A stretch of DNA of 64,000 nucleotides from Lysobacteraceae bacterium NML95-0200 (GTDB lineage: Bacteria > Pseudomonadota > Gammaproteobacteria > Xanthomonadales > Xanthomonadaceae). The first letter of the stretch is position 1; the number at the start of each line of letters is the position of its first letter. Under the pieces are notes generated by a model. The model made no database searches, had not been told where the DNA came from, and was given only the letters and a program-made list of their open reading frames with translations. The translations under genes and the position numbers were made by a program. Positions 1 to 64,000 of the stretch are shown in pieces. The DNA lies in assembly GCA_002798255.1 (NCBI GenBank), contig NWQQ01000021.1, positions 124,001-188,000 of the forward strand. The letters run 5' to 3'.

Positions 1-805
1 TGGCGCTGACATCGCGGCGCAGGTTTTGCAGGGCTTCGGCCACTTCGGTGCGCAGGGCCAAAACACCATTGCCGAGCCACTGATCGGCAAGACCGGGATG
101 GCCACGGGCGATGGCAAGGGCATTTTCGGCATCACTCTGGCTGTGTCCTTGGGCGATGAGCCATTGCAGGGCTTCGGCCTGCGCGGGCAGGCGAAATTCC
201 AGTTTCTGAGTGCGGCTGCGGATGGTCGCAGGCAGCCGCGCCGGATGGGCGCTGATGAGCCAGATGAAGCGTCCCGGCTGGGGCTCTTCCAGAGTTTTCA
301 ATAGCGCATTGGCCGCCGCGTGGTTGATGGCATCGGCCGGGTCCAGCAGCGCCACCTGATGCACACCGTACTGTGATGTCAGTGCCAGCTTTTCCGACAT
401 CTGCCGGATTTGCTCAATGACGATTTCGCCGCGCATCTTCGGTGGGCTGACTTTTTCATTCCAGCTCTGGCCGATGAACTGCACATCCGGGTGGGCGCTA
501 TAGCCAAATGGATGCACCAGCTCGCCATCGGGACGAGTTTCGGGCATTTCGCTCAATTCGCCCTTGTCATTGCTGCGCGTCCATTGCCTGCGGCTGTCGA
601 ACAGCTGGCAGCTGCGGCATTGCCCGCAGGCTTCTTCACCCATGCCGCGCTCAAGACAAAGTGCCCGGCGCGCCAATTTTTCCGCCACCTGACGTTTGCC
701 AAGCCGCGCCGGGCCTGCAAACAGCAGCGCGTGCGGCAGGCGCGCCTGGTCAAGCGCATCCGCGGCCTGCTGGTAGATGCGTTGCTGCCAAGGGGCAAGA
801 TTCAT
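1..805 (-). CDS. holB: DNA polymerase III subunit delta' (HolB), 3' part cut by window edge
   Basis: This is the delta' subunit of the DNA polymerase III clamp loader, which helps load the beta clamp on primed DNA. The reading frame starts MNLAPWQQRIYQQAADALDQ and shows the AAA+ features of the family: a GPARLGK loop near residue 27, a cysteine cluster (CGQCRSC) of the zinc module, and the sensor stretch ALLKTLEEP. About 268 residues are visible and the C-terminus lies outside the window. The ATG overlaps the tmk stop as ATGA, which argues for translational coupling. The order mltG-tmk-holB is the usual gammaproteobacterial arrangement. Confidence 0.93.
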   Translation of the reverse strand, partial: MNLAPWQQRIYQQAADALDQARLPHALLFAGPARLGKRQVAEKLARRALCLERGMGEEACGQCRSCQLFDSRRQWTRSNDKGELSEMPETRPDGELVHPFGYSAHPDVQFIGQSWNEKVSPPKMRGEIVIEQIRQMSEKLALTSQYGVHQVALLDPADAINHAAANALLKTLEEPQPGRFIWLISAHPARLPATIRSRTQKLEFRLPAQAEALQWLIAQGHSQSDAENALAIARGHPGLADQWLGNGVLALRTEVAEALQNLRRDVSA

Positions 806-1440
806 GGCCAGTACGCCTCCAGCGCTGCTACTGCGGCAGCGGCGACCTGTGTCGCGCTGCGTGAGGCATCGATCACGCAAAAGCGCTCGGGTTGCCTTCG
901 CGCGCGCTGCAAAAAGCCTTCGCGCACGCGCTCGAAAAAGGCATCCTGCTCGCGCTCGATACGGTCGGGCGCGCCGCCGCGCAGGCGGGTACGCGCGCGG
1001 CCTGCGGCCACATCCAAATCCAGCAGGAAGGTCAAGCCAGGCTGGATGCCGACCACTTCGCGCTCCAGCGTTTCAATCAGCGATAGCGATACCCCACGGC
1101 CAGCGCCCTGATAGGCGTAGCTGGAGTCGGTGAAGCGGTCGCACAACACCCAGGCACCGGATTGCAGCGCCGGGCGAATATGCTGCTCGACATGCTGGCT
1201 GCGTGCGGCAAACATCAGCAGCAGCTCGGTATGCACGGTGGCGGGCTCATGTTCGGGATCGAGCAGCAGCTGGCGGATTTTTTCCGCAAGCCGCGTACCG
1301 CCCGGCTCACGGCTTTGCACCACACGCTCGCCACGGGCGCGCAGTGCTTCGGCCAGGGCACCAATCACTGTACTTTTGCCTGCGCCCTCGCCGCCTTCGA
1401 TACTGACAAAGCGTGGGTGATTAGCAATGGTTGGATTCAT
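802..1440 (-). CDS. tmk: Thymidylate kinase
   Basis: It phosphorylates dTMP to dTDP with ATP in the cytosol, supplying dTTP for DNA synthesis. The 212-residue protein has the P-loop GGEGAGKST at residues 16-24, the DR motif region (CDRFTDSSYAYQGAGRG) and the TMP-binding SREPGGT. Length is normal for the family. Its ATG overlaps the mltG stop and its stop overlaps the holB start, both as ATGA, so the three genes are probably translated as one coupled set. Confidence 0.97.
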   Translation of the reverse strand: MNPTIANHPRFVSIEGGEGAGKSTVIGALAEALRARGERVVQSREPGGTRLAEKIRQLLLDPEHEPATVHTELLLMFAARSQHVEQHIRPALQSGAWVLCDRFTDSSYAYQGAGRGVSLSLIETLEREVVGIQPGLTFLLDLDVAAGRARTRLRGGAPDRIEREQDAFFERVREGFLQRARRQPERFCVIDASRSATQVAAAAVAALEAYWP

Positions 1441-2513
1441 GGTCTGGATGATTCCGTAGCGGGCATGGCTGTGCTCTGGGCTGCACGGCGGTTGGCCAGA
1501 TAGGCCGCGACATTGCGCTGGTGTTCGGCATAGGTTCTGGCAAAGCGACTACGGCCACTGCCATCGCCCACGGCGACAAAGAACAGGGCATCACCCGCGG
1601 CCGGATGGGCGGCCGCCTGTAGTGAATCACGCCCTGGCATGGCAATCGGGGTGGGTGGCAGCCCGGCGCGGGTACGGGTGTTGTAGGGGCCATCGGTGCG
1701 CAGATGCGCCCAGGTGAGGTCGCCATTCCAGGCATCGCCCAGGCCATAGATGATGGTCGGGTCGGTTTCCAGACGCATGCCGACATTCAGGCGGCGCACG
1801 AATACCCCGGCAATCTGGGCGCGCTCATCGGCAAGGCCGGTTTCCTTTTCCACAATCGAGGCCAGGGTCAGCAGCTCATACGGGGTTTTCAGGGGCAGCC
1901 CCGGCTCCCGCGTTTGCCAGACTTCATCCAGGGTTTTGCTCATCGCCGCATGGGCGCGCTTCAATACGCTGATATCGCTATCGCCACGGTTGTACTGATA
2001 GGTTTCCGGCAAGAACCGCCCTTCCGGGTGCTCGCCCGGCTGGCCGATGGCGGCCATCAGCTCGGCATCGCTCATCTTCGCGCCCTGCTGCTGCAAATGC
2101 GGCGCGCGTTGCAAGGCGCGGCGCACATCGCGCATGCTCCAGCCTTCCACCAGGGTGAACTGGTAGCGCACCACCTTGCCATCGCGCATTTTGGTGAGCA
2201 GCGCCTGCGGGCTGATACCCGGCGTGAGCGCGTATTCGCCCGCCTGAATTTTGCCGGCCGCGCCAGTGCGCCTGGCCAGCAGCATCCACTGCCAATCCTG
2301 CCCTTCGCGCACGCCCGCCTGCCGCAATTTGCCCAGCATGGTACGGAAAGAATCGCCACGCTCGACCAGTAGATAGCCTTCCTGCTGCGGCAACGAAGCC
2401 ATCGGCGAGACGGAAAACTGGCGCAGCTGGTAATAGCCCGCCATCAGCACCACAGCCAGCAGTACAGGCACAAGCAGCAAGATCGCGAAGATTTTTCGAC
2501 AGCCTTTTTTCAC
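1437..2513 (-). CDS. mltG: Endolytic peptidoglycan transglycosylase MltG
   Basis: MltG (YceG family) is an inner-membrane lytic transglycosylase that cuts nascent glycan strands and is thought to end their growth. I chose a GTG start that overlaps the pabC stop as GTGA, giving 358 residues. This places a short basic head and one membrane helix (about residues 9-27) at the N-terminus, as in the family. A longer upstream frame exists but runs inside pabC. The C-terminal catalytic region contains LASIVEKETG, including the conserved glutamate, and the motif RTDGPYNTR. Confidence 0.95.
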   Translation of the reverse strand: MKKGCRKIFAILLLVPVLLAVVLMAGYYQLRQFSVSPMASLPQQEGYLLVERGDSFRTMLGKLRQAGVREGQDWQWMLLARRTGAAGKIQAGEYALTPGISPQALLTKMRDGKVVRYQFTLVEGWSMRDVRRALQRAPHLQQQGAKMSDAELMAAIGQPGEHPEGRFLPETYQYNRGDSDISVLKRAHAAMSKTLDEVWQTREPGLPLKTPYELLTLASIVEKETGLADERAQIAGVFVRRLNVGMRLETDPTIIYGLGDAWNGDLTWAHLRTDGPYNTRTRAGLPPTPIAMPGRDSLQAAAHPAAGDALFFVAVGDGSGRSRFARTYAEHQRNVAAYLANRRAAQSTAMPATESSRP

Positions 2514-3325
2514 GATGCCTCCGGATGAGTGAGCAGCCCCGGATGCGTCGCGGCAAGCCGGGCTTGCAATGTAACGATAGCCGGATGAACCTGCGACCAA
2601 AGCTGCGTCCCCAGCTGGCGCACCGGCTGGATGCCGCGCAGCGCATTGCAGATGAAAACCGCCTCGGCGCTTTCCACTTCGGCGCGGCCCAGCTGCGTGA
2701 TTTGCGCATTTGTTTCGGCAAGCAGATGCGCCCGGCAAATGCCTGCCACTCCGGCACTTTGCAGCGAGGGCGTATGCCACTGACCGTCTTTGAGTACGAA
2801 CAGATTGGCGCTGGTGGCGCTGATGACATGCCCCTGGCTATCACAGACCAGGCCTTCATCCGCGCCCTGCTGCTGTACTTCGCGCCGCGCCAGAATCTGC
2901 TCCAGCCGGTTGCCATGCTTGAGCCCGGCAAGCTGTGGCTGCAAACCCAGCTGTGTGTCACACCAGACCAGCCGTAGTGGCGCTTGCGGCGCAGGTAGCG
3001 GATGCACCGAAAGCATCCACAGCGGCGCGCCCTCATCCGGAGCGGCATAACCACGGCCACCGCTGCGCGAGAGCCGCAGTTTCAGCGCCGCGTCCTGCCC
3101 GGCCAGCAATTGCATGGCTTCGGTCTTTACCCGTGACGCATCCGGCAATGGCAGGCCGAGGCGTTCGGCACCGGCTACCAGCCGCGCCCAATGCTGCGGC
3201 CACCACGGCAGGCTGCCCTGGTGACTGCGCAGGGTTTCGAACAATGACTCGCCATAATGCAGGCCACGCTCATCGGCAGGGATGGCCGCCAGTGGCGCAT
3301 CGCCCTGAAACAGCCGCCAGGTCAT
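2510..3325 (-). CDS. pabC: Aminodeoxychorismate lyase (PabC)
   Basis: This PLP-dependent fold-type IV enzyme releases pyruvate from 4-amino-4-deoxychorismate to give p-aminobenzoate for folate. The 271-residue protein has the family signatures ERGLHYGESLFETLR near the N-terminus, LKHGNRLEQ with the likely PLP lysine at residue 136, and SATSANLFV downstream. Start and stop overlap pabB and mltG by four bases each (ATGA and GTGA). With pabB immediately upstream, both steps from chorismate to PABA are encoded together. Confidence 0.93.
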   Translation of the reverse strand: MTWRLFQGDAPLAAIPADERGLHYGESLFETLRSHQGSLPWWPQHWARLVAGAERLGLPLPDASRVKTEAMQLLAGQDAALKLRLSRSGGRGYAAPDEGAPLWMLSVHPLPAPQAPLRLVWCDTQLGLQPQLAGLKHGNRLEQILARREVQQQGADEGLVCDSQGHVISATSANLFVLKDGQWHTPSLQSAGVAGICRAHLLAETNAQITQLGRAEVESAEAVFICNALRGIQPVRQLGTQLWSQVHPAIVTLQARLAATHPGLLTHPEAS

Positions 3326-4725
3326 TCGCTCATACCCAGCGCGCGCAGCATGCCGCGCGCCTTGGCACGGGTTTCGGCCAGCTCTTTTTCCGGCTCCGAA
3401 TCCATCACGATGCCGGCGCCGGTACGAAAGCGCAGGGTATCGCCCTCCAGCTCGGCACTGCGAATGAGGATGTTCAAGTCCATATCGCCATCGCGCCCCA
3501 GCCAGCCCATCGCGCCGGTATAGGCGCCACGCCCGACGCCTTCAAGTCCGGCGATGATTTCCATGCAGCGCACTTTCGGCGCGCCGGTGATGGTGCCGCC
3601 AGGGAATACCGCGGCAATCACGTCCACCGGGGTTTTGCCGGGCACCAGTTTGGCGCGCACATTACTGACGATGTGATGCACATGGGCATAGCTTTCCGCC
3701 GTCATCAGCTCATTGACTTCCACCGTACCCGGCTGGGCAACGCGCCCCAGGTCATTGCGCTGCAAATCGACCAGCATGATGTGCTCGGCACGCTCCTTGG
3801 GATGGCCAATGAGCTCTTTGATGCGCGCGATTTCATCATCGCCGGGCAGGCGTGGGCGGGTGCCGGCAATCGGCCGGGTTTCCACCACGTCCGCGCGTAT
3901 CGATACCAGCCGCTCCGGCGAGGCACTGACCAGTGCCCAGCTGTCATCGGCCAGCACGCCGGCAAATGGGGCTGGATTGGCCTGCGTCAACTGCCGTGCC
4001 AGCAATGCCGGGTCCAGCGGCGTTGCAAACCGCGCCTGCCAGCCACGGGAGAGATTGACCTGGAATACATCGCCTGCGGCCAGATAGTCCAGCGCCTGCT
4101 GCACGGCGCCGGTAAACGCTTCCGGCGCATCCTCGTGCAGCTCAGCGGGCGGCTGCCAGGCAGGCAATTCCGGCAATGTTGCGATGGCGGCGATATCGGC
4201 CAGCACCGCATCGCGCAGTGCATCGGCACCCGGCTCGGCAAGCAGCCAGATTTCGCCACTTTGCTGATTGCGCAAAACCGCAACCGGACAACGCCAGGCC
4301 TGCGCGCGCGGTAGTCGCCCCAAAGGCGCGGGCAGCCGCAGCCGCGGCTCGATTTGAGCCGCCACCTCATAAGCCAGAAACAACGCCCAGCCGCCGCGAA
4401 ATGGCAAGCCCTGCAAGGCAGGCAGCGGGTTTGTCCGTTCGGCCTGCCAGCGTGCCTCCAGTGCAGCCAGAAAGCCGCCAGCCAACGCCTGGCCGCTTTC
4501 ATCGCAAAGCCTGCCGTCCTGGTGTTGAATCAATTTGCGGCCATCGCTGACCAGCAACAAATCCCAACCTGCGTGCTGGCGGGCCGCAGGCTCCAGCGCC
4601 GCAGCACTGGAGGTCAGCAATAACGGGTAACGCTGCGGACAGACCCGCCGCAGCGCCGCCATATCAAGCCCGGCATCCAATACCTGCAGGTGAAAACCCG
4701 CACCATGGTGTACATGAGCGGCCAT
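3322..4725 (-). CDS. pabB: Aminodeoxychorismate synthase component I (PabB)
   Basis: It aminates chorismate to aminodeoxychorismate. The C-terminal two thirds is a chorismate-binding domain with the hallmark stretches VSASPERLVS, TRPIAGTRPR, PGGTITGAPK and the final FRTGAGIV...EPEKELAET block. The N-terminal third is the more variable anthranilate-synthase-type domain. Length is 467 residues from the ATG at 4725, which shares one base with the upstream stop (TGATG); a GTG one codon earlier is possible. No glutamine amidotransferase partner (pabA) is present in the window. Confidence 0.93.
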   Translation of the reverse strand: MAAHVHHGAGFHLQVLDAGLDMAALRRVCPQRYPLLLTSSAAALEPAARQHAGWDLLLVSDGRKLIQHQDGRLCDESGQALAGGFLAALEARWQAERTNPLPALQGLPFRGGWALFLAYEVAAQIEPRLRLPAPLGRLPRAQAWRCPVAVLRNQQSGEIWLLAEPGADALRDAVLADIAAIATLPELPAWQPPAELHEDAPEAFTGAVQQALDYLAAGDVFQVNLSRGWQARFATPLDPALLARQLTQANPAPFAGVLADDSWALVSASPERLVSIRADVVETRPIAGTRPRLPGDDEIARIKELIGHPKERAEHIMLVDLQRNDLGRVAQPGTVEVNELMTAESYAHVHHIVSNVRAKLVPGKTPVDVIAAVFPGGTITGAPKVRCMEIIAGLEGVGRGAYTGAMGWLGRDGDMDLNILIRSAELEGDTLRFRTGAGIVMDSEPEKELAETRAKARGMLRALGMSE

Positions 4726-5354
4726 CACTCAGGCAGATAGCGCGCGACATCGTGATAGCCGACACCGTAGTTCCTGCGCATGAAGCCTGCCGGGTCTTCG
4801 GCAAGTTGACGCAGTAATTCGTCGCTGCTTTCGGCCACCTTGATGCTGTAGCCGCCATCATGCTCATGGGTGAAGATGCGGCCACGGTGCACGCCTTCGG
4901 TGGCGATGAAAAACCGCTCCGGCGCATAGCCAAAACCGGCAAATACCACGGCACTGCGCCACCATTCGGGGATGCCGTAGAACGCCTGCCGGCCGCTTTC
5001 ATCCAGGTGCTCGACATAGTCATGGGCTTGTTCAAGCCCAAGCTGCATCCAGTCTTCAAGCTGCGCTTTTTCTTCTGCCATATCGCTGATGGGCAGGAAA
5101 TAAAAGCAGGTATCCATATCGTGCTGGTCGGCAAAAAGCCGCATGCCATCCCAGCGCCGATACAAGGCCAGCAGGCTGTCGGCACTGCCGGCCAGCGCCT
5201 GGGCAAGCCAGGCCAGGTCTTGGTTTGAAGCTGGCAAGCCGGCTTCCTTGGTCAAGCCGGTGACATGCCCGCCTGCCGCCTCGCTGTCAATGAACTTCGG
5301 CGCAGGCGCCTCAAGCAGGCGCTCGATACCGGCCAGCAGGTCTTGGCTCATCAT
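4725..5354 (-). CDS. SUKH (SMI1/KNR4)-like protein, function unknown
   Basis: The 209-residue soluble protein resembles the SUKH superfamily: an early helix-rich stretch with ALYRRWDG, then FYFLPISDM, AVVFAGFGYAPERFFI and the late acidic strand region GRIFTHEHDGG. SUKH proteins are often immunity proteins of toxin systems but also occur as cytosolic proteins of unknown role. No toxin gene is nearby. It sits between fabF and pabB, sharing one base with each (TGATG on both sides), so it must be co-expressed with them. The ATG at 5354 was preferred to the preceding TTG. The family call is from recall of the fold signature. Confidence 0.6.
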   Translation of the reverse strand: MMSQDLLAGIERLLEAPAPKFIDSEAAGGHVTGLTKEAGLPASNQDLAWLAQALAGSADSLLALYRRWDGMRLFADQHDMDTCFYFLPISDMAEEKAQLEDWMQLGLEQAHDYVEHLDESGRQAFYGIPEWWRSAVVFAGFGYAPERFFIATEGVHRGRIFTHEHDGGYSIKVAESSDELLRQLAEDPAGFMRRNYGVGYHDVARYLPE

Positions 5355-6592
5355 CAAACCCGCTTGAACACCAGCGTGCCGTTGGTGCCGCCAAAACCGA
5401 AGGAATTGGACAGCGCCACCTCCACCTGATGCTGGCGGGCGGTGTGCGCGACGTAATCCAGGTCGCAGCCTTCGGAGGGGTTGTCAAGGTTGATGGTGGG
5501 TGGAATCACGCCATCGAACAGCGTCATCGCCGAATACACCGCTTCCACGCCACCGGCCGCGCCCAGCAGATGCCCGGTCATCGACTTGGTGGAGCTGACC
5601 ATGACCTGGCTGACCGCCGCGCCCAGCACCGACTTCACGGCCATGGTTTCGGCCAAATCGCCTGCCGGAGTGGAGGTGCCATGGGCATTGATATAGCCGA
5701 CTTGTTCCGGGTTGATACCGGCATCGCGCAGGGCGTTTGTCATGCAGCGCGCCGCGCCTTCGCCGCTCTCGCTGGGCGAAGTCATGTGATAGGCATCGCC
5801 GCTCATGCCAAAGCCGACCAGTTCGGCATAGATGCGCGCGCCACGCGCCCTGGCGCGCTCGTATTCTTCCAGCACCAGCACGCCTGCGCCATCGCCCATC
5901 ACAAAACCATCGCGCTCGGCATCCCAGGGACGCGAGGCGCGCTCCGGCGCATCGTTACGGGTGGACATCGCCTTCATCGCACAGAAGCCACCCACTGCGG
6001 TCGGCGTGGTGGCGTGTTCGGCGCCACCGCAAATCATCGCATCGGCATCGCCGTACTGAATCATGCGATAGGCAAGGCCAATATTGTGGGTGGCCGTGGT
6101 GCAGGCAGTGACCGCGGCGATATTCGGCCCCTTGGCGCCGGTCATGATGGAAAGTTGCCCGGACACCATATTGATGATGGTGCTGGGAATATAGAACGGC
6201 GAAATCTTGCGCGGCCCGCCGTTGGCAAGTTTCAGCGTGGTGTCCTCGATACCGGAAAGCCCGCCGATGCCCGCGCCGACTGCCACACCGATGCGCTCGG
6301 CCGCTTCGCCCTCAATCACCAGACCCGCATCTTCAATGGCCATCAAGCCTGCGGCCACGCCGTAGTGCACGAACGGATCCATTTTCTTCACGTCCTTGGG
6401 CGTGATGAAGCTGGCAGGATCAAAGCCACGCACTTCGCCGGAAATCTGCGTGGCGAATGCCGAGGCATCAAAATGAGTGATGGGGCCAATCCCCGAGCGT
6501 CCGGCCTTGATGGCCGCCCAATTGCTTTCCAGGTTGTTGCCCAGCGGCGAGAGAATGCCAAGGCCGGTGACGACGACGCGACGATGAGACAT
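5354..6592 (-). CDS. fabF: Beta-ketoacyl-ACP synthase II (FabF)
   Basis: FabF condenses malonyl-ACP with acyl-ACP in the elongation cycle of type II fatty acid synthesis. The 412-residue protein carries the complete catalytic triad: Cys164 in [10 protein letters not shown], His304 in [11 protein letters not shown] and His341 in [11 protein letters not shown]. The glycine-rich C-terminus ([15 protein letters not shown]) is typical. It follows acpP with a 101-bp gap, the usual acpP-fabF pairing. Confidence 0.98.
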
Positions 6593-6693
6593 GCGGACTC
6601 CGGTTTGTCGTTTTGCTTAAAGTGTATGTATGGCTGCCAACATGCCAAGGGCCGCACAAAGCGGCCCCGACATGGATTCACACCGAATCAGGT

Positions 6694-6933
6694 TCAGGCC
6701 TTGACGTTGGCCTTCACGTAGTCGATAGCCTGCTGAACGGTGGTGATTTTTTCAGCATCTTCGTCCGGAATTTCGCATTCGAATTCTTCTTCCAGTGCCA
6801 TCACCAGCTCAACGGTATCCAGCGAGTCCGCGCCCAAGTCGTCCACGAAGGAAGCGCTGTTTACAACGTCTTCTTCCTTGGCACCCAGTTGTTCAACCAC
6901 AATCTTCTTGACGCGTTCTTCGATATTGCTCAT
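6694..6933 (-). CDS. acpP: Acyl carrier protein
   Basis: ACP carries growing acyl chains on a 4'-phosphopantetheine arm. The acidic 79-residue protein has the modification motif [16 protein letters not shown] with Ser37 as the attachment site. A strong ribosome-binding site (GGAGGGG) lies five bases before the ATG, as expected for a very highly translated gene. The 115-bp gap to fabG leaves room for its own promoter; I see TACACT as a possible -10 but no convincing -35. Confidence 0.98.
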
Positions 6934-7048
6934 GTGTGACCCCTCCGGGGGATTGGTTCAAGTGAAACGAGTTGCGTAGTGTAAGGGAAACTTGGGCTCA
7001 CGCACGACACTGGCGTATGGTCGGCGCGGCCACCTGGCGCATCTGCCA

Positions 7049-7792
7049 TCAGGGCATGTACATGCCGCCGTTGACGTGCAGGGTTTCGCCGGTGATATAG
7101 GCCGCATCCGGGCCTGCGAGAAAGGCCACCGCGCGGGCAATGTCAGAAGGCTCGCCAGGGCGCCCCAGCGCAATCTGCGCATTCATCGCCGCCTTGGCAT
7201 CCTCGGGCAAGTCGGCGGTCATGTCGGTGGCGATGAAGCCCGGTGCCACCACATTGACGGTGATGCCGCGGCTGCCGATTTCCTTGGCCAGCGACTTGCT
7301 GAAGGCGATGATGCCGGCCTTGGCGGCGGCGTAATTGGCCTGCCCGGCATTGCCGGTGACCCCTACCACCGAGGCGATATTGATGATGCGACCATGGCGC
7401 GCCTTCATCATGCCGCGCATCACCGCCTTGCTGGCGCGATAAACACTGGTGAGGTTGGTGTCGAGAATCGCCTGCCAATCCTCGTCCTTCATGCGCATCA
7501 GCAGGTTGTCGCGGGTGATGCCGGCATTGTTGACCAGAATCGACAGCCCACCGTGATCTTTCTGGATGGCCTCGACCAATGCCTCGATGGCGCCTTCTTC
7601 ATTGACATTCAGCACCCGGCCTTCGCCGCCTTGCGCAGCAAGACGCGCACCGATGGCCGCAGCCCCCGATTCGCTGGTCGCAGTGCCAATGACTTTCGCG
7701 CCACGCGCCGCCAGCTCATCGGCAATCGCCGCGCCGATGCCGCGGGAAGCGCCGGTGACCAGCGCGATTTGGTTCTCAAGCGGTTTGCTCAT
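7049..7792 (-). CDS. fabG: 3-oxoacyl-ACP reductase (FabG)
   Basis: This NADPH-dependent short-chain dehydrogenase reduces 3-oxoacyl-ACP. The 247-residue protein shows the cofactor loop TGASRGIG (13-20), NNAG (88-91), and the catalytic Ser141, Tyr154 and Lys158 (YAAAK). The C-terminal ITGETLHVNGGMYMP is characteristic of FabG rather than other SDR enzymes. It begins 23 bases after fabD and is likely co-transcribed with it. Confidence 0.97.
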   Translation of the reverse strand: MSKPLENQIALVTGASRGIGAAIADELAARGAKVIGTATSESGAAAIGARLAAQGGEGRVLNVNEEGAIEALVEAIQKDHGGLSILVNNAGITRDNLLMRMKDEDWQAILDTNLTSVYRASKAVMRGMMKARHGRIINIASVVGVTGNAGQANYAAAKAGIIAFSKSLAKEIGSRGITVNVVAPGFIATDMTADLPEDAKAAMNAQIALGRPGEPSDIARAVAFLAGPDAAYITGETLHVNGGMYMP

Positions 7793-7815
7793 CGTTTTTC
7801 CTCAAAATCAAAATT

Positions 7816-8754
7816 TCAACGCCATTCTTCCAGCGCGCCGGTAAAGCCCGGCATATCGCCCAGCGCGCGAGCATCCAGCGTTTTGTCAATCCGCCGCGCA
7901 AGACCGGTCAGTACCTTGCCCGGACCACATTCACCAAGCCGCGTCACACCGCGCCCGGCCAACGCTTCAACGCATCCAGTCCAGCGCACCGGCAGATACA
8001 GCTGGCGCACCAAGGCATCACGGATATCGTCCCCCCCCTCATGGATACGGGCATCGACGTTTTGCACCACCGGAATGGCCGGTGCCTTCCAGTGCAACCC
8101 GCGCATGGTTTCGGTCAGGCGGTTGGCCGCCTCGCGCATCAGCGGCGTATGCGAGGGCACACTGACCGCCAGCTTCACAGCCTTTTTCACGCCACGCTCG
8201 GCCAAGAGCGCCAGCGCCTTGTCCACTGCCTCGGCATCGCCGCCAATCACGATTTGACCCGGCGAGTTGTAATTGGCCGGCACCACCACGCGGGTATCGG
8301 AAGCGGCCTCGCAGACCTCGGCCACCAAGGCATCTTCGGCGCCAATCACCGCCGCCATCGCCCCGGTACCCGTTGGCGCCGCTTCCTGCATCAGTTGCCC
8401 GCGGATACGCACCAGATGCGCCCCTTCTTCAAGGCTCAAAGCGCCCGCAGCCACCAGCGCGGTGTATTCACCCAGGCTATGCCCGGCCAACAGTACCGGT
8501 TGCGCGCCGCCCGCAGCCTGCCAGGCGCGCCATACTCCGATACCTGCGGCCAGCAGCGCCGGCTGGGTGAACTCGGTACGGTTCAGCATTTCCTCGGGGC
8601 CGCCCTGCGACAGCGCCCACAAATCGAGCCCGGCGCCTTCGGAGGCCTCATCAAATGCCTGACGGATTTGGGCATGGACCTCGGACAACTCGGCCAGCAT
8701 GCCCACACTCTGCGAGCCCTGCCCCGGAAAAACAAATGCCAACTGTTCGCTCAC
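7816..8754 (-). CDS. fabD: Malonyl-CoA:ACP transacylase (FabD)
   Basis: FabD transfers malonyl from CoA to ACP. The 312-residue protein starts with GTG and has VFPGQGSQSVGM at the N-terminus, the nucleophile Ser93 in GHSLGEYTALVAAG, and His202 in VPSHTPLM. A sequence AAAGGTGAG before the start can serve as the ribosome-binding site. A terminator and then a promoter lie between fabH and fabD, so fabD can head its own transcript. Confidence 0.97.
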   Translation of the reverse strand: MSEQLAFVFPGQGSQSVGMLAELSEVHAQIRQAFDEASEGAGLDLWALSQGGPEEMLNRTEFTQPALLAAGIGVWRAWQAAGGAQPVLLAGHSLGEYTALVAAGALSLEEGAHLVRIRGQLMQEAAPTGTGAMAAVIGAEDALVAEVCEAASDTRVVVPANYNSPGQIVIGGDAEAVDKALALLAERGVKKAVKLAVSVPSHTPLMREAANRLTETMRGLHWKAPAIPVVQNVDARIHEGGDDIRDALVRQLYLPVRWTGCVEALAGRGVTRLGECGPGKVLTGLARRIDKTLDARALGDMPGFTGALEEWR

Positions 8755-8781
8755 GCGCTCACCTTTGCTGGAAAAGTGTGC

Positions 8782-8809
8782 AGTTTAGCCGCCCTGCCCG
8801 ACTTGGCAA
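8782..8809 (-). promoter_or_regulatory. Predicted sigma-70 promoter for fabD-fabG
   Basis: On the minus strand TTGCCA (8804-8809) and TAAACT (8782-8787) are separated by 16 bases. They lie just after the fabH terminator and about 30 bases upstream of the fabD GTG, so expression of fabD would not depend on readthrough. Confidence 0.55.
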
Positions 8810-8810
8810 C

Positions 8811-8836
8811 AAAAACGGGCTGCCGAAAGCAGCCCG
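8811..8836 (-). terminator. Intrinsic terminator after fabH
   Basis: A perfect 8-bp stem (CGGGCTGC / GCAGCCCG) with a 5-base loop is followed on the minus strand by five Ts. It begins eight bases after the fabH stop codon. The fab genes are often described as one operon; here fabH is separated from fabD by this hairpin. Confidence 0.8.
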
Positions 8837-8844
8837 CAGGAGTA

Positions 8845-9834
8845 TCAATAGCGCAGCAGCACCGAGCCCCAGGTAAAGCCGCCACCAAAGGCTTCCAGCA
8901 ACAGCAGTTGACCGCGCTCGACCTTGCCCGAGCGCACGGCCGTGTCCAGTGCCAGCGGCACCGAGCCGGAGGAGGTATTGCCATGCTTGTCCACGGTGAC
9001 AATCACCTTGTCCATCGGCATTTCGAGGCGCTTGGCAGTGGCTTCGATAATGCGCAGATTGGCCTGATGCGGAATCAGCCAGTCGATATCACCGCGGGAG
9101 AGATGGTTGGCTTCCAGGGTTTCTTCCACCACCGCATCCAGTGCCTTGACCGCATGCTTGAAGACTTCGTTGCCGGTCATCAGCACCCGCACCCCGGCAT
9201 TGTGTTCTTCGGGCTTGAAGCCTTCGGACACGCCCACCGGGTTCCATAGCAACTCTTTTTTGCTGCCATCGGCGTGCAGATGGGTGCTGAGAATGCCGGT
9301 TTCGGCATCAGCTTTCAGCACCACCGCGCCGGCGCCATCGCCAAACAGCACTGCTGTGCTGCGGTCTTCCCAGTCCAGCATCCGGGTCAGGGTTTCCGCA
9401 CCCACCACCAGGGCGGTTTTGACATCGCCTGTGCGGATGAACTTGTCGGCAATGCTGAGCGCATAAATGAAGCCGGAGCAGGCGGCATTGACATCAAAGG
9501 CCGGACAGCCGGAGCGGATACCCAGCTCGGCCTGCAAAAGACAGGCGGTGGAAGGGAAAATCAGGTTCGGGGTAGTCGTACCCAATACCACCAAGTCGAT
9601 ATCGTCAGCACCGACACCGGCGGCCTGCATCGCCTGCAATGCCGCCTCGCGCGCCAGGGTAAGCGTGGTTTCACCTTCAGCTGCAACATGCCGCTGCCGG
9701 ATGCCAGTACGGGTTGCAATCCATTCGTCGCTGGTATCCATGCGCTCGGCAAGGTCGTGATTGGTTACCACTTGCTTGGGCAGCGCGCTGCCAGTGCCTG
9801 CGATACGGGAATAGATGCGCGATTGGGCATTCAT
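8845..9834 (-). CDS. fabH: Beta-ketoacyl-ACP synthase III (FabH)
   Basis: FabH starts fatty acid synthesis by condensing an acyl-CoA with malonyl-ACP. The 329-residue protein has the full triad: Cys119 in [11 protein letters not shown], His256 in IPHQANLRI and Asn286 in HGNTSSGS. The C-terminal [13 protein letters not shown] is typical. It lies between two intrinsic terminators, so its mRNA level could be tuned separately from rpmF upstream and fabD downstream. The usual upstream neighbour plsX is absent. Confidence 0.97.
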
Positions 9835-9870
9835 GCGTGGACTCCGGAAAATGGCGCTATGACGAGCACG

Positions 9871-9902
9871 AAAAGACGATACCGGCTTTCACCGGCATCG
9901 TC
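9871..9902 (-). terminator. Intrinsic terminator after rpmF
   Basis: On the minus strand an 11-bp stem with one G-U pair (GACGATGCCGG / CCGGTATCGTC) and a 6-base loop is followed by TTTT. It lies in the 123-bp gap between rpmF and fabH, leaving only about 36 bases to the fabH start. Transcription of fabH may therefore rely on partial readthrough. Confidence 0.75.
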
Positions 9903-9957
9903 AGCAATAAAGCAGATTCTCTGAGACATGTGCGCTTTGGGCAGCGCAGCGCTCAAA

Positions 9958-10152
9958 TCACTCTTCTTCGACCACCGAACGGCGGGTTTCGATAACCTTC
10001 TTGCCACGGTAGTAGCCGTCGGCAGTGATGTGATGACGCAGATGCGTTTCGCCCGTGGTCGGGTCGGTGGCAAGCTGCTTGGCCGAGAGTTTGTCGTGGG
10101 CACGGCGCATGCCACGCTTGGACGGGGTAACACGGGACTTCTGGACTGCCAT
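9958..10152 (-). CDS. rpmF: 50S ribosomal protein L32
   Basis: L32 is a small basic protein of the large ribosomal subunit. The 64-residue product starts [20 protein letters not shown], the conserved L32 opening, and continues with GYYRGKKVI. The zinc cysteines found in some L32 versions are absent, so this is the cysteine-free form. It follows the yceD-like gene at 59 bases, the usual pair, and is closed by an intrinsic terminator. Confidence 0.97.
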
Positions 10153-10211
10153 GATTTAACTCCAATGAAACTGGGTAGTGCGTGAAACGAAATATATGGG
10201 ATGCCCTGCAA

Positions 10212-10724
10212 TCATTCCTTGCCTTGCTTGAGCGCGGCCAGGGCGGCAAACGGGTGGCTGGCGGCAGCTTCCGGCGCGCTGACCGGCCAGTCATGCGCTA
10301 CGGCTTCGGAGCCGGGTGCGACCGCGACCACTGGCAAGGCAAGAATCAGCTCATCCTCGACCAGTTCTGCCGGCACGATGCGTGCATCGGCAGGCAGCAG
10401 CAAGGGCTCGTAACCCGGTGGCAAGGCAGCCTCGTCAGCTTCTTCGCGAATCAGCCCGAGGTTTTCCCGGAGCGTGATGGGCAGAAGAAACCTTTGCAGG
10501 CTGCGCTGACACTGCAACGGCAACTCGGCCTCGACCTGCAAAGCTACATAGGCCACGCCAAGTGCATCACGCCCGAATTCCATCCGGTAGCGCGCAATAC
10601 CCTCGGCATCCAGCAGGGCTTCGCACAAGCGCGGCATCGCAGCCAGCGGCAGCTCGCCTTCAAACACCCGTCGAGCCGACACCATGCGCCAGACATCAAC
10701 GGCAGTGGACGATTCAACGGTCAT
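10212..10724 (-). CDS. yceD: YceD/DUF177 family protein, 23S rRNA accumulation factor
   Basis: YceD family proteins precede rpmF in most bacteria and have been linked to 23S rRNA accumulation. The 170-residue version chosen here starts MTVESSTAVDVWRM and matches the E. coli protein in length at the N-terminus. Family marks are LQCQRSLQRF, VEDELILALPVV and the C-terminal HPFAALAALK. A longer frame starting at a TTG is unlikely because that TTG is part of a good -35 box. One of the two cysteines commonly seen in the family pair is missing. Confidence 0.85.
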   Translation of the reverse strand: MTVESSTAVDVWRMVSARRVFEGELPLAAMPRLCEALLDAEGIARYRMEFGRDALGVAYVALQVEAELPLQCQRSLQRFLLPITLRENLGLIREEADEAALPPGYEPLLLPADARIVPAELVEDELILALPVVAVAPGSEAVAHDWPVSAPEAAASHPFAALAALKQGKE

Positions 10725-10734
10725 AAGGTGCGAA

Positions 10735-10763
10735 ATAGTATGGACTTCGCCGTGGCTTGTCAA
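10735..10763 (-). promoter_or_regulatory. Predicted sigma-70 promoter for yceD-rpmF
   Basis: On the minus strand a consensus TTGACA (10758-10763) and TACTAT (10735-10740) are separated by exactly 17 bases. The predicted start of transcription, about 10728, is only a few bases before the preferred ATG at 10724, so the mRNA may be nearly leaderless. Confidence 0.7.
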
Positions 10764-10775
10764 ACCTGCCCCGCA

Positions 10776-12617
10776 TTACTCCGCTATCTCCACAATTTGC
10801 TCTGTCCAGTCTTCCACCACGCCATCACGGCCATGGAGGCGCAGACCCAGCCAGTGCCGGCCTTTGCGCAGATGCCCGGCATTGACTTCGGCGCGAAAGC
10901 CCAGCGCCATCTGGTTCGGCTCGTTGCGCAGCCCCCAAAAATTATCCAGTCCGTGGGCAGGAAGGCCGTATTCGGCACGTGCCACGGGCTCGCCATCAAT
11001 CAGCACTTCCACTGCATCAATGCCAATGCCTTCGCGGAAAGCCCAGCCCTCCACGACAAAACGCCGCCCCAGCTTTGCAAGAGGACGCGGGTTATCCACA
11101 TAGGCCAGTGCCGGGGTGGTACAGACCATGGTCTCTTTGACCGGCAGGGCGGCAAGAATGAAACGGCGCTCGCCATGGTCGACATTCACAACGCGCCTGG
11201 GGACCACCGCCCCCACTTGCCGGCACAGATTGCGGTATTGCGCCAGCAGGTCACGGAAGCGCACCTCGCTGCTGTCCACCACCAGCAAGGCCGGGCGCTG
11301 GCTGCCGGGTATGGGCGTGGTGCGTGTCAAGCCCCATAGCTGCAATTGCGCGGCGCGTCCATGTTTGGCATTGAGCGGATGCTCCAGCACGCGGATATCG
11401 GCGCGATTCATGGCAAAGCCAAGTTCCGCACCCAGCTTGAAGTTGTCCACCACCAGCTCGGTGTTCTCCGGCATGGCGGAGAGCTCTTCATGCACCGCAG
11501 CGGCCAGCTCGTCCCAGCCGGAAAAATTGCTCGGGTAGTGCTTTTGCCCGGCCATTTCCCGGCGCATGGTGGGCGATGCCAGCAGCAGATGCCAGCCCAG
11601 CATCGCAATCATGCCCGCCACCAGCATGCCCCAAGTCAGTTGCCGCCAGCTGCGCGACCAGCGCCCGATCACCAGCGGCGCGACTGCAAGCAGCGCCAGA
11701 TAGCCGGGCAAGGTCCAATGAAAGCTGACGCGCTCGTTGTCGGCAAAAAAGCCCAGCACGAACAGCCCGATCGTCGAAATCCCGCCCAGCAGGCCAAAGT
11801 AGCGCCATTGCATGTTGTCACCGGCACGGATAGCCTGCGCAAAGGCCTGCATCAAGGCCACAAACAGCAGCGGCGTGACCAGCAGCATCTGAATCAGCAC
11901 AAAGGACACGCCGCCAACATCAAACCGCCAAGGGTGGCGCTCCAGCAGGTGAAATTTCAAGCCGGCATCGGCATTGGCAAGATTCCAGAAAATCAGCGGC
12001 AGCCAGCCAGCCGCACCTATCACCAAGGCCACGATCACCTGCTTGTTGCACAACAGCTTGCGCCCTTCGCGCATCAGCAGCAATGCCACAAAGCCGGTCA
12101 CGATGACACCGGCAAAGCGGTAATGGCTGAGCGCCCCCAACACCAGTCCCAGCGCCAGCATCGCTGCGCCTGCCGCATCGACCCGCTGCAGCAGGCGCGC
12201 ACCGGCGGCAAGACACAGGGCGGCGGCGGCGGCCATCGGCACATCCGGCAATGCCAGCAACCCAAGGGTGGCGGTAAGCGGCATCAGGCAGGTCAAAAGC
12301 CCCGCCTGCCAACCGGCCACAGCGCCAAACCAGCGCGTGGCGATACGCGCCACCAGCCACGGCAGCGCTGCACCCAGCAGCAAAAATGGCAGGCGCACCG
12401 CCCAAAGCTGGTGTCCGCCGATACTTTCACCCAAATGAATCAGCCAGGCGGTCATGCCCGGCAAGTCGGAATACGCCCAGGCCAGATGCCGGCTTTCCTG
12501 CCAGTAAAAAGCCTCGTCCACAAACAGCGGCAGGCGCGTGGCGATCCACAGCTTGGCCAGCGACACCAAGCTCCAGGCCATCAGAAAATTACGGCGCCAA
12601 GTCCGCGCCTCATCCAT
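10776..12617 (-). CDS. GT39-type (ArnT/PMT-like) membrane glycosyltransferase
   Basis: This is a large inner-membrane glycosyltransferase using a lipid-linked sugar donor. It has about 613 residues, with some ten hydrophobic helices in the first two thirds and a soluble C-terminal part of about 200 residues. The key acidic pair of the family is Asp34-Glu35 in LFVDEAFYWQE, in the first periplasmic loop, followed by DLPGMTAWLIH. Acceptor and sugar cannot be read from sequence. The start is ATG 12617, with a GTG two codons earlier. It is separated by a short gap from the yceD promoter and divergent from moxR. Confidence 0.85.
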   Translation of the reverse strand: MDEARTWRRNFLMAWSLVSLAKLWIATRLPLFVDEAFYWQESRHLAWAYSDLPGMTAWLIHLGESIGGHQLWAVRLPFLLLGAALPWLVARIATRWFGAVAGWQAGLLTCLMPLTATLGLLALPDVPMAAAAALCLAAGARLLQRVDAAGAAMLALGLVLGALSHYRFAGVIVTGFVALLLMREGRKLLCNKQVIVALVIGAAGWLPLIFWNLANADAGLKFHLLERHPWRFDVGGVSFVLIQMLLVTPLLFVALMQAFAQAIRAGDNMQWRYFGLLGGISTIGLFVLGFFADNERVSFHWTLPGYLALLAVAPLVIGRWSRSWRQLTWGMLVAGMIAMLGWHLLLASPTMRREMAGQKHYPSNFSGWDELAAAVHEELSAMPENTELVVDNFKLGAELGFAMNRADIRVLEHPLNAKHGRAAQLQLWGLTRTTPIPGSQRPALLVVDSSEVRFRDLLAQYRNLCRQVGAVVPRRVVNVDHGERRFILAALPVKETMVCTTPALAYVDNPRPLAKLGRRFVVEGWAFREGIGIDAVEVLIDGEPVARAEYGLPAHGLDNFWGLRNEPNQMALGFRAEVNAGHLRKGRHWLGLRLHGRDGVVEDWTEQIVEIAE

Positions 12618-12679
12618 CGACACCGTTAAACTCTCGGGCTGTAATCAAAAGACCGCCAAGGTTACCCGAGTTGAATACC

Positions 12680-13603
12680 ATGCTGAATGAACAATTGCAT
12701 ACGCGGCTGCGTGCAGCAGTAAGCCAGGTCAACAGCCTGGTACTGGGCAAGCCGCTGGAAGTGCGACTGACCTTTGTGGCGCTCCTGGCAGCGGGGCATG
12801 TGTTGATTGAGGACTTGCCCGGACTTGGCAAAACCACACTGGCACATGCGCTGGCGGCGACACTGGGACTGAAGTTCCAGCGCGTGCAGTTCACCTCCGA
12901 CCTGTTGCCTGCCGATGTGGTCGGGGTATCGGTGTATGACGCGCCGGCACGGCAGTTCGAGTTTCATCCAGGGCCGGTGTTCACCCACATCCTGCTGGGC
13001 GATGAAATCAACCGCGCTCCGCCGCGTACGCAAAGCGCGCTGCTGGAGGCCATGGCCGAACAGCAAGTCACCATCGATGGCGTGACTCGCAAGCTGCCGC
13101 TGCCGTTTTTCGTCATCGCCACGCAAAACCCGGTGGATCTGTCCGGCACCTATCCGCTGCCCGACTCGCAGCTTGACCGCTTCTTGCTGCGGCTGTCGAT
13201 GGGCTATCCCGACAGCCAGACCGAGCGTGCGCTGCTGATGGGCGAAGACCGCCGCGACCTGATTGCCAGCGCTCGCCCCATGCTCTCTGAAGCCGATGTG
13301 CTCAGCTTGCAGCAGGCAGTGCTGCAAGTGCATGCCAGCGAGGCACTGGTGGCCTATGTGCAATCGCTGCTGGCGCGCAGCCGCCAGCATCCGGGGGTAC
13401 GGATTGGCCTGTCGCCGCGTGCCGGCCTTGCCCTGTTGCGCGCCGCCCGCGCCCATGCTCTGCTGCTCGGTCGCAGCCATGTCCTGCCCGAAGACGTGCA
13501 GACGCTGTTCGTGCCACTGGCAGCGCATCGCCTGGTTGGCGAGGGCGATGCCGATGGCAGCACGCTTGCCAAATCCATCCTGCTTGCCGTGCCACTGGAT
13601 TGA
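12680..13603 (+). CDS. MoxR family AAA+ ATPase
   Basis: MoxR ATPases are chaperone-like and usually work with a VWA or DUF58 partner. The 307-residue protein has Walker A at 47-53 (PGLGKTT), Walker B in LLGDEINRAPPRTQ, and sensor 1 in VIATQNPVDLSGTYPLP. I chose the ATG at 12680 because the homologous region starts there; a longer frame would run through the divergent glycosyltransferase start. It is the first gene of a moxR / DUF58 / transglutaminase operon. Confidence 0.93.
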   Translation: MLNEQLHTRLRAAVSQVNSLVLGKPLEVRLTFVALLAAGHVLIEDLPGLGKTTLAHALAATLGLKFQRVQFTSDLLPADVVGVSVYDAPARQFEFHPGPVFTHILLGDEINRAPPRTQSALLEAMAEQQVTIDGVTRKLPLPFFVIATQNPVDLSGTYPLPDSQLDRFLLRLSMGYPDSQTERALLMGEDRRDLIASARPMLSEADVLSLQQAVLQVHASEALVAYVQSLLARSRQHPGVRIGLSPRAGLALLRAARAHALLLGRSHVLPEDVQTLFVPLAAHRLVGEGDADGSTLAKSILLAVPLD

Positions 13604-13611
13604 ACACGCCC

Positions 13612-14565
13612 ATGCGCCCATGGTGGATGCGACTGATTGCCCGATTTGCGCGCCCGCGCACAACCGAGGCGCTGCCGGTCACCTTTGACCGTCGCCGCGT
13701 CTATGTGCTGCCCACCCGCTTCGGGCTGTTCTATCTGCTGCTGGTTGCCACCATGTGCATCGGCGCGCTGAACTACAACAACAATCCGGCACTGCTGCTG
13801 GCATTGCTCTTGGGCGGCGCCGGGCTTGCCAGCCTGATGAGCAGCCATTTGCAGCTTTCTGGCCTGCGCACTGAACTGATTGCCGCAGAGCCGGTGCCAG
13901 CCGGCAGCCCGATGCCGGTCAAAATCAGCTTTTCCAGCCAAGACAGCCGCGCCCGCCACGGCCTGCAACTGCGCATCGACGACAACCGCACCGGGTTTTC
14001 CCTGCCCGCCCAGCAAGGCTGCATCGCCAGCATTGAACTGCCCACCGAAAAGCGCGGCTGGTTGGCACTTTCGCGCATTGAAATCTCCACCACCCGCCCG
14101 CTTGGGCTTGCCCGTGCCTGGGCCTGGCTGCAACCAGATGAATGGCTGCTGGTCTATCCGGCCATCGAGGCCGATGGCCCGCCACTGCCGCTTACCGCCG
14201 AGGACGGCAATCTGCGCAAACCGCATTTTGCCGGGGATGAGCTGCACCTTTTGCGCAATTACCAGCCCGGCGATGCCTTGCGCAGCATCGCCTGGAAAGC
14301 CAGCGCCCGCCGCGACCAGCTGATGTCGCGCACCTGGGAAGACAACCATGGCGACGACCTGGAGCTGGACTGGTTCGCGCTGCGCCTGCCGCATGAAGCG
14401 CGTATCCGCCGTCTGGCGCATTGGGTCGAGCTGGCCGAGCGCGAAGGCCGCCGCTGGCGCCTGAAACTGCCCATGCGGCAAGAGCTGGGGCCAGACAGCG
14501 GCCCGGCACACCGCCACGCCTGCCTGCGTGCCTTGGCATTGTTACCGGAGCATGGCGATGCTTGA
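13612..14565 (+). CDS. DUF58 domain protein
   Basis: The 317-residue protein has two N-terminal membrane helices (roughly residues 29-70), then a beta-rich part and the DUF58 signature NYQPGDALRSIAWKASARR. DUF58 proteins resemble VWA domains and pair with MoxR ATPases. The ATG is eight bases after the moxR stop. The 3' end overlaps the next gene by eight bases. The role of the operon is unknown; a part in envelope protein assembly or stress is often proposed. Confidence 0.9.
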   Translation: MRPWWMRLIARFARPRTTEALPVTFDRRRVYVLPTRFGLFYLLLVATMCIGALNYNNNPALLLALLLGGAGLASLMSSHLQLSGLRTELIAAEPVPAGSPMPVKISFSSQDSRARHGLQLRIDDNRTGFSLPAQQGCIASIELPTEKRGWLALSRIEISTTRPLGLARAWAWLQPDEWLLVYPAIEADGPPLPLTAEDGNLRKPHFAGDELHLLRNYQPGDALRSIAWKASARRDQLMSRTWEDNHGDDLELDWFALRLPHEARIRRLAHWVELAEREGRRWRLKLPMRQELGPDSGPAHRHACLRALALLPEHGDA

Positions 14566-16483
14566 TGTCCATACCCGGCGCTTTCTGCTGCTGACATTGG
14601 CACTGGCATTGGCGCCGCTGCTGCCACAACTGCCCTGGTCACTTGCCGCAGGCACGGTTGGCACCGCGCTCTTGATGGCCTGGGCAGGCCAGCGCGGCGC
14701 CCTGCCCGCCTGGCTCAAGCTGCCGCTGACCCTGGTCGCGATTTTTGCAGTCTTTGCCAGCTTCGGCTTTCGCTTAGGACGCGATGCCGGCTGCGGCCTG
14801 CTGGCGATGATGCTGGCCTTGAAGCCGCTGGAAACCCACAGCCTGCGCGATGCCCGCAGCCTGGTCGGCTTTGCCCTGTTCGCACCGTTTTCCACCTTCC
14901 TGCTGGACCAAAGCCCGACCACCTTGTTGCTGGGACTGGCCGCCAGCCTGGCCTCGCTGGCCTGCCTGCAACGGCTGGCCGATGTCGAAGCCAATCTCCC
15001 GCCCCTGTCCGTTTTCAGCGGCATTCGCGGGGTTGGCAAACTGGTGCTGCTCGGCCTGCCGCTGACACTGGCCGTGTTCTGGCTGTTTCCGCGCATTTCC
15101 TCGCCACTTTGGGGCATCCCCGACCGCGCCAGCAGCAAGCTCGGGCTGTCCGACAGCATGTCTCCGGGGGACTGGCTGGATTTAATCGTCGATGACACGC
15201 CCGCCATGCGGGTACGTTTTCAAGGTGCAGCCCCGCCCAGCTCGCAGATGTACTGGCGCGGCCCGGTGTTATGGGATTTTGATGGCCGCAGCTGGAGAAA
15301 CTCCCGTCCCCCCGTCGCTGACATCCAGCCCAATGCCGAGCCGCAGCCCGTGCGCTGGAAGTATCAATTGGAAATCGAGCCCAGCGAGCAACACTACATC
15401 ACCGCCCTGGACTTGCCGCAGGCAGCCCCTACTGGCAGCCTGATGAGTCCGGACGGCAACCTGCTGGCAACAGCCAAACTGCAATCCTTGAGCCGCTGGC
15501 AGCTTGAATCGGCGCCACCGGCGCGCTTCCAGGCGCAGCTTTCCGATGCCGAGCGTCTGCGCGCCCTGACCTATCCGCGTTATTCCAACCCGCGCGCGCA
15601 ACATCTGGCGCAGCAATGGCACCGGCAAAGCGGCGGCCGCCCCGAGGCCATCGTCGAGCTGGCGATGGCGCTGATAAACCGTGAGCTGGCGTATTCACTG
15701 GATGCGCCGATGCTCGCCCGCGATACCGTGGACGAATTCCTGTTTCAAACCAAGGTCGGCTATTGCGAGCATTTCAGCTCGTCCTTCGTATTTCTGATGC
15801 GTGCCGCAGGCGTGCCCGCGCGCGTGGTCACCGGCTATACCGGCGGCTACCACAACCCAGTCGGCGGTTACTGGGTGGTGCGCAATTCCGATGCCCATGC
15901 CTGGGCCGAAGTCTGGCTGCAAGAACAGGGCTGGGTGCGCATCGACCCCACCGCTGCCGTCGCTCCCGAACGCATCTACGACACCGTAGCCGACCGCATG
16001 CCGGGCAACTTTGCCGGTGGCCTTATCAATTTCAATCAGGCCTGGAATCTCGCCGACCTGCTTCGCAGCAACTGGAACGACTTCGTGCTCAGCTTCAACG
16101 CCGAACGCCAATCCCGCATGTTGAGCCAACTGGGCATCGACCGAATCAGCCCGGAGCAGCTGATACTGCTGTTGGCCATCGCCATCGCGCTGTCGCTGGC
16201 CGCCATGTTCTGGTGGCTTTCCCGTGGCGAGCGCGAACCCGACCCGCTACTGCGCGCCTGGCACCAACTCTCCGCCCGTTACCAGCGTTTCGGGCTTGCG
16301 CGCGAACCTCATGAAAGCGCCCTGCAATGGAGCCAGCGCATCATCGCCGCCCGCCCGCAAGATGCCGAAGCCATCCGCAGCCTGGCAGAAGATTTCAACA
16401 AGGCTCGCTATGCGGCGGATGATGGGAACCCTGCTGCACTGCGCGAGCTTGTACGCCGCCTGAGGCGATACCGCCCTGGCTGA
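14558..16483 (+). CDS. Transglutaminase-like membrane protein (DUF3488/transglutaminase/DUF4129)
   Basis: The 641-residue protein has about six N-terminal membrane helices (DUF3488-type), a large periplasmic transglutaminase-like domain, one more helix near residue 540 and a cytoplasmic tail of DUF4129 type. The triad is visible: Cys403 (GYCEHFSSS), His447 (DAHAWAEVW) and Asp463 (RIDPTAAV). The start 14558 has GGAG at seven bases; an ATG two codons earlier is too close to it. The MoxR, DUF58, transglutaminase trio is a conserved operon in many gammaproteobacteria. The substrate is unknown. Confidence 0.92.
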   Translation: MLDVHTRRFLLLTLALALAPLLPQLPWSLAAGTVGTALLMAWAGQRGALPAWLKLPLTLVAIFAVFASFGFRLGRDAGCGLLAMMLALKPLETHSLRDARSLVGFALFAPFSTFLLDQSPTTLLLGLAASLASLACLQRLADVEANLPPLSVFSGIRGVGKLVLLGLPLTLAVFWLFPRISSPLWGIPDRASSKLGLSDSMSPGDWLDLIVDDTPAMRVRFQGAAPPSSQMYWRGPVLWDFDGRSWRNSRPPVADIQPNAEPQPVRWKYQLEIEPSEQHYITALDLPQAAPTGSLMSPDGNLLATAKLQSLSRWQLESAPPARFQAQLSDAERLRALTYPRYSNPRAQHLAQQWHRQSGGRPEAIVELAMALINRELAYSLDAPMLARDTVDEFLFQTKVGYCEHFSSSFVFLMRAAGVPARVVTGYTGGYHNPVGGYWVVRNSDAHAWAEVWLQEQGWVRIDPTAAVAPERIYDTVADRMPGNFAGGLINFNQAWNLADLLRSNWNDFVLSFNAERQSRMLSQLGIDRISPEQLILLLAIAIALSLAAMFWWLSRGEREPDPLLRAWHQLSARYQRFGLAREPHESALQWSQRIIAARPQDAEAIRSLAEDFNKARYAADDGNPAALRELVRRLRRYRPG

Positions 16484-16495
16484 GGGGCGCTCACT

Positions 16496-18073
16496 TCATC
16501 CTGCCGGGCACTCGCCGATGCGGCTGAACTCAAGATCCTCAAAGTCGTCGCTGAAATCGCCATCCGGGTCGAGCTTGGCCATCAGCAGCTTTTCACCCTG
16601 AGGCCGCAACCAGGCTTCGGTCAGGCTGGCGCCCTGCCAGGCCACCAACCAGCCGTGGCGGCTCGCCATTACCTGCCCGAACATGCTCGGCGATTTTTGC
16701 GAGCGCCAGCGCACTGCCTTGCCTTCCGGGCAGATGCTCACTTCTCCAAACCACGGATCGCGCCACTGCCCCAGCACGGCGGCCAATTGCCGGGGGCTGG
16801 CCGGACGCCGGTCGGAAGTATCGGGCAAGGCCCTGCCTGCCGGGCTTTGCTTTTTGACAACCGCTTCTTCGGCCAGAAGCCTGGCATAGCCCGCCACGCC
16901 GGGGTTGTTGCCGGGCGCGGTAAAACGCTTGGTCAGCGACTGCATCAATACCGTGCGCGCTTCCGAAGCATCGCCATTGATAAGCACCACGATGCCGGTG
17001 TTTTTCTCCGGCAACAGGGTCAGCGCCGAATACATGCCATTCAGGGTGCCGGTATGCGCCACCCGCGCCGCGCCATCCATATCCGACAGCCGCCAGCCAT
17101 AGCCATACGCGTGATAATGGCTGCCGTCCCAGGCACGCATGCGCGTACTCAACGGCATCGGCATATGCGCCTGCCAGACTTCAGCACGCTGCTGCGCCGA
17201 AAGCCAGGGCTTGCCCGCTTGCAGACCATGCTCATCCGCTGCCAGCCACATCCCGGCCCAGCGCAGCATATCGTTCAGGCTGCAACGCACGCCGCCTGCG
17301 GCCGCCATCGGCGTATCGGCAATGATTTCGCCATCTGCGCCGCTGAGCTCAAAGCGGCCATCGCGCAGGCGATGCGGCTGGGCGACATTGCCAAGCTCGG
17401 CCTGCCGCCATTCGCCCACCCGGCAGCGCGCAAGCCCAAGCGGGGTGAATACTTCGCGCTGCATCAGAGCCTCGTAACTATCGCCGCCTGCCGCCGCAGC
17501 CACTTCACCGGCAACGATATACAAGGTGTTGTCATAGGCATAACGCGAACGAAAGCTCCATCTGGGCTTCAAATAACGCAGGCCGTGCAATACATCGGCA
17601 CGGCTGAAGCCATTGGGCGAAGGCCAGAGCATCAAGTCCCCTGCCCCGGCCGGCAGGCCGCTGTTGTGGATGAGCAGGTCGCGTACCTGGATTTCCCGTG
17701 TCACCCAATCTTCGTACATGCGGAAATCCGGCAGATGCCGGATCACCGGGTCATCCCAGGCCAGTTTGCCCTGGTCAACCAGACGCGCCAGCAATGCGCC
17801 GGTCATGGCCTTGGAGTTGGAGGCGATTTTGAAGATGGAATCGGCATCGATCTTCTCGCCCGAGCCAATCCGGGTTTCGCCGCGCATCACGCGGGCGATG
17901 ACTTCGCCATCGCGCAGCACCCCCACGGCAATGCCGGGCAACTGGTAGCGGGCAACGACCGCATCCACTTCGGCTTCGATGAAGGCCGCATCATCGCCTG
18001 CTTGCACCGGCATGGCAGCAAACAACGCCAATGACAGGGCGGCTTTCAAATCCCAACGCTTGCTTGCGGGCAT
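16496..18073 (-). CDS. Serine beta-lactamase-like hydrolase (class C/EstB type)
   Basis: This exported protein of about 525 residues belongs to the penicillin-binding beta-lactamase-related group. A signal peptide ends near residue 25 (MPVQA/GDDAA). The nucleophile motif SxxK is Ser85-Asn-Ser-Lys88 and the second motif YxN is Tyr180-Asp-Asn182; HTGTLNG later fits the third (H/K-T-G) motif. A C-terminal domain of about 130 residues follows the catalytic part. Start 18073 is preceded by GGGGGG. It could be a peptidase or esterase acting on cell-wall peptides, given its neighbours, but true lactamase activity cannot be inferred. Confidence 0.85.
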   Translation of the reverse strand: MPASKRWDLKAALSLALFAAMPVQAGDDAAFIEAEVDAVVARYQLPGIAVGVLRDGEVIARVMRGETRIGSGEKIDADSIFKIASNSKAMTGALLARLVDQGKLAWDDPVIRHLPDFRMYEDWVTREIQVRDLLIHNSGLPAGAGDLMLWPSPNGFSRADVLHGLRYLKPRWSFRSRYAYDNTLYIVAGEVAAAAGGDSYEALMQREVFTPLGLARCRVGEWRQAELGNVAQPHRLRDGRFELSGADGEIIADTPMAAAGGVRCSLNDMLRWAGMWLAADEHGLQAGKPWLSAQQRAEVWQAHMPMPLSTRMRAWDGSHYHAYGYGWRLSDMDGAARVAHTGTLNGMYSALTLLPEKNTGIVVLINGDASEARTVLMQSLTKRFTAPGNNPGVAGYARLLAEEAVVKKQSPAGRALPDTSDRRPASPRQLAAVLGQWRDPWFGEVSICPEGKAVRWRSQKSPSMFGQVMASRHGWLVAWQGASLTEAWLRPQGEKLLMAKLDPDGDFSDDFEDLEFSRIGECPAG

Positions 18074-18162
18074 TTTCCCCCCGGAAATCTTTCTCACCGA
18101 AACTATGGCGGTAATTTATGCTTGAAACCCCCGATTTCGAAATACCCCGGAGCAGCAAACGG

Positions 18163-19548
18163 ATGATGAGCAAAATTTTCCGCACCGGCACACTGGCGAC
18201 TTGCCTGGCGCTGATGATGGTTGCAAACGGTGTACAGGCAGGCGACAAGCTGCATGTCATCCCCCATGTAGCACCTGCCCAGCAAACTGCCGAATACTGG
18301 ATTTCACGCAGCCAGCAGCCCGACGCCCTGCTGCTTTCTGCTGCCCAAATCAATGCACAAAACCAGCGCCTGCGCACCCAAGACCCGAGCATGCACGAGC
18401 TGCGCCGTCTGCCGGCGCAAATGAGCGACAAGGAAGTTCGCGCGCGCGTGGAAAAGCTGTCCGCACGCCCCCGGCGCAGCCTGTATGACAGTCAGGGGCA
18501 GCGCATCAGCGACAGCATGATTGATGGCTGGCTGGCCGACCTTGCCCTGGAATCGCTGCCCGCACAGGTGCAGCCGCGTTTTGCGCTGGTCATCGCGCGC
18601 GCCGACCTGCGCACCTTCCCCACCGCCACACGGGTGTTCAGCCGCGTGGGTGATACCGATATCGACCGTTTTCAGGAGAGCGCACTGTTCCCCGGCACTG
18701 CCGTGGCGATACTGCATGAAAGCCGCGACCGGCAATGGTCGTTTGTAGTGTCTGCCCGTTATGCCGCCTGGATGCGCAGCGACTTGCTCGCCACTGGCGA
18801 TGCGACCACGGTGCTGGCCTATGCCGAGCGCAGCCCGTGGCTGGTGGTGACCGGCGCGCGCGCAGAAACCGTCTATACCCCGGAAGCCCCGCAGCTTTCA
18901 CGGCTGTCGCTGGACATGGGCACCCGCATCCCGCTGCTGGCCGACTGGCCGCGCGAGGAACCGGTCAATGGCCAGTTACCCGCGGCCGCGCATGTGGTGC
19001 AGCTACCCAGTCGCGATAGCGAGGGTCGCCTGCAATTGCGCCCTGCCCTGCTGCCGCATTCGGCCGATGTCAGCCGCCACTATCTGCCGCTCAACCAGCG
19101 CAGCCTGCTTGAGCAGAGCTTCAAATTCCTAGGCGAGCGCTATGGCTGGGGACATAGCTACGAAGCGCGCGATTGCAGCGGCTTCGTCTCCGAGGTGTAT
19201 GCCGGCTTCGGCTTGGAAATGCCGCGCAATACCGGCGACCAAGGCAAGAGTCCGGCATTCAATATCATCCCCTTCACCGCAGAAATGAACCGCGATGCAC
19301 GCCGCGAAGTGCTGAAAACCCTGCAAGTAGGCGACCTGGTGTATATCCCCGGCCATGTGATGATGGTCATCGGTCATGACAAGGGGCTTACCTATGTCAT
19401 CCATGACACCCCCGACGTGCGCTATGCGGATGTTGCCGGTAGCTGGCCGGTCAATGGCGTGGCCGTCACCCCGCTGGAGCCGCTGGGCAGCGACGACGAC
19501 ACGCTTTATATCGACAAAATCTACAGCGTGGTGAAAATGCGGCCATGA
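18163..19548 (+). CDS. Exported NlpC/P60 peptidase with SH3-like domains
   Basis: It probably cleaves gamma-D-Glu to diamino acid bonds in murein peptides. The 461-residue protein has a signal peptide cleaved near VQA/GD (residue 26), SH3b-like segments in the middle (DLRTFPTATRVF, WLVVTGARAETVYTP) and a C-terminal NlpC/P60 domain with Cys338 (RDCSGFVSEVY) and His398 (PGHVMMVIG). This is the YkfC-like architecture. A dipeptide epimerase follows at 46 bases, the classical partner for reuse of the released L-Ala-D-Glu. GGAG upstream supports the ATG at 18163. Confidence 0.9.
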   Translation: MMSKIFRTGTLATCLALMMVANGVQAGDKLHVIPHVAPAQQTAEYWISRSQQPDALLLSAAQINAQNQRLRTQDPSMHELRRLPAQMSDKEVRARVEKLSARPRRSLYDSQGQRISDSMIDGWLADLALESLPAQVQPRFALVIARADLRTFPTATRVFSRVGDTDIDRFQESALFPGTAVAILHESRDRQWSFVVSARYAAWMRSDLLATGDATTVLAYAERSPWLVVTGARAETVYTPEAPQLSRLSLDMGTRIPLLADWPREEPVNGQLPAAAHVVQLPSRDSEGRLQLRPALLPHSADVSRHYLPLNQRSLLEQSFKFLGERYGWGHSYEARDCSGFVSEVYAGFGLEMPRNTGDQGKSPAFNIIPFTAEMNRDARREVLKTLQVGDLVYIPGHVMMVIGHDKGLTYVIHDTPDVRYADVAGSWPVNGVAVTPLEPLGSDDDTLYIDKIYSVVKMRP

Positions 19549-19594
19549 CCCTGATAGCCAAGCACCTCCCCTGCTGCAACCCCGGAAGCTGCCA

Positions 19595-20698
19595 ATGAAA
19601 ATCTGCTCGTTTGAACTGGGACTTTTGCGCACGCCGCTGAAAACGCCGTTCAAGACGGCACTGCGCAGTGTTGACCATGTGGAAGACATCATCGTGCGCA
19701 TCCGCACCGACAGCGGCGAGTCCGGCTGGGGCGGCGCTCCGGCCACGGCGGTGATTACCGGCGATACCCACGGCAGCATCGTCGATGCCATCGAGCGCCA
19801 TATCGCCCCGCAGCTACTGGGGCGCGAAGTGGCCGACCACAACCGCAATATCGCGCAGGTACAGTCGGCCCTGATTCACAACCACAGCGCCAAGGCAGCG
19901 GTGGAAATCGCGCTCTACGACCTGTTCGCGCAGCTTTACAACGCCCCCGCCTATCAACTGCTGGGCGGCGGTGACCCGGTGGTCAGCACCGACATCACCA
20001 TCAGCGTGGACACTATCGACAAGATGGTGGCCGACTCCCTGGCCGCCGTTGAACGTGGTTTTTCCGCACTGAAAATCAAGGTGGGCAAGGACATCGGCGT
20101 AGACATCGAGCGCGTGCGCGCCATCCATACCGCGGTGGAAAACCGCGCCCTGCTGCGCCTGGATGCCAATCAGGGCTGGACAGCCAAACAGGCGGTCTTT
20201 GCCCTGCAACAACTGGAAAACAGCGGCGTGCACCTGGAGCTGGTGGAGCAGCCGGTAAAAGCCAACGACCTTGCCGGTCTGAAGTTCGTCACCGAGCGCG
20301 TCCACACCCCGGTGATGGCCGATGAGTCGGTCTTTGGCACCAGAGAAGTCATCACACTTATCCAGATGCGCGCGGCTGACATCATCAATATCAAGCTGAT
20401 GAAGACCGGCGGCCTGTCTCAAGCCATCCAGATTGCCGACCTTGCCGCGTTGCACGGCATCGACTGCATGATGGGCTGCATGCTCGAGTCCTCGGTCAGC
20501 GTAGCGGCAGCCGCGCATCTTGCCGCAGCCAAGTCACAGGCCATCAGCAAGATTGATTTGGACGGCCCTTCACTGTGCAAAGCCGACCCGGTGGTGAGCG
20601 ATACCCTGTTCAACGAGGCTGAAATCACCCTGGGCAAGCGCCCCGGCTTTGGCGTGGTCGATGTACCGGGGCTGATTGCCATCAAGGAAGTCAAATAA
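19595..20698 (+). CDS. Dipeptide epimerase (L-Ala-D/L-Glu epimerase family)
   Basis: This enolase-superfamily enzyme interconverts L-Ala-D-Glu and L-Ala-L-Glu so that murein peptides can be degraded. The 367-residue protein has the KxK base at Lys160/Lys162 (ALKIKVGK), metal ligands Asp190 (LRLDANQGW), Glu218 (LVEQP) and Asp243 (VMADES), and the second base Lys267 (INIKLMK). MGCMLESSVS matches the C-terminal part of the family. The adjacent NlpC/P60 peptidase supports the substrate; other dipeptides are possible. Confidence 0.92.
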   Translation: MKICSFELGLLRTPLKTPFKTALRSVDHVEDIIVRIRTDSGESGWGGAPATAVITGDTHGSIVDAIERHIAPQLLGREVADHNRNIAQVQSALIHNHSAKAAVEIALYDLFAQLYNAPAYQLLGGGDPVVSTDITISVDTIDKMVADSLAAVERGFSALKIKVGKDIGVDIERVRAIHTAVENRALLRLDANQGWTAKQAVFALQQLENSGVHLELVEQPVKANDLAGLKFVTERVHTPVMADESVFGTREVITLIQMRAADIINIKLMKTGGLSQAIQIADLAALHGIDCMMGCMLESSVSVAAAAHLAAAKSQAISKIDLDGPSLCKADPVVSDTLFNEAEITLGKRPGFGVVDVPGLIAIKEVK

Positions 20699-20784
20699 GC
20701 CCGCTGATGTCACTTCCCCATGTCACACTGCGGACAACGCACTGAAGCCTTGTTCCCCCACATTTCTGACAAACATTCGCTCCC

Positions 20785-21573
20785 ATGAAAAAAATCATCC
20801 CCCGTCTTGCTGCTGTCATCGCCACCGTTATGCTCGCCGCCTGTGCCAGCACTGCCACCCGCCCCACTGCATCGCAAAATGTGCTGCCTTGGCACGATGC
20901 CGGACAAATGATTGTCGTCACCAGCAGCGGCTGGGACGAAATCCACGGCCAGATGCGGTTCTTCGAGCGCGAAAACGGCCAGTGGCAACAACGTGGCGAA
21001 GCGCGCCCGGTGATGCTGGGGCGCGCCGGCTCGGCCTGGGGCATTGGTCTGCATCCGGCGCAGGCAAGCGGCCCGCAAAAACGCGAGGGAGATGGCCGCA
21101 ATCCGGCAGGCGTGTTCAGCATCGGCCCGGCATTTGGCTATCAATCCACCCTGCAAAGCGGCCTGCCGTATCAGCAAATGCAGGGCAGTCACTGGTGCAT
21201 GGATGTCAACGACTCACCGCTCTACAACCAGATTGTCGATAGCCGCGAAGTGGGCGAGGAGGCCGTCAAGGCCTCCAGCGAGCCGATGCGGCTGGACATC
21301 CACAACAGCGGCGACAGCCGCTATCGCTACGGCTTCGTGATTGAGCACAACGCCCAGAACATCCGCGGCATGGGCAGCTGCATCTTCGCCCATCTGTGGG
21401 GTGAGCCCGGCAAAACCACGGCTGGCTGCACCGCGATGGCCGAGCCGGTCATGGTGGCACTGTTGCGACAGCTCGATACCAGCAAACGCCCGGTATTCGT
21501 GCTGATGCCCGAGCATGAATACGACCGCCGCCAGCAGCCATGGGCGCTGCCCAAGCGTGCCGATTTCCGCTGA
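20785..21573 (+). CDS. Lipoprotein with L,D-transpeptidase (YkuD-like) catalytic motif
   Basis: The 262-residue protein has a lipoprotein signal with LAAC (Cys20), so it is membrane-anchored and acts in the periplasm. The C-terminal half resembles L,D-transpeptidase-like proteins: His203 (FAHLWGEPGKTTAGC) and Cys215 in AGCTAM form the HxxxxxxxxxxxGC pattern. Such proteins crosslink or trim murein, though this one belongs to a less studied subgroup and no reaction is assured. It follows the NlpC peptidase and epimerase, and precedes the symporter by 12 bases. Confidence 0.8.
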   Translation: MKKIIPRLAAVIATVMLAACASTATRPTASQNVLPWHDAGQMIVVTSSGWDEIHGQMRFFERENGQWQQRGEARPVMLGRAGSAWGIGLHPAQASGPQKREGDGRNPAGVFSIGPAFGYQSTLQSGLPYQQMQGSHWCMDVNDSPLYNQIVDSREVGEEAVKASSEPMRLDIHNSGDSRYRYGFVIEHNAQNIRGMGSCIFAHLWGEPGKTTAGCTAMAEPVMVALLRQLDTSKRPVFVLMPEHEYDRRQQPWALPKRADFR

Positions 21574-21585
21574 TAACTGCCCGTC

Positions 21586-22863
21586 ATGAAACTCACCCTC
21601 TCTGCCCCCGTCCGCATGCTGCTGGCCTTGTTGCTGGCTGCCGTCATTGGCCTGACCTTGGCTGCACAGTCGCCCGAGCTTGGCAAACAGGTGGCGGCCA
21701 TCGCCCAGCCGATCGGCAAACTCTGGCTCAATGCACTGCAAATGACCGTCGTGCCGCTGGTCGGCACGCTGGTGATTCTCGGTATTGCCACCGCGCGCGA
21801 TGCCGTCACTTCCGGTCGCATCGCCCGCCGCGCCATCATCACCTTTCTGGTACTGCTGGCTTTCTCCGCCAGCTTTGCCGCCTTTATCGCCCCACTGCTG
21901 CTGTCCTTTATCCCGGCAAGTCCGGAGCTGACCCAGGCGCTCAGCGCCAGCCTGCAGGACGGCCATGCCGTGAGTGTGGAACGCCCCAGCCTTGCCACTT
22001 GGCTCACCGGCATCATTCCCAATAACGCCATCCAGGCCGCCGCCAGCAATGCCATGCTGCCGCTGGTGGTGTTCTCGCTGTTTTTCGGCTTTGGCCTCAC
22101 CCGCATCGAGGACAGCCGCCGCCAACGTCTGCTGGAGCTGGTGCAGGCTATTGCCGATGTGATGATTGTCATCGTTGGCTGGATTCTGCTCATCGCCCCC
22201 ATCGGCGTATTTGCCCTGGTGCTGGCGGTCAGTGCCGAAGCCGGCACCGCCACCTTGCGCGCACTCGGCATCTATATCGGCCTGTGCTGCGCGATGTTCC
22301 TGCTGGTGACGGCGCTGGTGTATCCGCTGATTCGCCTATGGACTGGCCGCCCGCTACTGCAATTTGCCCAATCCGTCTTCCCGGCACAGGTGGTGGCGAT
22401 GAGCACCCAATCCTCGCTGGCCTCACTGCCTGCCATGATTGATGTCGCCCACCGCCGCCTCGGCCTGCCACTGCGCACCGTGTCGCTGGTGCTGCCGATG
22501 GGGGTATCGCTGTTCCGCCTGACCAGCCCGGTGCAATACATCACCGTCGCCGCCTTCATCGCCTGGGTCAGTGGTGCCGATATCAGCCTGATGCAATGGG
22601 TCACGGTGGTGCCGCTGGCGGTGATCATCAGCCTGGGCTCGGTTGGCCTGCCCGGCCAGGTCAGCTTCATGGCTACCAATATGCCGGTCACCCAGGCGCT
22701 TGGCCTGCCTGTCGCCCCGCTGGGGCTTCTGGTTTCGGTAGAAACCATCCCCGACGTATTCGCCACCCTCGGCAATGTCACCGCCAATGTCTCAGCCACC
22801 ACCATCGTCGCCGGCAACGAAACTGAAACCACCCCCGCTGACAGCACCCCGGCAGTTGGGTAG
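21586..22863 (+). CDS. Dicarboxylate/amino acid:cation symporter (DAACS family)
   Basis: This is a sodium or proton coupled symporter of the inner membrane. The 425-residue protein has eight or more hydrophobic segments and the family's conserved C-terminal region, with MGVSLFRLTSPVQY and PDVFATLGNVTANVS. The murein-peptide genes upstream make glutamate or related acids a plausible substrate, by inference only. The last 26 bases contain the promoter of the tRNA gene that follows. Confidence 0.9.
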   Translation: MKLTLSAPVRMLLALLLAAVIGLTLAAQSPELGKQVAAIAQPIGKLWLNALQMTVVPLVGTLVILGIATARDAVTSGRIARRAIITFLVLLAFSASFAAFIAPLLLSFIPASPELTQALSASLQDGHAVSVERPSLATWLTGIIPNNAIQAAASNAMLPLVVFSLFFGFGLTRIEDSRRQRLLELVQAIADVMIVIVGWILLIAPIGVFALVLAVSAEAGTATLRALGIYIGLCCAMFLLVTALVYPLIRLWTGRPLLQFAQSVFPAQVVAMSTQSSLASLPAMIDVAHRRLGLPLRTVSLVLPMGVSLFRLTSPVQYITVAAFIAWVSGADISLMQWVTVVPLAVIISLGSVGLPGQVSFMATNMPVTQALGLPVAPLGLLVSVETIPDVFATLGNVTANVSATTIVAGNETETTPADSTPAVG

Positions 22864-22866
22864 AAT
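22838..22866 (+). promoter_or_regulatory. Predicted sigma-70 promoter of tRNA-Ala
   Basis: CTGACA (22838-22843) and TAGAAT (22861-22866) are separated by 17 bases; the -10 box overlaps the symporter stop codon TAG. Transcription would begin about 22873, three bases before the mature tRNA. Confidence 0.75.
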
Positions 22867-22875
22867 CCGGCCTAC

Positions 22876-22951
<76 letters not shown>

Positions 22952-22956
22952 CTATT

Positions 22957-22989
22957 CAAAAAACCAACCGTTCTCGGTTGGTTTTTTTT
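22957..22989. terminator. Bidirectional intrinsic terminator after tRNA-Ala
   Basis: AACCAACCG and CGGTTGGTT form a 9-bp stem with a 4-base loop, flanked by an A-run on the left and eight Ts on the right. It can stop the tRNA transcript on the plus strand and, by symmetry, the defence-like operon coming from the right. Confidence 0.88.
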
Positions 22990-23042
22990 CGCCCGTTCCC
23001 CCAGTGTTGGCGCGGGTTCAGGCCTTGCTGCGACGGACGCCG

Positions 23043-23075
23043 CCGCCCCGGACAGCCCCCTGTCGGGCGGTTTTT
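23043..23075 (+). terminator. Second intrinsic terminator
   Basis: CCGCCC, a CG bulge and GACAG pair with CTGTC-GGGCGG around a CCCC loop, followed by five Ts. I see no gene between 22990 and 23220, so this may be the end of a host transcript displaced by the insertion or a backup terminator. The left attachment site probably lies in this interval, but its core cannot be named without the other end. Confidence 0.7.
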
Positions 23076-23220
23076 CGTTCTCAGCTCCCGCCCATTCTCT
23101 GTTTCTGCGGAGGAGGACTTCGCAACCGCTCCAGCAATGGCGCAGGCTTCCGGCTGCTTGTTCGTGATGGAACCCGCCGTCACGCGGGCGACCCGACGCA
23201 ATCCGATGTCTGGCGCCCTG

Positions 23221-23724
23221 CTACTTGTTCCAGCCGAACTTCCAGATAAGGTAGGCAACGACGAGCCCCCCGACCACAGTCACAAGCCAGGGGTTGCCTG
23301 CGAACCTCGCCAGGGGTGGCAAACCAGCTGCGGCTCCTGGGTGGCCAGTGATGAATTTCCTCGTTACGTCTTCGCCAGCCTCTAAGATATCTACCGGGTC
23401 ATAACCGAAGCCGGGACTAATAAATACAACCCCGCTGGATTCACGATTCAGCCTGTCAATCTCGCGAACACTCTTGCTGTGCAGGTCTTCTCGTTCAACT
23501 TCGTTACGGTGAGTAGTCCGGACGATGTGAATCTTTCGAATCTGTGAGACTGGAATGACCTCGTTTCCACAGATCAGGCTCGTGCCTTTCTTGTAGGGAA
23601 TAACCAATTTCGGTTTCAATTCACTCTCATCGAGGTCTTCAAAGACCTGACGTAACTTGTTAGGCTCTTGCTCGACCGCTATCAGCACTTGGTAAAACGC
23701 CACTCGATCCTCCGTCTCAACCAT
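23221..23724 (-). CDS. Tail-anchored protein of QueC-like operon, unknown function
   Basis: This 167-residue protein is the last gene of the defence-like operon. The ATG at 23724 overlaps the QueC-like stop by eight bases; an upstream extension would lie wholly inside that gene. Residues 1-70 show the pattern ...FEDLDESELKPKLVIPYKKG..ICGNEVI...IRKIHI, which recalls a small domain seen at the N-terminus of some bacterial nucleotide-binding or TIR-like effectors (from memory, unverified). Residues 98-110 read GVVFISPGFGYDP. Residues 143-163 are a single membrane helix ending in WKFGWNK, so the protein is probably tail-anchored with its bulk in the cytosol. Confidence 0.75.
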   Translation of the reverse strand: MVETEDRVAFYQVLIAVEQEPNKLRQVFEDLDESELKPKLVIPYKKGTSLICGNEVIPVSQIRKIHIVRTTHRNEVEREDLHSKSVREIDRLNRESSGVVFISPGFGYDPVDILEAGEDVTRKFITGHPGAAAGLPPLARFAGNPWLVTVVGGLVVAYLIWKFGWNK

Positions 23725-25855
23725 TCGTGACAGGCCGCACATCCCAAACGATGGGCACCTCAGGTCGGTAGCCCACCACGTCGCCACGCTTGATGCTGTT
23801 GTCTAGGTGTTCTGCCAGCGGCTTGTCGTACTTCGCAATCTGCTTGATGGCACGGTCGACGGCGTTGCGGAAGGCGTCCCGGACGTTCTTCCGCTTGTCC
23901 CCAGCCTTGCGTTGCCGCCCTCCGAGGCCTTTGCCACCTTCCATCGCTTTGGTCAGGAAAGCCATTTCCTCCTCGATCTCCTCGATGCGGGCGTGGTCAC
24001 CGGCATCGCGAGCCTCCTCAATCTCGCCCAGCAGCTCGCGGGCTCGCTGCTGCCACTCGCGTAGGGCTTGCCTGTCTGCGACGTCTCCCGCATCGCCCAG
24101 AGGAACGCCTTGGCTCACTTGGAAGCCCTCCTCAATATCTTCCGGTGCCACCCCGGTGTTGGCAGGCAGATCAATGGCGTTGGCCGCGCTTCCAACAGCA
24201 ATCTCATAGACCGATGTCTCCCGATCCGGGAACGCCAGCAACAGGTTGATGTACTCGGCCCCCTTGTCTACGCCCTGGATCAGGATGGTGTGTCGTCCCC
24301 GACCTTGAAAACGTGCCTCCCAGACACCACCGCGCTTTCGGAAGATGTTGTCTGGCAGCTTCTCGGCCGAGACAACGGCGGGCATCGAGACCACCGAACC
24401 GGACTCATAGGCAGTCCGAAGCAGGCAGTCGCCTGGGAGCGTGCGTTCACGAATCTCCTTGCTGTAGCGACTGAGCAGATCATCCAATGCCCCCATCACC
24501 TCGTTGGCATGCCGCTTGTAGAGATCGAACACCCGCTGTGCAGCCTGCCCAGCTTTGTCGTAGTTCAGATACTTGAAGACCCGGCCCACGTCGGGGTAGC
24601 TGGTGACGAACTGCGCCACGTCCGTGAGACCTTTCACCTGATTGGCTCGCTCTAGATAGGCTGCCGCCATGATCTTGTCCACGTTCTTCTTCTGATCTTG
24701 GGCATCGCGGCTCTGGGTGAACACGTCGAACTTGTAGTGTTCGGCCGGATCGTGCTGGTCAGCCTTGGCAGCGAGAACAGCAAATCTGCGGTCGATGCAT
24801 TGCGAGCAGCCTCCGCAGTGGGTGTGCTGGTTCGTCATCTCCCAGGTGTGGGTGCAGGTCATCGAATGCTTGATCAGGTCGTGGCAACCAGCGTCCATAA
24901 TGACCTTGACGATGTCCGCCTTTGTTTTCCAGATGTAGAGGTTCTCGACTGCGAAGGGCTCACCTGCCACCAATGAAAGCAGGTCTTGGAAGCCTTTCAT
25001 CACTCTAGGGTGCGTTGTCCTTGTGGCACGGCCGCCGACCACCTGAGCGCACACCGGAAGATTCAGGCTGATCACGCCGTTCTCGTAGAAGCGGACACTC
25101 TTGAGGTTGAGCATCCGGGCAATCGTCGCGCCGATGGAGACGTACAGGAACGACCGGCTGCGCTGGGTGTACTCGCGGTTCAGTTCTTTGGTCTTGTGGA
25201 CGCGAACGGTAATGCGGTGCGGCACGTTGTCGCCTGCTTTCGCGGCCAGCATCTCTTCGAGTACGCGGTGTCGCTTGTTTAGCTTGGAGGTCGACTTGTG
25301 GGTGACCAAGAGCACGCGCCGCTTTTGGTTCATAACCTCATCGATGGCGCCGGCAAGAGAGTCCAGTCCGCCGGAGAACATCACCACCTGCTCCGGCATC
25401 CCGTACATCTGCTGGGTGTCATTGAACTCTAGGTACTCCTGGAACTGGTGATCCTGGTCGAGTTTGACGAAGTCGAACTGGTACTGGTCGTCGGACAGGA
25501 ACCCGAGCGTCGAGCACAGCGTTTCCTGCACCACCGCACTGTTCCAAAAATCGGGATTGCGCACCGGAACCACGAAGTGCAGGTCGCGTCGCCAGCCATC
25601 ACCAAAGGAATCGACATCGTCCGCACCGCGTCTGACTACCTGATCAGCGCTGTAAACGTAGGTGGCGATCTCTAGCAGGTCGTGAAACAGCGGCGGAACG
25701 CCACGAAACATTTTGGTGTGGACGTCTTCGATGCGCAGGGTGATGTTGCCGTGCCCGGCCTTGCCGGAGAGCCGCAGCCGCAGGTCGCGTGAGGGATCTT
25801 CGCTGATGCCTTTTGCAGACGCATTGCCGCACAGAACGTATCGCTTATCTTGCAT
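23717..25855 (-). CDS. QueC-like PP-loop protein with C-terminal helical/winged-helix-like module
   Basis: The 712-residue protein has a QueC-like core: the PP-loop SGGLDS at 161-166 and zinc-type cysteines 334, 347, 350 and 353 (CGGCSQC). Housekeeping QueC makes 7-cyano-7-deazaguanine and is only about 230 residues. Here about 150 residues precede the PP-loop and about 350 follow the zinc site. The C-terminal part (about 505-712) has VWEARFQGRG...EYINLLLAFPDRE, a charged helical hairpin (599-638) and LGGRQRKAGDKRKNVRDAF. I recognise this as similar to a module at the C-terminus of large bacterial signalling ATPases and cyclases. QueC-like relatives in defence are QatC (Qat) and Cap9 (type IV CBASS). 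No queD, queE or queF lies nearby, so a queuosine role is unlikely. The ATG overlaps the upstream gene by 11 bases. Confidence 0.85.
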   Translation of the reverse strand: MQDKRYVLCGNASAKGISEDPSRDLRLRLSGKAGHGNITLRIEDVHTKMFRGVPPLFHDLLEIATYVYSADQVVRRGADDVDSFGDGWRRDLHFVVPVRNPDFWNSAVVQETLCSTLGFLSDDQYQFDFVKLDQDHQFQEYLEFNDTQQMYGMPEQVVMFSGGLDSLAGAIDEVMNQKRRVLLVTHKSTSKLNKRHRVLEEMLAAKAGDNVPHRITVRVHKTKELNREYTQRSRSFLYVSIGATIARMLNLKSVRFYENGVISLNLPVCAQVVGGRATRTTHPRVMKGFQDLLSLVAGEPFAVENLYIWKTKADIVKVIMDAGCHDLIKHSMTCTHTWEMTNQHTHCGGCSQCIDRRFAVLAAKADQHDPAEHYKFDVFTQSRDAQDQKKNVDKIMAAAYLERANQVKGLTDVAQFVTSYPDVGRVFKYLNYDKAGQAAQRVFDLYKRHANEVMGALDDLLSRYSKEIRERTLPGDCLLRTAYESGSVVSMPAVVSAEKLPDNIFRKRGGVWEARFQGRGRHTILIQGVDKGAEYINLLLAFPDRETSVYEIAVGSAANAIDLPANTGVAPEDIEEGFQVSQGVPLGDAGDVADRQALREWQQRARELLGEIEEARDAGDHARIEEIEEEMAFLTKAMEGGKGLGGRQRKAGDKRKNVRDAFRNAVDRAIKQIAKYDKPLAEHLDNSIKRGDVVGYRPEVPIVWDVRPVTNG

Positions 25856-26633
25856 CGCTGCGCGCCCCCGCTTTCAACTCGTCCTTCATCTTTTTCAGCG
25901 CATAGCCTGCGAATCCGTCCGACGATTTTCTGGAAATATCACCGCCCTCATGAAACCGGTGCTTTGAGAACCACTCGCTTGAAAACTTCTCGACGATGAC
26001 CGACGCCTCTCGGGTGTGGGTCTCCAGAGCTGCATTGAACTGGGCCGATTGATTCATCGTCGCAAAGCGCATTCCATCGCCAAGCTGGGTGTTTACGACC
26101 TTGCTCAGGAAATACTGCAGCCCTTCATTGGCCAGCCGGGCAAAAAATCGCCGGGAGAAGTCGCCAAACTCCTTCGGCTTGCCCAAGTCTGCGAGCGCCG
26201 CCCGCATTGTGTCCGGGTCGGACGAAAAGAGTGATTGCAGTTTGGGGGCGAGGACATCGTTGACGGCACCGACGATAGCCCGATTGGCAAGGTCTCCGAG
26301 GTCTGATCGCTGGCCATTGCCCTCTACGCGCCGATCAAGTGCCTCCGTGATCGCCGTGGTCACATCGATGAGGGAGGGGTCGGCAGGTAGATGGATGCCC
26401 ACTGCCGCAAGGTGCTGGTGGATATCGGGTTTCTTGGCGGCAATGGCCATCTGGGTCATCAGCCAAACGGCCTCGGTGTAGCCCACATCGTCCATCACGA
26501 AGGAGAAGGCCTTTTCGGCCGCAGTGATGGTGGCATTGGCGATTTGGGAGACGTCAGCACCGGCGGCGATCAGTTCGATGACCTCCTTCCACGCCTTCGT
26601 TCTTGGTAGTACCCCGAGCCGAACATGCCCCAT
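25845..26633 (-). CDS. Met-Gly-starting partner protein of QueC-like gene, unknown function
   Basis: I do not recognise a named family with certainty. The 262-residue protein starts MGHVRLGVLPRTKAWKEVI and is predicted largely helical, with many Ala/Leu/Asp turns and no membrane segment. GAGGGG eight bases before the ATG supports this start over the TTG one codon earlier. Initiator Met is normally removed before Gly, leaving an N-terminal glycine. In QueC-like defence systems a partner protein with an N-terminal glycine has been reported as the target of 7-deazaguanine conjugation (recall, to be verified). The position directly before the QueC-like gene matches qatB before qatC, but sequence similarity to QatB is not evident by eye. 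Confidence 0.8.
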   Translation of the reverse strand: MGHVRLGVLPRTKAWKEVIELIAAGADVSQIANATITAAEKAFSFVMDDVGYTEAVWLMTQMAIAAKKPDIHQHLAAVGIHLPADPSLIDVTTAITEALDRRVEGNGQRSDLGDLANRAIVGAVNDVLAPKLQSLFSSDPDTMRAALADLGKPKEFGDFSRRFFARLANEGLQYFLSKVVNTQLGDGMRFATMNQSAQFNAALETHTREASVIVEKFSSEWFSKHRFHEGGDISRKSSDGFAGYALKKMKDELKAGARSDAR

Positions 26634-26668
26634 CAAGGATTCCCCTCAGTGAAATCAAAGCATCGCGA

Positions 26669-26902
26669 TCACTCGTTGCGGTTCACGACCACGATGCTCC
26701 GCGCTTTTCTTGCCTCTTTCCTCAAGTACCCCTTGCGCACCAACTGCGCGATTTGTTCATGAGCGCTGGCATGGCTGATTTCCAGGGCTTCGGCCAATTC
26801 CTTGACAGTGGGCGGCAGACCCGTGGTGTCGAGAATTTGGCAAATCGCCCGCAGCGTTCTTGCCTGCGGCTCCGTAATGTCTTCGGTCTTTCGCTTGCTC
26901 AT
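26669..26902 (-). CDS. LexA-type winged-helix DNA-binding protein, no peptidase domain
   Basis: The 77-residue protein matches the N-terminal DNA-binding domain of LexA: LRAICQILDTTGLPPTVKEL, then LEISHASAHEQIAQLVRKGYL. The self-cleaving peptidase half is missing, so it cannot respond to RecA the way LexA does. GAGGAG seven bases before the ATG at 26902 supports the start; an upstream in-frame ATG would add nine residues but lacks a good site. Its promoter contains a perfect palindrome, which suggests it represses itself and the three downstream genes. The trigger for release is unknown. Confidence 0.85.
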   Translation of the reverse strand: MSKRKTEDITEPQARTLRAICQILDTTGLPPTVKELAEALEISHASAHEQIAQLVRKGYLRKEARKARSIVVVNRNE

Positions 26903-26927
26903 GGCATGGCTCCTCACCGATTTGAAC

Positions 26928-26956
26928 AATATATGACCTGATGAACATCAGGTCAA
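26928..26956 (-). promoter_or_regulatory. Promoter with embedded palindromic operator of QueC-like operon
   Basis: On the minus strand TTGACC (26951-26956) and TATATT (26928-26933) are 17 bases apart. Almost the whole spacer is the perfect inverted repeat GACCTGATG-TT-CATCAGGTC (26935-26954). A bound dimer would block RNA polymerase. The downstream LexA-type protein is the obvious candidate ligand. The palindrome is not the E. coli-type CTG-N10-CAG SOS box. Confidence 0.85.
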
Positions 26957-27240
26957 TTGAGGCGACCCGAGACGAACCACACTCTTTCGGCTGTGACTGG
27001 GATGTGTGTCGTTAGCCCTACGGCGTGGATCGGCGTCCCTCCTCCGTCCGGCGCAGTGACTACGCGCTTCTGTTCGACGAGCTCGCAGGCATCGACGTGC
27101 TCGGCGAACGGTTCCTGGGCGCACTGGCGCAGTCTCTACGCCATCCCGCTGCCGAGCCACGCCACTCTGAGAACCACAGTCTTCGGACAAGTGCTTGCGT
27201 CAACGTCGCCCAAAGAAATCTGTCTGAAATCTCGCTCTCC
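26953..27240 (-). pseudogene. Possible decayed coding fragment upstream of QueC-like operon
   Basis: On the minus strand one frame stays open from about 27240 to a TGA at 26953-26955, interrupted only by TAG at 27136-27138. It reads coding-like: ...VVLRVAWLGSGMA, stop, then RLRQCAQEPFAEHVDACELV and ending ERVWFVSGRLN. There is no start codon or ribosome-binding site after the internal stop. The end of the frame overlaps the -35 box of the next promoter. I do not know the family. The rest of the 26957-27328 interval holds no gene I can support, and weaker frames on the plus strand look like shadows. Confidence 0.35.
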
Positions 27241-27328
27241 CTATCTGATGCGCGCCGAAACGGGATACCTCGACCACCTTGTGTACATATTCTTCGTAAC
27301 GGTCTGACAACTCTAACTGGCTACCGAA

Positions 27329-27517
27329 ATGACCGTCGAACAAACACTCCCTGAATTGATGTCCCCACGGCAAAGGGCACGCGAGGCAGCAGAAATCATC
27401 GCGACCGCCATTGCACGCTTGCATTCCACGCGTCTGCAAGAAAGCGACATTCCTCTTGGCTTCTCGGCACCCGAGCGCGTTCATACAAACCCCTCTACAG
27501 AAGGAGTTTTCAAATGA
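27329..27517 (+). CDS. Small phage protein preceding DUF2924 gene
   Basis: The 62-residue product (MTVEQTLPELMSPRQRAREA...) is helical and charged. Its TGA overlaps the ATG of the DUF2924 gene (ATGA), so the two are translated together. Codon use is ordinary. It is the first gene of the recombinase module. Function unknown. Confidence 0.65.
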   Translation: MTVEQTLPELMSPRQRAREAAEIIATAIARLHSTRLQESDIPLGFSAPERVHTNPSTEGVFK

Positions 27518-27975
27518 ACGCACCGATAACACCACCCTCTCTGGCCGCGCAAATCGCGAATCTGCCCAAGTTGCCCATGAAGGATTTGTGGGCGGTTTGG
27601 GATAAGTATTTCCCGCAGCGACCGCCCCACCATAACCGGGCCTATGTTGAAGGCCGCGTCGCTTACAAGATTCAGGAGGAAGCGCTGGGCACCAAACTCG
27701 CCGTGCAGACGCAAATGGCACGGATTGGTGAAGCGCAATCCAACATCAAGACGCAGCGGGGCGTTGAAGTGCAAGTCATTCCCGGCACGGTTCTGGTACG
27801 GGAATTTGACAACCGCGAGCACCGCGTCACCGCGCAGGCGGATGGTTCCTTTGAATACGAAGGCCGCCGATTCAAGAGCTTGTCCGGAGTCGCTCGCCAC
27901 ATCACCGGCACCCAATGGTCAGGGCCGCTGTTTTTCGGACTCACCAAGAACAAACAGAAGCGAGGTGCCCAGTGA
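27514..27975 (+). CDS. DUF2924 family protein
   Basis: The 153-residue protein has the DUF2924 pattern: an N-terminal helical part with LWAVWDKYFPQRPPHHNR and a C-terminal part with PGTVLVREF and GRRFKSLSGVARHITGTQWSGPLFFGL. DUF2924 genes very often precede a serine recombinase gene in proteobacterial prophages and islands, which is the case here with a GTGA overlap. It may assist the recombinase, for example as a DNA-binding or directionality partner, but this is inference. Confidence 0.88.
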   Translation: MNAPITPPSLAAQIANLPKLPMKDLWAVWDKYFPQRPPHHNRAYVEGRVAYKIQEEALGTKLAVQTQMARIGEAQSNIKTQRGVEVQVIPGTVLVREFDNREHRVTAQADGSFEYEGRRFKSLSGVARHITGTQWSGPLFFGLTKNKQKRGAQ

Positions 27976-29339
27976 ATACCGTCGTAACCAAGAAGCGCTG
28001 CGCCGTCTACACCCGTGTCTCCACGGACGAGCGCCTCGACCAGTCTTTCAATTCCCTCGACGCCCAGCGCGAAGCGGGTCAAGCCTACATCGTCAGTCAG
28101 CGTGCCGAGGGCTGGTTGCCGGTAGGCGACGACTACGACGACGGTGGTTACTCGGGCGGAAACATGGAGCGTCCGGCCTTGAAGCGCCTGATGGCCGACA
28201 TCATTGCCGACCAGATCGACATCGTGGTCGTCTACAAAATCGACCGCCTGACGCGTAGCCTGACCGACTTTGCCAAGCTGGTAGAGGTGTTTGAGCGCCA
28301 CAAGGTGTCGTTCGTGTCGGTCACCCAGCAATTCAACACCACCACGTCAATGGGTAGGCTGATGCTCAACATCCTGCTGTCTTTCGCCCAGTTCGAACGC
28401 GAGGTCACAGGCGAGCGCATCCGCGACAAGATCGCCGCCAGCAAGCGCAAGGGGCTGTGGATGGGCGGTTACACACCACTGGGCTACGAGATCAAAGATC
28501 GCAAGCTGGTCATTGAGGAGAAGGATGCGCAAACCATCCGGCGCATCTTCACGCGCTTCGCCGAAACGCGCTGCATCACGGACATCATCCGCGAGATGGC
28601 CCTGGAGGGCATCACCACCAAGCCAAATCGTCTGAAGGACGGCAGTGTGCGCAACGGCACGCCGATGGACAAGAAGTACATATCCAAGGTACTGCGCAAC
28701 CCGATCTACGTTGGCGAAATTCGTCACAAAGGAGCGGTTTATGCCGGTCAGCACGAGCCGATCATCACCCGGCAGTTGTGGGATCGGGTCCAGGACATCC
28801 TGTCCGAGGACGCGCACCAACGCATGGGCAAGACTCAAACGCGGCACAAAACCGACGCGTTATTGCGCGGCCTGATGTACGGGCCAGATGGTGGCAAGTA
28901 CCACATCACCTACAGCAAGAAGCCATCCGGCAAAAAATACCGCTACTACATCCCCAAGGCAGACAGCCGCTACGGCTACCGCAGCAGTGCCACCGGGATG
29001 ATCCCCGCCGACCAGATCGAGGAAGTAGTGGTGAACCTGCTGGTGGGGGCACTCCAGTCGCCAGAAAGCATCCAAGGGGTCTGGAACACGGTGCGAATCA
29101 AGTACCCGGAGATCGACGAACCAACCACCGTGCTGGCCATGCGCCGCCTCGGGGATGTCTGGAAGCAGTTGTTCCCGGCCGAGCAGACACGTCTGGTCAA
29201 CCTGCTGATCGAGCGCGTTCAGCTTCTGTCTGATGGTGTTGACATTGTCTGGCGTGAGTCGGGATGGCGGGAACTGGCCGGTGAGTTGGAGGCAAACAGC
29301 ATTGGGGGCGAGCTGCTGGAAATGGAGGTTACCCCATGA
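27972..29339 (+). CDS. Serine site-specific recombinase (integrase)
   Basis: This large serine recombinase probably integrates and excises the element. The 455-residue protein has the resolvase domain at the N-terminus with the nucleophile Ser17 (VYTRVSTDERLDQ), DDGGYSGGNMERPAL, KIDRLTRSL and AQFEREVTGERIRDKI. A recombinase domain (KYISKVLRNPIYVGEI) and a further DNA-binding part follow. GTG start overlaps the DUF2924 stop. A recombinase of this type does not need to target a tRNA, so the nearby tRNA-Ala may be coincidental. Confidence 0.95.
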   Translation: MNTVVTKKRCAVYTRVSTDERLDQSFNSLDAQREAGQAYIVSQRAEGWLPVGDDYDDGGYSGGNMERPALKRLMADIIADQIDIVVVYKIDRLTRSLTDFAKLVEVFERHKVSFVSVTQQFNTTTSMGRLMLNILLSFAQFEREVTGERIRDKIAASKRKGLWMGGYTPLGYEIKDRKLVIEEKDAQTIRRIFTRFAETRCITDIIREMALEGITTKPNRLKDGSVRNGTPMDKKYISKVLRNPIYVGEIRHKGAVYAGQHEPIITRQLWDRVQDILSEDAHQRMGKTQTRHKTDALLRGLMYGPDGGKYHITYSKKPSGKKYRYYIPKADSRYGYRSSATGMIPADQIEEVVVNLLVGALQSPESIQGVWNTVRIKYPEIDEPTTVLAMRRLGDVWKQLFPAEQTRLVNLLIERVQLLSDGVDIVWRESGWRELAGELEANSIGGELLEMEVTP

Positions 29340-29812
29340 ATCGCTCGTCCAAGAAGCTGATCGGCGATGGGAAACCCCACGAGCGCCGCCACCCGCTGGA
29401 GGGCGGCGGTGTCCGGATCACGACTTTCGTGCCCCTCCATTTCAAGAAGCGCGGCATCAAGAAGGTGATCGTCGCACCGGAGGGCGTCAGCCAGCCGATT
29501 GCCGTCACCGATACGCCCGTGCTCACCCCGGAACAGGATCGCCCGCTGATCCGGGCTATGGGCCGCGGCATCTACTGGCAGCAGTTGATCGACAGCGGAA
29601 AACTGGCCAGCGCCACGGAGATCGCCGAGCGGGAGGGCATCCACCGCTCCACGGTCAGCGATCTGCTGCGGCTTGCGCTTCTCGCCCCCGACATCATCCA
29701 GGCCGCCTACGAAGGACGACTCCCTCGGGCGGTGTCCTTGGAGGCGCTCCTGCGTGCCAAGGTGCCCTTGGACTGGAATGAGCAACGCCGGTTGATTGCG
29801 TCCCTCGGGTAG
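29336..29812 (+). CDS. HTH protein following recombinase
   Basis: The 158-residue protein has an HTH in its middle (SATEIAEREGIHRSTVSDLLRL, in two parts), similar to ParB/KorB-type helix-turn-helix segments. The first half is basic with HFKKRGIKKVIV. Its ATG overlaps the recombinase stop, so recombinase, DUF2924 and this protein are a coupled trio commonly found in proteobacterial prophages. It may control or assist recombination. Confidence 0.8.
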   Translation: MNRSSKKLIGDGKPHERRHPLEGGGVRITTFVPLHFKKRGIKKVIVAPEGVSQPIAVTDTPVLTPEQDRPLIRAMGRGIYWQQLIDSGKLASATEIAEREGIHRSTVSDLLRLALLAPDIIQAAYEGRLPRAVSLEALLRAKVPLDWNEQRRLIASLG

Positions 29813-29839
29813 CGGGGGGGAAAGCAAAAATATTTTTCC

Positions 29840-29877
29840 GCTACGCCAAAAGTAGCTGTTGCTACGCCGGATGTAGC
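29840..29877. promoter_or_regulatory. Two tandem 17-bp inverted repeats, probable operator
   Basis: GCTAC-N7-GTAGC occurs twice (29840-29856 and 29861-29877). The repeats start 21 bases apart, two turns of the helix, so bound dimers would lie on the same face. They sit in the gap between the recombinase module and the early genes, just after an AT-rich stretch (aaaaatattttt). Best candidates to bind are the flanking HTH proteins. Confidence 0.7.
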
Positions 29878-29971
29878 GCCTTCCCCGATGAAGGCGTGAA
29901 CCGGCGTCAACGGTCAGTACAGGACTGGCCACCGGTCACGCCCCAATCCCTGAAAGGGAAGGAGCATGGCA

Positions 29972-30283
29972 ATGGCCTATTCAATGGCACTTTCAGGAGG
30001 CTTCGGTGGCACGCCGAGCCTCAATTCCGGCGTCGGACTCAGCCCGATGTCCACCCCTGAATCTTCGGCGCTGTCCCAGCGGCGATTCCTCAGCGAGGTC
30101 GAACTGGCCAACCGCTGGGGAATCTCCCCCAAGACACTGACGCGCTGGCGCGGTATGGGTCGGGGCCCTGTCTTCAACAAGTTTTCGAAGAAGGTAGCCT
30201 ATCCCCTCGACGGCGAGAACGGCGTGCTCGATTACGAGAAGCGTCACGTCTACGCATCGACTTCCGAGCGTGTATCGGCGTGA
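29972..30283 (+). CDS. Small AlpA/MerR-like HTH protein
   Basis: The protein of about 103 residues carries an HTH of the AlpA/excisionase class: LSEVELANRWGISPKTLTRW followed by RGMGRGPVF and the wing KVAYPLDGENGVLDYEK. Such proteins act as excisionase or early regulators. AAGGAG fits the second ATG (29972) with seven bases, better than the first at 29966. The gene opens the early plus-strand operon, right after the tandem inverted repeats. Confidence 0.78.
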   Translation: MAYSMALSGGFGGTPSLNSGVGLSPMSTPESSALSQRRFLSEVELANRWGISPKTLTRWRGMGRGPVFNKFSKKVAYPLDGENGVLDYEKRHVYASTSERVSA

Positions 30284-30294
30284 GGAGAGCAGCC

Positions 30295-30777
30295 ATGAAA
30301 GAACTGACTCTCTACCCCGCTGACCTCGCGAGCATGACCGTCGCCCAGCTTGTGATGCTGTCGATCACCGATTTCGTCGTTTCCGAGCGCAATGTCGATG
30401 AAGCCATCGCCTACCTCAAGCAGCTTCGCGTCAAGCTGGATGCCGCCAAGCTCCAGCGTTTCGGCGAACAAGCCCGTGCCGCACTGCGTGAATCGGGCCG
30501 CGACTTCGGTACTGCCCACGTCAACGATGGCGCGCTGCACGTCAAGTACGAACTTCCCAAGAAGGTGACCTGGAATCAGGCCGTCCTCAAGGAGATGGCC
30601 GAGCGCATCGCGGCTTCCGGCGAAAAGGTCGAGGACTACATTGACGTCAAGCTGTCGGTGTCCGAGTCCCGCTACTCCAACTGGCCCACGACGCTGCGCG
30701 AGCAGTTCGCCGCCGCGCGCACGGTGGAGGAAGGCAAACCCTCCATCACGCTCACGCTGGATGGAGGTGCCGCATGA
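30295..30777 (+). CDS. Conserved phage early protein, unknown
   Basis: The 160-residue protein starts MKELTLYPADLASMTVAQLV with GAGGAG seven bases upstream. It is mostly helical, with a middle region (HVNDGALHVKYELPKKVTW) that resembles phage proteins encoded next to ssDNA-binding and ATPase genes. The stop overlaps the next ATG. It is probably part of the recombination/replication block, but no function can be assigned. Confidence 0.75.
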   Translation: MKELTLYPADLASMTVAQLVMLSITDFVVSERNVDEAIAYLKQLRVKLDAAKLQRFGEQARAALRESGRDFGTAHVNDGALHVKYELPKKVTWNQAVLKEMAERIAASGEKVEDYIDVKLSVSESRYSNWPTTLREQFAAARTVEEGKPSITLTLDGGAA

Positions 30778-31619
30778 GCCTGCCCATCATCTCCGCGCAG
30801 CAGCGCATGGCCGAGCGCAAGGGTGTGAAGTTGTTGATGCTGGGCAAGTCCGGCATCGGCAAGACCTCCCGCCTCAAAGACCTCGATCCCGCCACCACAC
30901 TGTTTCTCGACGTCGAGGCCGGTGATCTGGCGGTGGCGGACTGGCCCGGTGACACCATCCGTCCGACTTCGTGGCCGGAATCACGCGATTTGTTCGTTTT
31001 CCTCGCGGGTCCGGACAAGTCACTGCCGCCGGAGTCTGCCTTCTCGCAGGCGCACTACGACCACGTCATCGAGAAGTTTGGCGATCCGGCGCAGCTGGAT
31101 CGCTACCAGACCTTCTTCGTCGACTCGATCACGCAACTGTCCCGCCAGTGCTTCGCGTGGTGCAAGACGCAGCCCGGGGCCATCAGCGACCGCTCCGGTA
31201 AGCCAGACCTGCGTGCCGCCTACGGCCTGCTTGGGCAGGAAATGATCAGTGCGCTCACCCACCTTCAGCACGCTCGCGGCAAGAACGTGGTGTTCGTGGC
31301 AATCCTCGACGAGCGACTTGATGACTACAACCGCAAGGTTTTTGTGCCGCAGATCGAAGGCAGCAAGACCGCTCTGGAGCTACCCGGCATCGTCGATGAG
31401 GTCGTGACGCTGGCCGAAATCAAGGCCGAGGACGGTAGCTCTTACCGCGCTTTCGTCACCGGCACCCTCAATCCCTTTGGCTTTCCGGCCAAAGACCGCA
31501 GCGGTCGCCTCGACCTGCTGGAGCCACCTGATCTCGGCGCACTGATCGCCAAGTGCGCAGGCGCAGCCATCGCGCCTGTCAGCGCCGCCATCCCGAACAC
31601 CACCGAACCCAAGGAGTAA
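30774..31619 (+). CDS. Phage P-loop ATPase (Sak4/RecA-like group)
   Basis: The 281-residue protein has Walker A GKSGIGKTS (about residues 24-32), Walker B-like TTLFLDVEAGDL and TFFVDSITQLSRQC. This is the arrangement of the small RecA-like ATP-binding proteins of phages (Sak4 type), which promote annealing or strand exchange. The following gene may encode the ssDNA-binding partner and a PD-(D/E)XK nuclease lies downstream, consistent with a phage recombination module. Confidence 0.82.
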   Translation: MSLPIISAQQRMAERKGVKLLMLGKSGIGKTSRLKDLDPATTLFLDVEAGDLAVADWPGDTIRPTSWPESRDLFVFLAGPDKSLPPESAFSQAHYDHVIEKFGDPAQLDRYQTFFVDSITQLSRQCFAWCKTQPGAISDRSGKPDLRAAYGLLGQEMISALTHLQHARGKNVVFVAILDERLDDYNRKVFVPQIEGSKTALELPGIVDEVVTLAEIKAEDGSSYRAFVTGTLNPFGFPAKDRSGRLDLLEPPDLGALIAKCAGAAIAPVSAAIPNTTEPKE

Positions 31620-31624
31620 CCGCC

Positions 31625-32251
31625 ATGTCGTCAAACTATTTCGATTTTCAGGATGCCGATCCCCAACAGTCAGGCTTCGACCTGATCCCCAAAGCCACGC
31701 CGGCCCCGGTGCGCATGACGTTCAAGCCTGGCGGCTACGACGACCCCTCACAGGGGTGGGACGGCGGTTATGCAACCCAATCTTTCGAGACCGGATCGAT
31801 CTACCTCGCTGCCGAGTTCGTGGTCACTGCGGGCGACTACGCCAAACGCAAGATGTGGTCGAACATCGGGCTTTACTCGCCCAAAGGTCCGACCTGGGGC
31901 CAGATGGGGCGCAGCTTCATCCGCGCCATCCTCAACAGCGCCCGCAACGTTCACCCGCAGGACAACAGCCCGCAGGCCGCCGCTGCGCGTCGCATCCAAG
32001 GTTTCCATGAGCTGGATGGCATCGAGTTCCTCGCCCGCATCGACATCGAAAAAGACGCCAAGGGCCAGGATCGCAATGTGATCAAGGTGGCGGTCGAACC
32101 CGATCACCCCGACTACGCCAAGTGGATGGGTGTGCCGTTCAAGACTTCCGGCGGTGGCACGTCTGGCGCTCCGGCGCAGACAGCGCCCGCGTATCAGGCC
32201 CCGGCTCCGCAGCGCGCACCCGTGACGGGCAAACCGTCGTGGGCACAGTGA
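31625..32251 (+). CDS. Putative phage ssDNA-binding-like protein
   Basis: The 208-residue protein starts MSSNYFDFQDADPQQSGFDL. Its core (SIYLAAEFVVTAGDYAKRKM, GPTWGQMGRSFIRAILNSAR) resembles phage DUF669-like proteins that are encoded beside RecA-like ATPases. The C-terminal tail is a low-complexity Pro/Ala/Gln stretch ending KPSWAQ, reminiscent of flexible tails on ssDNA-binding proteins. Binding to ssDNA is inferred from position and composition. Confidence 0.6.
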   Translation: MSSNYFDFQDADPQQSGFDLIPKATPAPVRMTFKPGGYDDPSQGWDGGYATQSFETGSIYLAAEFVVTAGDYAKRKMWSNIGLYSPKGPTWGQMGRSFIRAILNSARNVHPQDNSPQAAAARRIQGFHELDGIEFLARIDIEKDAKGQDRNVIKVAVEPDHPDYAKWMGVPFKTSGGGTSGAPAQTAPAYQAPAPQRAPVTGKPSWAQ

Positions 32252-32261
32252 GGAGGTCGCC

Positions 32262-33116
32262 ATGAACACATCCATCCTCACTGCCAGCCACTACGGCGTT
32301 GTGCAATTTGGTGATCTCGATTGCGAGGCCGTCGTGCTCACCACTGGCGAGCGCGGCTACGTCCGCAAGCAGGTGGCCAAGCTTCTCGGCATCCACGAGA
32401 ACAACACGGGTCACCGTTTTCGCCAAATTCTGGCCGATTTCTCGCCTAACTCATTGTTGAATCTGGACAAATTTGAGTCACCGATTTTGCTTCCCAATGG
32501 TAGGCGGGCACAGTTTTTCCCGGCAGGTGTGATTACCCAGATCGCCTCAGGGGTGATTGATGCCGCACTCGGCAACACACTGCATCGTGCGCGCCGGAAG
32601 CTGGTTCCCAACTGCATGAAGATCATGCGGGCGCTGGCCACCACTGGTGAGGTCGCGCTGATCGATGAGGCCACCGGGTATCAATACCATCGCGCGCCGG
32701 ATGCGTTGCAGGATCTGATCTCCAAGCTGCTGCGCCAGTCCTGCGCATCGTGGGAGCGACGCTTTCACCCGGATTACTATCGCGCCATCTATCGCTTGTT
32801 CGGCTGGAAGTACCAGGGCCACGACCAGAACCCACCGCACGTCGTTGGCCAGATCACGCTCCGCTGGGTCTATGGGCCGGTGCTGCCGGAGGACTTGCTG
32901 AACGAGATCCGCAACCGCAAGGGCATCTCGCAGAAGCACCACCAGTGGCTCTCCGATCAGGGGCTTGCGCATCTGGAATCGCAGATTCACGCGGTCACGG
33001 CGATTGCACGCAGCTCGACGAACTACGCTGACTTCAAACGCCGCTGTGAGGCGGCCTTCGCTGGCGCTGCCCTGCAGTTGGGCCTGCTGCTCGATGAGCT
33101 TGAGGAGGGAGCGTGA
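32262..33116 (+). CDS. P63C domain phage protein
   Basis: The 284-residue protein has an N-terminal part with the Bro-N-like ring of an antirepressor (RKQVAKLLGIHENNTGHRFR, LPNGRRAQFFPAGVITQI) and a C-terminal P63C domain (WERRFHPDYYRAIYRLFGWK, WVYGPVLPEDLLNEI). P63C proteins are common in phages and islands and have no proven role. GGAGG precedes the ATG. The stop overlaps the next start as GTGA. Confidence 0.78.
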   Translation: MNTSILTASHYGVVQFGDLDCEAVVLTTGERGYVRKQVAKLLGIHENNTGHRFRQILADFSPNSLLNLDKFESPILLPNGRRAQFFPAGVITQIASGVIDAALGNTLHRARRKLVPNCMKIMRALATTGEVALIDEATGYQYHRAPDALQDLISKLLRQSCASWERRFHPDYYRAIYRLFGWKYQGHDQNPPHVVGQITLRWVYGPVLPEDLLNEIRNRKGISQKHHQWLSDQGLAHLESQIHAVTAIARSSTNYADFKRRCEAAFAGAALQLGLLLDELEEGA

Positions 33117-33589
33117 AATGCTGGGTCTGCAAACGACAGGCCCGGGGCTACGGCCACACCGACAACTGCCACGGTGTGGGCGACCCCCGGCGCTATCCCC
33201 TGGACTGGGTGTTCTGCTCTCGCCGTTGTCAGGACGCTTTTCACCTGATGTACGGCAATTGGGAGCGCGTACAAAAGGGCTACCTGGACAAGACGGAGGT
33301 CGCCATGATCAATCCGTCTGATGTCGAACTGGCTGCAATGCGCCAGTGCCTCAAGGCTTTTGGCGGGGCGGCGGGCGAGATTGGCTTCGACAAGCCACTG
33401 GGCGACTACTCGGAAAGCGAGGCGCTGCGCGTCATCGAAGCCATTGTCACCTGCTGGTCGGAGGCAATGGTGGCGCACCACGAGGCCACCAAGTTCCCGC
33501 CCGTGCGGGGCTTGCCTGCGACGCCTGATCCGCTGGCACCTGATGCCGCCAATCCGTTTGCGGATTTCAACGATGACATTCCGTTCTGA
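33113..33589 (+). CDS. Zinc-finger-containing phage protein
   Basis: The 158-residue protein begins with GTG and opens KCWVCKRQARGYGHTDNCHG, followed by VFCSRRCQDAFH. The CxxC and CSRRC pairs look like a treble-clef zinc finger of the DUF6511 type. The rest is helical with a disordered proline-rich end. GTGA overlap with the P63C gene indicates coupling. A DNA- or RNA-binding early role is possible. Confidence 0.7.
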   Translation: MKCWVCKRQARGYGHTDNCHGVGDPRRYPLDWVFCSRRCQDAFHLMYGNWERVQKGYLDKTEVAMINPSDVELAAMRQCLKAFGGAAGEIGFDKPLGDYSESEALRVIEAIVTCWSEAMVAHHEATKFPPVRGLPATPDPLAPDAANPFADFNDDIPF

Positions 33590-33599
33590 GGTGGCTGCG

Positions 33600-34334
33600 A
33601 TGCTGGATTTCAACTCATCTTCAAGCCTCTCGGAACGTGTCACGGCGCTGGTCGATGCCGGGATGCAGCAGGCTCGCGAACGTCAGTCCGCACGCCAGTA
33701 CCTTGGGGCTTCGCGTCTTGGGGTGGGCTGCGAGCGTGCGCTGCAGTTCGAGTACGCCAAGGCTCCCATCGACCACGGACGCGATGCGCAGGCTCGGCTG
33801 TTGCGCGTCTTCGAGCGCGGCCACGTCATGGAGGACTGCATGGTGGCGTGGCTGCGGGACGCGGGTTTCGACCTGCGCACCCGCAAGGCGGACGGCGAGC
33901 AGTTCGGCTTCTCGGTGGCCGACGGTCGCCTGCAAGGTCACGTCGATGGCGTCATCGTCGCTGGCCCCGAGGGCTTTGCTTATCCCGCGCTCTGGGAGTG
34001 CAAATGTCTGGGCAACAAGTCCTGGAGCGACCTGGCGAAAAAGGGCTTGGCCATCTCCAAGCCCATCTACGCGGCGCAAGTGGCGATTTACCAAGCCTAT
34101 CTCGAACTGCACGAGCAGCCGGCGATCTTCACGGCCCTCAACGCCGACACGATGGAGATCTACACCGAGCTTGTGCCCTTTGACGCGGCACTGGCCCAGC
34201 GCATGTCGGATCGGGCGGTGAAGGTCATCACAGCCACCGAAGCCGGCGAGCTTTTGCCGCGCGCCTTCCACGACCCGACCCACTTCGAATGCCGGATGTG
34301 CGCGTGGCAAGACCGCTGCTGGAGGACGCCATGA
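33600..34334 (+). CDS. PD-(D/E)XK family nuclease
   Basis: The 244-residue protein looks like the Cas4/RecB-like exonucleases of phages. GHVDGVIVAGPEGF provides the Asp and LWECKCLGNKSW the ExK of the PD-(D/E)XK active site, followed by QVAIYQAYLEL (QxxxY helix). The C-terminus has cysteines in FECRMCAWQDRCW, which with an upstream Cys could bind an iron-sulphur cluster as in Cas4. It probably processes DNA ends for recombination together with the P-loop ATPase. Confidence 0.85.
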   Translation: MLDFNSSSSLSERVTALVDAGMQQARERQSARQYLGASRLGVGCERALQFEYAKAPIDHGRDAQARLLRVFERGHVMEDCMVAWLRDAGFDLRTRKADGEQFGFSVADGRLQGHVDGVIVAGPEGFAYPALWECKCLGNKSWSDLAKKGLAISKPIYAAQVAIYQAYLELHEQPAIFTALNADTMEIYTELVPFDAALAQRMSDRAVKVITATEAGELLPRAFHDPTHFECRMCAWQDRCWRTP

Positions 34335-34597
34335 ATGCCTACTCACAAGCATCAGCGGCGGAACCAATGGTGGGCGCACGCCAAGCCGCCCGTCTGCTGA
34401 ATCTCCCGCTGTACTACTTCACCAAGCCACGGTGTCGGGTTTCGAAGCGTATTCCTCACTACCGGATCGGCAATATGGTTCGCTTCCGGATGTCGGAGCT
34501 CATCAAATGGGCAGAAACACAAGGATGCGCACGCATCCCCTCTGATTTGTCATTGGAGGAGATCGCCGATGTGATCGGAGGTGCCGTCGATGCTTGA
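34331..34597 (+). CDS. Small phage HTH protein
   Basis: The 88-residue protein has an excisionase/MerR-like segment: ARQAARLLNLPLYYFTKPR followed by YRIGNMVRFRMSELIKW. The ATG overlaps the nuclease stop (ATGA). It overlaps the primase-helicase start by eight bases. It may be an early regulator or a replication accessory factor. Confidence 0.75.
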   Translation: MNAYSQASAAEPMVGARQAARLLNLPLYYFTKPRCRVSKRIPHYRIGNMVRFRMSELIKWAETQGCARIPSDLSLEEIADVIGGAVDA

Positions 34598-36884
34598 CTT
34601 CAACGACACCCAACACCCCGTCCAGCCCCGGCGCATCTTCGATGACAGCGAACGCGAGGCGCTGCGGGCAGGCTTGATCGCTGGTTTGCCCTCGGTGCTC
34701 GCCACCTTGTTTCCGGCAGGCAAGAAGCGCCGGGGCAAGTTCCTGATCGGTGACGTGCTGGGTAGTCCCGGCGACAGCCTTGAGGTCGTGCTCGACGGTG
34801 AAAAAGCTGGACTGTGGACGGATCGCGCCACAGGCGACGGCGGCGACATCTTCAACCTCATTGCCGGACATTTGGCGCTCAATATCCACACCGACTTCAA
34901 CCGGGTGCTGGATGCGGCGGCCGAACTGCTCGGTCGCGCCCGCGAAATGCCAGTGCGTCGATCCGGCAAGAAAGAGATGCCCGTCGACGAGCTTGGCCCC
35001 GCCACAGCGAAGTGGGACTACCTCGATGCGAGCGGCAAGCTGATCGCGGTGGTCTACCGCTACGACCCACCCGGGCAGAAGAAGCAGTTCCGCCCTTGGG
35101 ACGCCAAGCGGCGCAAGATGACGCCGCCCGACCCGCGCCCGCTCTACAACCAGCCCGGGATGCTCAATGCCGCCCAGGTGGTACTGGTCGAGGGCGAGAA
35201 ATGCGCACAGACCCTGATCGACGCGGGCATCGTCGCCACCACGGCCATGCACGGTGCCAACGCCCCGGTCGACAAGACCGACTGGTCGCCGCTGGCGGGC
35301 AAGGCCGTGCTGATCTGGCCCGACCGCGACAAACCGGGCTGGGAGTACGCCACGCAAGCGGCGCAGGCCATCCTGTCGGCCGGAGCCAAGTCCTGCCACA
35401 TCCTGTACCCGCCTGAGGAAGCCGCCGAGGGCTGGGACGCGGCGGACGCCATCACCGAGGGTTTTGATGTCGCCACCTTCCTCACCCACGGCCCGCGCCT
35501 GCAAATGCACGATGTGGCCGATGAGGCCGAGCCGGTGGTCAGCAGCGACGAATCCGTCTGGGGTACCGAGGACGCGCTGGCGCTGTCCTTCACCCGGCGC
35601 TACCACCGCGACTGGCGCTATGTGGCGACCTGGGGGCGATGGCTGGTGTGGGACGGGCAACGCTGGCGCACCGAGGACACGCTGGCGGCCACCGACCTGA
35701 TCCGAAGCGTCTGCCGCCAGGCTGCTGTGCGTGCCGACAACCCCAAGATTGCCGCCAAACTCGCCAGCGCCAGTACGGTCGGTGGTGTGGAACGGCTGGC
35801 GCGTGCGGATCGCAGGCACGCGGCCATCACCGACGAATGGGACGCTGATCCGTGGCTGCTCAACACACTCGGCGGCGTGGTCGATCTCAGGACTGGCCGG
35901 ATGCGCCCGCACGAGCGCGCTGACCGGATGACCAAGATCACCACGGCCACGCCCAGCGGCGATTGCCCGACCTGGAAGCAGTTCATCAACGAGGTCACGG
36001 GCGGCGACAAGGCGCTTCAGGCCTACCTGCAGCGGATGCTTGGCTACGCCTTGACCGGCTCCACGCAGGAGCACGCACTGTTTTTCCTGTACGGCACGGG
36101 CGCAAACGGCAAGTCGGTGTTCGTGAACACCTTGGCCACCATCCTCGGTGACTACGCCACCAACGCGCCCATGGACACCTTCATGGAAACGCGCACCGAC
36201 CGCCATCCGACCGACATGGCGGGTCTGCGCGGCGCGCGCTTCGTGGCGGCCATCGAAACCGAACAGGGCAAACGCTGGGCCGAGTCCAAGCTCAAGAACC
36301 TGACCGGCGGCGACAAGATCTCCGCACGCTTCATGCGTCAGGACTTCTTCGAGTTCCTCCCGCAGTTCAAGCTGTTCGTGGCGGGCAACCACAAACCGGC
36401 CATCCGCAACATCGACGAGGCCATGAAACGCAGGCTGCACCTGATCCCGTTCACGATCACCGTGCCACCCGAGCGCCGCGACAAAAACCTGCAGCAAAAG
36501 CTGCTGGCCGAGCGCGACGGCATCCTCGCATGGGCCGTGCAGGGCTGTCTGGACTGGCAGCGTCACGGTCGGCTTGATCCGCCACAGCGCGTGGTGGAGG
36601 CCACCGAGGAGTACTTCGAGGCTGAGGACGCGCTGGGGCGCTGGCTGGATGAACGCTGCATTCGCACCCCGAACGCCAAGTCTCTGACCGCCGAACTGTT
36701 CTCCGACTGGAAGCAATGGGCTGAAGCTGCGGGTGAGTTCACCGGATCGCAGAAGCGTTTTGCCGATCTGCTGCTCACCCGGGGATTGGACAAATGGCGC
36801 AACGGCATGGGCTTGCGCGGGTTTCAGGGCATTGGTCTCAAGTACCCGCCTGCACCTGCCTACACCCCTTACGCCGATAACTGA
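34590..36884 (+). CDS. Phage primase-helicase (D5/SF3 helicase type)
   Basis: The 764-residue protein probably primes and unwinds phage DNA. The N-terminal region (to about residue 280) is primase-like, with WTDRATGDGGDIFNLIAGH and a TOPRIM-like VVLVEGEKCAQTLIDAGI. A D5-N-type segment follows (about 320-480). The helicase core starts with Walker A GTGANGKS at 502-509 and continues with KLFVAGNHKPAIR (sensor) and RRLHLIPF. GGAGG eight bases before the ATG supports the start. It is the central replication gene of this prophage. Confidence 0.92.
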   Translation: MLDFNDTQHPVQPRRIFDDSEREALRAGLIAGLPSVLATLFPAGKKRRGKFLIGDVLGSPGDSLEVVLDGEKAGLWTDRATGDGGDIFNLIAGHLALNIHTDFNRVLDAAAELLGRAREMPVRRSGKKEMPVDELGPATAKWDYLDASGKLIAVVYRYDPPGQKKQFRPWDAKRRKMTPPDPRPLYNQPGMLNAAQVVLVEGEKCAQTLIDAGIVATTAMHGANAPVDKTDWSPLAGKAVLIWPDRDKPGWEYATQAAQAILSAGAKSCHILYPPEEAAEGWDAADAITEGFDVATFLTHGPRLQMHDVADEAEPVVSSDESVWGTEDALALSFTRRYHRDWRYVATWGRWLVWDGQRWRTEDTLAATDLIRSVCRQAAVRADNPKIAAKLASASTVGGVERLARADRRHAAITDEWDADPWLLNTLGGVVDLRTGRMRPHERADRMTKITTATPSGDCPTWKQFINEVTGGDKALQAYLQRMLGYALTGSTQEHALFFLYGTGANGKSVFVNTLATILGDYATNAPMDTFMETRTDRHPTDMAGLRGARFVAAIETEQGKRWAESKLKNLTGGDKISARFMRQDFFEFLPQFKLFVAGNHKPAIRNIDEAMKRRLHLIPFTITVPPERRDKNLQQKLLAERDGILAWAVQGCLDWQRHGRLDPPQRVVEATEEYFEAEDALGRWLDERCIRTPNAKSLTAELFSDWKQWAEAAGEFTGSQKRFADLLLTRGLDKWRNGMGLRGFQGIGLKYPPAPAYTPYADN

Positions 36885-36894
36885 AACAAGCGCA

Positions 36895-36990
36895 TCTGAC
36901 GGATCGGACGGACTACGTCGTAACTCCTACACGTGCGCGTGCGCGCGCGCCTCATGGAGACTTTCGATACCACCCGTCCGATCCGTCAGA
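36895..36990. repeat. 17-bp perfect inverted repeat enclosing a Z-DNA-prone tract
   Basis: TCTGACGGATCGGACGG (36895-36911) is matched by its exact complement at 36974-36990, with 62 bases between. Inside, 36929-36950 is 22 bases of uninterrupted purine-pyrimidine alternation (acacgtgcgc...). It fills the gap between the helicase gene and a RuvC-like gene and could be a replication origin or cruciform site. Confidence 0.8.
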
Positions 36991-37015
36991 CCCGCCAAAA
37001 ACGAGGACTGACACC

Positions 37016-37492
37016 ATGACCACGACCCTTCTTGCCCTGGATCTGGGCACCACCACCGGCTGGGCGCTGCGCGGCAGCGACGGTCACATCACCAGCGGCT
37101 GCGAGAGCTTCCGTCCGCAGCGATTTGAAGGCGGCGGCATGCGCTTTCTGCGCTTCAAACGCTGGCTTACCGAAATCAAGCAGGCGTCGGACGGCATCGA
37201 CGCACTGCACTTCGAGGAAGTTCGCCGCCACGTCTCGACCGATGCGGCCCACGCCTACGGCGGTTTCCTTGCCACGCTCACCGCCTGGTGCGAGCACCAC
37301 CAGATCCCGTACCAGGGCGTGCCGGTCGGCACGATCAAAAAGCACGCTACCGGCAAAGGCAACGCGGGCAAGGAGGATGTGATCGCTGCCATGCGCGCAC
37401 GAGGTCACAGCCCTTCGGACGACAACGAGGCCGACGCACTGGCCTTGCTGCACTGGGCCATCCAGCACCACGACGTGGAACAGGAGGTGTGA
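37016..37492 (+). CDS. RuvC-like Holliday junction endonuclease
   Basis: The 158-residue protein has an RNase H-like fold with RuvC-type acidic residues: Asp9 (LALDLGTTTGWA), Glu67/68 (HFEEVRRH) and Asp135, Asp136, Glu138 and Asp140 (SDDNEADALALL). Phage RuvC-like enzymes cut branched DNA before packaging. The basic GTIKKHATGKGNAGKED segment matches the family. It directly follows the large inverted repeat and precedes a DUF6362 gene by one base. Confidence 0.88.
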   Translation: MTTTLLALDLGTTTGWALRGSDGHITSGCESFRPQRFEGGGMRFLRFKRWLTEIKQASDGIDALHFEEVRRHVSTDAAHAYGGFLATLTAWCEHHQIPYQGVPVGTIKKHATGKGNAGKEDVIAAMRARGHSPSDDNEADALALLHWAIQHHDVEQEV

Positions 37493-37493
37493 G

Positions 37494-37889
37494 GTGACCC
37501 GCAAACACTGGACGATTGACGAGGTGGCCGCGCGCTACGAAGAAGCAGCCCGTACTGGACGACGCCTGCCACCCGTTCGGGTGCAGGGCTACTTCAACGT
37601 CTGGCCCGCCATCGTGCGCCAACAGTGGGAGCGTTTGTCGGCGGACGAGCAGCCGCGCCACTACTTCCCACCCAGTCCTGAAGCCGTTGACCGGATGCTG
37701 GAGACGATGCGCTGGATGCAGTGGCTGGACGTTGAGCAACGGCACCTCGTGTGGATGCGCAGCGACCGCCAGCCGTGGCGGAATATCTGTGGGCGCTTTG
37801 GCTGTGACCGCACGACGGCGTGGCGGCGCTGGCAGAAAGCCTTGCAGACGGTGGCTGACCGGCTCAACGGCGTCGTTGTCGCGGGATAG
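37494..37889 (+). CDS. DUF6362 family phage protein
   Basis: The 131-residue basic protein starts with GTG right after the RuvC-like stop. The C-terminal half contains an HTH (VWMRSDRQPWRNICGRFGCD, then RTTAWRRWQKAL), as in the DUF6362 group found near phage replication genes. The first half carries TIDEVAARYEEAART. It may regulate late transcription, by position only. Confidence 0.75.
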   Translation: MTRKHWTIDEVAARYEEAARTGRRLPPVRVQGYFNVWPAIVRQQWERLSADEQPRHYFPPSPEAVDRMLETMRWMQWLDVEQRHLVWMRSDRQPWRNICGRFGCDRTTAWRRWQKALQTVADRLNGVVVAG

Positions 37890-38246
37890 TCTTTGAGCAC
37901 GAATGTGCGTGGATAAGCTGCCATGTGCTGTCATCAGCTACCACCAGCGACTTTTGAGCCTGCAACAAATCACCCCGGTCGGGGGTAGTATTTCGGCTAT
38001 CTTCTGGACAGCGGTGGCGGTTCGGCGAGTGGCCCGGGGAAAACGGGTCCTTCCTACCCAAAATCCCATGCGGGGGGCGCGAGCGCGACGCTTTTTTAGC
38101 GTCAGGGCGCGGGCAAGGTTACCAGTGGGCAGGTTACCGGCCCCGGTTACCACCCCAAGGCGCAGTTACCACCCTTCCAGATTCATCATTCACTCCAACC
38201 CGTCCGGCGGCAACGCTTGGCGGGTTTTGTTTTTGGGATTTCCACT
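37890..38246. other. Intergenic region with GTTACC repeats and a small hairpin
   Basis: No supported gene lies in these 357 bases. A hairpin GACGC-TTTTTTA-GCGTC occupies 38087-38103. Four GTTACC motifs follow (38118-38123, 38133-38138, 38146-38151, 38165-38170), three of them as GGTTACC, with start spacing of 15, 13 and 19 bases. They could be binding sites for a replication or regulatory protein, or promoters of the methyltransferase operon. Confidence 0.6.
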
Positions 38247-39683
38247 TTGAACACGCTCAACGTCGAGTACCGCAAGGTCGAGGCGCTGATTCCCTACGCC
38301 CGCAATCCGCGCACGCACGCCGAAAGCCAGGTCGCCAAGATCGCGGCCAGCATCGTCGAGTACGGCTGGACAAACCCGATCCTGGTCGATGGTGGCAACG
38401 GCATCATCGCCGGACACGGGCGTCTGGCCGCCGCCCGCAAGCTGGGGCTGGATGAGGTGCCGGTGATCGAACTGGCGCACCTCACCGTCGCGCAAAAGCG
38501 TGCCCTGGTGATCGCAGACAACCGGCTGGCGCTGGATGCCGGTTGGGATGAGGAAATGCTGGCGCTGGAACTGGCCGATCTGTCTGAGGCTGGGTACGAC
38601 CTGGCGCTGATCGGCTTCGAGGATGCCGAGATCGAGGCGCTGCTCGCCGGTGATGTGCTGGGCACCGGGCCTGATGCCGAGACGGAACCAGACGCTGATG
38701 AGCCGGACGCTGCGGACGATGTGCCGGATGCGCCCGTCGTGGCGGTGTCACGCCCCGGTGATGTCTGGGGCATCGGTCAGCACCGTCTGATCTGCGGTGA
38801 CGCCAGCGACCGGAGCGTGGTCGCCGCGTTGATGAACGGTGACACGGCGCAGTTGTGCGTCACCTCGCCGCCCTACGGCAACCAGCGGGACTACACCTCT
38901 GGCGGTATCAGCGATTGGGATGGCCTGATGCGCGGTGTGTTCGCACACCTGCCGATGGCGGGCGACGGCCAGGTGCTGGTCAATCTGGGCCTCATCCACC
39001 GCGACAACGAAGTGATCCCGTATTGGGATGCGTGGCTCGAATGGATGCGCCAGCAGGGATGGCGGCGTTTCGCGTGGTACGTCTGGGATCAGGGGCCGGG
39101 AATGCCCGGTGACTGGCAGGGCCGACTGGCTCCGAGCTTCGAGTTCGTTTTTCACTTCAACCGTGAAAGTCGCAAGCCCAACAAGACCGTGCCCTGCAAG
39201 CACGCAGGTCAGGAATCGCACCTGCGCGCCGATGGTTCCTCCACCGCAATGCGTGGCAAGGACGGCGAAGTCGGCGGCTGGACGCATGCAGGTCAGCCCA
39301 CGCAGGACACGCGCATCCCCGACAGCGTGATCCGCGTGATGCGGCACAAGGGCAAGATCGGTCAGGATATCGACCACCCCGCCGTATTCCCGGTCGCGCT
39401 GCCGCAATTCGTGATCGAGGCTTACACCGATGCAGGCGACACCGTGTACGAACCCTTTGGCGGCAGCGGCACCACGATGCTGGCAGCCGAGCGCACGGGC
39501 CGCATCTGCCGCAGCGTGGAGATCGCGCCGGAGTACGTGGATGTGGCCATCAAACGCTTCCAGCAGAACCATCCCGGCGTGCCGGTGACGCTGCTGGAAA
39601 GCCGTGCAGGCAAATCGGGCCAGTCCTTCGAGCAAGTCGCCGCTGAGCGCGCTGCTGCCGTTGATGCAGAGGTGGCGGCATGA
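38247..39683 (+). CDS. ParB-like domain fused to DNA methyltransferase (SPPY type)
   Basis: The protein of about 478 residues has an N-terminal ParB/Srx-like domain (LIPYARNPRTHAESQVAKIA, GIIAGHGRLAAARKLG), a linker rich in Asp/Ala/Glu and a beta-class DNA methyltransferase. Motif IV is TSPPYGN (Ser207) and motif I is FGGSGTT (404-410), in the order typical of the class. SPPY favours N4-cytosine but N6-adenine is possible. The start is uncertain: TTG at 38247 fits the homologous region and no ATG is in frame. Such fusions protect phage DNA or regulate genes. Confidence 0.88.
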   Translation: MNTLNVEYRKVEALIPYARNPRTHAESQVAKIAASIVEYGWTNPILVDGGNGIIAGHGRLAAARKLGLDEVPVIELAHLTVAQKRALVIADNRLALDAGWDEEMLALELADLSEAGYDLALIGFEDAEIEALLAGDVLGTGPDAETEPDADEPDAADDVPDAPVVAVSRPGDVWGIGQHRLICGDASDRSVVAALMNGDTAQLCVTSPPYGNQRDYTSGGISDWDGLMRGVFAHLPMAGDGQVLVNLGLIHRDNEVIPYWDAWLEWMRQQGWRRFAWYVWDQGPGMPGDWQGRLAPSFEFVFHFNRESRKPNKTVPCKHAGQESHLRADGSSTAMRGKDGEVGGWTHAGQPTQDTRIPDSVIRVMRHKGKIGQDIDHPAVFPVALPQFVIEAYTDAGDTVYEPFGGSGTTMLAAERTGRICRSVEIAPEYVDVAIKRFQQNHPGVPVTLLESRAGKSGQSFEQVAAERAAAVDAEVAA

Positions 39684-40915
39684 GTTGGCTCGCTGACAAG
39701 ATCGAGCAGTGGCCGACTGCCAAACTCCTTCCCTATGCCCGTAATGCGCGCACCCACTCCGAGGATCAGGTGGCGCAGATCGCCGCCAGCATCGCCGAGT
39801 TCGGGTTCACCAACCCGATCCTCGCGGGCAGCGACGGCATCATTGTTGCGGGCCACGGTCGGCTCGCCGCCGCCCAGAAGCTGGGGCTGGAAATCGTGCC
39901 GGTGGTCGTACTCGATCACCTGACACCGACCCAGCGCCGCGCACTGGTGATTGCAGACAACCGCATCGCCGAGAACGCGGGCTGGGACTTGGACGTGCTG
40001 CGGATCGAACTGGAAGCCTTGCAATTGGAAGGCTTCGATCTGGATATCACCGGCTTTGACGCCGATGCGCTGGCCGACTTGCTGGTAGGCGATGAGCCGG
40101 ACAACGAAGGCCAGACCGATGAGGATGCGGTGCCCGAGGTCGTCGAGACGCCGATCTCCCGCCCGGGCGACGTGTGGATCATGGGCCCGCACCGACTGCT
40201 GTGCGGTGATGCCACGGTGGCCGAGAGCTACGACCGGCTGATGCAGGGCGATGAGGCGGACATGGTGTTCACCGACCCGCCCTACAACGTGAACTACGCC
40301 AACAGCGCCAAGGACAAGATGCGCGGCAAGGATCGCGCCATCCTCAACGACAACCTGGGCGAAGGCTTTTACGACTTCCTGCTGGCGGCGCTGACCCCGA
40401 CGGTGGCACACTGCCGGGGAGCCATCTACGTGGCCATGTCCTCATCCGAGTTGGACACGCTGCAATCGGCCTTCCGTGCGGCGGGCGGCCACTGGTCAAC
40501 CTTCATCATCTGGGCGAAAAACACCTTCACCTTGGGCCGCGCCGACTACCAGCGCCAGTACGAGCCGATCCTGTACGGATGGCCCGAAGGCGCACAGCGC
40601 TACTGGTGCGGCGACCGCGATCAAGGGGATGTGTGGAGCATCAAGAAGCCGCAGAAAAACGACCTGCACCCGACGATGAAGCCGGTGGAACTGGTGGAGC
40701 GGGCCATCCGCAACTCCAGCCGCCCCGGCAACGTGGTGCTCGACCCCTTCGGTGGCTCTGGCACGACGCTGATTGCAGCGGAGAAGTCCGGCCGCATCGC
40801 GCGGCTGATCGAGCTTGATCCGAAGTACGTCGACGTGATCGTGCGCCGGTGGGAGGAGTTCACCGGCAAACAAGCTATCCGCGAGGTGGCAGACCGGGAG
40901 GCGTGCGCCAGTTGA
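39680..40915 (+). CDS. ParB-like domain fused to DNA methyltransferase (DPPY type)
   Basis: This 411-residue paralogue of the preceding gene has the same architecture: LLPYARNARTHSEDQVAQIA and GIIVAGHGRLAAAQKLG, then a methyltransferase with TDPPYNV (Asp199) and FGGSGTT (357-363). DPPY and the LHPTMKPVEL segment point to N6-adenine methylation. The ATG overlaps the previous stop (ATGA). No restriction endonuclease is encoded next to it, so it looks like an orphan phage methyltransferase. Confidence 0.92.
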   Translation: MSWLADKIEQWPTAKLLPYARNARTHSEDQVAQIAASIAEFGFTNPILAGSDGIIVAGHGRLAAAQKLGLEIVPVVVLDHLTPTQRRALVIADNRIAENAGWDLDVLRIELEALQLEGFDLDITGFDADALADLLVGDEPDNEGQTDEDAVPEVVETPISRPGDVWIMGPHRLLCGDATVAESYDRLMQGDEADMVFTDPPYNVNYANSAKDKMRGKDRAILNDNLGEGFYDFLLAALTPTVAHCRGAIYVAMSSSELDTLQSAFRAAGGHWSTFIIWAKNTFTLGRADYQRQYEPILYGWPEGAQRYWCGDRDQGDVWSIKKPQKNDLHPTMKPVELVERAIRNSSRPGNVVLDPFGGSGTTLIAAEKSGRIARLIELDPKYVDVIVRRWEEFTGKQAIREVADREACAS

Positions 40916-41111
40916 GCGGGCGTTTGGATTCGGCAGTTTCCTTGGCTTCCTGCTCCCGGGCGATACGCTGCAGCGTTTGCAGCGTGGCGTGATCTGGAGT
41001 CAACACCCGGCACAGCACGCGTACCGTCTGCTCGATGGAGAGATCCGGACGCCGGGTGGCCAGGAGCCAGCGCAAGGCCTGCTCCCGTTCGGTGGCAGGC
41101 GTGGGCCTCAT
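40875..41111 (-). CDS. Small phage protein, unknown
   Basis: The 78-residue protein (MRPTPATEREQALRWLLATR...) is helical. It overlaps the end of the methyltransferase gene on the other strand by 41 bases. The ATG overlaps the stop of the preceding minus-strand gene. The latter part (REQEAKETAESKRPLNW) is charged. It ends the small-gene minus-strand group. Confidence 0.6.
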   Translation of the reverse strand: MRPTPATEREQALRWLLATRRPDLSIEQTVRVLCRVLTPDHATLQTLQRIAREQEAKETAESKRPLNWRTPPGLPPRG

Positions 41112-41473
41112 GCGTTCTTCTCCTCGCAGATGGCGCAGTGAACCACCAGGCCCGTGAGGTAAGGCAGGCCCACCGGGATGCCCAAATCTTTGTAACTGCG
41201 GCGGTCTGTCGAAAAGGCCATCCACTTCTGGGTGGCGGTGGTGATGGCCTGCTGCAGGGGCTGGCCGGTGTAGGCGGCGTTGTGGACTTCATCCGCAAAG
41301 TGGCGTCCGTAGCGGCTGTCGAGAAAAACGCGGATGCTGTCCAGATCCTGGCCGGTGGCGTCTGCGATGGCGTTCATGGCAAGAGGCCAGGCCAGAGAGG
41401 CGTATCCGCCCATCGTTCCCCAAAAACCCCAGCCTTCGTTCTGGGTGGCGGGGATGCTGGTGTTGGCGTTCAT
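41108..41473 (-). CDS. Conserved phage hypothetical protein (121 aa)
   Basis: The start at 41473 is preceded by GGAGCACAAC, a ribosome-binding site shared with two other genes of this group. The protein (MNANTSIPATQNEGWGFWGT...) contains a hydrophobic GGYASLAWPLAMNAIADATG segment and ends with VVHCAICEEKNA. I know of no function. It is transcribed opposite to the phage's main genes, as moron or regulatory genes often are. Confidence 0.7.
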   Translation of the reverse strand: MNANTSIPATQNEGWGFWGTMGGYASLAWPLAMNAIADATGQDLDSIRVFLDSRYGRHFADEVHNAAYTGQPLQQAITTATQKWMAFSTDRRSYKDLGIPVGLPYLTGLVVHCAICEEKNA

Positions 41474-41538
41474 GTTGTGCTCCTTCGGGTGTGTTGCGAT
41501 GCTTGTAGTAACGCGCTGTCCGGGGGAGAAGCCAAGCG
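41474..41538 (-). repeat. Duplicated leader/promoter, copy A
   Basis: On the plus strand the block reads tgctccttcgggtgtgttgc, then gatgcttgtagtaacgcgct and a gagaagccaagc end. It closely matches copies at 41756-41821 and 42397-42462, each immediately upstream of a minus-strand gene. On the minus strand TTGGCT and a TTACTA-like hexamer about 17 bases apart could be the promoter. Confidence 0.75.
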
Positions 41539-41581
41539 TTTCATGCATCTTTTTTTGAGATGTTTGGGCTGGGCCTGTTGA

Positions 41582-41755
41582 TCAAAACCGGCTGGTCTTG
41601 ATGACCTCAAAACCGTTGGCGTGGTGGCGCACAAAACGCAGCCATTTGCCGCAACCGCTGCGCTCTGCGGTCACCCAGAAGCCGTTGCTGCGGCTCAGTT
41701 CGATTTCGTGGCCGGGGCGCAGGCTGTTGATGCGTTGATCGAGGGTTCGGGTCAT
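41582..41755 (-). CDS. Small phage protein (57 aa), unknown
   Basis: A 57-residue frame, MTRTLDQRINSLRPGHEIEL... to ...FEVIKTSRF, follows GGAGCACACC. It is basic, with NGFWVTAERSGCGKW, suggesting a small beta-rich fold. Support comes from the ribosome-binding site, the shared leader and coding-like composition. Function unknown. Confidence 0.7.
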   Translation of the reverse strand: MTRTLDQRINSLRPGHEIELSRSNGFWVTAERSGCGKWLRFVRHHANGFEVIKTSRF

Positions 41756-41821
41756 GGTGTGCTCCTTCGGGTGTGCGTTGCGATGCCTGTAGTAACGCGC
41801 TGGTGGCGAGAGAAGCCAAGC
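41756..41821 (-). repeat. Duplicated leader/promoter, copy B
   Basis: This copy reads tgctccttcgggtgtgcgtt, then gcgatgcctgtagtaacgcg and ends gagaagccaagct. It is nearly identical to copy A apart from a short insertion and a variable middle, and precedes the 57-residue gene. Conservation extends from the ribosome-binding site to the putative -35. Confidence 0.75.
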
Positions 41822-41850
41822 TATCTCTGGCCTCTCTCACCATCTTTTTT

Positions 41851-42396
41851 TCAAGCAACGCGGTAGACCCGCTCGCCGCCCTGCGGCTTGTCGGATGTGA
41901 GGGTCAGGCCGAGCTTTTTCTTGAAGGCTCCGGCGAAGGTGCCGCGCACCGTGTGCGCCTGCCAGCCGGTGGCAGCGCAGATCTGGCTGATGGTCGCGCC
42001 CTCGGGGCGTTGCAGCATCCGGATCACTTCGGCCTGCTTGCTGTTCTCGCGCTTGCGCAGCGGCTTGGCGGGCGGCGTGAAGGATGCTTCGGCTTGCGCC
42101 ACGGCGGCTTCCAGTTCGGCATCCGTGTCTGCGGCCGCGCCCTGCGGTGCTTGCGCGTTGCCAATGATCGTGTCGATGCTCGGGCGCTTCATGCCCAAGG
42201 CGTCGTAGCCCTCGGCGGCGACGCGCCAACCCTGGCCGTCGGGCGTGATCAGGGCGCGGTTGAACAGGCCGTCCAGCACTTTTTTGCGTGCGCCGCCTTT
42301 GATGTTGTCAGGGAACCATTCGATCTTGCCCGCGCTGGTGTTGATGGCCTTGGCGAGGATGACGTGCTGGGCCGGGGTGAGTTGGATGGTGGTCAT
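41851..42396 (-). CDS. DUF3489 domain protein
   Basis: The 181-residue protein has an N-terminal helical half (TTIQLTPAQHVILAKAIN...) and a C-terminal HTH-like DUF3489 domain: KQAEVIRMLQRPEGATISQI and CAATGWQAHTVRGTFAGAF. The domain is probably a winged helix binding DNA. The start at 42396 has GGAGCAGCCC upstream, from the third copy of the leader. It is the first gene of the minus-strand set and a candidate regulator of it. Confidence 0.8.
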   Translation of the reverse strand: MTTIQLTPAQHVILAKAINTSAGKIEWFPDNIKGGARKKVLDGLFNRALITPDGQGWRVAAEGYDALGMKRPSIDTIIGNAQAPQGAAADTDAELEAAVAQAEASFTPPAKPLRKRENSKQAEVIRMLQRPEGATISQICAATGWQAHTVRGTFAGAFKKKLGLTLTSDKPQGGERVYRVA

Positions 42397-42462
42397 GGGC
42401 TGCTCCTTCGTGGGTGGTGGATGACGATGCAATGAACGCGCTGTTTCCGATGGAAGCCAAGC
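42397..42462 (-). repeat. Duplicated leader/promoter, copy C
   Basis: The most diverged copy keeps ctgctccttcg, a gatgcaatgaacgcgctgtt block and the ggaagccaagct end. It precedes the DUF3489 gene and lies just upstream of the divergent terminase small-subunit gene, so it may also contain the late operon's control site. Confidence 0.65.
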
Positions 42463-42522
42463 TCAATTCGCAGGCCCAGTGGCAAATGAGCGAACAAATG
42501 ATTGAAGGTGACCCTGAAGGCC

Positions 42523-43086
42523 ATGAACGGACTCTCGATTCGCGCCTACGCGCGCCACCGTGGCGTGTCGCACGTGGCCGTGAAGAAGGCCATCGACACC
42601 GGACGGATCACCGCACTGCCGGACGGCACGATTGATCCGGACACTGCTGACGCGCAGTGGGCACAAAACACATTGCAACCACGTCGGGCTGTTGCACCGC
42701 AAAAGCCCGCCGCCCCCAAAGCGCGACCCGCCACCGCAGGCACAGCGCCGCCGCACGAAGCGCCCGAGCCGAGCGCGCCACCGCTGTCAGCGGGCGGCAC
42801 CTCGCTGCTGCAGGCGCGCACGGTCAACGAAGTGCTCAAGGCCCAACTCAACAAGGTGGAGTTGGCGCACCGCAAGAAGGAACTGGTGGATCGGGCGCAG
42901 GCCGTGGCCCACGTTTTCAAGCTGGCGCGCATCGAGCGCGATGCCTGGCTCAACTGGCCCGCGCGCATCTCGGGGCAGATGGCCTCTGCGCTCGGCGTCG
43001 ATGCGCACCAGATGCACGTCGCGCTGGAAGCCGCCGTGCGCGAGCACCTGATCGAATTGGGCGAACTGCGCCCGCGCGTGGATTGA
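42523..43086 (+). CDS. Terminase small subunit-like DNA-packaging protein
   Basis: The protein of about 187 residues has an N-terminal HTH (GLSIRAYARHRGVSHVAVKK, AIDTGRITALPDG), a Pro/Ala-rich linker (residues about 50-90) and a helical C-terminal region (LARIERDAWLNWPARISGQM) resembling Nu1-type terminase small subunits. It would recognise the packaging site and bring in the large subunit encoded next. ATG 42523 was chosen; a TTG seven codons upstream is possible. Confidence 0.75.
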   Translation: MNGLSIRAYARHRGVSHVAVKKAIDTGRITALPDGTIDPDTADAQWAQNTLQPRRAVAPQKPAAPKARPATAGTAPPHEAPEPSAPPLSAGGTSLLQARTVNEVLKAQLNKVELAHRKKELVDRAQAVAHVFKLARIERDAWLNWPARISGQMASALGVDAHQMHVALEAAVREHLIELGELRPRVD

Positions 43087-43091
43087 CGACG

Positions 43092-45050
43092 ATGGACGAT
43101 TACGAAGGTGCGCAGGAGATCGAACGCGCGTGGCGCGACGGCTTGACCCCCGACCCGTTGCTCACCGTCTCGGAGTGGTCGGATCGGCACCGGATGCTCT
43201 CCAGCAAGGCATCCGCCGAACCGGGGCGCTGGCGCACCAGCCGCACGCCGTACCTGAAGGACATCATGGACTGCCTGTCGCCGACCTCGCCGGTCGAGCG
43301 CGTGGTGTTCATGAAGGCGGCGCAGCTTGGTGCAACCGAGATGGGCAGCAACTGGATTGGCTATGTGATCCACCATGCGCCAGGGCCGATGATGGCGGTG
43401 TGGCCGACGGTGGAGATGGCCAAGCGCAACTCGAAACAGCGGATCGACCCGCTGATAGAGGAGTCGGCGGCATTGGCCGAACTGATCGCTCCGGCGCGTT
43501 CGCGGGATTCGGGCAACACCATCCTGGCCAAAGAGTTCCGTGGTGGGGTGTTGGTGATGACGGGCGCGAACAGCGCCGTCGGCCTGCGCTCGATGCCGGT
43601 GCGCTATCTGTTCCTCGACGAGGTGGACGGCTACCCGCTGGACGTGGAAGGCGAAGGCGATGCGATCTCTCTGGCTGAGGCGCGCACGCGCACCTTTGCG
43701 CGCCGCAAGATTTTTATTGTCTCGACGCCGACGATCTCCGGGGCGAGCGCCATCGAGCGCGAGTACGAAGCCAGCGACCAGCGCCGCTACTTCGTGCCGT
43801 GCCCGCACTGCAAGCACCCGCAATGGCTGCGCTTTGAGCAGCTGCGCTGGGACAAGGGCCAGCCGGAGACAGCGGCCTACGTTTGCGAGTCCTGCGGCAC
43901 GGCGATTGCCGAGCACCACAAGACCTGGATGCTGGAGCGTGGTGAGTGGCGTGCGATGGCCGAAGGCAAAACGGCGGGATTTCACCTCTCGTCGCTGTAC
44001 AGCCCGGTGGGCTGGCGCGCGTGGCGTGACATCGCCGCAGCGTGGGAAGCGGCGGTCAACAAGGAGTCGGGATCGGCCGCCGCGATCAAGACCTTCAAAA
44101 ACACCGAATTGGGTGAGACCTGGGTCGAGGAAGGCGAAGCGCCCGACTGGCAGCGGCTGGTCGAGCGCCGGGAGGACTACCGGATTGGCAGCGTGCCCTC
44201 TGGCGGTCTGCTGCTGGTCGCTGGCGCGGACGTGCAAAAGGATCGCATCGAGGTGTCGGTGTGGGCCTTCGGGCGTGGCAAGGAATCCTGGCTGATCGAG
44301 CACCGCGTGCTGATGGGTGACACGGCGCGCGACACGGTGTGGAAAGCCCTGGCCGCGATGCTGGCCGAGCAGTGGACGCACGCCTGCGGAGCGCAGATGC
44401 CGCTGGCGCGCCTTGCGCTGGACACCGGCTTTGCCACTCAGGAAGCCTACGCCTTCGTGCGTGCCTGCCACGATCCGCGCGTGATGGCCGTCAAGGGCGT
44501 GGCACGCGGTGCGGCCTTGATTGGCACGCCAACGGCAGTGGATATGACGCAGGGCGGCAAAAAGCTGCGCCGGGGCATCAAGGTGTACTCGGTGGCGGGC
44601 GACATCGCCAAGCTGGAGCTTTACAACAACCTGCGCAAGACGCCTGAGGTGGACGAGGATGGGGTCGCGATTCGCTACCCCACCGGCTTCGTCCACCTGC
44701 CCAAGCTGGATGCCGAGTACCTGCAGCAACTGTGCGCCGAGCAACTGATTACCCGGCGTGACCGCAACGGCTTCCCCGTGCGTGAATGGCAAAAGATGCG
44801 CGAGCGCAACGAGGCGCTGGACTGCTACGTGTACGCCCGCGCCGCCGCATCCAGCGCGGGGCTGGATCGCTTCGAGGAACGCCACTGGCGCGAACTGGAG
44901 CGACAGATCGGGGTTGCACCCCCGCCGGATGAGCTAGCGCCCATCCACGACATCGAATTGAACGAGGCCACCCCCAGCGGTGGCCTCGCTGTTTCTGGCA
45001 ACCGCAATACCGGCAGGCGCGTCATCAAGAGCCGCTGGTTGACTCGATGA
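43092..45050 (+). CDS. Phage terminase large subunit (GpA family)
   Basis: The 652-residue protein packages DNA into the prohead. The ATPase part has a Walker A-like segment KAAQLGATEMG (near residue 75) and Walker B VRYLFLDEVDGYPLD (near 172). A zinc-type site CPHCKHPQW ... CESCGT lies in the middle, as in lambda gpA. The nuclease part follows with GADVQKDRIEV and LALDTGFATQ acidic positions. Length matches GpA proteins. Confidence 0.95.
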   Translation: MDDYEGAQEIERAWRDGLTPDPLLTVSEWSDRHRMLSSKASAEPGRWRTSRTPYLKDIMDCLSPTSPVERVVFMKAAQLGATEMGSNWIGYVIHHAPGPMMAVWPTVEMAKRNSKQRIDPLIEESAALAELIAPARSRDSGNTILAKEFRGGVLVMTGANSAVGLRSMPVRYLFLDEVDGYPLDVEGEGDAISLAEARTRTFARRKIFIVSTPTISGASAIEREYEASDQRRYFVPCPHCKHPQWLRFEQLRWDKGQPETAAYVCESCGTAIAEHHKTWMLERGEWRAMAEGKTAGFHLSSLYSPVGWRAWRDIAAAWEAAVNKESGSAAAIKTFKNTELGETWVEEGEAPDWQRLVERREDYRIGSVPSGGLLLVAGADVQKDRIEVSVWAFGRGKESWLIEHRVLMGDTARDTVWKALAAMLAEQWTHACGAQMPLARLALDTGFATQEAYAFVRACHDPRVMAVKGVARGAALIGTPTAVDMTQGGKKLRRGIKVYSVAGDIAKLELYNNLRKTPEVDEDGVAIRYPTGFVHLPKLDAEYLQQLCAEQLITRRDRNGFPVREWQKMRERNEALDCYVYARAAASSAGLDRFEERHWRELERQIGVAPPPDELAPIHDIELNEATPSGGLAVSGNRNTGRRVIKSRWLTR

Positions 45051-45057
45051 GGACACC

Positions 45058-45264
45058 GTGACCTACACCAACACACAACTCAGAACGCTCCGGAAGGCGT
45101 TGGCCACGGGCGAGCGCCGCGTGAGTTTCGGCGACAAGACGGTCGAATACCGCAGCATCGACGAACTGCAGGCGGCCATCCGCACGGTCGAGTCCGAGAT
45201 TGCACGCAGCCGGGGTACACCCGCCAAGCGCCAGATCCGCGTCACGACGGCAAAGGGGTTCTGA
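45058..45264 (+). CDS. gpW-like head-tail joining protein
   Basis: The 68-residue protein starts with GTG and fits lambda gpW: LRTLRKALATGERRVSFGDK, then VEYRSIDELQAAIRTVESEI. gpW seals the portal and prepares it for tail attachment. It lies between terminase and portal, as in lambda, and shares one base with the portal start. Confidence 0.88.
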   Translation: MTYTNTQLRTLRKALATGERRVSFGDKTVEYRSIDELQAAIRTVESEIARSRGTPAKRQIRVTTAKGF

Positions 45265-46823
45265 TGGCCTGGGCAGCATCACGAACGCGAGCGACCTGGT
45301 TTGGCAAGCTGCGCAGCCTGTTCGGCCAGCCGCCTGTCCACGAAGCCGCAGGCCGTGGCCGCCGCGCACTGGCTTGGACACCCGGAAACCCCGGCGCAGT
45401 GGCAGCAATGCTGGCCACCAGCACCGAGTTGCGCATCAAAAGCCGCGATCTCGTGCGCCGCAATGCGTGGGCGCAGGCCGGTATCGAAGCCTTTGTCGCC
45501 AACGCGGTCGGCACGGGCATCAAGCCGCAAAGCCTGTCGGATGACGAAGGCTTCAAGACCGCCGTGCAGGCGCTGTGGCGCGATTGGGTGGAGGAAGCCG
45601 ACGCGGCAGGCCAGACCGATTTCTACGGCCTGCAAGCGCTGGCGTGTCGGGCGATGCTCGAAGGCGGCGAATGCCTGATCCGTCTGCGCCCGCGCCGTCC
45701 GGAGGATGGTCTTTCGGTGCCCTTGCAGTTGCAACTGCTGGAGCCGGAGCATCTGCCGATCTCGCTCAACACCGATCTGCCCGCTACCGGAGGGGCTTCC
45801 AGCCCAGGCAACACGGTGCGCTCGGGCATCGAGTTCGACGCGGTGGGCCGCCGCGTGGCCTACCACCTGTACCGCTCGCACCCCGAGGATGGCGGTCTTG
45901 CGCCGATGTCCGGCCACGGCGGCATGGACACGGTGCGCATCCCGGCTGCGGAGATCGTTCACCTCTATCGCGTGTTGCGCCCTGGCCAGATCCGGGGCGA
46001 ACCGTGGTTGTCGCGGGCGCTGGTCAAGCTGAACGAACTGGATCAATACGACGACGCCGAGCTGGTGCGCAAGAAAACCGCCGCGATGTTTGCCGGTTTC
46101 GTCACGCGCCAGAACCCCGAGGACAACCTGATGGGTGAAGGCGCAACAGATGCCGACGGCATCGCACTCGCCGGACTGGAGCCTGGCACCTTGCAGATTC
46201 TGGAGCCGGGTGAGGACATCAAGTTCTCCGATCCGGCGGACGTGGGCGGTTCGTACTCGGAGTTTTTGCGCACGCAGTTCCGGGCCGTGGCCGCCGCCAT
46301 CGGCATCACCTACGAGCAGTTGACCGGCGATCTGACCGGCGTGAATTACTCGTCCATCCGCGCCGGGATGCTGGAGTTTCGCCGCCGCTGCGAGATGGTG
46401 CAGCACGGCGTGCTGGTGCACCAGCTGTGCCGCCCGGTGTGGGCCGCATGGATGAAGCAGGCGGTGCTTGCAGGGGTGTTGGATGCGCCCGGGTTCGTGC
46501 GTGGCGGTCCTTCGCGCCGTCGCCAGTACCTCGCGGCGAAGTGGGTGCCGCAGGGCTGGCAGTGGGTCGATCCGGAGAAGGAGTTCAAGGCGATGCTGCT
46601 GGCGATCCGCTCCGGCCTGATGTCGCGCTCGGAAGCCATCTCGGCCAACGGCTACGACGCCGAGGACATCGACCGCGAGATCGCCGCCGACAACCAGCGC
46701 GCCGACGACCTCGGCCTGATCTTCGACTCCGACGCCCGCTACACGACGCGGGACGGCTCCATCGCCAAACCCAGCCGCGACCCGCTCGCGCCCGATGACA
46801 CCGGCGTCGGCTTGTCGGGCTGA
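45264..46823 (+). CDS. Phage portal protein (lambda gpB family)
   Basis: The 519-residue protein forms the portal vertex ring. Diagnostic segments are SRDLVRRNAWAQAGIEAFVA, GGECLIRLRPRR, LYRVLRPGQIRGEPWLSRAL and LTGDLTGVNYSSIRAGMLEF. The C-terminal region is Asp-rich and flexible. The position and length match the lambda-family portal. Confidence 0.95.
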   Translation: MAWAASRTRATWFGKLRSLFGQPPVHEAAGRGRRALAWTPGNPGAVAAMLATSTELRIKSRDLVRRNAWAQAGIEAFVANAVGTGIKPQSLSDDEGFKTAVQALWRDWVEEADAAGQTDFYGLQALACRAMLEGGECLIRLRPRRPEDGLSVPLQLQLLEPEHLPISLNTDLPATGGASSPGNTVRSGIEFDAVGRRVAYHLYRSHPEDGGLAPMSGHGGMDTVRIPAAEIVHLYRVLRPGQIRGEPWLSRALVKLNELDQYDDAELVRKKTAAMFAGFVTRQNPEDNLMGEGATDADGIALAGLEPGTLQILEPGEDIKFSDPADVGGSYSEFLRTQFRAVAAAIGITYEQLTGDLTGVNYSSIRAGMLEFRRRCEMVQHGVLVHQLCRPVWAAWMKQAVLAGVLDAPGFVRGGPSRRRQYLAAKWVPQGWQWVDPEKEFKAMLLAIRSGLMSRSEAISANGYDAEDIDREIAADNQRADDLGLIFDSDARYTTRDGSIAKPSRDPLAPDDTGVGLSG

Positions 46824-46850
46824 GGGCCTGACGTTTTGCAAAGGAATCTC

Positions 46851-48083
46851 ATGACCGTGCTGCCCCATCTGGCGGCGCGCCTGTTTGGCGTGCCGCTGGC
46901 GATCCATCGCCCCAAACTTGACGTGATCCTGGCCGTGCTCGGCCCCCGCGTTGGGGTTGCCGATCTGGCCGCTCCCCAGGGATTGCCCCCTGCTGCACGC
47001 CCTGTGGCCGCATCCAGTCCGGGCGTGGTCGTGATCCCCATCCACGGCACGCTGGTGCGCCGTACTGTGGGGCTGGAGGCCGAGTCGGGTCTGACCAGCT
47101 ACGCCAGCCTTGCCGCGCAACTGGACGCCGCCATCGGCAATCCGACGGTGTCGGCCATTCTGCTCGACATTGATTCGCCGGGCGGCGAGTCGGGCGGCGT
47201 GTTCGATCTGGCCGACCGCATCCGCGCCGCCAGCCAGATCAAGCCGGTTTGGGCCGTGGCCAATGACATGGCCTTCTCGGCGGCCTACGCGCTGGCGTCC
47301 GCTGCCAGCCGGGTGTTCGTCTCGCGCACCGGCGGCGTGGGCTCGATTGGCGTCATTGCCATGCACGTCGATCAGTCGGTCAAGGACGCCAAAGACGGGC
47401 TTCAGTACACCGCCGTATTCGCGGGCGAGCGCAAGAACGACCTCAGTCCGCACGAGCCGATTTCCAGCGAAGCCCACGCCTTCCTCAAGGCCGAGGTCAA
47501 TCGCATCTATGGCCTGTTCGTGGAGACGGTGGCCCGCCACCGTGGGCTGGAGCCGTCCGCCGTGCGCGACACCGAAGCCGGGCTGTTCTTCGGACAGGCC
47601 GCCGTGGCGATGGGGCTGGCCGACGCGGTCGGCACCTTCGACGACGCGCTGGCGCAACTGCACGCATCCCTTTCCCCCAACCCGATGCCGGTGGCCCTGA
47701 CCACACGGGCGGGCTTTTCCTGCAACCACCCCAAGGAGTCACCGATGACTGATCAAACCGAAACCGCTGCACTTGACCGGCCTCTGGCCGCCCCTGCTGG
47801 CAGCGACATTCAAGCACCCGCTGCTGCCACCTTGAGTGTGGCTGACGCCGTCGAGATCGCGCAGACCTGCCAGCTTGCCGGTCGTGCCGACCTGATTGCG
47901 GGTTTTCTCGAAAGCAATACATCGCCCGCCCAGGTGCGCAGCCAGCTTCTGGTCGCACAGGCCGAGGCCAGTCCGGAAATCACCAGCCGCATCGCGCCCG
48001 ACGCCGCGCAGCCTCAGGCCAGCAATCCGCTGATTGACGCGGCCAAACAACTCGCCGCGCAGTCCGCCAAGAAGGAGATCTGA
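46851..48083 (+). CDS. Phage S49 prohead protease/scaffold (lambda gpC-like)
   Basis: The 410-residue protein has an S49 (ClpP/SppA-like) serine protease domain: LLDIDSPGGESGG, Ser143 in NDMAFSAAYALAS and Lys195 in FAGERKNDLSP. The last third (from about residue 299) is a Pro/Ala-rich scaffold-like tail. In lambda the same arrangement gives the protease gpC and an internally started scaffold Nu3. AAGGAA five bases before the ATG supports the start. Confidence 0.93.
   Translation: MTVLPHLAARLFGVPLAIHRPKLDVILAVLGPRVGVADLAAPQGLPPAARPVAASSPGVVVIPIHGTLVRRTVGLEAESGLTSYASLAAQLDAAIGNPTVSAILLDIDSPGGESGGVFDLADRIRAASQIKPVWAVANDMAFSAAYALASAASRVFVSRTGGVGSIGVIAMHVDQSVKDAKDGLQYTAVFAGERKNDLSPHEPISSEAHAFLKAEVNRIYGLFVETVARHRGLEPSAVRDTEAGLFFGQAAVAMGLADAVGTFDDALAQLHASLSPNPMPVALTTRAGFSCNHPKESPMTDQTETAALDRPLAAPAGSDIQAPAAATLSVADAVEIAQTCQLAGRADLIAGFLESNTSPAQVRSQLLVAQAEASPEITSRIAPDAAQPQASNPLIDAAKQLAAQSAKKEI
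47745..48083 (+). CDS. Nested Nu3-like scaffold protein (internal in-frame start)
   Basis: An ATG in the protease frame is preceded by AAGGAG at six bases, a stronger site than that of the full gene. It would yield a 112-residue protein, MTDQTETAALDRPLAAPAGS... to ...LAAQSAKKEI, rich in Ala/Gln/Glu and helical as expected for a capsid scaffold. The arrangement equals the lambda C/Nu3 overlap. Confidence 0.8.
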   Translation: MTDQTETAALDRPLAAPAGSDIQAPAAATLSVADAVEIAQTCQLAGRADLIAGFLESNTSPAQVRSQLLVAQAEASPEITSRIAPDAAQPQASNPLIDAAKQLAAQSAKKEI

Positions 48084-48084
48084 C

Positions 48085-48462
48085 ATGCCTACCTTCACTG
48101 AACCGCTGAATCTGGGCGATCTGCTCAAGTACGAAGCGCCCAACCTCTACTCGCGCGAGCGCATCACCGTCGCCTCCGGCCAAAACCTGCCGCTGGGCGC
48201 GGTGCTGGGCATCGTCACCGCCAGCGGCAAATACAAGCAGATCGACCCCTCTGCCGACGACGGCACGCAGGTCGCCGCCGGTGTGCTGATCCAGCCCTGC
48301 GATGCGAGCGCCGCTGACCGCACCGACGGCCTGCTCATCAGCCGCCACGCCATCGTCTCCGAACACGCGCTCGCGTGGCCCGCTGCCATCACCTCCGCCG
48401 AACAACTGGCGGCCATTGCCCAGCTCAAAGCGCTGGGCGTCCTCGTCCGTCAAGGAGTCTGA
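48085..48462 (+). CDS. Head decoration protein (lambda gpD family)
   Basis: The 125-residue protein matches gpD-type capsid stabilisers: YSRERITVASGQNLPLGAVL, GVLIQPCDASA and ISRHAIVSEHALAW. GAAGGAG lies upstream. It follows the scaffold and precedes the major capsid gene, as in lambda. Confidence 0.92.
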   Translation: MPTFTEPLNLGDLLKYEAPNLYSRERITVASGQNLPLGAVLGIVTASGKYKQIDPSADDGTQVAAGVLIQPCDASAADRTDGLLISRHAIVSEHALAWPAAITSAEQLAAIAQLKALGVLVRQGV

Positions 48463-48464
48463 GC

Positions 48465-49475
48465 ATGCAGAACATTTTCGAGAATCCGGCGTTTTCGATG
48501 TCGGCGCTCACCGCCGCCATCAACATCCTGCCCAACAACTACGACCGTCTGGCCCAGATGAGACTGTTCGTCGACCGCCCGCAGCGTTTTCGCTCGATCA
48601 TCGTCGAACAGCAAAACGGCGTGCTGACCCTGCTGCCGACGATGCCCGTGGGTTCACCCGGCGCCGTGGGCGTGCGCGGCAAGCGCAACGTGCGTTCGTT
48701 CCACATCCCCCACATCCCGCACGACGATGTGGTGCTGCCCGAGGAAGTCCAGGGCATCCGCGCCTTCGGCTCGGAAACGGAACTGCAGACGGTGGCGGGC
48801 GTGCTGGCGCAGCACCTGCAGACGATGCGCAACAAACACGCGATCACCCTGGAGCATCTGCGCTTTGGCGCGCTCAAGGGGCTGATCCTCGATGCCGACG
48901 GCAGCGTGATCTACAACCTTTTCACCGAGTTCGGCATCACGCCCAAGTCCTTCCAGTGGGACATCGCCGCGCACAACAGCGGCTTCAATGTGGGCGAGGC
49001 TTGCCGCGAGCTGCTGCGCTACATCGAGGAGAACCTGCAAGGCGAGCGGATGAGCGGCGTTCATGTGTTCGTCGGCAAGGACTTCTTCGAGGCGCTGGTC
49101 AAGCACGACGATGTCGTGGAAGCCTACAAGCGGTATCAGGATGGTCTGGTGCTGCGCTCGGATATGCGCTCTGGCTTCACCTTCTGCGGCATCACCTTCG
49201 AGGAGCATCGCGGCAAGGCGACCGCACCGGATGGCGGCGTGCGCCGCTTCGTCGAGGACGACGAAGGCCACGCCTTCCCGCTGGGCACGATGGACACCTT
49301 CGCCACCTACTACGCGCCCGCCGACTTCAACGAGACGGCCAACACGGTGGCGCTGCCGCTGTATGCCAAGCAGGAGCCGCGCAAGTTCGACCGTGGCACC
49401 GATCTGCACACGCAGGCCAACCCGCTGCCGCTGTGCCACCGCCCGCAACTGCTGGTGAAGCTGGAGATCGCGTGA
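48465..49475 (+). CDS. Major capsid protein (lambda gpE family)
   Basis: The 336-residue protein is the main shell component. It has FENPAFSMSALTAAINILPN at the start, EVQGIRAFGSETELQTV in the middle, FVGKDFFEALVKHDDVVEAY and the C-terminal QANPLPLCHRPQLLVKL, all typical of the gpE family. AAGGAG precedes the ATG. Its stop shares a base with the next start. Confidence 0.95.
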   Translation: MQNIFENPAFSMSALTAAINILPNNYDRLAQMRLFVDRPQRFRSIIVEQQNGVLTLLPTMPVGSPGAVGVRGKRNVRSFHIPHIPHDDVVLPEEVQGIRAFGSETELQTVAGVLAQHLQTMRNKHAITLEHLRFGALKGLILDADGSVIYNLFTEFGITPKSFQWDIAAHNSGFNVGEACRELLRYIEENLQGERMSGVHVFVGKDFFEALVKHDDVVEAYKRYQDGLVLRSDMRSGFTFCGITFEEHRGKATAPDGGVRRFVEDDEGHAFPLGTMDTFATYYAPADFNETANTVALPLYAKQEPRKFDRGTDLHTQANPLPLCHRPQLLVKLEIA

Positions 49476-49777
49476 TGGGCCTGGTCGAGCAGGTCTACAG
49501 CGCCGCAGCGAACGCGGGCCTTACGGTGCGCTGCCGCTGGTTTCCTGCCGGTGGCGGGGCCGCCCAGACCCGGCAGGTCGGCTTCACCGCGCCGGACGAC
49601 ACGGCGCTCGATGGCCTGACCCTGAACACCGACTACGCGATCACCTATCCGGCGTCGGTGTTCGTGGGGCTGGCCGTGCGCGATACGGTCAATGTCAGTG
49701 GCGTGACCTATCAGGTGCGCGATGTCCGGGCGCTGGGCGATGGCACCGAGATGCGCGCCAAGCTCACGAGGCTTTGA
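49475..49777 (+). CDS. Head-tail connector-type protein
   Basis: The 100-residue protein (MGLVEQVYSAAANAGLTVRC...) lies directly after the capsid gene and overlaps it by one base (TGATG). Size and position match the gpFII-type connectors that join head and tail. The pattern VNVSGVTYQVRDVRALGDGT supports a small beta-barrel. No firm family assignment by eye. Confidence 0.7.
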   Translation: MGLVEQVYSAAANAGLTVRCRWFPAGGGAAQTRQVGFTAPDDTALDGLTLNTDYAITYPASVFVGLAVRDTVNVSGVTYQVRDVRALGDGTEMRAKLTRL

Positions 49778-49780
49778 CCG

Positions 49781-50227
49781 ATGGCTGCCAATTCGATCCG
49801 TGAGCAGATTCTGCTCGCGCTGCTGGACGCTGTCCGCCCGTCGGCCTTGGCGCTCGGGGCCACCTTGCACCGTTCGCCCACGGTGGCCATCAGCCGGGAG
49901 CAATGTCCGGCGCTGGTGGTGTTCCCCGAGTCCGAATCCATCACCGAACGCGCCAACGACCGCGTCACCCGCGTGCTGATCGTGCGCCTTGTCGCGCTCG
50001 CCCGTGCAGTACCGCCAGCCACCCCGGAAACCGAAGCCGACCGGCTGCTCACCGCTGCCCACGCCGCGCTGCTGGCCAAGCGGAATCTGGGCGATTTGGC
50101 GCTGGGCATCCACGAGCAGGAATGCGAGTGGGACATCGAGGACACCGACGCCGTGGCTGCAGCCATTCCAGCGCGCTACGCGATCACCTACCGCACGCTC
50201 GACACCGATCTTTCCACCAAGGGATGA
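49781..50227 (+). CDS. Tail terminator-type protein
   Basis: The 148-residue protein (MAANSIREQILLALLDAVRP...) has the alpha/beta character of phage tail terminator or completion proteins such as gpU, with VTRVLIVRLVALARA in the core and a late acidic ECEWDIEDTDAVAAAI. It sits between connector and tail-tube genes, the expected place. Assignment rests mainly on context. Confidence 0.65.
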   Translation: MAANSIREQILLALLDAVRPSALALGATLHRSPTVAISREQCPALVVFPESESITERANDRVTRVLIVRLVALARAVPPATPETEADRLLTAAHAALLAKRNLGDLALGIHEQECEWDIEDTDAVAAAIPARYAITYRTLDTDLSTKG

Positions 50228-50232
50228 CACCC

Positions 50233-50451
50233 ATGACTTCCATTGTTCTGACCCAAGCGCACACGCACGAGGGCAAGCCCTACACGGCAGGCGAGCGGCT
50301 CGATGTGGACAGCAGCAGCGCCGATTGGCTCATCGCCAACGGCGTCGCACGCCACGACCGCCAGCCCGACCCTGCGCCGTCACCGGAAGGCGGCGACAAG
50401 CCCACCGAACCCAAACCCACCACCTCTCATCGCAAGGAATCCAAATCATGA
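50233..50451 (+). CDS. Small phage protein of DUF7210 type
   Basis: The 72-residue protein starts MTSIVLTQAHTHEGKPYTAG and contains SADWLIANGVARHD, then a Pro/Glu/Lys-rich disordered tail. Such short proteins, with an element like DxxxADWLIANG, are common before the tail-tube gene. The stop overlaps the next ATG (ATGA). Confidence 0.72.
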   Translation: MTSIVLTQAHTHEGKPYTAGERLDVDSSSADWLIANGVARHDRQPDPAPSPEGGDKPTEPKPTTSHRKESKS

Positions 50452-51200
50452 GCACCTACGCCAGTTTTCAGGGGCGCGTTTTCCTCGGCAAGCGCGACAT
50501 CGACGGTTTGCCCATCGAAGTGCGCTCACCCGGCAACGTCGCCGAGTTGAAGCTCTCGCTCAAGACCGATGTGCTGGAGCATTACGAGAGCCAGACCGGC
50601 CAGCGCTCGCTGGATCACCGGATGGTCAAGCAGAAATCGGCCACGGTGAACCTCACCATCGAGGAGTTCACCAAGGAAAACCTCGCCCTGGCGCTGTACG
50701 GCAACCACGTCACCGGCAGCACCGGCACGGTCACCGCCGAACCCATCGGCGGCGCGACGCCCGTGGTCGGCGACCGTTACTTCCTCGCTCACCCCAAGGT
50801 GTCGGCGCTGGTGGTGACCGATTCGGCAGGCACGCCCGCCACGCTGACCGCAGGCACGCACTACACGGCGGACACCGACTTCGGTGCCCTCCAGTTTCTG
50901 GATACCACCGGCTTCACCGCACCGTTCAAGGCCGCCTACACCTACGGCGCGGCCACCGAGATCGGCATCTTCACGCAATCGGTGCCCGAGCGTTACCTGC
51001 GACTGGAAGGCATCAACACCGCGCAGGGCAACGCCAAGGTGCTGGTCGAGTTGTACCGCGTGGCCTTCGATCCGCTGAAGGAAATTTCCTTCATCTCGGA
51101 CGAGTACAACAAGTTCGAGCTGGAAGGCTCGCTGCTGGCCGACACCACCAAACCCTATGACGCGCTGCTCGGCCAGTTCGGCCGCATCGTGCAACTGTGA
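50448..51200 (+). CDS. Major tail tube protein
   Basis: The 250-residue protein has the character of a siphovirus tail-tube subunit: GRVFLGKRDIDGLPIEVRSP, ENLALALYGNHVTGS, RYLRLEGINTAQGNAKVLVE and the closing FELEGSLLADTTKP. It lies just before the tail-assembly chaperone gene with the frameshift, the standard order. AAGGAAT is upstream of the ATG. Confidence 0.88.
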   Translation: MSTYASFQGRVFLGKRDIDGLPIEVRSPGNVAELKLSLKTDVLEHYESQTGQRSLDHRMVKQKSATVNLTIEEFTKENLALALYGNHVTGSTGTVTAEPIGGATPVVGDRYFLAHPKVSALVVTDSAGTPATLTAGTHYTADTDFGALQFLDTTGFTAPFKAAYTYGAATEIGIFTQSVPERYLRLEGINTAQGNAKVLVELYRVAFDPLKEISFISDEYNKFELEGSLLADTTKPYDALLGQFGRIVQL

Positions 51201-51211
51201 GGGAGGCGAGC

Positions 51212-51604
51212 ATGAGCGATCTGGATAAGCTGGTGCCGCAAGCCTGCGAGATCACGCTGGCCGGTGAAACCGTCAGCGTGAAGCCGCTGAAGGTCGGCCA
51301 GATGCCTGCTTTCCTGCGCGCCATCACGCCGGTGATGCAGCAGATCAGTGGCGAGGGCATCGACTGGCTGGCCTTGTTCGGCGAACGCGGCGACGACCTG
51401 CTGACGGCGGTATCCATCGCCGTCGGCAAGCCGCGTGCGTGGGTTGATGACCTGGCCGCCGATGAAGCCATTGTGCTGGCCGCGAAAGTGATCGAGGTGA
51501 ACGCCGATTTTTTTACCCGGACGGTGATGCCCAGGCTCGACGATCTGTTCGCGCAGGCGAACGCGGTGACGGCGGCCACTGGTTCGACACCGTCCAGCAC
51601 CTGA
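51212..51604 (+). CDS. Tail assembly chaperone, zero-frame product (G-like)
   Basis: The 130-residue protein (MSDLDKLVPQACEITLAGET...) has the pattern of tail-assembly chaperones that load the tape measure: VSVKPLKVGQMPAFLRAI and AIVLAAKVIEVNADFF. GGAGG precedes the ATG. Its gene contains the slippery run at 51508-51514, so a longer product is also expected. Confidence 0.85.
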   Translation: MSDLDKLVPQACEITLAGETVSVKPLKVGQMPAFLRAITPVMQQISGEGIDWLALFGERGDDLLTAVSIAVGKPRAWVDDLAADEAIVLAAKVIEVNADFFTRTVMPRLDDLFAQANAVTAATGSTPSST

Positions 51605-51819
51605 TCGCCCACGGCCACAGGCTGCCGGACATCCTGGACTACACCTTGGCGCAGGTGCGCGGTTTTTTGGCCGCCACCGTGCGCGAGGATGCAGCCCGCG
51701 ACGCACGGCTGCTTTCGCTGATCGCCATCGGTGCGCGCGGCGATGCCCGCCATCTTGACCAGACCCTCGACAGGCTCACCGATCAGGCAAACCGCCATGC
51801 GCATCTCCATTCGCATTGA
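51212..51819 (+). CDS. Tail assembly chaperone G-T fusion made by -1 frameshift
   Basis: A run of seven Ts (51508-51514) lies in register as T TTT TTT in the G-like frame. After a -1 slip the frame stays open for 101 codons to TGA at 51817-51819, reading ...GDGGHWFDTVQHLIAHGHRL... LPDILDYTLAQVRGFLAATV... . That frame has no ATG or good ribosome-binding site of its own upstream. The full product would be 202 residues. In lambda and relatives G and G-T are made in the same way and both are needed for tail assembly. Confidence 0.85.
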
Positions 51820-52441
51820 CAGCAAAGCCGCGCAGGCGCAGTTGCGCCGCTGGGGCGGCGAGTTCCGGCAAAAGGTCAAAAAGGCGGCAGCACGCGGCAT
51901 CGCCAGCGAGGCTGCCGAATTGAGGCAGAACGTGCGCAGCCACGTCGCGGGCCGGATGACAGTGGTGAAGAAGTCCTTCGTCAAGGGCTTCACTGCCAAG
52001 GTGCTCGACAAGGACAAAAAGCGCCTGCCTGCGCTCTACGTCGGCTCGCGCATCCCGTGGTCTGGCATGCACGAACGTGGTGGCGTGATCGGTGGCCGGA
52101 TGCTGATTCCGCTGCACGGACGCGTGGGACGCAAACGCTTCAAGGCGCAGATCGCCGAGCTGATGCGCGGCGGCAATGCCTATTTCATCAAGAACGCCAA
52201 GGGAAACATCGTACTGATGGCCGAGAACATCAAGGAACACGACCGGCCACTGTCCGGCTTCAAGCGCCGTTACCGCAAGGCCGAAGGCATCAAGAAGCTC
52301 AAGCGCGGTGCGGACGTACCGATTGCCGTGCTGGTGCCGCGCGTGCAACTCAAGCGGCGTCTGAACATCGAGCGTATCGTCGCAGGGCGCATCCCGCGCC
52401 TGTCCGCGAGCATCGAGAAGCAGTTGCGGCTGGTGGACTGA
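51797..52441 (+). CDS. DUF6441-type phage tail-associated protein
   Basis: The 214-residue basic protein starts MRISIRIDSKAAQAQLRRWG within the last 23 bases of the frameshift product. It has LYVGSRIPWSGMHERGGVIG and RFKAQIAELMRGGNAYFIKN, matching the DUF6441 group found between the chaperone and tape measure genes of many siphophages. It may be a minor tail protein. Confidence 0.75.
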   Translation: MRISIRIDSKAAQAQLRRWGGEFRQKVKKAAARGIASEAAELRQNVRSHVAGRMTVVKKSFVKGFTAKVLDKDKKRLPALYVGSRIPWSGMHERGGVIGGRMLIPLHGRVGRKRFKAQIAELMRGGNAYFIKNAKGNIVLMAENIKEHDRPLSGFKRRYRKAEGIKKLKRGADVPIAVLVPRVQLKRRLNIERIVAGRIPRLSASIEKQLRLVD

Positions 52442-52443
52442 AG

Positions 52444-55400
52444 ATGGCAAAACGCATTTCCATCATCGTCGCGCTTGAAGGCGCTGACGAGGGGCTCAAG
52501 CGCGCCATCACCTCTGCCGAGCGCAGCCTGGGCGGTTTTGGCTCCAGTGCCAAAAGCGCGAGCGACAAGGCGGCTGCCGGGGTGGCCGAGGTCAAGGCCG
52601 GGATGAGCGCCTTTGGCGATCAGGTCGCCAAGGCCAAGACGCAATTGCTGGCCTTTCTGACCATCAATTGGGTCAGCGGCAAGGTTCGGGAGATCGTCCA
52701 GATCGCGGACGCGTGGAACATGATGTCCGCGCGCCTGAAACTGGCCACCGCAGGCAGCCGCGAATACACGGTCGCGCAGAAGGAACTGTTTGCCATCGCC
52801 CAGCGCATTGGCGTGCCGATCCAGGAAACCGCCACGCTCTACGGCAAGCTCCAGCAGGCGGTGCGGATGCTGGGCGGTGAGCAGGAAGATGCGCTCACCA
52901 TCACCGAGAGCATCTCGCAGGCTCTGCGCATCTCGGGGGCCTCGGCCACTGAGGCGCAGTCGGCGCTGCTGCAGTTCGGTCAGGCCTTGTCTGCCGGCGT
53001 GCTGCGCGGCGAGGAGTTCAACTCCGTCGTCGAAAACAGCCCGCGTCTGGCCAAGGCCCTGGCCGATGGTCTGAACGTGCCCATCGGACGGCTGCGCAAG
53101 CTGGCCGAGGAAGGACGGCTGACCGCCGATGTGGTGGTCAATGCGCTGATGAGCCAGAAGGACAAGCTGGCCGCCGAGTACGCGCAACTGCCCATGACCG
53201 TCGGTCAGGCTTTCACGCGCCTGTCCAACGCCTTCGGGCAGTGGATCAGCCGTCTGGACGAATCCACGGGCTTCACCAAAAAGCTGGCCGAGGCCCTGAC
53301 CTGGCTCGCAGAAAACCTGGACACCGTGATGGAGTGGCTCAGCCGCATTGCCCAGGTCGGGCTGGCGGTGTTGATCTACCGCCTGATCCCGGCGCTGATC
53401 ACCGCGTGGCAGACGGCGGGCGCAGCGGCGGTGACGGCTGCCAGTACCACGGCGGCGGCGTGGGCCACAGCCAACCTGTCCGTCTCCAACGCCATCGCCA
53501 CGGTCGGCAAGCTGCGCGTGGCTTTTGGTGTGCTTGGAGCGGCCATCGTCGGCTGGGAGATCGGGACGTGGCTGTCTGAAAAATTCGAGATCGTCCGCAA
53601 GGCGGGCATCTTCATGGTGCAGGCGCTGGTCACCGGCTTCGAGTTCCTGCGTTATCAGTGGGAGGTGCTCGCGGCGGTGTTTACGTCCGACACCATTGCC
53701 GAGGCCACGCAGCGGCACAAGGAACGTCTGGCAGAGATGAACCGCATCTTCGCCGAGATGTATGCCGACGCCACGGAAGGCTCGAACGCGGCTCAGGGTG
53801 CGATGGATAGTGCTGCGAGCGCCGCCGAGGAAATCGCCAAACGGCTCGAAGCCGTGCGTCAAGGCACACAGGAGGCGATTGGGCGTGGCATAGAGGCGGT
53901 TCACTCCGCGCTGGAAAAGCTCAAATCCCGGCTGGGCGAGGTTGAACAGGCCGTCGGCAAGGCTCAGGGTGTGGTCAATGACGCCACCGCCAAGATGGGC
54001 GAGGCCTACAAGGGTTTTACTGCCCTCGTGGAGGCCAACCTGCAGACGCAGGTCACGGCAGTGAAGGCGCGCTACGACCAGGAGAAGGCCGAACTGGAAC
54101 GCACCCAGCAGTCCGAAACCGCCAAGATCACCAAGTCCACCCAACTGCTCACCGAGGCACTGACGCAGCAGGCGACGCTGCACCGTCAGGCCACCACCGA
54201 AACGCTGGGCCTGATCGACCAGGAGACGCAGGCGCGCCGGGAGGCTGCCGCCCGCCAGGGCCAGACCGAGGAAGAACGCCGTGCCAATGTGCAGCGCGTG
54301 GAAAACGACATCCTGACCGCCAAGCGGCAGACGCTCACGCAGGCGCTGGCCGAATACCGCCAGCACATCGACGCGCTCAATGCCGAAGCCAACCGGCATC
54401 TGGCCGAGGTGCAGCGCATCGAGGAGGCCAAGCGTCAGTTGTCCATGTCCACGGAGGATCGCATCCGCGAAATCCGCCGCCAGGGCATGACGGAGTACGA
54501 AGCCACTGAGGATCGCAAGCGCCAGATTGCGGAGATGCAGGCTCAGGCACGGCGGGCACTGGCCAATGGCGAGTTGGAACTGGCCCGCCAGCTTGCACAA
54601 AAGGCAATGGATATGGCCGCGCAGGTGGCCACCAGCCAGACCAACGAGGCCAAGCGGGCGGCAGAGGCGCGCAAGCAGTCCGAGCAGGCGGTGTCGCAGG
54701 CCGCGCAGCTTGAAGCGCAGTCGCGCGAGGCCTACCGTCGGCAGGAATACCAGCAGGCCAACGACTTGATGCGGCAGGCCGGTCAGTTGCGGGATGAGTT
54801 GGCGCAGAAGGCCCGGGACGCCGATGCGCAGGCCGTACAGAGCAAACAGGGCGTGCGCGAGGCCATCGACCGCATCCGCCAATCCGAGGACATTCTCAAT
54901 CAGGCGCTGGATGCCGAAGCCAGGGCGTATCAGACGGCGGCGCGCACGGCGCTGTCCGCACGCGATGAGATTCAGCGCACGCTCACCGAAACGACGCGCC
55001 AGGTCGACGAGCTCACGGCCAAGCTCAAGGACGGGATGAAGCTCACGCTCGACGCCGACACCACGCGCTTCAACAAGGCGCTGGCCGATCTGGACAAGGC
55101 GCTGTCGGAGAAGGAATACCTGCTGCAGATTCAGGCCGACCTGCAGGAGGCCGAGCAAAAACTCAAGGAATACGAGGCGCTGCTCAAAGAGGGCAAGACG
55201 CTGCCGGTCGATGCCGATGTGTCCAAGGCCCGCGATGCCCTGGACAGGCTCAAGACCTACGCCGACCAGAACGCGCAGTTCGAGCTGAAGGTGGCGACCG
55301 AGAAGGCGCAGGCCGCGATCACCAACGTCGAGGGGATGATCAAAGCGCTGGATCGCATCCAGACCGAGTCGCAGCATCAGGTGGCCAGCAACGTAAGCGC

Positions 55401-56445
55401 GGTACGCGCGGAGATCGACAGCCTCAACGGGCGCAATACCTCCAGCACCCACACCATCTACGTGAGAAAGGTGGAAACCAATGCCACCGGAGGCTTGGTC
55501 GGCGCAGGTGTGCAGAAGTTTGCCGAGGGCGGCGTGGTGGCAGCGGCATTTCCCCGGATGAGCGGCGGCACCGTGCCCGGCTCCGGCCACCACGACACCG
55601 TGCCGCGCACCTTGGAGGCCGGGGCCTTTGTGATCCGCAAGGCGGCTGTGCGCAAGTACGGTGCGGCGCGGCTGGCCAGCCTTGCCCGGGGTGTGGCGCA
55701 TTTTGCGCGTGGCGGGCAGGTTGGCGGCGGCGAAGCGCCCAAGCGCAACCGAGAGGCCGTCGAGGCGCTGAAGATGATCGACCTTGGCCTGCAAGGCATG
55801 AACGAGTACACAAGCTGGCTGCAGCACAAGTACGGCGCGGCGGTCAGCTTGACCATGAAGTCCGACACGATGCGCTATTGGGGCCAGCTGGCACAGCAGG
55901 ATCGGCGCAAGCTCGAGGAGTTCATCGACCGCAAGACCCTCACCGGCAACGAGAGCCAGAGCCTGCAACGCATCAAGCAAAGGTGGCGGCAGGCGATGGC
56001 GCAGCCCTTGCTCTGGGGCAAAGACCTGGAGCGCGAGCTGATCGACTACATGGAGCAGAACCATGGCCAGTTCTACAGGCTCGGGGGGCTGTCCCGATCC
56101 GACACGGTGCCCGCCATGCTGACACCGGGCGAATATGTGGTCAGGCGCGATGCCGTGGCGCGTCTGGGAGTGGGCTTCTTCGAGGCCATCAACAACCTGT
56201 CCGCCCCGGCGCAGGCGTTGGCAGGCCGCACGCTCGCCAGCGTCCAGGGTTTCGCCAGCGGCGGTTTGGTGCAGCCCATTGGCGTGAATGTGCCGCGTCC
56301 AGCCTTGACTGAGGCCAGCGCGCCCACGCGCACCGTGCGCGTCGAACTGGCTGCAGGCGGTCAACGGGTCACTGCCACCGTCGATGGCCGTGACGAGGCG
56401 CGCCTGTTGCAACTGCTGGACGCCGCACGCGCCCGCACGACCTGA
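52444..56445 (+). CDS. Tail tape measure protein
   Basis: The 1333-residue protein sets tail length. The N-terminal part (to about residue 290) has a conserved tape-measure domain with AKRISIIVALEGADEGLKRA and QSALLQFGQALSAGVLRGEE. Hydrophobic segments lie about 300-325 (IAQVGLAVLIYRLIPALITA) and 355-375. Residues about 430-1000 are long coiled coil rich in Ala/Gln/Glu/Arg. The C-terminal region repeats FxxGGxV stretches (VQKFAEGGVVAAAFP, AHFARGGQVGGG, GFASGGLVQP). Length predicts a long non-contractile tail. Its opposite strand holds a long spurious frame. Confidence 0.95.
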   Translation: MAKRISIIVALEGADEGLKRAITSAERSLGGFGSSAKSASDKAAAGVAEVKAGMSAFGDQVAKAKTQLLAFLTINWVSGKVREIVQIADAWNMMSARLKLATAGSREYTVAQKELFAIAQRIGVPIQETATLYGKLQQAVRMLGGEQEDALTITESISQALRISGASATEAQSALLQFGQALSAGVLRGEEFNSVVENSPRLAKALADGLNVPIGRLRKLAEEGRLTADVVVNALMSQKDKLAAEYAQLPMTVGQAFTRLSNAFGQWISRLDESTGFTKKLAEALTWLAENLDTVMEWLSRIAQVGLAVLIYRLIPALITAWQTAGAAAVTAASTTAAAWATANLSVSNAIATVGKLRVAFGVLGAAIVGWEIGTWLSEKFEIVRKAGIFMVQALVTGFEFLRYQWEVLAAVFTSDTIAEATQRHKERLAEMNRIFAEMYADATEGSNAAQGAMDSAASAAEEIAKRLEAVRQGTQEAIGRGIEAVHSALEKLKSRLGEVEQAVGKAQGVVNDATAKMGEAYKGFTALVEANLQTQVTAVKARYDQEKAELERTQQSETAKITKSTQLLTEALTQQATLHRQATTETLGLIDQETQARREAAARQGQTEEERRANVQRVENDILTAKRQTLTQALAEYRQHIDALNAEANRHLAEVQRIEEAKRQLSMSTEDRIREIRRQGMTEYEATEDRKRQIAEMQAQARRALANGELELARQLAQKAMDMAAQVATSQTNEAKRAAEARKQSEQAVSQAAQLEAQSREAYRRQEYQQANDLMRQAGQLRDELAQKARDADAQAVQSKQGVREAIDRIRQSEDILNQALDAEARAYQTAARTALSARDEIQRTLTETTRQVDELTAKLKDGMKLTLDADTTRFNKALADLDKALSEKEYLLQIQADLQEAEQKLKEYEALLKEGKTLPVDADVSKARDALDRLKTYADQNAQFELKVATEKAQAAITNVEGMIKALDRIQTESQHQVASNVSAVRAEIDSLNGRNTSSTHTIYVRKVETNATGGLVGAGVQKFAEGGVVAAAFPRMSGGTVPGSGHHDTVPRTLEAGAFVIRKAAVRKYGAARLASLARGVAHFARGGQVGGGEAPKRNREAVEALKMIDLGLQGMNEYTSWLQHKYGAAVSLTMKSDTMRYWGQLAQQDRRKLEEFIDRKTLTGNESQSLQRIKQRWRQAMAQPLLWGKDLERELIDYMEQNHGQFYRLGGLSRSDTVPAMLTPGEYVVRRDAVARLGVGFFEAINNLSAPAQALAGRTLASVQGFASGGLVQPIGVNVPRPALTEASAPTRTVRVELAAGGQRVTATVDGRDEARLLQLLDAARARTT

Positions 56446-56456
56446 GCTTGATCCCG

Positions 56457-56864
56457 ATGCAACTGAAGAACCTCGCTACCGGGGTGGCGCTGCCATTGCC
56501 CGACGACTTGCTGTGGACGGACGAACACGCGTGGTCGCCCGCCGTCGCCTCCGTGTCCTACCTGCTCACCGGTGCGCTGCTGGTGCAGTCGGCCACACGA
56601 CAGGCGGGTCGCCCGATCACGCTGGTCGGGCCTTCCGACATGGCGTGGGTGACGCGCGCAGCGGTGAACCAACTGTACGGCTGGGCTGCCGCGCCGCTCA
56701 CGGCCAGCAGTGGTCGCTTCGAACTGACTTTGCGCGATGCGCGTGTGTTCACCGTGGCCTTCCGCCACCAAGAAGCCGCCATCGAAGCCGAACCCGTGCT
56801 GGGTTTTCCGGCACAGGCCGACACCGATTTCTACCGCATCACCTTGCGGTTGATGCAGATCTGA
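56457..56864 (+). CDS. Phage minor tail protein
   Basis: The 135-residue protein (MQLKNLATGVALPLPDDLLW...) resembles short minor tail proteins encoded just after the tape measure, with LRDARVFTVAFRHQEAAIEA in the second half. A TTG three codons earlier is a possible start but the ATG at 56457 is preferred. Its role is not clear. Confidence 0.7.
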   Translation: MQLKNLATGVALPLPDDLLWTDEHAWSPAVASVSYLLTGALLVQSATRQAGRPITLVGPSDMAWVTRAAVNQLYGWAAAPLTASSGRFELTLRDARVFTVAFRHQEAAIEAEPVLGFPAQADTDFYRITLRLMQI

Positions 56865-56881
56865 CCCAAGGGAGAATTCCA

Positions 56882-59800
56882 ATGCCCATTCTTGCAGGCG
56901 ATGTGAAGCTGGTCGCCAGTCAGGTGATGGACGACGTCGCAGAAGGCGGCGGCGCACCCACCGCCAATGTCATCGTCGATGGCGCGAGCAACTCGCTGTT
57001 CAACGACATCTCGGAACTGGATCGTGCGGGTGGCCGCGTGAACCTGCGCAAGGTGTTCGCCAGCATCCAGACCGACACCACCGACACCTATCTGGGCGGC
57101 AACGTCATCGTCTCCGACCCGCCCAGCGATCCGCGCGTGGCGGTGACCATCTTCTCTACCCAGGAGGTGTTCGACCGCCGCACGCAAGCGCGCGACCGCA
57201 TCGAGGCCTATCTCAACAAGGGCTCGCAGTGGAACGGCTATCTGCTGGAGAACCACATCGCGGGGCAGCGCAGCATTCAGTTGTTCCAGCGCGTGGGGGC
57301 AGAACTGCCCACCATCGGCAAAACCCTGTTTCTGGTGATGAACGAGGGGCTGGCCAACGAGTATTCGCAGTACGTGCGCATCACCCGCATCGAATCGGAA
57401 ACCCGCACCTTCAGCTACGGCACGGGCAGCGGCATCCAGGACTATCAGGCGGTGGTGGTCAGTTGCGACCTGTCCGATGCGCTGCGCTACGACTTCCCCG
57501 GTTCGCCGCCGGATCGCCTGTTCACTATGGCCAACGGCAAGACCCGGACGCGCGACACCGTGGTGGCCGATGCTGCCAAGTACTGCGGCGTGGTCAAGAC
57601 CACCCAGCCGGTCGCCATCGGGGATGTGGCCGCCAGCGTCAGCAGCGTATTCACCCAACTGGTACCCTCGGCCCAGACCGAGACGCCGCTGCTCGACCTC
57701 ACCGCAGGCGGCACCGCCGAAACCCTGATCGAATCGGACAACGGCACGGTGTCCTACACCTCGGCGGCCGCTTTCAATGCCTCCACCGTGCTCTCGGTGG
57801 GTAATGCCATCCAGCCCGGTACGCTGTCCATCAGCGTCAGCGGTGCAACGCTCACCGACAACGGTGGCGATCTGGTGTCGGGCGCGACCGTGGTCGGCAC
57901 CGTCAACTACGGGCGCGGCCAGATCACGCTGGCCTCCAGCGCACCGACCTACTCGGGCACCAAGACCATCAGCTTCCGGCCTGCTGCCGCGCCGATCCGC
58001 GTGGCCGATACGGCGGGCGTGCGGGTGGACATCGAGAGCCGCTCGTACAACTACATCCTGACCATCGTGCCCAGTCCGGCACCGGGCACCCTGCAGGTGA
58101 GCTACCGGGCGCAGGGCAAGTGGTACGACCTGCGCGACAACGGCGCAGGCGTGCTCAAGGGCGTCAGCCCGGAATACGGCGTCGGCACCGTCAGCTACAC
58201 CACCGGCACCGTGGCGGTCACCCTGGGAGCCTTGCCCGACGTGGGCAGCGAGATCGTCTATGCCTGGGGCGGCAAGGCCAACTACTTCAATCGCGCATCC
58301 AGCGCCATCGCACCGCCGTCGGTGACTCTGCAACTGACCCATGCCGGTGTCACGCCGGGGTCGGTGACGATCACCTGGAACGATGGCACGGCGCGCAGCG
58401 CCACCGATGATGGCAAGGGCTCGATCAGCGGACATGCCAGCGGCAGCATCAACTACCAGACCGGCCTGATCCAGATCACGCCGACCGTGCTGCCCGCAGG
58501 CGGCCAGACCTACAGCGTTGCCTACACCTGGGGGCCACCCAACGAGGAGGAGTTCGAAGCGCCGCTGCGCAATGGCGATGGCAGCATCGATGTGGAGGTG
58601 GACTTCGACGGTCTGATTCCGGGCACGGTGGAGTTGGAGTGGAATCTGCTCATCGACCTGTATGAGTACATCTCCACCACCCCGGCCGAACTGCAACTGA
58701 TCGCGCGGATCGACCCGATCAAGATCGTCAAGGACGACGGGCTAGGTGTGCTGCGCGATCCGCAGGGAATGGCTTTCGGGACGGTGAACTACGCCACGGG
58801 TGTCGTTCACTTCACGCCCGACACCACGGTGCGTATCCCGGTGGCACGCTACAACGTTACCCAGATCGGCTGGACACGCACCGACGGCAGGGTGTTGCCG
58901 GTGTACCGCAACCTGTTCTCGCATTGGGAGTACATCCCCGCGGGCGCGTCGATGCCCATCGACGACACCGGCTGGGCCAAGGTGCGCTACCGGGCAGCGG
59001 GCGCATCCAATGCCACGAATGACAGCTTCACGGCGGGTGCGCTGGCTATCGACCTGACACCGACTTTTGCCGAGAACATCGTCCCCGGCAGCGTCTGTTT
59101 CACGCTGGGCGGCAAGACCTACTTTGACCGGCTGGGCAGCCTGTACTACGACCTCGATCCGGTGACGGGCGCGGCAACGCTGGCCGGACAGATCAACTAC
59201 GCCAACGGCGCGGCCAATATCACGGCGTGGGTTCCCGCTGCCGCAAACGCGGTGGCGTTGCGCTCTTTGTTGACCACGCTGGATGGCACGCCGGTGGACG
59301 AGGTGACCTTCCGTGTTCCTGCGTCTCCGGTACGTCCGTCCAGCCTGCAAATCCTCGCCACACGACTGAGCGGCGGCACCATCAACGTCAGCGCCAACAA
59401 CAACGGCGACATCATCGGCACCGACGTACTTGGCTCCATCGACTACGAAACCGGCGTGGTGCGTGTGCGCTTTGGTGCGTGGGTGGCGGCAGCAGGCAAC
59501 GAAGGGCAAAGCTGGTACGACCCGGATGCGGTGGTCACCATCGAAGGCGTTGCCAAGATCTTCAAGCCTGTGCCGGTGTTTGCCGACACCATCAAGTACA
59601 ACGCGGTGGCGTACTCCTACCTGCCGTTGGATGCCGACATCATCGGCCTCGATCCGGTGCGGCTGCCGCAGGATGGACGTGTACCGATCTTCCGTGCGGG
59701 CGACTTCGCGGTGATCGGCCACACCGCAACCGTCGGGCCGTTCACGGCCACCAGCGGGCAGGTGGTGGACTGCGGCCGTCAGCGCCTCTCGCGTGTGCGG

Positions 59801-60484
59801 GTGCTCGATGGCAACGGAGAAGTCGTCACCACTGACTACACCGCCGATTTGGAAGCGGGAACCGTCACCTTCGGTGTGGTCACCGGCCTGGTGCAGCCGG
59901 TTACCGTCGAGCACCGCATCGAAGACATGGCTCAGGTGTCAGACGTGCAGATTTCCGGGCGGCTGACCTTCACGCGCCAGATCACCCACGACTACCCGGT
60001 CGGCTCGCATGTGTCCTCGGCCCTGGTGTCGGGCGATCTGCGCGCCTATGTCTCCAATCTGTTCGATCAGGCCAGCTGGAACGGCAGCTTTCTGGATGCG
60101 ATTCAAGGCGCTGCGGCCACCGCCACCTACAACGACGTGCTGGCTCCCATCGTGGTCACCAACGCCGGGGCGATCACCGAACGCTGGGCGATCCAGTTCA
60201 CCAACGCGACCTCGTTCAACGTCATCGGCGAGCACGTCGGCGTGATCGCCACCGGCAGCACGGGCAGCGACATCGCCCCCATCAATCCGGCCACCGGCAA
60301 ACCGTACTTCACCCTGGCCGCTGTCGGTTGGGGCTCGGGCTGGGCCACAGGCAACGTGCTGCGCTTCAACACCACGGGTGCGCTGTTTCCGGTGTGGGTA
60401 GTGCGCACCATCCAGCAAGGCCCGGAAACCGTCACCAACGATGCCTTCACCTTGCTGGTGCGCGGTGACGTGGATCGCCCTTGA
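56882..60484 (+). CDS. Large phage tail protein with repeated beta modules
   Basis: The 1200-residue protein forms part of the tail tip or side. Residues about 1-280 make a distinct N-terminal domain (FLVMNEGLANEYSQYVRITR). After that at least six repeats follow, each ending in a GxxNYxxGxV-like strand: GTVNYGRG (57896), GTVSYTTG (58187), GSINYQTG (58443), GTVNYATG (58780), GQINYANG (59188) and GSIDYETG (59431). Each repeat also has a D-x-G-x-G loop. Such modules are expected to be beta-sandwich or beta-propeller-like stalks. AAGGGAG precedes the ATG. Confidence 0.82.
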   Translation: MPILAGDVKLVASQVMDDVAEGGGAPTANVIVDGASNSLFNDISELDRAGGRVNLRKVFASIQTDTTDTYLGGNVIVSDPPSDPRVAVTIFSTQEVFDRRTQARDRIEAYLNKGSQWNGYLLENHIAGQRSIQLFQRVGAELPTIGKTLFLVMNEGLANEYSQYVRITRIESETRTFSYGTGSGIQDYQAVVVSCDLSDALRYDFPGSPPDRLFTMANGKTRTRDTVVADAAKYCGVVKTTQPVAIGDVAASVSSVFTQLVPSAQTETPLLDLTAGGTAETLIESDNGTVSYTSAAAFNASTVLSVGNAIQPGTLSISVSGATLTDNGGDLVSGATVVGTVNYGRGQITLASSAPTYSGTKTISFRPAAAPIRVADTAGVRVDIESRSYNYILTIVPSPAPGTLQVSYRAQGKWYDLRDNGAGVLKGVSPEYGVGTVSYTTGTVAVTLGALPDVGSEIVYAWGGKANYFNRASSAIAPPSVTLQLTHAGVTPGSVTITWNDGTARSATDDGKGSISGHASGSINYQTGLIQITPTVLPAGGQTYSVAYTWGPPNEEEFEAPLRNGDGSIDVEVDFDGLIPGTVELEWNLLIDLYEYISTTPAELQLIARIDPIKIVKDDGLGVLRDPQGMAFGTVNYATGVVHFTPDTTVRIPVARYNVTQIGWTRTDGRVLPVYRNLFSHWEYIPAGASMPIDDTGWAKVRYRAAGASNATNDSFTAGALAIDLTPTFAENIVPGSVCFTLGGKTYFDRLGSLYYDLDPVTGAATLAGQINYANGAANITAWVPAAANAVALRSLLTTLDGTPVDEVTFRVPASPVRPSSLQILATRLSGGTINVSANNNGDIIGTDVLGSIDYETGVVRVRFGAWVAAAGNEGQSWYDPDAVVTIEGVAKIFKPVPVFADTIKYNAVAYSYLPLDADIIGLDPVRLPQDGRVPIFRAGDFAVIGHTATVGPFTATSGQVVDCGRQRLSRVRVLDGNGEVVTTDYTADLEAGTVTFGVVTGLVQPVTVEHRIEDMAQVSDVQISGRLTFTRQITHDYPVGSHVSSALVSGDLRAYVSNLFDQASWNGSFLDAIQGAAATATYNDVLAPIVVTNAGAITERWAIQFTNATSFNVIGEHVGVIATGSTGSDIAPINPATGKPYFTLAAVGWGSGWATGNVLRFNTTGALFPVWVVRTIQQGPETVTNDAFTLLVRGDVDRP

Positions 60485-60494
60485 GGAGAACGTG

Positions 60495-61766
60495 ATGAGC
60501 AACAAGGTCAAATGGATGCACCAGGGCTTTGCAGGCGCGCCGGTGCTCACCAACAACTGGGGCAGCCTGACGGCGCTGCTGGATGCCTGCCTCGTCACCG
60601 GGTTCAACCTGAAAACCGTGACGGCGCTCACCCGCACGGGCGACGTGGCCACTGCCACCATTGGCTCTGGCCATGGCTTTCTGGTCGATCAGGTCGTACT
60701 GGTCGAAGGCTGTGACCAGCCGTCCTACAACGGCGAGTTCACGGTTACCGCGATTACATCCACCACGGTGAGCTTCCGTATCGAAGGCGAGCCTGCCTCG
60801 CCTGCGACCACGCAAACCGGCGTCACGATGAAGATCGCGCCGCTGGGCTTCGAGATCGCCTTCACCGGCACCAACAAGCGCGCCTACCGCAGTCCGAATC
60901 CCTTGTCGAACCGGCACTACCTGCGCGTGGACGACAGCCTGCCCACAGGCTACACACCGACCTGGGCCAAGTTCGCCCGCGTGACCATCGCTGAAGGGAT
61001 GGCCGACATCGACACCTTCGTGGGTGCGCGAGCGCCGTTCACGCCCGGTGCGCCGACGCGCAATGAAGTGCCGACCGGCAGTGGCGCGACGATGTACACG
61101 GGTTGGTTCAAGTGGTACTACGCGCGTCATTCCTATGCCGAGACGTCCGGCGACAACGGCAACTGGGGCCGAAGCTGGGTGCTGATCGGCGATGACCGGG
61201 GATTCTTCCTTTTCAACTCGTCGGGCTATTCGGGCGATTGGCGCGTGCTGCACGCCTTCACCGACTTCGACAGCTACAAACCCGGCGACAACTTCGCGTC
61301 CTATCTGATCGCCTCGGAACGCTACCAGCAGGCCAACTACACGGGCGGCAGCTACCCTTGGCAGGATGCGTACTCGGCCTATGCGCAGGACACCACCGGC
61401 AAGATCTGTATGCGCGATTACACGGGCATCGGCGGCAATTGCCGATTGGGGATGCTGTCCCTGAACGACGGCAATAACCAGAATATCTCCGGGCGTTCTG
61501 GAGCCATCCCATTTCCCAATGGCCCGGACTACGGCCTGATCCTGCATCCGATTTACCTGCGTGAAACCAGTGGTGGCCATTTGCGCGGCACTTTGCCGGG
61601 GATGTTCTGGGTGCATCAGAACCAGCCCTACGGCCATCTGACGAAGATCGACAACGTCATCGGCTACGAGGATCGAAAGTTCCTCTATGTGACCGTCAGT
61701 TCGTACTCGAGTGAAGCCAACAGCTGTGGCTTTTGTTTCGACATCACCGGGCCGTGGAGGCCGTGA
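60495..61766 (+). CDS. Phage tail protein, putative distal/receptor-interaction component
   Basis: The 423-residue protein starts MSNKVKWMHQGFAGAPVLTN with GAGGAG six bases upstream. It is Gly, Tyr and Trp rich (YSGDWRVLHAFTDF, GGSYPWQDAYSAYAQDTTGK), like a folded beta-rich tail decoration or distal tail protein. No enzyme motif seen. It is encoded after the large repeat protein, in a co-transcribed series. Confidence 0.65.
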   Translation: MSNKVKWMHQGFAGAPVLTNNWGSLTALLDACLVTGFNLKTVTALTRTGDVATATIGSGHGFLVDQVVLVEGCDQPSYNGEFTVTAITSTTVSFRIEGEPASPATTQTGVTMKIAPLGFEIAFTGTNKRAYRSPNPLSNRHYLRVDDSLPTGYTPTWAKFARVTIAEGMADIDTFVGARAPFTPGAPTRNEVPTGSGATMYTGWFKWYYARHSYAETSGDNGNWGRSWVLIGDDRGFFLFNSSGYSGDWRVLHAFTDFDSYKPGDNFASYLIASERYQQANYTGGSYPWQDAYSAYAQDTTGKICMRDYTGIGGNCRLGMLSLNDGNNQNISGRSGAIPFPNGPDYGLILHPIYLRETSGGHLRGTLPGMFWVHQNQPYGHLTKIDNVIGYEDRKFLYVTVSSYSSEANSCGFCFDITGPWRP

Positions 61767-61769
61767 GCG

Positions 61770-62750
61770 ATGGCTTATCCGTTCGAGGAGAACTTCGCCA
61801 CCGGCATTCCGTCCGGCTTCGCCAGCAACGGCGGTGGCGGCGGCATTACGGCAACGTGGAACGAAGGGCATCAGGCTGCTGATCTGGTGTTCAACCACGC
61901 CCAGAACTACTGGCGGCTGACGGATGCACCTTTGACCACCGACTTCTGGTTCGAGATCGACGTGGAGATCGTTGAAGCGGCCTACACACCGCCGCACTTC
62001 GGGTTCTGGCTGTGGACGGGGATGGCGGCCTACGAAGGGCATCGCCTGTGCGTCTACAACCACCACTGGGCGCACTCGTACTGGACAAGTGGTGGTTCCG
62101 AATACGAGCGCATCGCCTACGCGTGGGCGGGTTGGGTCGTGGTCGGTGCGCGGCGCACACTGCGGCTGGACGTGAAGCGCCAAGCTCAACTGGGCGTGTG
62201 GCTGCTGCAACTGTCGGTCGATGGCGAGGTCATCTGGCGCGACACCAAGCGGTGGTATGCGTCTCTGCGCCCCTGCATCTTCGGCTACGGCATCGCGCTA
62301 CGCCTGCATCGCGTAGCAGGTGATGCACCGAGCGCGCTGGAGGATGCGCCCACTCCCGTGCAGCGGTGTTTGCCCGTCGCACTGGCGCATCGCATCCTCG
62401 TTCCGCGCAACGCGGCGATGGTGGGCTACCAGCACCGTGCCTTGCGCCTGCTGCTGGGCAAGCGCAACCACTACTACCACGGCGACCACCGCATCGCAGG
62501 CACGGTGAAGCACCGCGTGAGAGGCGTGATCGCCGATGAACCCTTGCGGCGGCGCGTGCTGCTGATCGACGAAGCCAACTACACCGTAGTGCGCGAGACG
62601 TGGAGCGATGCGGCCAGCGGCGCGTATTCGTTCGACCACATCGACGCCGAGCCGCGTTACCTCGTCATCGCCTTCGACCACGAACGTCAGCACCGCGCCG
62701 TCGTTGCCGACAACCTGCGCGCACAGCCCATGAGGGAGATGCTTCCGTGA
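61770..62750 (+). CDS. Phage tail protein with jelly-roll-like N-terminal part
   Basis: The 326-residue protein opens MAYPFEENFATGIPSGFASN. Residues 1-190 look like a concanavalin/LamG-type beta sandwich (WFEIDVEIVEAAYTPPHFGF, RLCVYNHHWAHSYW). Residues about 215-326 (LLLGKRNHYYHGDHRIAGTV, RRVLLIDEANYTVVRET) resemble a carboxypeptidase-regulatory-like beta domain. Carbohydrate binding is possible; function unknown. It overlaps the next gene by four bases (GTGA). Confidence 0.65.
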   Translation: MAYPFEENFATGIPSGFASNGGGGGITATWNEGHQAADLVFNHAQNYWRLTDAPLTTDFWFEIDVEIVEAAYTPPHFGFWLWTGMAAYEGHRLCVYNHHWAHSYWTSGGSEYERIAYAWAGWVVVGARRTLRLDVKRQAQLGVWLLQLSVDGEVIWRDTKRWYASLRPCIFGYGIALRLHRVAGDAPSALEDAPTPVQRCLPVALAHRILVPRNAAMVGYQHRALRLLLGKRNHYYHGDHRIAGTVKHRVRGVIADEPLRRRVLLIDEANYTVVRETWSDAASGAYSFDHIDAEPRYLVIAFDHERQHRAVVADNLRAQPMREMLP

Positions 62751-63136
62751 TCCAGATTTCGACCGAACTCAACGACTATCGCCTCAACGCCGTCGTCAAT
62801 TTCCTGGCCATCGGCACGCAGAACGCCAGCGTGCGGATTTACAGCGGCGTGCGTCCGGCCTTGGGCGCGCCCCCGAGCGGCGATTTGCTGGCAACCATCG
62901 TGCTGGTCGAGCCCATCGGTGATGTCGAGGATGGCCTGTTGAGCATTACGCCTACCGACGAGGCGTTGATCGAAACCGGCGGTGTGGCGACGTGGGCGCG
63001 CATCGTCAATGGCGACGGCGCGCTGGCCTGGGACTGCGATGTGTCCGATCTGGACGGCACGGGCGAATTGCGCCTGCCATCGACCACGCTGTACGCCGGG
63101 GGCTACACCCGCATCGTGTCCGGCCTGTTGGGGTAG
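62747..63136 (+). CDS. Phage tail-region protein, unknown (129 aa)
   Basis: The protein starts with GTG (MIQISTELNDYRLNAVVNFL...) and shows repeated beta strands: NASVRIYSGVRPALG and GVATWARIVNGDGALAWDCD. It is similar in style to small accessory tail proteins. The gene overlaps its upstream neighbour and is followed by three bases before the next ATG. Confidence 0.65.
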   Translation: MIQISTELNDYRLNAVVNFLAIGTQNASVRIYSGVRPALGAPPSGDLLATIVLVEPIGDVEDGLLSITPTDEALIETGGVATWARIVNGDGALAWDCDVSDLDGTGELRLPSTTLYAGGYTRIVSGLLG

Positions 63137-63139
63137 TCC

Positions 63140-64000
63140 ATGAGCGAACCCGGCGATGTCATCCTCGCCGCGACGCTGCCGGAACTGAGCTTTACCGCCA
63201 CTGCGATCCCGAGCGCCCATGCGGCGCTGAACGGTACGCTGCCCGCGCTGGTGTTTGCAGCGCAGGCCGTTCCGCTGACGGAAGCGGCACTAACGGGAAC
63301 CTTCCCGTCGCTGGCGATGGTGGCCGAGGCGCGCTACCAGTCCTACGCCGTGCGCCCGGTGACGGGTCAGAGCATCTCCCGTTGGCAGCACGCGGTTGAA
63401 CACAGCGCCGGGGTTGAAGATCGGCGCGGGGCCACCGCGCACGAACATTCGCCCACACGCGCTCCGTGGCAGGCGGCTGCCTCACAGGTAGCGGGCGTGG
63501 CGTTTCGACGTCACAGCACGCGTGTGCGTGCGCCGGTGTCCAGCCGGTCGCGGCATCAAGAGGCCGTGCCCGTGCAAACCGCTGGGCGCGCGAGCCATGC
63601 CGACGCCATCCGGCTGCGCACGGCGCGTGTTTCTGCCTTCGAGGAGGCCATCCGTGCCGAGTGGCTGCGCTGGGCCATCGGGCATCAGGACACGTGGCGT
63701 GACCGCCGTTTCGCTGCCGTCTCCTTCTATCAGGAGGCACGGCGGCACGATGGGCATTTTCACGGAGAGCGCATCCGCAGCGCGAGCTACCTGCGTCGCT
63801 GGTGGGCCTCGCTCTGGCAGGCAGCGATGCGACCGCAACCGGGTCGCCATCCGCCGGTGCCGTTCGTGCCGCCGGAGGAACCGGCCTGCTACCTGCCGAA
63901 CGCGCATCTGCTGTTCACCGAGGACGCTGCCACCAACGGCGATCTGTTGTTTGTCTGCGAGCACCACGACTACCCGGAAGCCGGATCGGTGCTCATTCCC
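63140..64000 (+). CDS. Phage tail-region protein, incomplete at window end
   Basis: At least 287 residues are visible and no stop occurs before the window ends. The first 65 residues carry two repeats of the type LPELSFTATAIPSAHAALNG / LPALVFAAQAVPLTEAALTG. A long Arg/Ala-rich helical part follows (ADAIRLRTARVSAFEEAIRA, EWLRWAIGHQDTWRDR). Similar repeat-led proteins are encoded after the tail genes of lambda-like prophages. Function unknown. Confidence 0.65.
   Translation, partial: MSEPGDVILAATLPELSFTATAIPSAHAALNGTLPALVFAAQAVPLTEAALTGTFPSLAMVAEARYQSYAVRPVTGQSISRWQHAVEHSAGVEDRRGATAHEHSPTRAPWQAAASQVAGVAFRRHSTRVRAPVSSRSRHQEAVPVQTAGRASHADAIRLRTARVSAFEEAIRAEWLRWAIGHQDTWRDRRFAAVSFYQEARRHDGHFHGERIRSASYLRRWWASLWQAAMRPQPGRHPPVPFVPPEEPACYLPNAHLLFTEDAATNGDLLFVCEHHDYPEAGSVLIP

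What the first reader, a model, noticed from the sequence alone, without database searches (positions are those of the whole stretch)
36895..36990. Long inverted repeat with a Z-DNA-prone loop next to a RuvC-like resolvase
Seen: two perfect 17-bp arms 62 bases apart, and between them 22 bases of strict purine-pyrimidine alternation. It lies between the primase-helicase and RuvC-like genes. Inference: origin of replication, or a cruciform recognised by the RuvC-like enzyme.
Basis: partly seen in the sequence, partly recalled or inferred. Interest (0 to 1): 0.62.

Follow-up and report, generated by a model that had tools for sequence, protein, structure and literature searches.

The report
Likely phage origin with Z-DNA-prone tract
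The repeat is most likely the spot where this dormant virus of bacteria starts copying its DNA: two mirrored docking sites for its own primase-helicase flank a stretch that evolution has kept strictly alternating, the pattern that favours left-handed Z-DNA.

Summary
In detail: two perfect 17-bp arms, 62 bases apart, around a 23-base purine-pyrimidine tract. It belongs to a conserved family (241 loci, 160 distinct sequences, 61 clusters). Comparison points to a DNA element read by the neighbouring primase-helicase, not to an RNA or a RuvC substrate. (1) Arm sequence tracks the helicase's C-terminal domain, not RuvC, Toprim or ATPase domains. (2) Single arm bases co-vary with residues in or beside the predicted recognition helix, more than with most residues coded nearer the element. 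(3) Where the helicase domain differs, the slot holds other repeats. (4) In one lineage the element lies 4.4-6.5 kb from ruvC. (5) Central changes are nearly all transitions (61:6), and the tract is no better a hairpin than alternation-preserving shuffles, so alternation itself is conserved. Best explanation: the phage origin, two 9-bp-spaced repeats per arm, inverted around a Z-DNA-prone core. The kind is known (stem-loop of archaeal plasmid pRN1; phage P4 alpha); I found no earlier report of this element, its recognition code or its core. Replication and Z-DNA formation are not shown.

The parts
36895..36911 (+). left arm: two iteron-like repeats 9 bp apart (TGAC at 36897-36900, GGAC at 36906-36909); alignment bases 18, 20, 22 are 36902, 36904, 36906
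   Evidence: perfect inverted repeat; lag-9 autocorrelation of left arms 0.50 against 0.19-0.36 at other lags over 30 representatives, 0.38 at lag 9 in a control stretch of the helicase 3' end
36974..36990 (-). right arm: the same pair of repeats in inverted orientation
36918..36927 (+). left half of a middle inverted element (TCGTAACTCC), conserved in the aligned family
   Evidence: helices 2 and 3
36956..36967 (+). right half of the middle inverted element (GGAGACTTTCGA)
36928..36950 (.). 23-base strict purine-pyrimidine alternation, Z-DNA-prone core
   Evidence: at least 14 alternating bases in 57 of 61 clusters; transitions:transversions 61:6 in the central 20 nt of 49 pairs
36888..37010 (+). 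whole element as matched by covariance model R1 (the window sequence is one of the model's 32 rows); the only full-length place in the window, matched on both strands (116.8 and 55.9 bits)
34581..36884 (+). primase-helicase, proposed initiator (D5_N + DUF5906, phrog_6088); residue numbers count from the GTG at 34581
36678..36830 (+). region coding the predicted C-terminal winged-helix domain (about residues 700-750)
   Evidence: AlphaFold2 model, residue blocks 691-750 at pLDDT 89-95, whole model 76; nearest solved folds RFX DNA-binding domain, ASFV PrimPol C-terminus and P4 origin-binding domain
36750..36779 (+). codons of the predicted recognition helix, residues 724-733; residue 723 just before it and 725, 728 inside co-vary with arm bases
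37016..37492 (+).

Best explanation
The element is the phage's origin of replication, or at least the initiator-loading site of that origin. The C-terminal winged-helix domain of the phage's own D5 (SF3-type) primase-helicase binds two 9-bp-spaced iterons in each arm. The arms are inverted, so two initiator assemblies would face each other across about 60 bp. A central alternating purine-pyrimidine tract, held alternating by selection, would take up or store superhelical stress as Z-DNA and help the DNA open between the assemblies, where the helicase loads and the primase primes. Supported by comparison here: arm-helicase co-evolution, residue-base covariation, selection for alternation, separability from ruvC. 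Inferred: binding itself, the actual start of replication, two facing hexamers, and Z-DNA formation and its role.
For: Family: 253 of 259 loci passed the arm test; 241 remain after removal of 12 loci with another or unseen helicase; 61 clusters at similarity 0.9. Arm distance follows the helicase C-terminal domain (Spearman 0.66) far more than Toprim 0.32, D5 0.31 or RuvC 0.17 (82 loci, thinned from 189); partial Mantel 0.61-0.65 for the C-terminus given any one other, and -0.09 to -0.005 for the others given it. Arm base 18 vs residue 725, AMI 0.77 (K with G, R with C); base 20 vs 723, 0.53; base 22 vs 728, 0.49. Variable columns 749-767, nearer the element, reach at most 0.14 for base 18 and 0.22 for base 20. 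K/R against G/C over 94 distinct C-termini: R-C 62, K-G 28, K-C 4, R-G 0. Ten starred independent pairs on a Toprim tree: usually 9 same, 0 opposite, median p 0.004. L255, L256 and L270: QWKN instead of KWRN, with CGGC instead of TGAC in all four copies. Predicted winged helix, aligning to the P4 origin-binding domain 1ka8, Z 7.7. Separability from ruvC in L117 and L115. Alternation: 61:6 transitions, p 3.6e-9 against the region between core and arms; hairpin score equals the alternation-preserving null. Published: pRN1 needs a 100-nt stem-loop just downstream of its primase-SF3-winged-helix gene, which also works displaced; the authors infer an origin (PMC4234260). Phage A2's depositors annotated rep_origin in this slot.
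Against: No replication or binding data. Third-position GC skew does not flip at the element (C-terminal coding -0.05, ruvC -0.22, 82 loci; g6836 +0.06, 76 loci), although cumulative skew over 26-64 kb of the window is lowest at 36-38 kb. For base 22, residue 755, nearer the element, reaches AMI 0.36, second to 728; bases 19 and 21 have no strong partner (at most 0.24 and 0.28). The region between the arms keeps some correlation with D5 (0.29), Toprim (0.24) and RuvC (0.12) given the C-terminus. On the D5 tree only 5 starred pairs exist (median p 0.125). G-T mismatches outnumber A-C in the first 18 arm pairs (47:19 at 0.9 clusters, p 0.0008; 21:14 at 0.8, p 0.31), a hint of strand-specific folding that a purely double-stranded site does not predict. 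Two D5-type loci, L121 and L272, show no element in the DNA held. The arm architecture stood clearly above shuffles in only 4 of 13 distant phages, A2 marginally. A Z of 7.7 lies in a range the tool warns may mean only a common arrangement. For pRN1 the authors had no direct evidence of origin function and found no specific binding by gel shift or footprint.
Confidence: 0.8

Rival explanations
1. A regulatory site of the same initiator rather than the origin: an operator or a copy-control/incompatibility site like P4 crr (crr recalled). The helicase's winged helix binds it, but replication starts elsewhere.
For: Co-evolution shows recognition, not origin function. The element lies upstream of ruvC, which an operator could control.
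Against: Only one full-length place in the window. Same slot as pRN1's required stem-loop and A2's annotated rep_origin. In L117 it lies away from ruvC and the helicase. The conserved Z-prone core is not expected of an operator (inference).
Confidence: 0.1
2. A structured RNA: a leader of the ruvC mRNA, an RNase III site or a small RNA.
For: RNA fold z -6.3 on the + strand; covariation score reached by 0 of 500 shuffles, though pairs changed on both sides were reached by 27 of 500; excess of G-T over A-C in the arms at the 0.9 level; about 21-31 nt from arm to ruvC start in most loci of the first scan.
Against: No Rfam match. The element can lie far from ruvC. The central tract is no better a hairpin than alternation-preserving shuffles. 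The two repeats within one arm match each other at lag 9, which pairing does not require. Arm bases follow helicase residues.
Confidence: 0.06
3. A cruciform or hairpin cut by the RuvC-like resolvase, for recombination or telomere-like resolution.
For: Adjacency to a RuvC-like gene in most loci; long inverted repeat; the pairing of a D5-type helicase with a resolvase.
Against: Arm distance does not follow RuvC (partial -0.09). The same RuvC-like gene sits beside GTTGGCA-type repeats in 11 loci. In L117 the element is about 4.4 kb from ruvC. No protelomerase (PF16684) found in the window's genome.
Confidence: 0.03
4. A bidirectional transcription terminator, or a palindrome kept perfect by template-switch repair without function.
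For: Intergenic palindrome in a gene-dense operon.
Against: No T-run after either arm; the terminator scan, limited to loops of 3-8, lists nothing at the element. Residue-base covariation and conserved alternation point to selection.
Confidence: 0.01

Closest known systems
pRN1 stem-loop (crenarchaeal plasmid, inferred origin) and the stem-loop proposed for Bordetella phage BIP-1 (PMC4234260)
   Same: About 100-bp stem-loop just downstream of the gene for a primase + SF3 helicase + C-terminal winged helix; pairing kept while sequence changes; the pRN1 stem-loop supports replication when displaced, as this element is displaced in nature in L117 and L115.
   Different: Archaeo-eukaryotic primase there, Toprim-type primase here (weak Pfam support). 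No iterons and no specific protein binding were found there; here the arms hold 9-bp-spaced repeats that co-evolve with the winged helix. No Z-DNA-prone core is mentioned in the parts read. In BMP-1, close to BIP-1, I found a 23-nt, 78% inverted repeat 52 nt apart after the helicase match but no lag-9 arms above shuffles.
Satellite phage P4 alpha protein and its ori
   Same: Primase + SF3 helicase + C-terminal origin-binding winged helix reading repeats (PMC4234260); the predicted fold here aligns to 1ka8, Z 7.7.
   Different: P4 uses ori plus a separate crr (recalled). Here one compact symmetric element lies right after the gene in most loci, with an alternating core.
SV40/AAV-type SF3 origins (recalled, no call)
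   Same: SF3 initiator, paired and inverted short recognition motifs.
   Different: Different recognition domains; no homology tested.
Linear-phage telomere sites cut by protelomerases (recalled)
   Same: Long inverted repeat with an alternating CG-rich centre.
   Different: No protelomerase found in this genome; arms are not contiguous; a large serine recombinase gene (27915-29339) suggests integration.

Membership tests
pRN1/BIP-1-type stem-loop origin | stem-loop of about 100 bp immediately 3' of the replication gene | tested here: met
   pRN1 description; exceptions L115, L117 (displaced), L121 and L272 (none seen)
pRN1/BIP-1-type stem-loop origin | initiator with SF3 helicase and C-terminal winged helix | tested here: met
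   D5_N and DUF5906 over cut-off; predicted winged helix
pRN1/BIP-1-type stem-loop origin | archaeo-eukaryotic primase domain | tested here: not met
   no such domain among the Pfam hits of the window protein; its relative L076 gives Toprim below cut-off (E 0.0013)
pRN1/BIP-1-type stem-loop origin | required and sufficient in cis for replication | not testable with these tools
   needs a plasmid assay
P4 alpha-type initiator and origin | C-terminal origin-binding winged helix | tested here: met
   model aligns to 1ka8, Z 7.7, rmsd 3.6, 76 residues; fold similarity only, in a range the tool calls middling
P4 alpha-type initiator and origin | repeats read by that domain | tested here: inconclusive
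   lag-9 repeats and residue-base covariation support it; binding itself not tested
P4 alpha-type initiator and origin | second cis site (crr) besides ori | tested here: inconclusive
   one full-length model place in the window; a site without this architecture would be missed
Z-DNA-forming element | strict purine-pyrimidine alternation, CG-rich, under selection | tested here: met
Z-DNA-forming element | left-handed DNA in supercoiled DNA | not testable with these tools
   needs a chemical or antibody probe
Rfam RNA family | covariance-model match above gathering score | tested here: not met
Protelomerase telomere site | protelomerase gene in the same genome | tested here: not met
   PF16684 0 of 1 genomes, the window's own, 46 contigs

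The most novel reading that the evidence does not exclude
A family of phage replication origins in which a Z-DNA-forming core is an essential working part: the initiator's winged helices clamp both sides, and the B-to-Z switch of the core supplies or stores the torsional energy for opening GC-rich origin DNA, taking the place of an AT-rich unwinding element. This would be a prokaryotic case of evolutionarily conserved Z-DNA in replication, with a residue-by-base recognition code.
Probability: 0.42. Interest if true: 0.85.

Novelty: new variant of a known kind. Interest (0 to 1): 0.72.

Why it matters
It gives a predicted origin and its initiator for a large group of temperate phages, and a natural recognition code (residues 723, 725, 728 against arm bases 20, 18, 22) that can be tested by simple swaps. 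It also makes an old question directly testable: whether Z-DNA does a job in bacterial or phage replication, because here alternation is conserved separately from exact sequence and from pairing. For pRN1 the binding motifs were 'not yet identified' (PMC4234260, Figure 7 legend); this family suggests where to look.

Tried and rejected
Rfam scan: nothing at the element. RNAalifold on all 50 aligned elements gave only a 5-pair artefact, because the two repeats per arm mis-registered; a 32-sequence subset gave the full structure. GC skew: the window minimum fits but third-position skew does not flip, so it is not used as support. My first transition/transversion count was circular, because the tract was defined by alternation in both partners; it was redone with a definition free of alternation. 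Indel counts count each pair in both directions, so they and the indel p-value are inflated. Protelomerase: none found in the own genome. The element model hit 15 of 398 genomes of the order and 2 of 274 of the class; both tallies include the window's own genome. Plain DNA search: 3 of 60 genomes, the own included, and 3 phage records, all AcaML1. Thirteen distant phages (30-41% identity; three picked from the top list, ten from the spread list), 15 shuffles each: phi105, LeMond, GMA4 and ZoeJ show clear lag-9 inverted arms and A2 a marginal one; BMP-1, Ascela, SuMoo, Shayna, Javan8, Kurnik, DSP2 and JNU_P5 do not exceed shuffles. Rows set aside before counts: L054, L055, L056, L057, L058, L060, L063, L064, L067, L068, L070, L078, L079 (other or unseen helicase; 12 of these had passed the arm test) and, from then on, L017 (arms mis-anchored; the model finds its element). 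Of the 61 clusters, four fall short of 14 alternating bases: L017, L082, L190, L202. Failed the arm test: L078, L090 (element found by the model), L115 and L117 (displaced), L121 and L272 (none found). Loci overlap and repeat between scans, so cluster counts are the honest ones; cluster similarity is a difflib ratio. Papers: none of the titles or abstract starts listed describes this element (one search listed 8 of 115). Read beyond listings: passages, section 14 and part 1 of 2 of section 18 of PMC4234260; passages of PMC9611036, PMC2679651 (nothing relevant) and PMC5567305 (0 occurrences of RuvC, primase or inverted repeat). The experimental work on the A2 origin is recalled, not read. L283 and L284 (Wolbachia phage WO and a metagenomic phage) were fetched but not analysed.

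Full report
What is there. Two perfect 17-bp arms, 36895-36911 and 36974-36990, lie 62 bases apart between the primase-helicase stop (36884) and the RuvC-like start (37016). No other perfect inverted repeat of 14 bp or more with a loop up to 200 bases exists in the window, and about 0.003 of 17 bp would be expected. The 23-base alternating tract 36928-36950 is the longest in the window.

A conserved family. Upstream of ruvC in 80 IMG/VR loci most loci carry an inverted repeat with different arms. Scans with two divergent primase-helicases and genome searches brought the set to 259 loci with a helicase or ruvC match and enough sequence. 253 passed the arm test. After removal of 12 loci with another or unseen helicase, 241 remain, in 61 clusters at similarity 0.9 and 31 at 0.8; 160 element sequences are distinct, L017 left out. 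Pairing on the 32-row alignment: 93.5% of cells paired against 87.1% shuffled, and 63 cells with two-sided changes against 28.8 (0 of 500 shuffles each); the number of pairs with such changes, 13 against 10.2, was reached by 27 of 500.

Not a ruvC part. In L117 the primase-helicase (48-2186) and ruvC (2205-2687) are 18 bases apart with no element between; the element lies at 7093-7219, past other genes and upstream of a ParB/methyltransferase gene. In L115 the helicase end, the RuvC match (528-959) and the element (7437-7561) follow in the same order. L116 and L118 carry elements of the same arm type beside a ParB/methyltransferase gene. In 11 loci with the same RuvC-like gene the helicase match stops near residue 306 where it is seen at all. 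For L068 the rest of the protein is an AAA_25 domain, and the slot holds many copies of GTTGGCA in both orientations instead. So the content of the slot follows the helicase, not RuvC.

Arms co-evolve with the helicase C-terminus. Over 82 loci (thinned from 189 with all domains) arm distance correlates 0.66 with the C-terminal domain (residues 641-767), 0.32 with Toprim, 0.31 with the D5 ATPase region and 0.17 with RuvC. Partial Mantel values are 0.65, 0.61 and 0.61 for the C-terminus given RuvC, Toprim and D5 (p 0.002 each, 499 permutations), and -0.09, -0.005 and -0.06 for those given the C-terminus. The region between the arms also follows the C-terminus best (0.67) but keeps 0.29, 0.24 and 0.12 with D5, Toprim and RuvC given it. 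Adjacency alone would predict that the arms correlate with ruvC too, whose start is as close to the element on the other side.

A residue-base code. KWRN (residues 738-741) goes with CTGAC or CCGAC arms: 150 of 150 loci with KWRN have such arms, and 1 of 90 without it (L179, KWRD) does. Three relatives, L255, L256 and L270, have QWKN, and all four TGAC copies read CGGC. The two repeats within one arm need not match for pairing, so this joint difference points to a protein. Within 94 distinct KWRN proteins and arms, arm base 18 (window 36902) goes with residue 725 (AMI 0.77), base 20 (36904) with 723 (0.53) and base 22 (36906) with 728 (0.49). Columns 749-767, closer to the element, stay at or below 0.14 for base 18 and 0.22 for base 20; for base 22, residue 755 reaches 0.36. 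Bases 19 and 21 have no partner above 0.28. Residue 745, beside the predicted wing strand, also follows base 18 (0.56). Phylogeny: 10 independent starred pairs on a Toprim tree, usually 9 concordant and 0 opposite (median p 0.004); 7 pairs on a RuvC tree (median p 0.03); 5 pairs on a D5 tree, too few (median p 0.125).

Fold. AlphaFold2 on residues 601-767 with 55 sequences predicts a winged helix: helix 703-717, recognition helix 724-733, wing strands 737-740 and 746-749; blocks 691-750 have pLDDT 89-95, the whole model only 76. Best rows by VIA-align are RFX DNA-binding domains (Z 9.9, 9.3) and ASFV PrimPol C-terminus (8.9); the phage P4 origin-binding domain 1ka8 is eighth (7.7). Foldseek alone gave no match at E 0.001 or better. 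The co-varying residues 725 and 728 lie in the recognition helix and 723 just before it.

The core. In 49 pairs of related elements, each element used once, changes in the central 20 bases are 61 transitions to 6 transversions, against 118:103 between core and arms and 47:37 in the arms (p 3.6e-9 and 1.4e-6). Indels in the tract are mostly 2 or 4 bases (16 of 19 counted, each pair counted both ways). 57 of 61 clusters have at least 14 alternating bases, median 21, against 0.2% of shuffles. Shuffling purines among purine positions and pyrimidines among pyrimidine positions leaves the best hairpin score unchanged (5.11 against 5.07, 57 tracts), so pairing does not explain the tract; 89 of 103 TA/AT steps are at the edges. 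This is what selection for Z-DNA propensity would look like; it does not show Z-DNA.

Known relatives. PMC4234260 (passages, section 14 and part 1 of section 18) reports that pRN1 needs a 100-nt stem-loop just downstream of its primase-SF3 helicase-winged helix gene, that it works when displaced, that it is conserved in structure but not sequence, and proposes the same for Bordetella phage BIP-1. The authors infer an origin, state that they have no direct evidence for it, had no binding motif and saw no specific binding. PMC9611036 (passages) places vaccinia D5, P4 alpha and pRN1 in SF3 and describes the D5_N + DUF5906 order. Among 13 phages with helicases at 30-41% identity, phi105, LeMond, GMA4 and ZoeJ have arms with 9-bp-spaced repeats 80-115 bases apart, and Lactobacillus phage A2's depositors placed a rep_origin there. 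In LeMond the next gene is a RusA-like resolvase. So the kind is known; this variant, its code and its conserved core appear to be new in the searches made.

Doubts. No experiment shows replication or binding. Third-position skew does not flip. G-T over A-C mismatches hint at single-strand folding in part of the family. The lag-9 signal of the arms (0.50) should be read against 0.38 in the coding control. Two D5-type loci lack a visible element in the DNA held. Recognition by the helicase is better supported (about 0.9) than origin function (about 0.8), and both better than a working Z-DNA switch (about 0.4).

Noticed in passing
L068:3693-3901 and ten sister loci (L054, L055, L057, L058, L060, L063, L064, L067, L070, L079): GTTGGCA/TGCCAAC-type repeats in both orientations, followed in the loci printed by a strong hairpin, between an AAA_25-type primase-helicase (tested in L068) and the same RuvC-like gene: a second, unrelated-looking candidate origin in the same slot.
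   Followed up: partly
window 38117-38170: Four GGTTACC-like repeats (38117, 38132, 38145, 38164) just upstream of the ParB/methyltransferase gene; L094 has GGTTCGCA-like repeats in the matching place. Possibly a ParB-like or packaging site.
   Followed up: no
L115, L116, L117, L118: Elements beside a ParB/methyltransferase gene (in L115 and L117 shown to lie apart from ruvC), with unrelated cargo genes nearby; the spot may be an insertion hotspot.
   Followed up: partly
L281, L289 (phages LeMond, ZoeJ): D5-type primase-helicase followed by lag-9 inverted arms and a RusA-like resolvase gene: a helicase, repeat and resolvase arrangement recurring with a differently named resolvase.
   Followed up: partly
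phage records H67-H73, H75, H76, H78: Wolbachia phage WO carries a relative of the RuvC-like gene (about 57-66% identity over the matched part); whether the element is present there was not checked.
   Followed up: no
L084 (AcaML1) 8202-8315: The element of AcaML1 has a third TGAC copy in its left arm.
   Followed up: no
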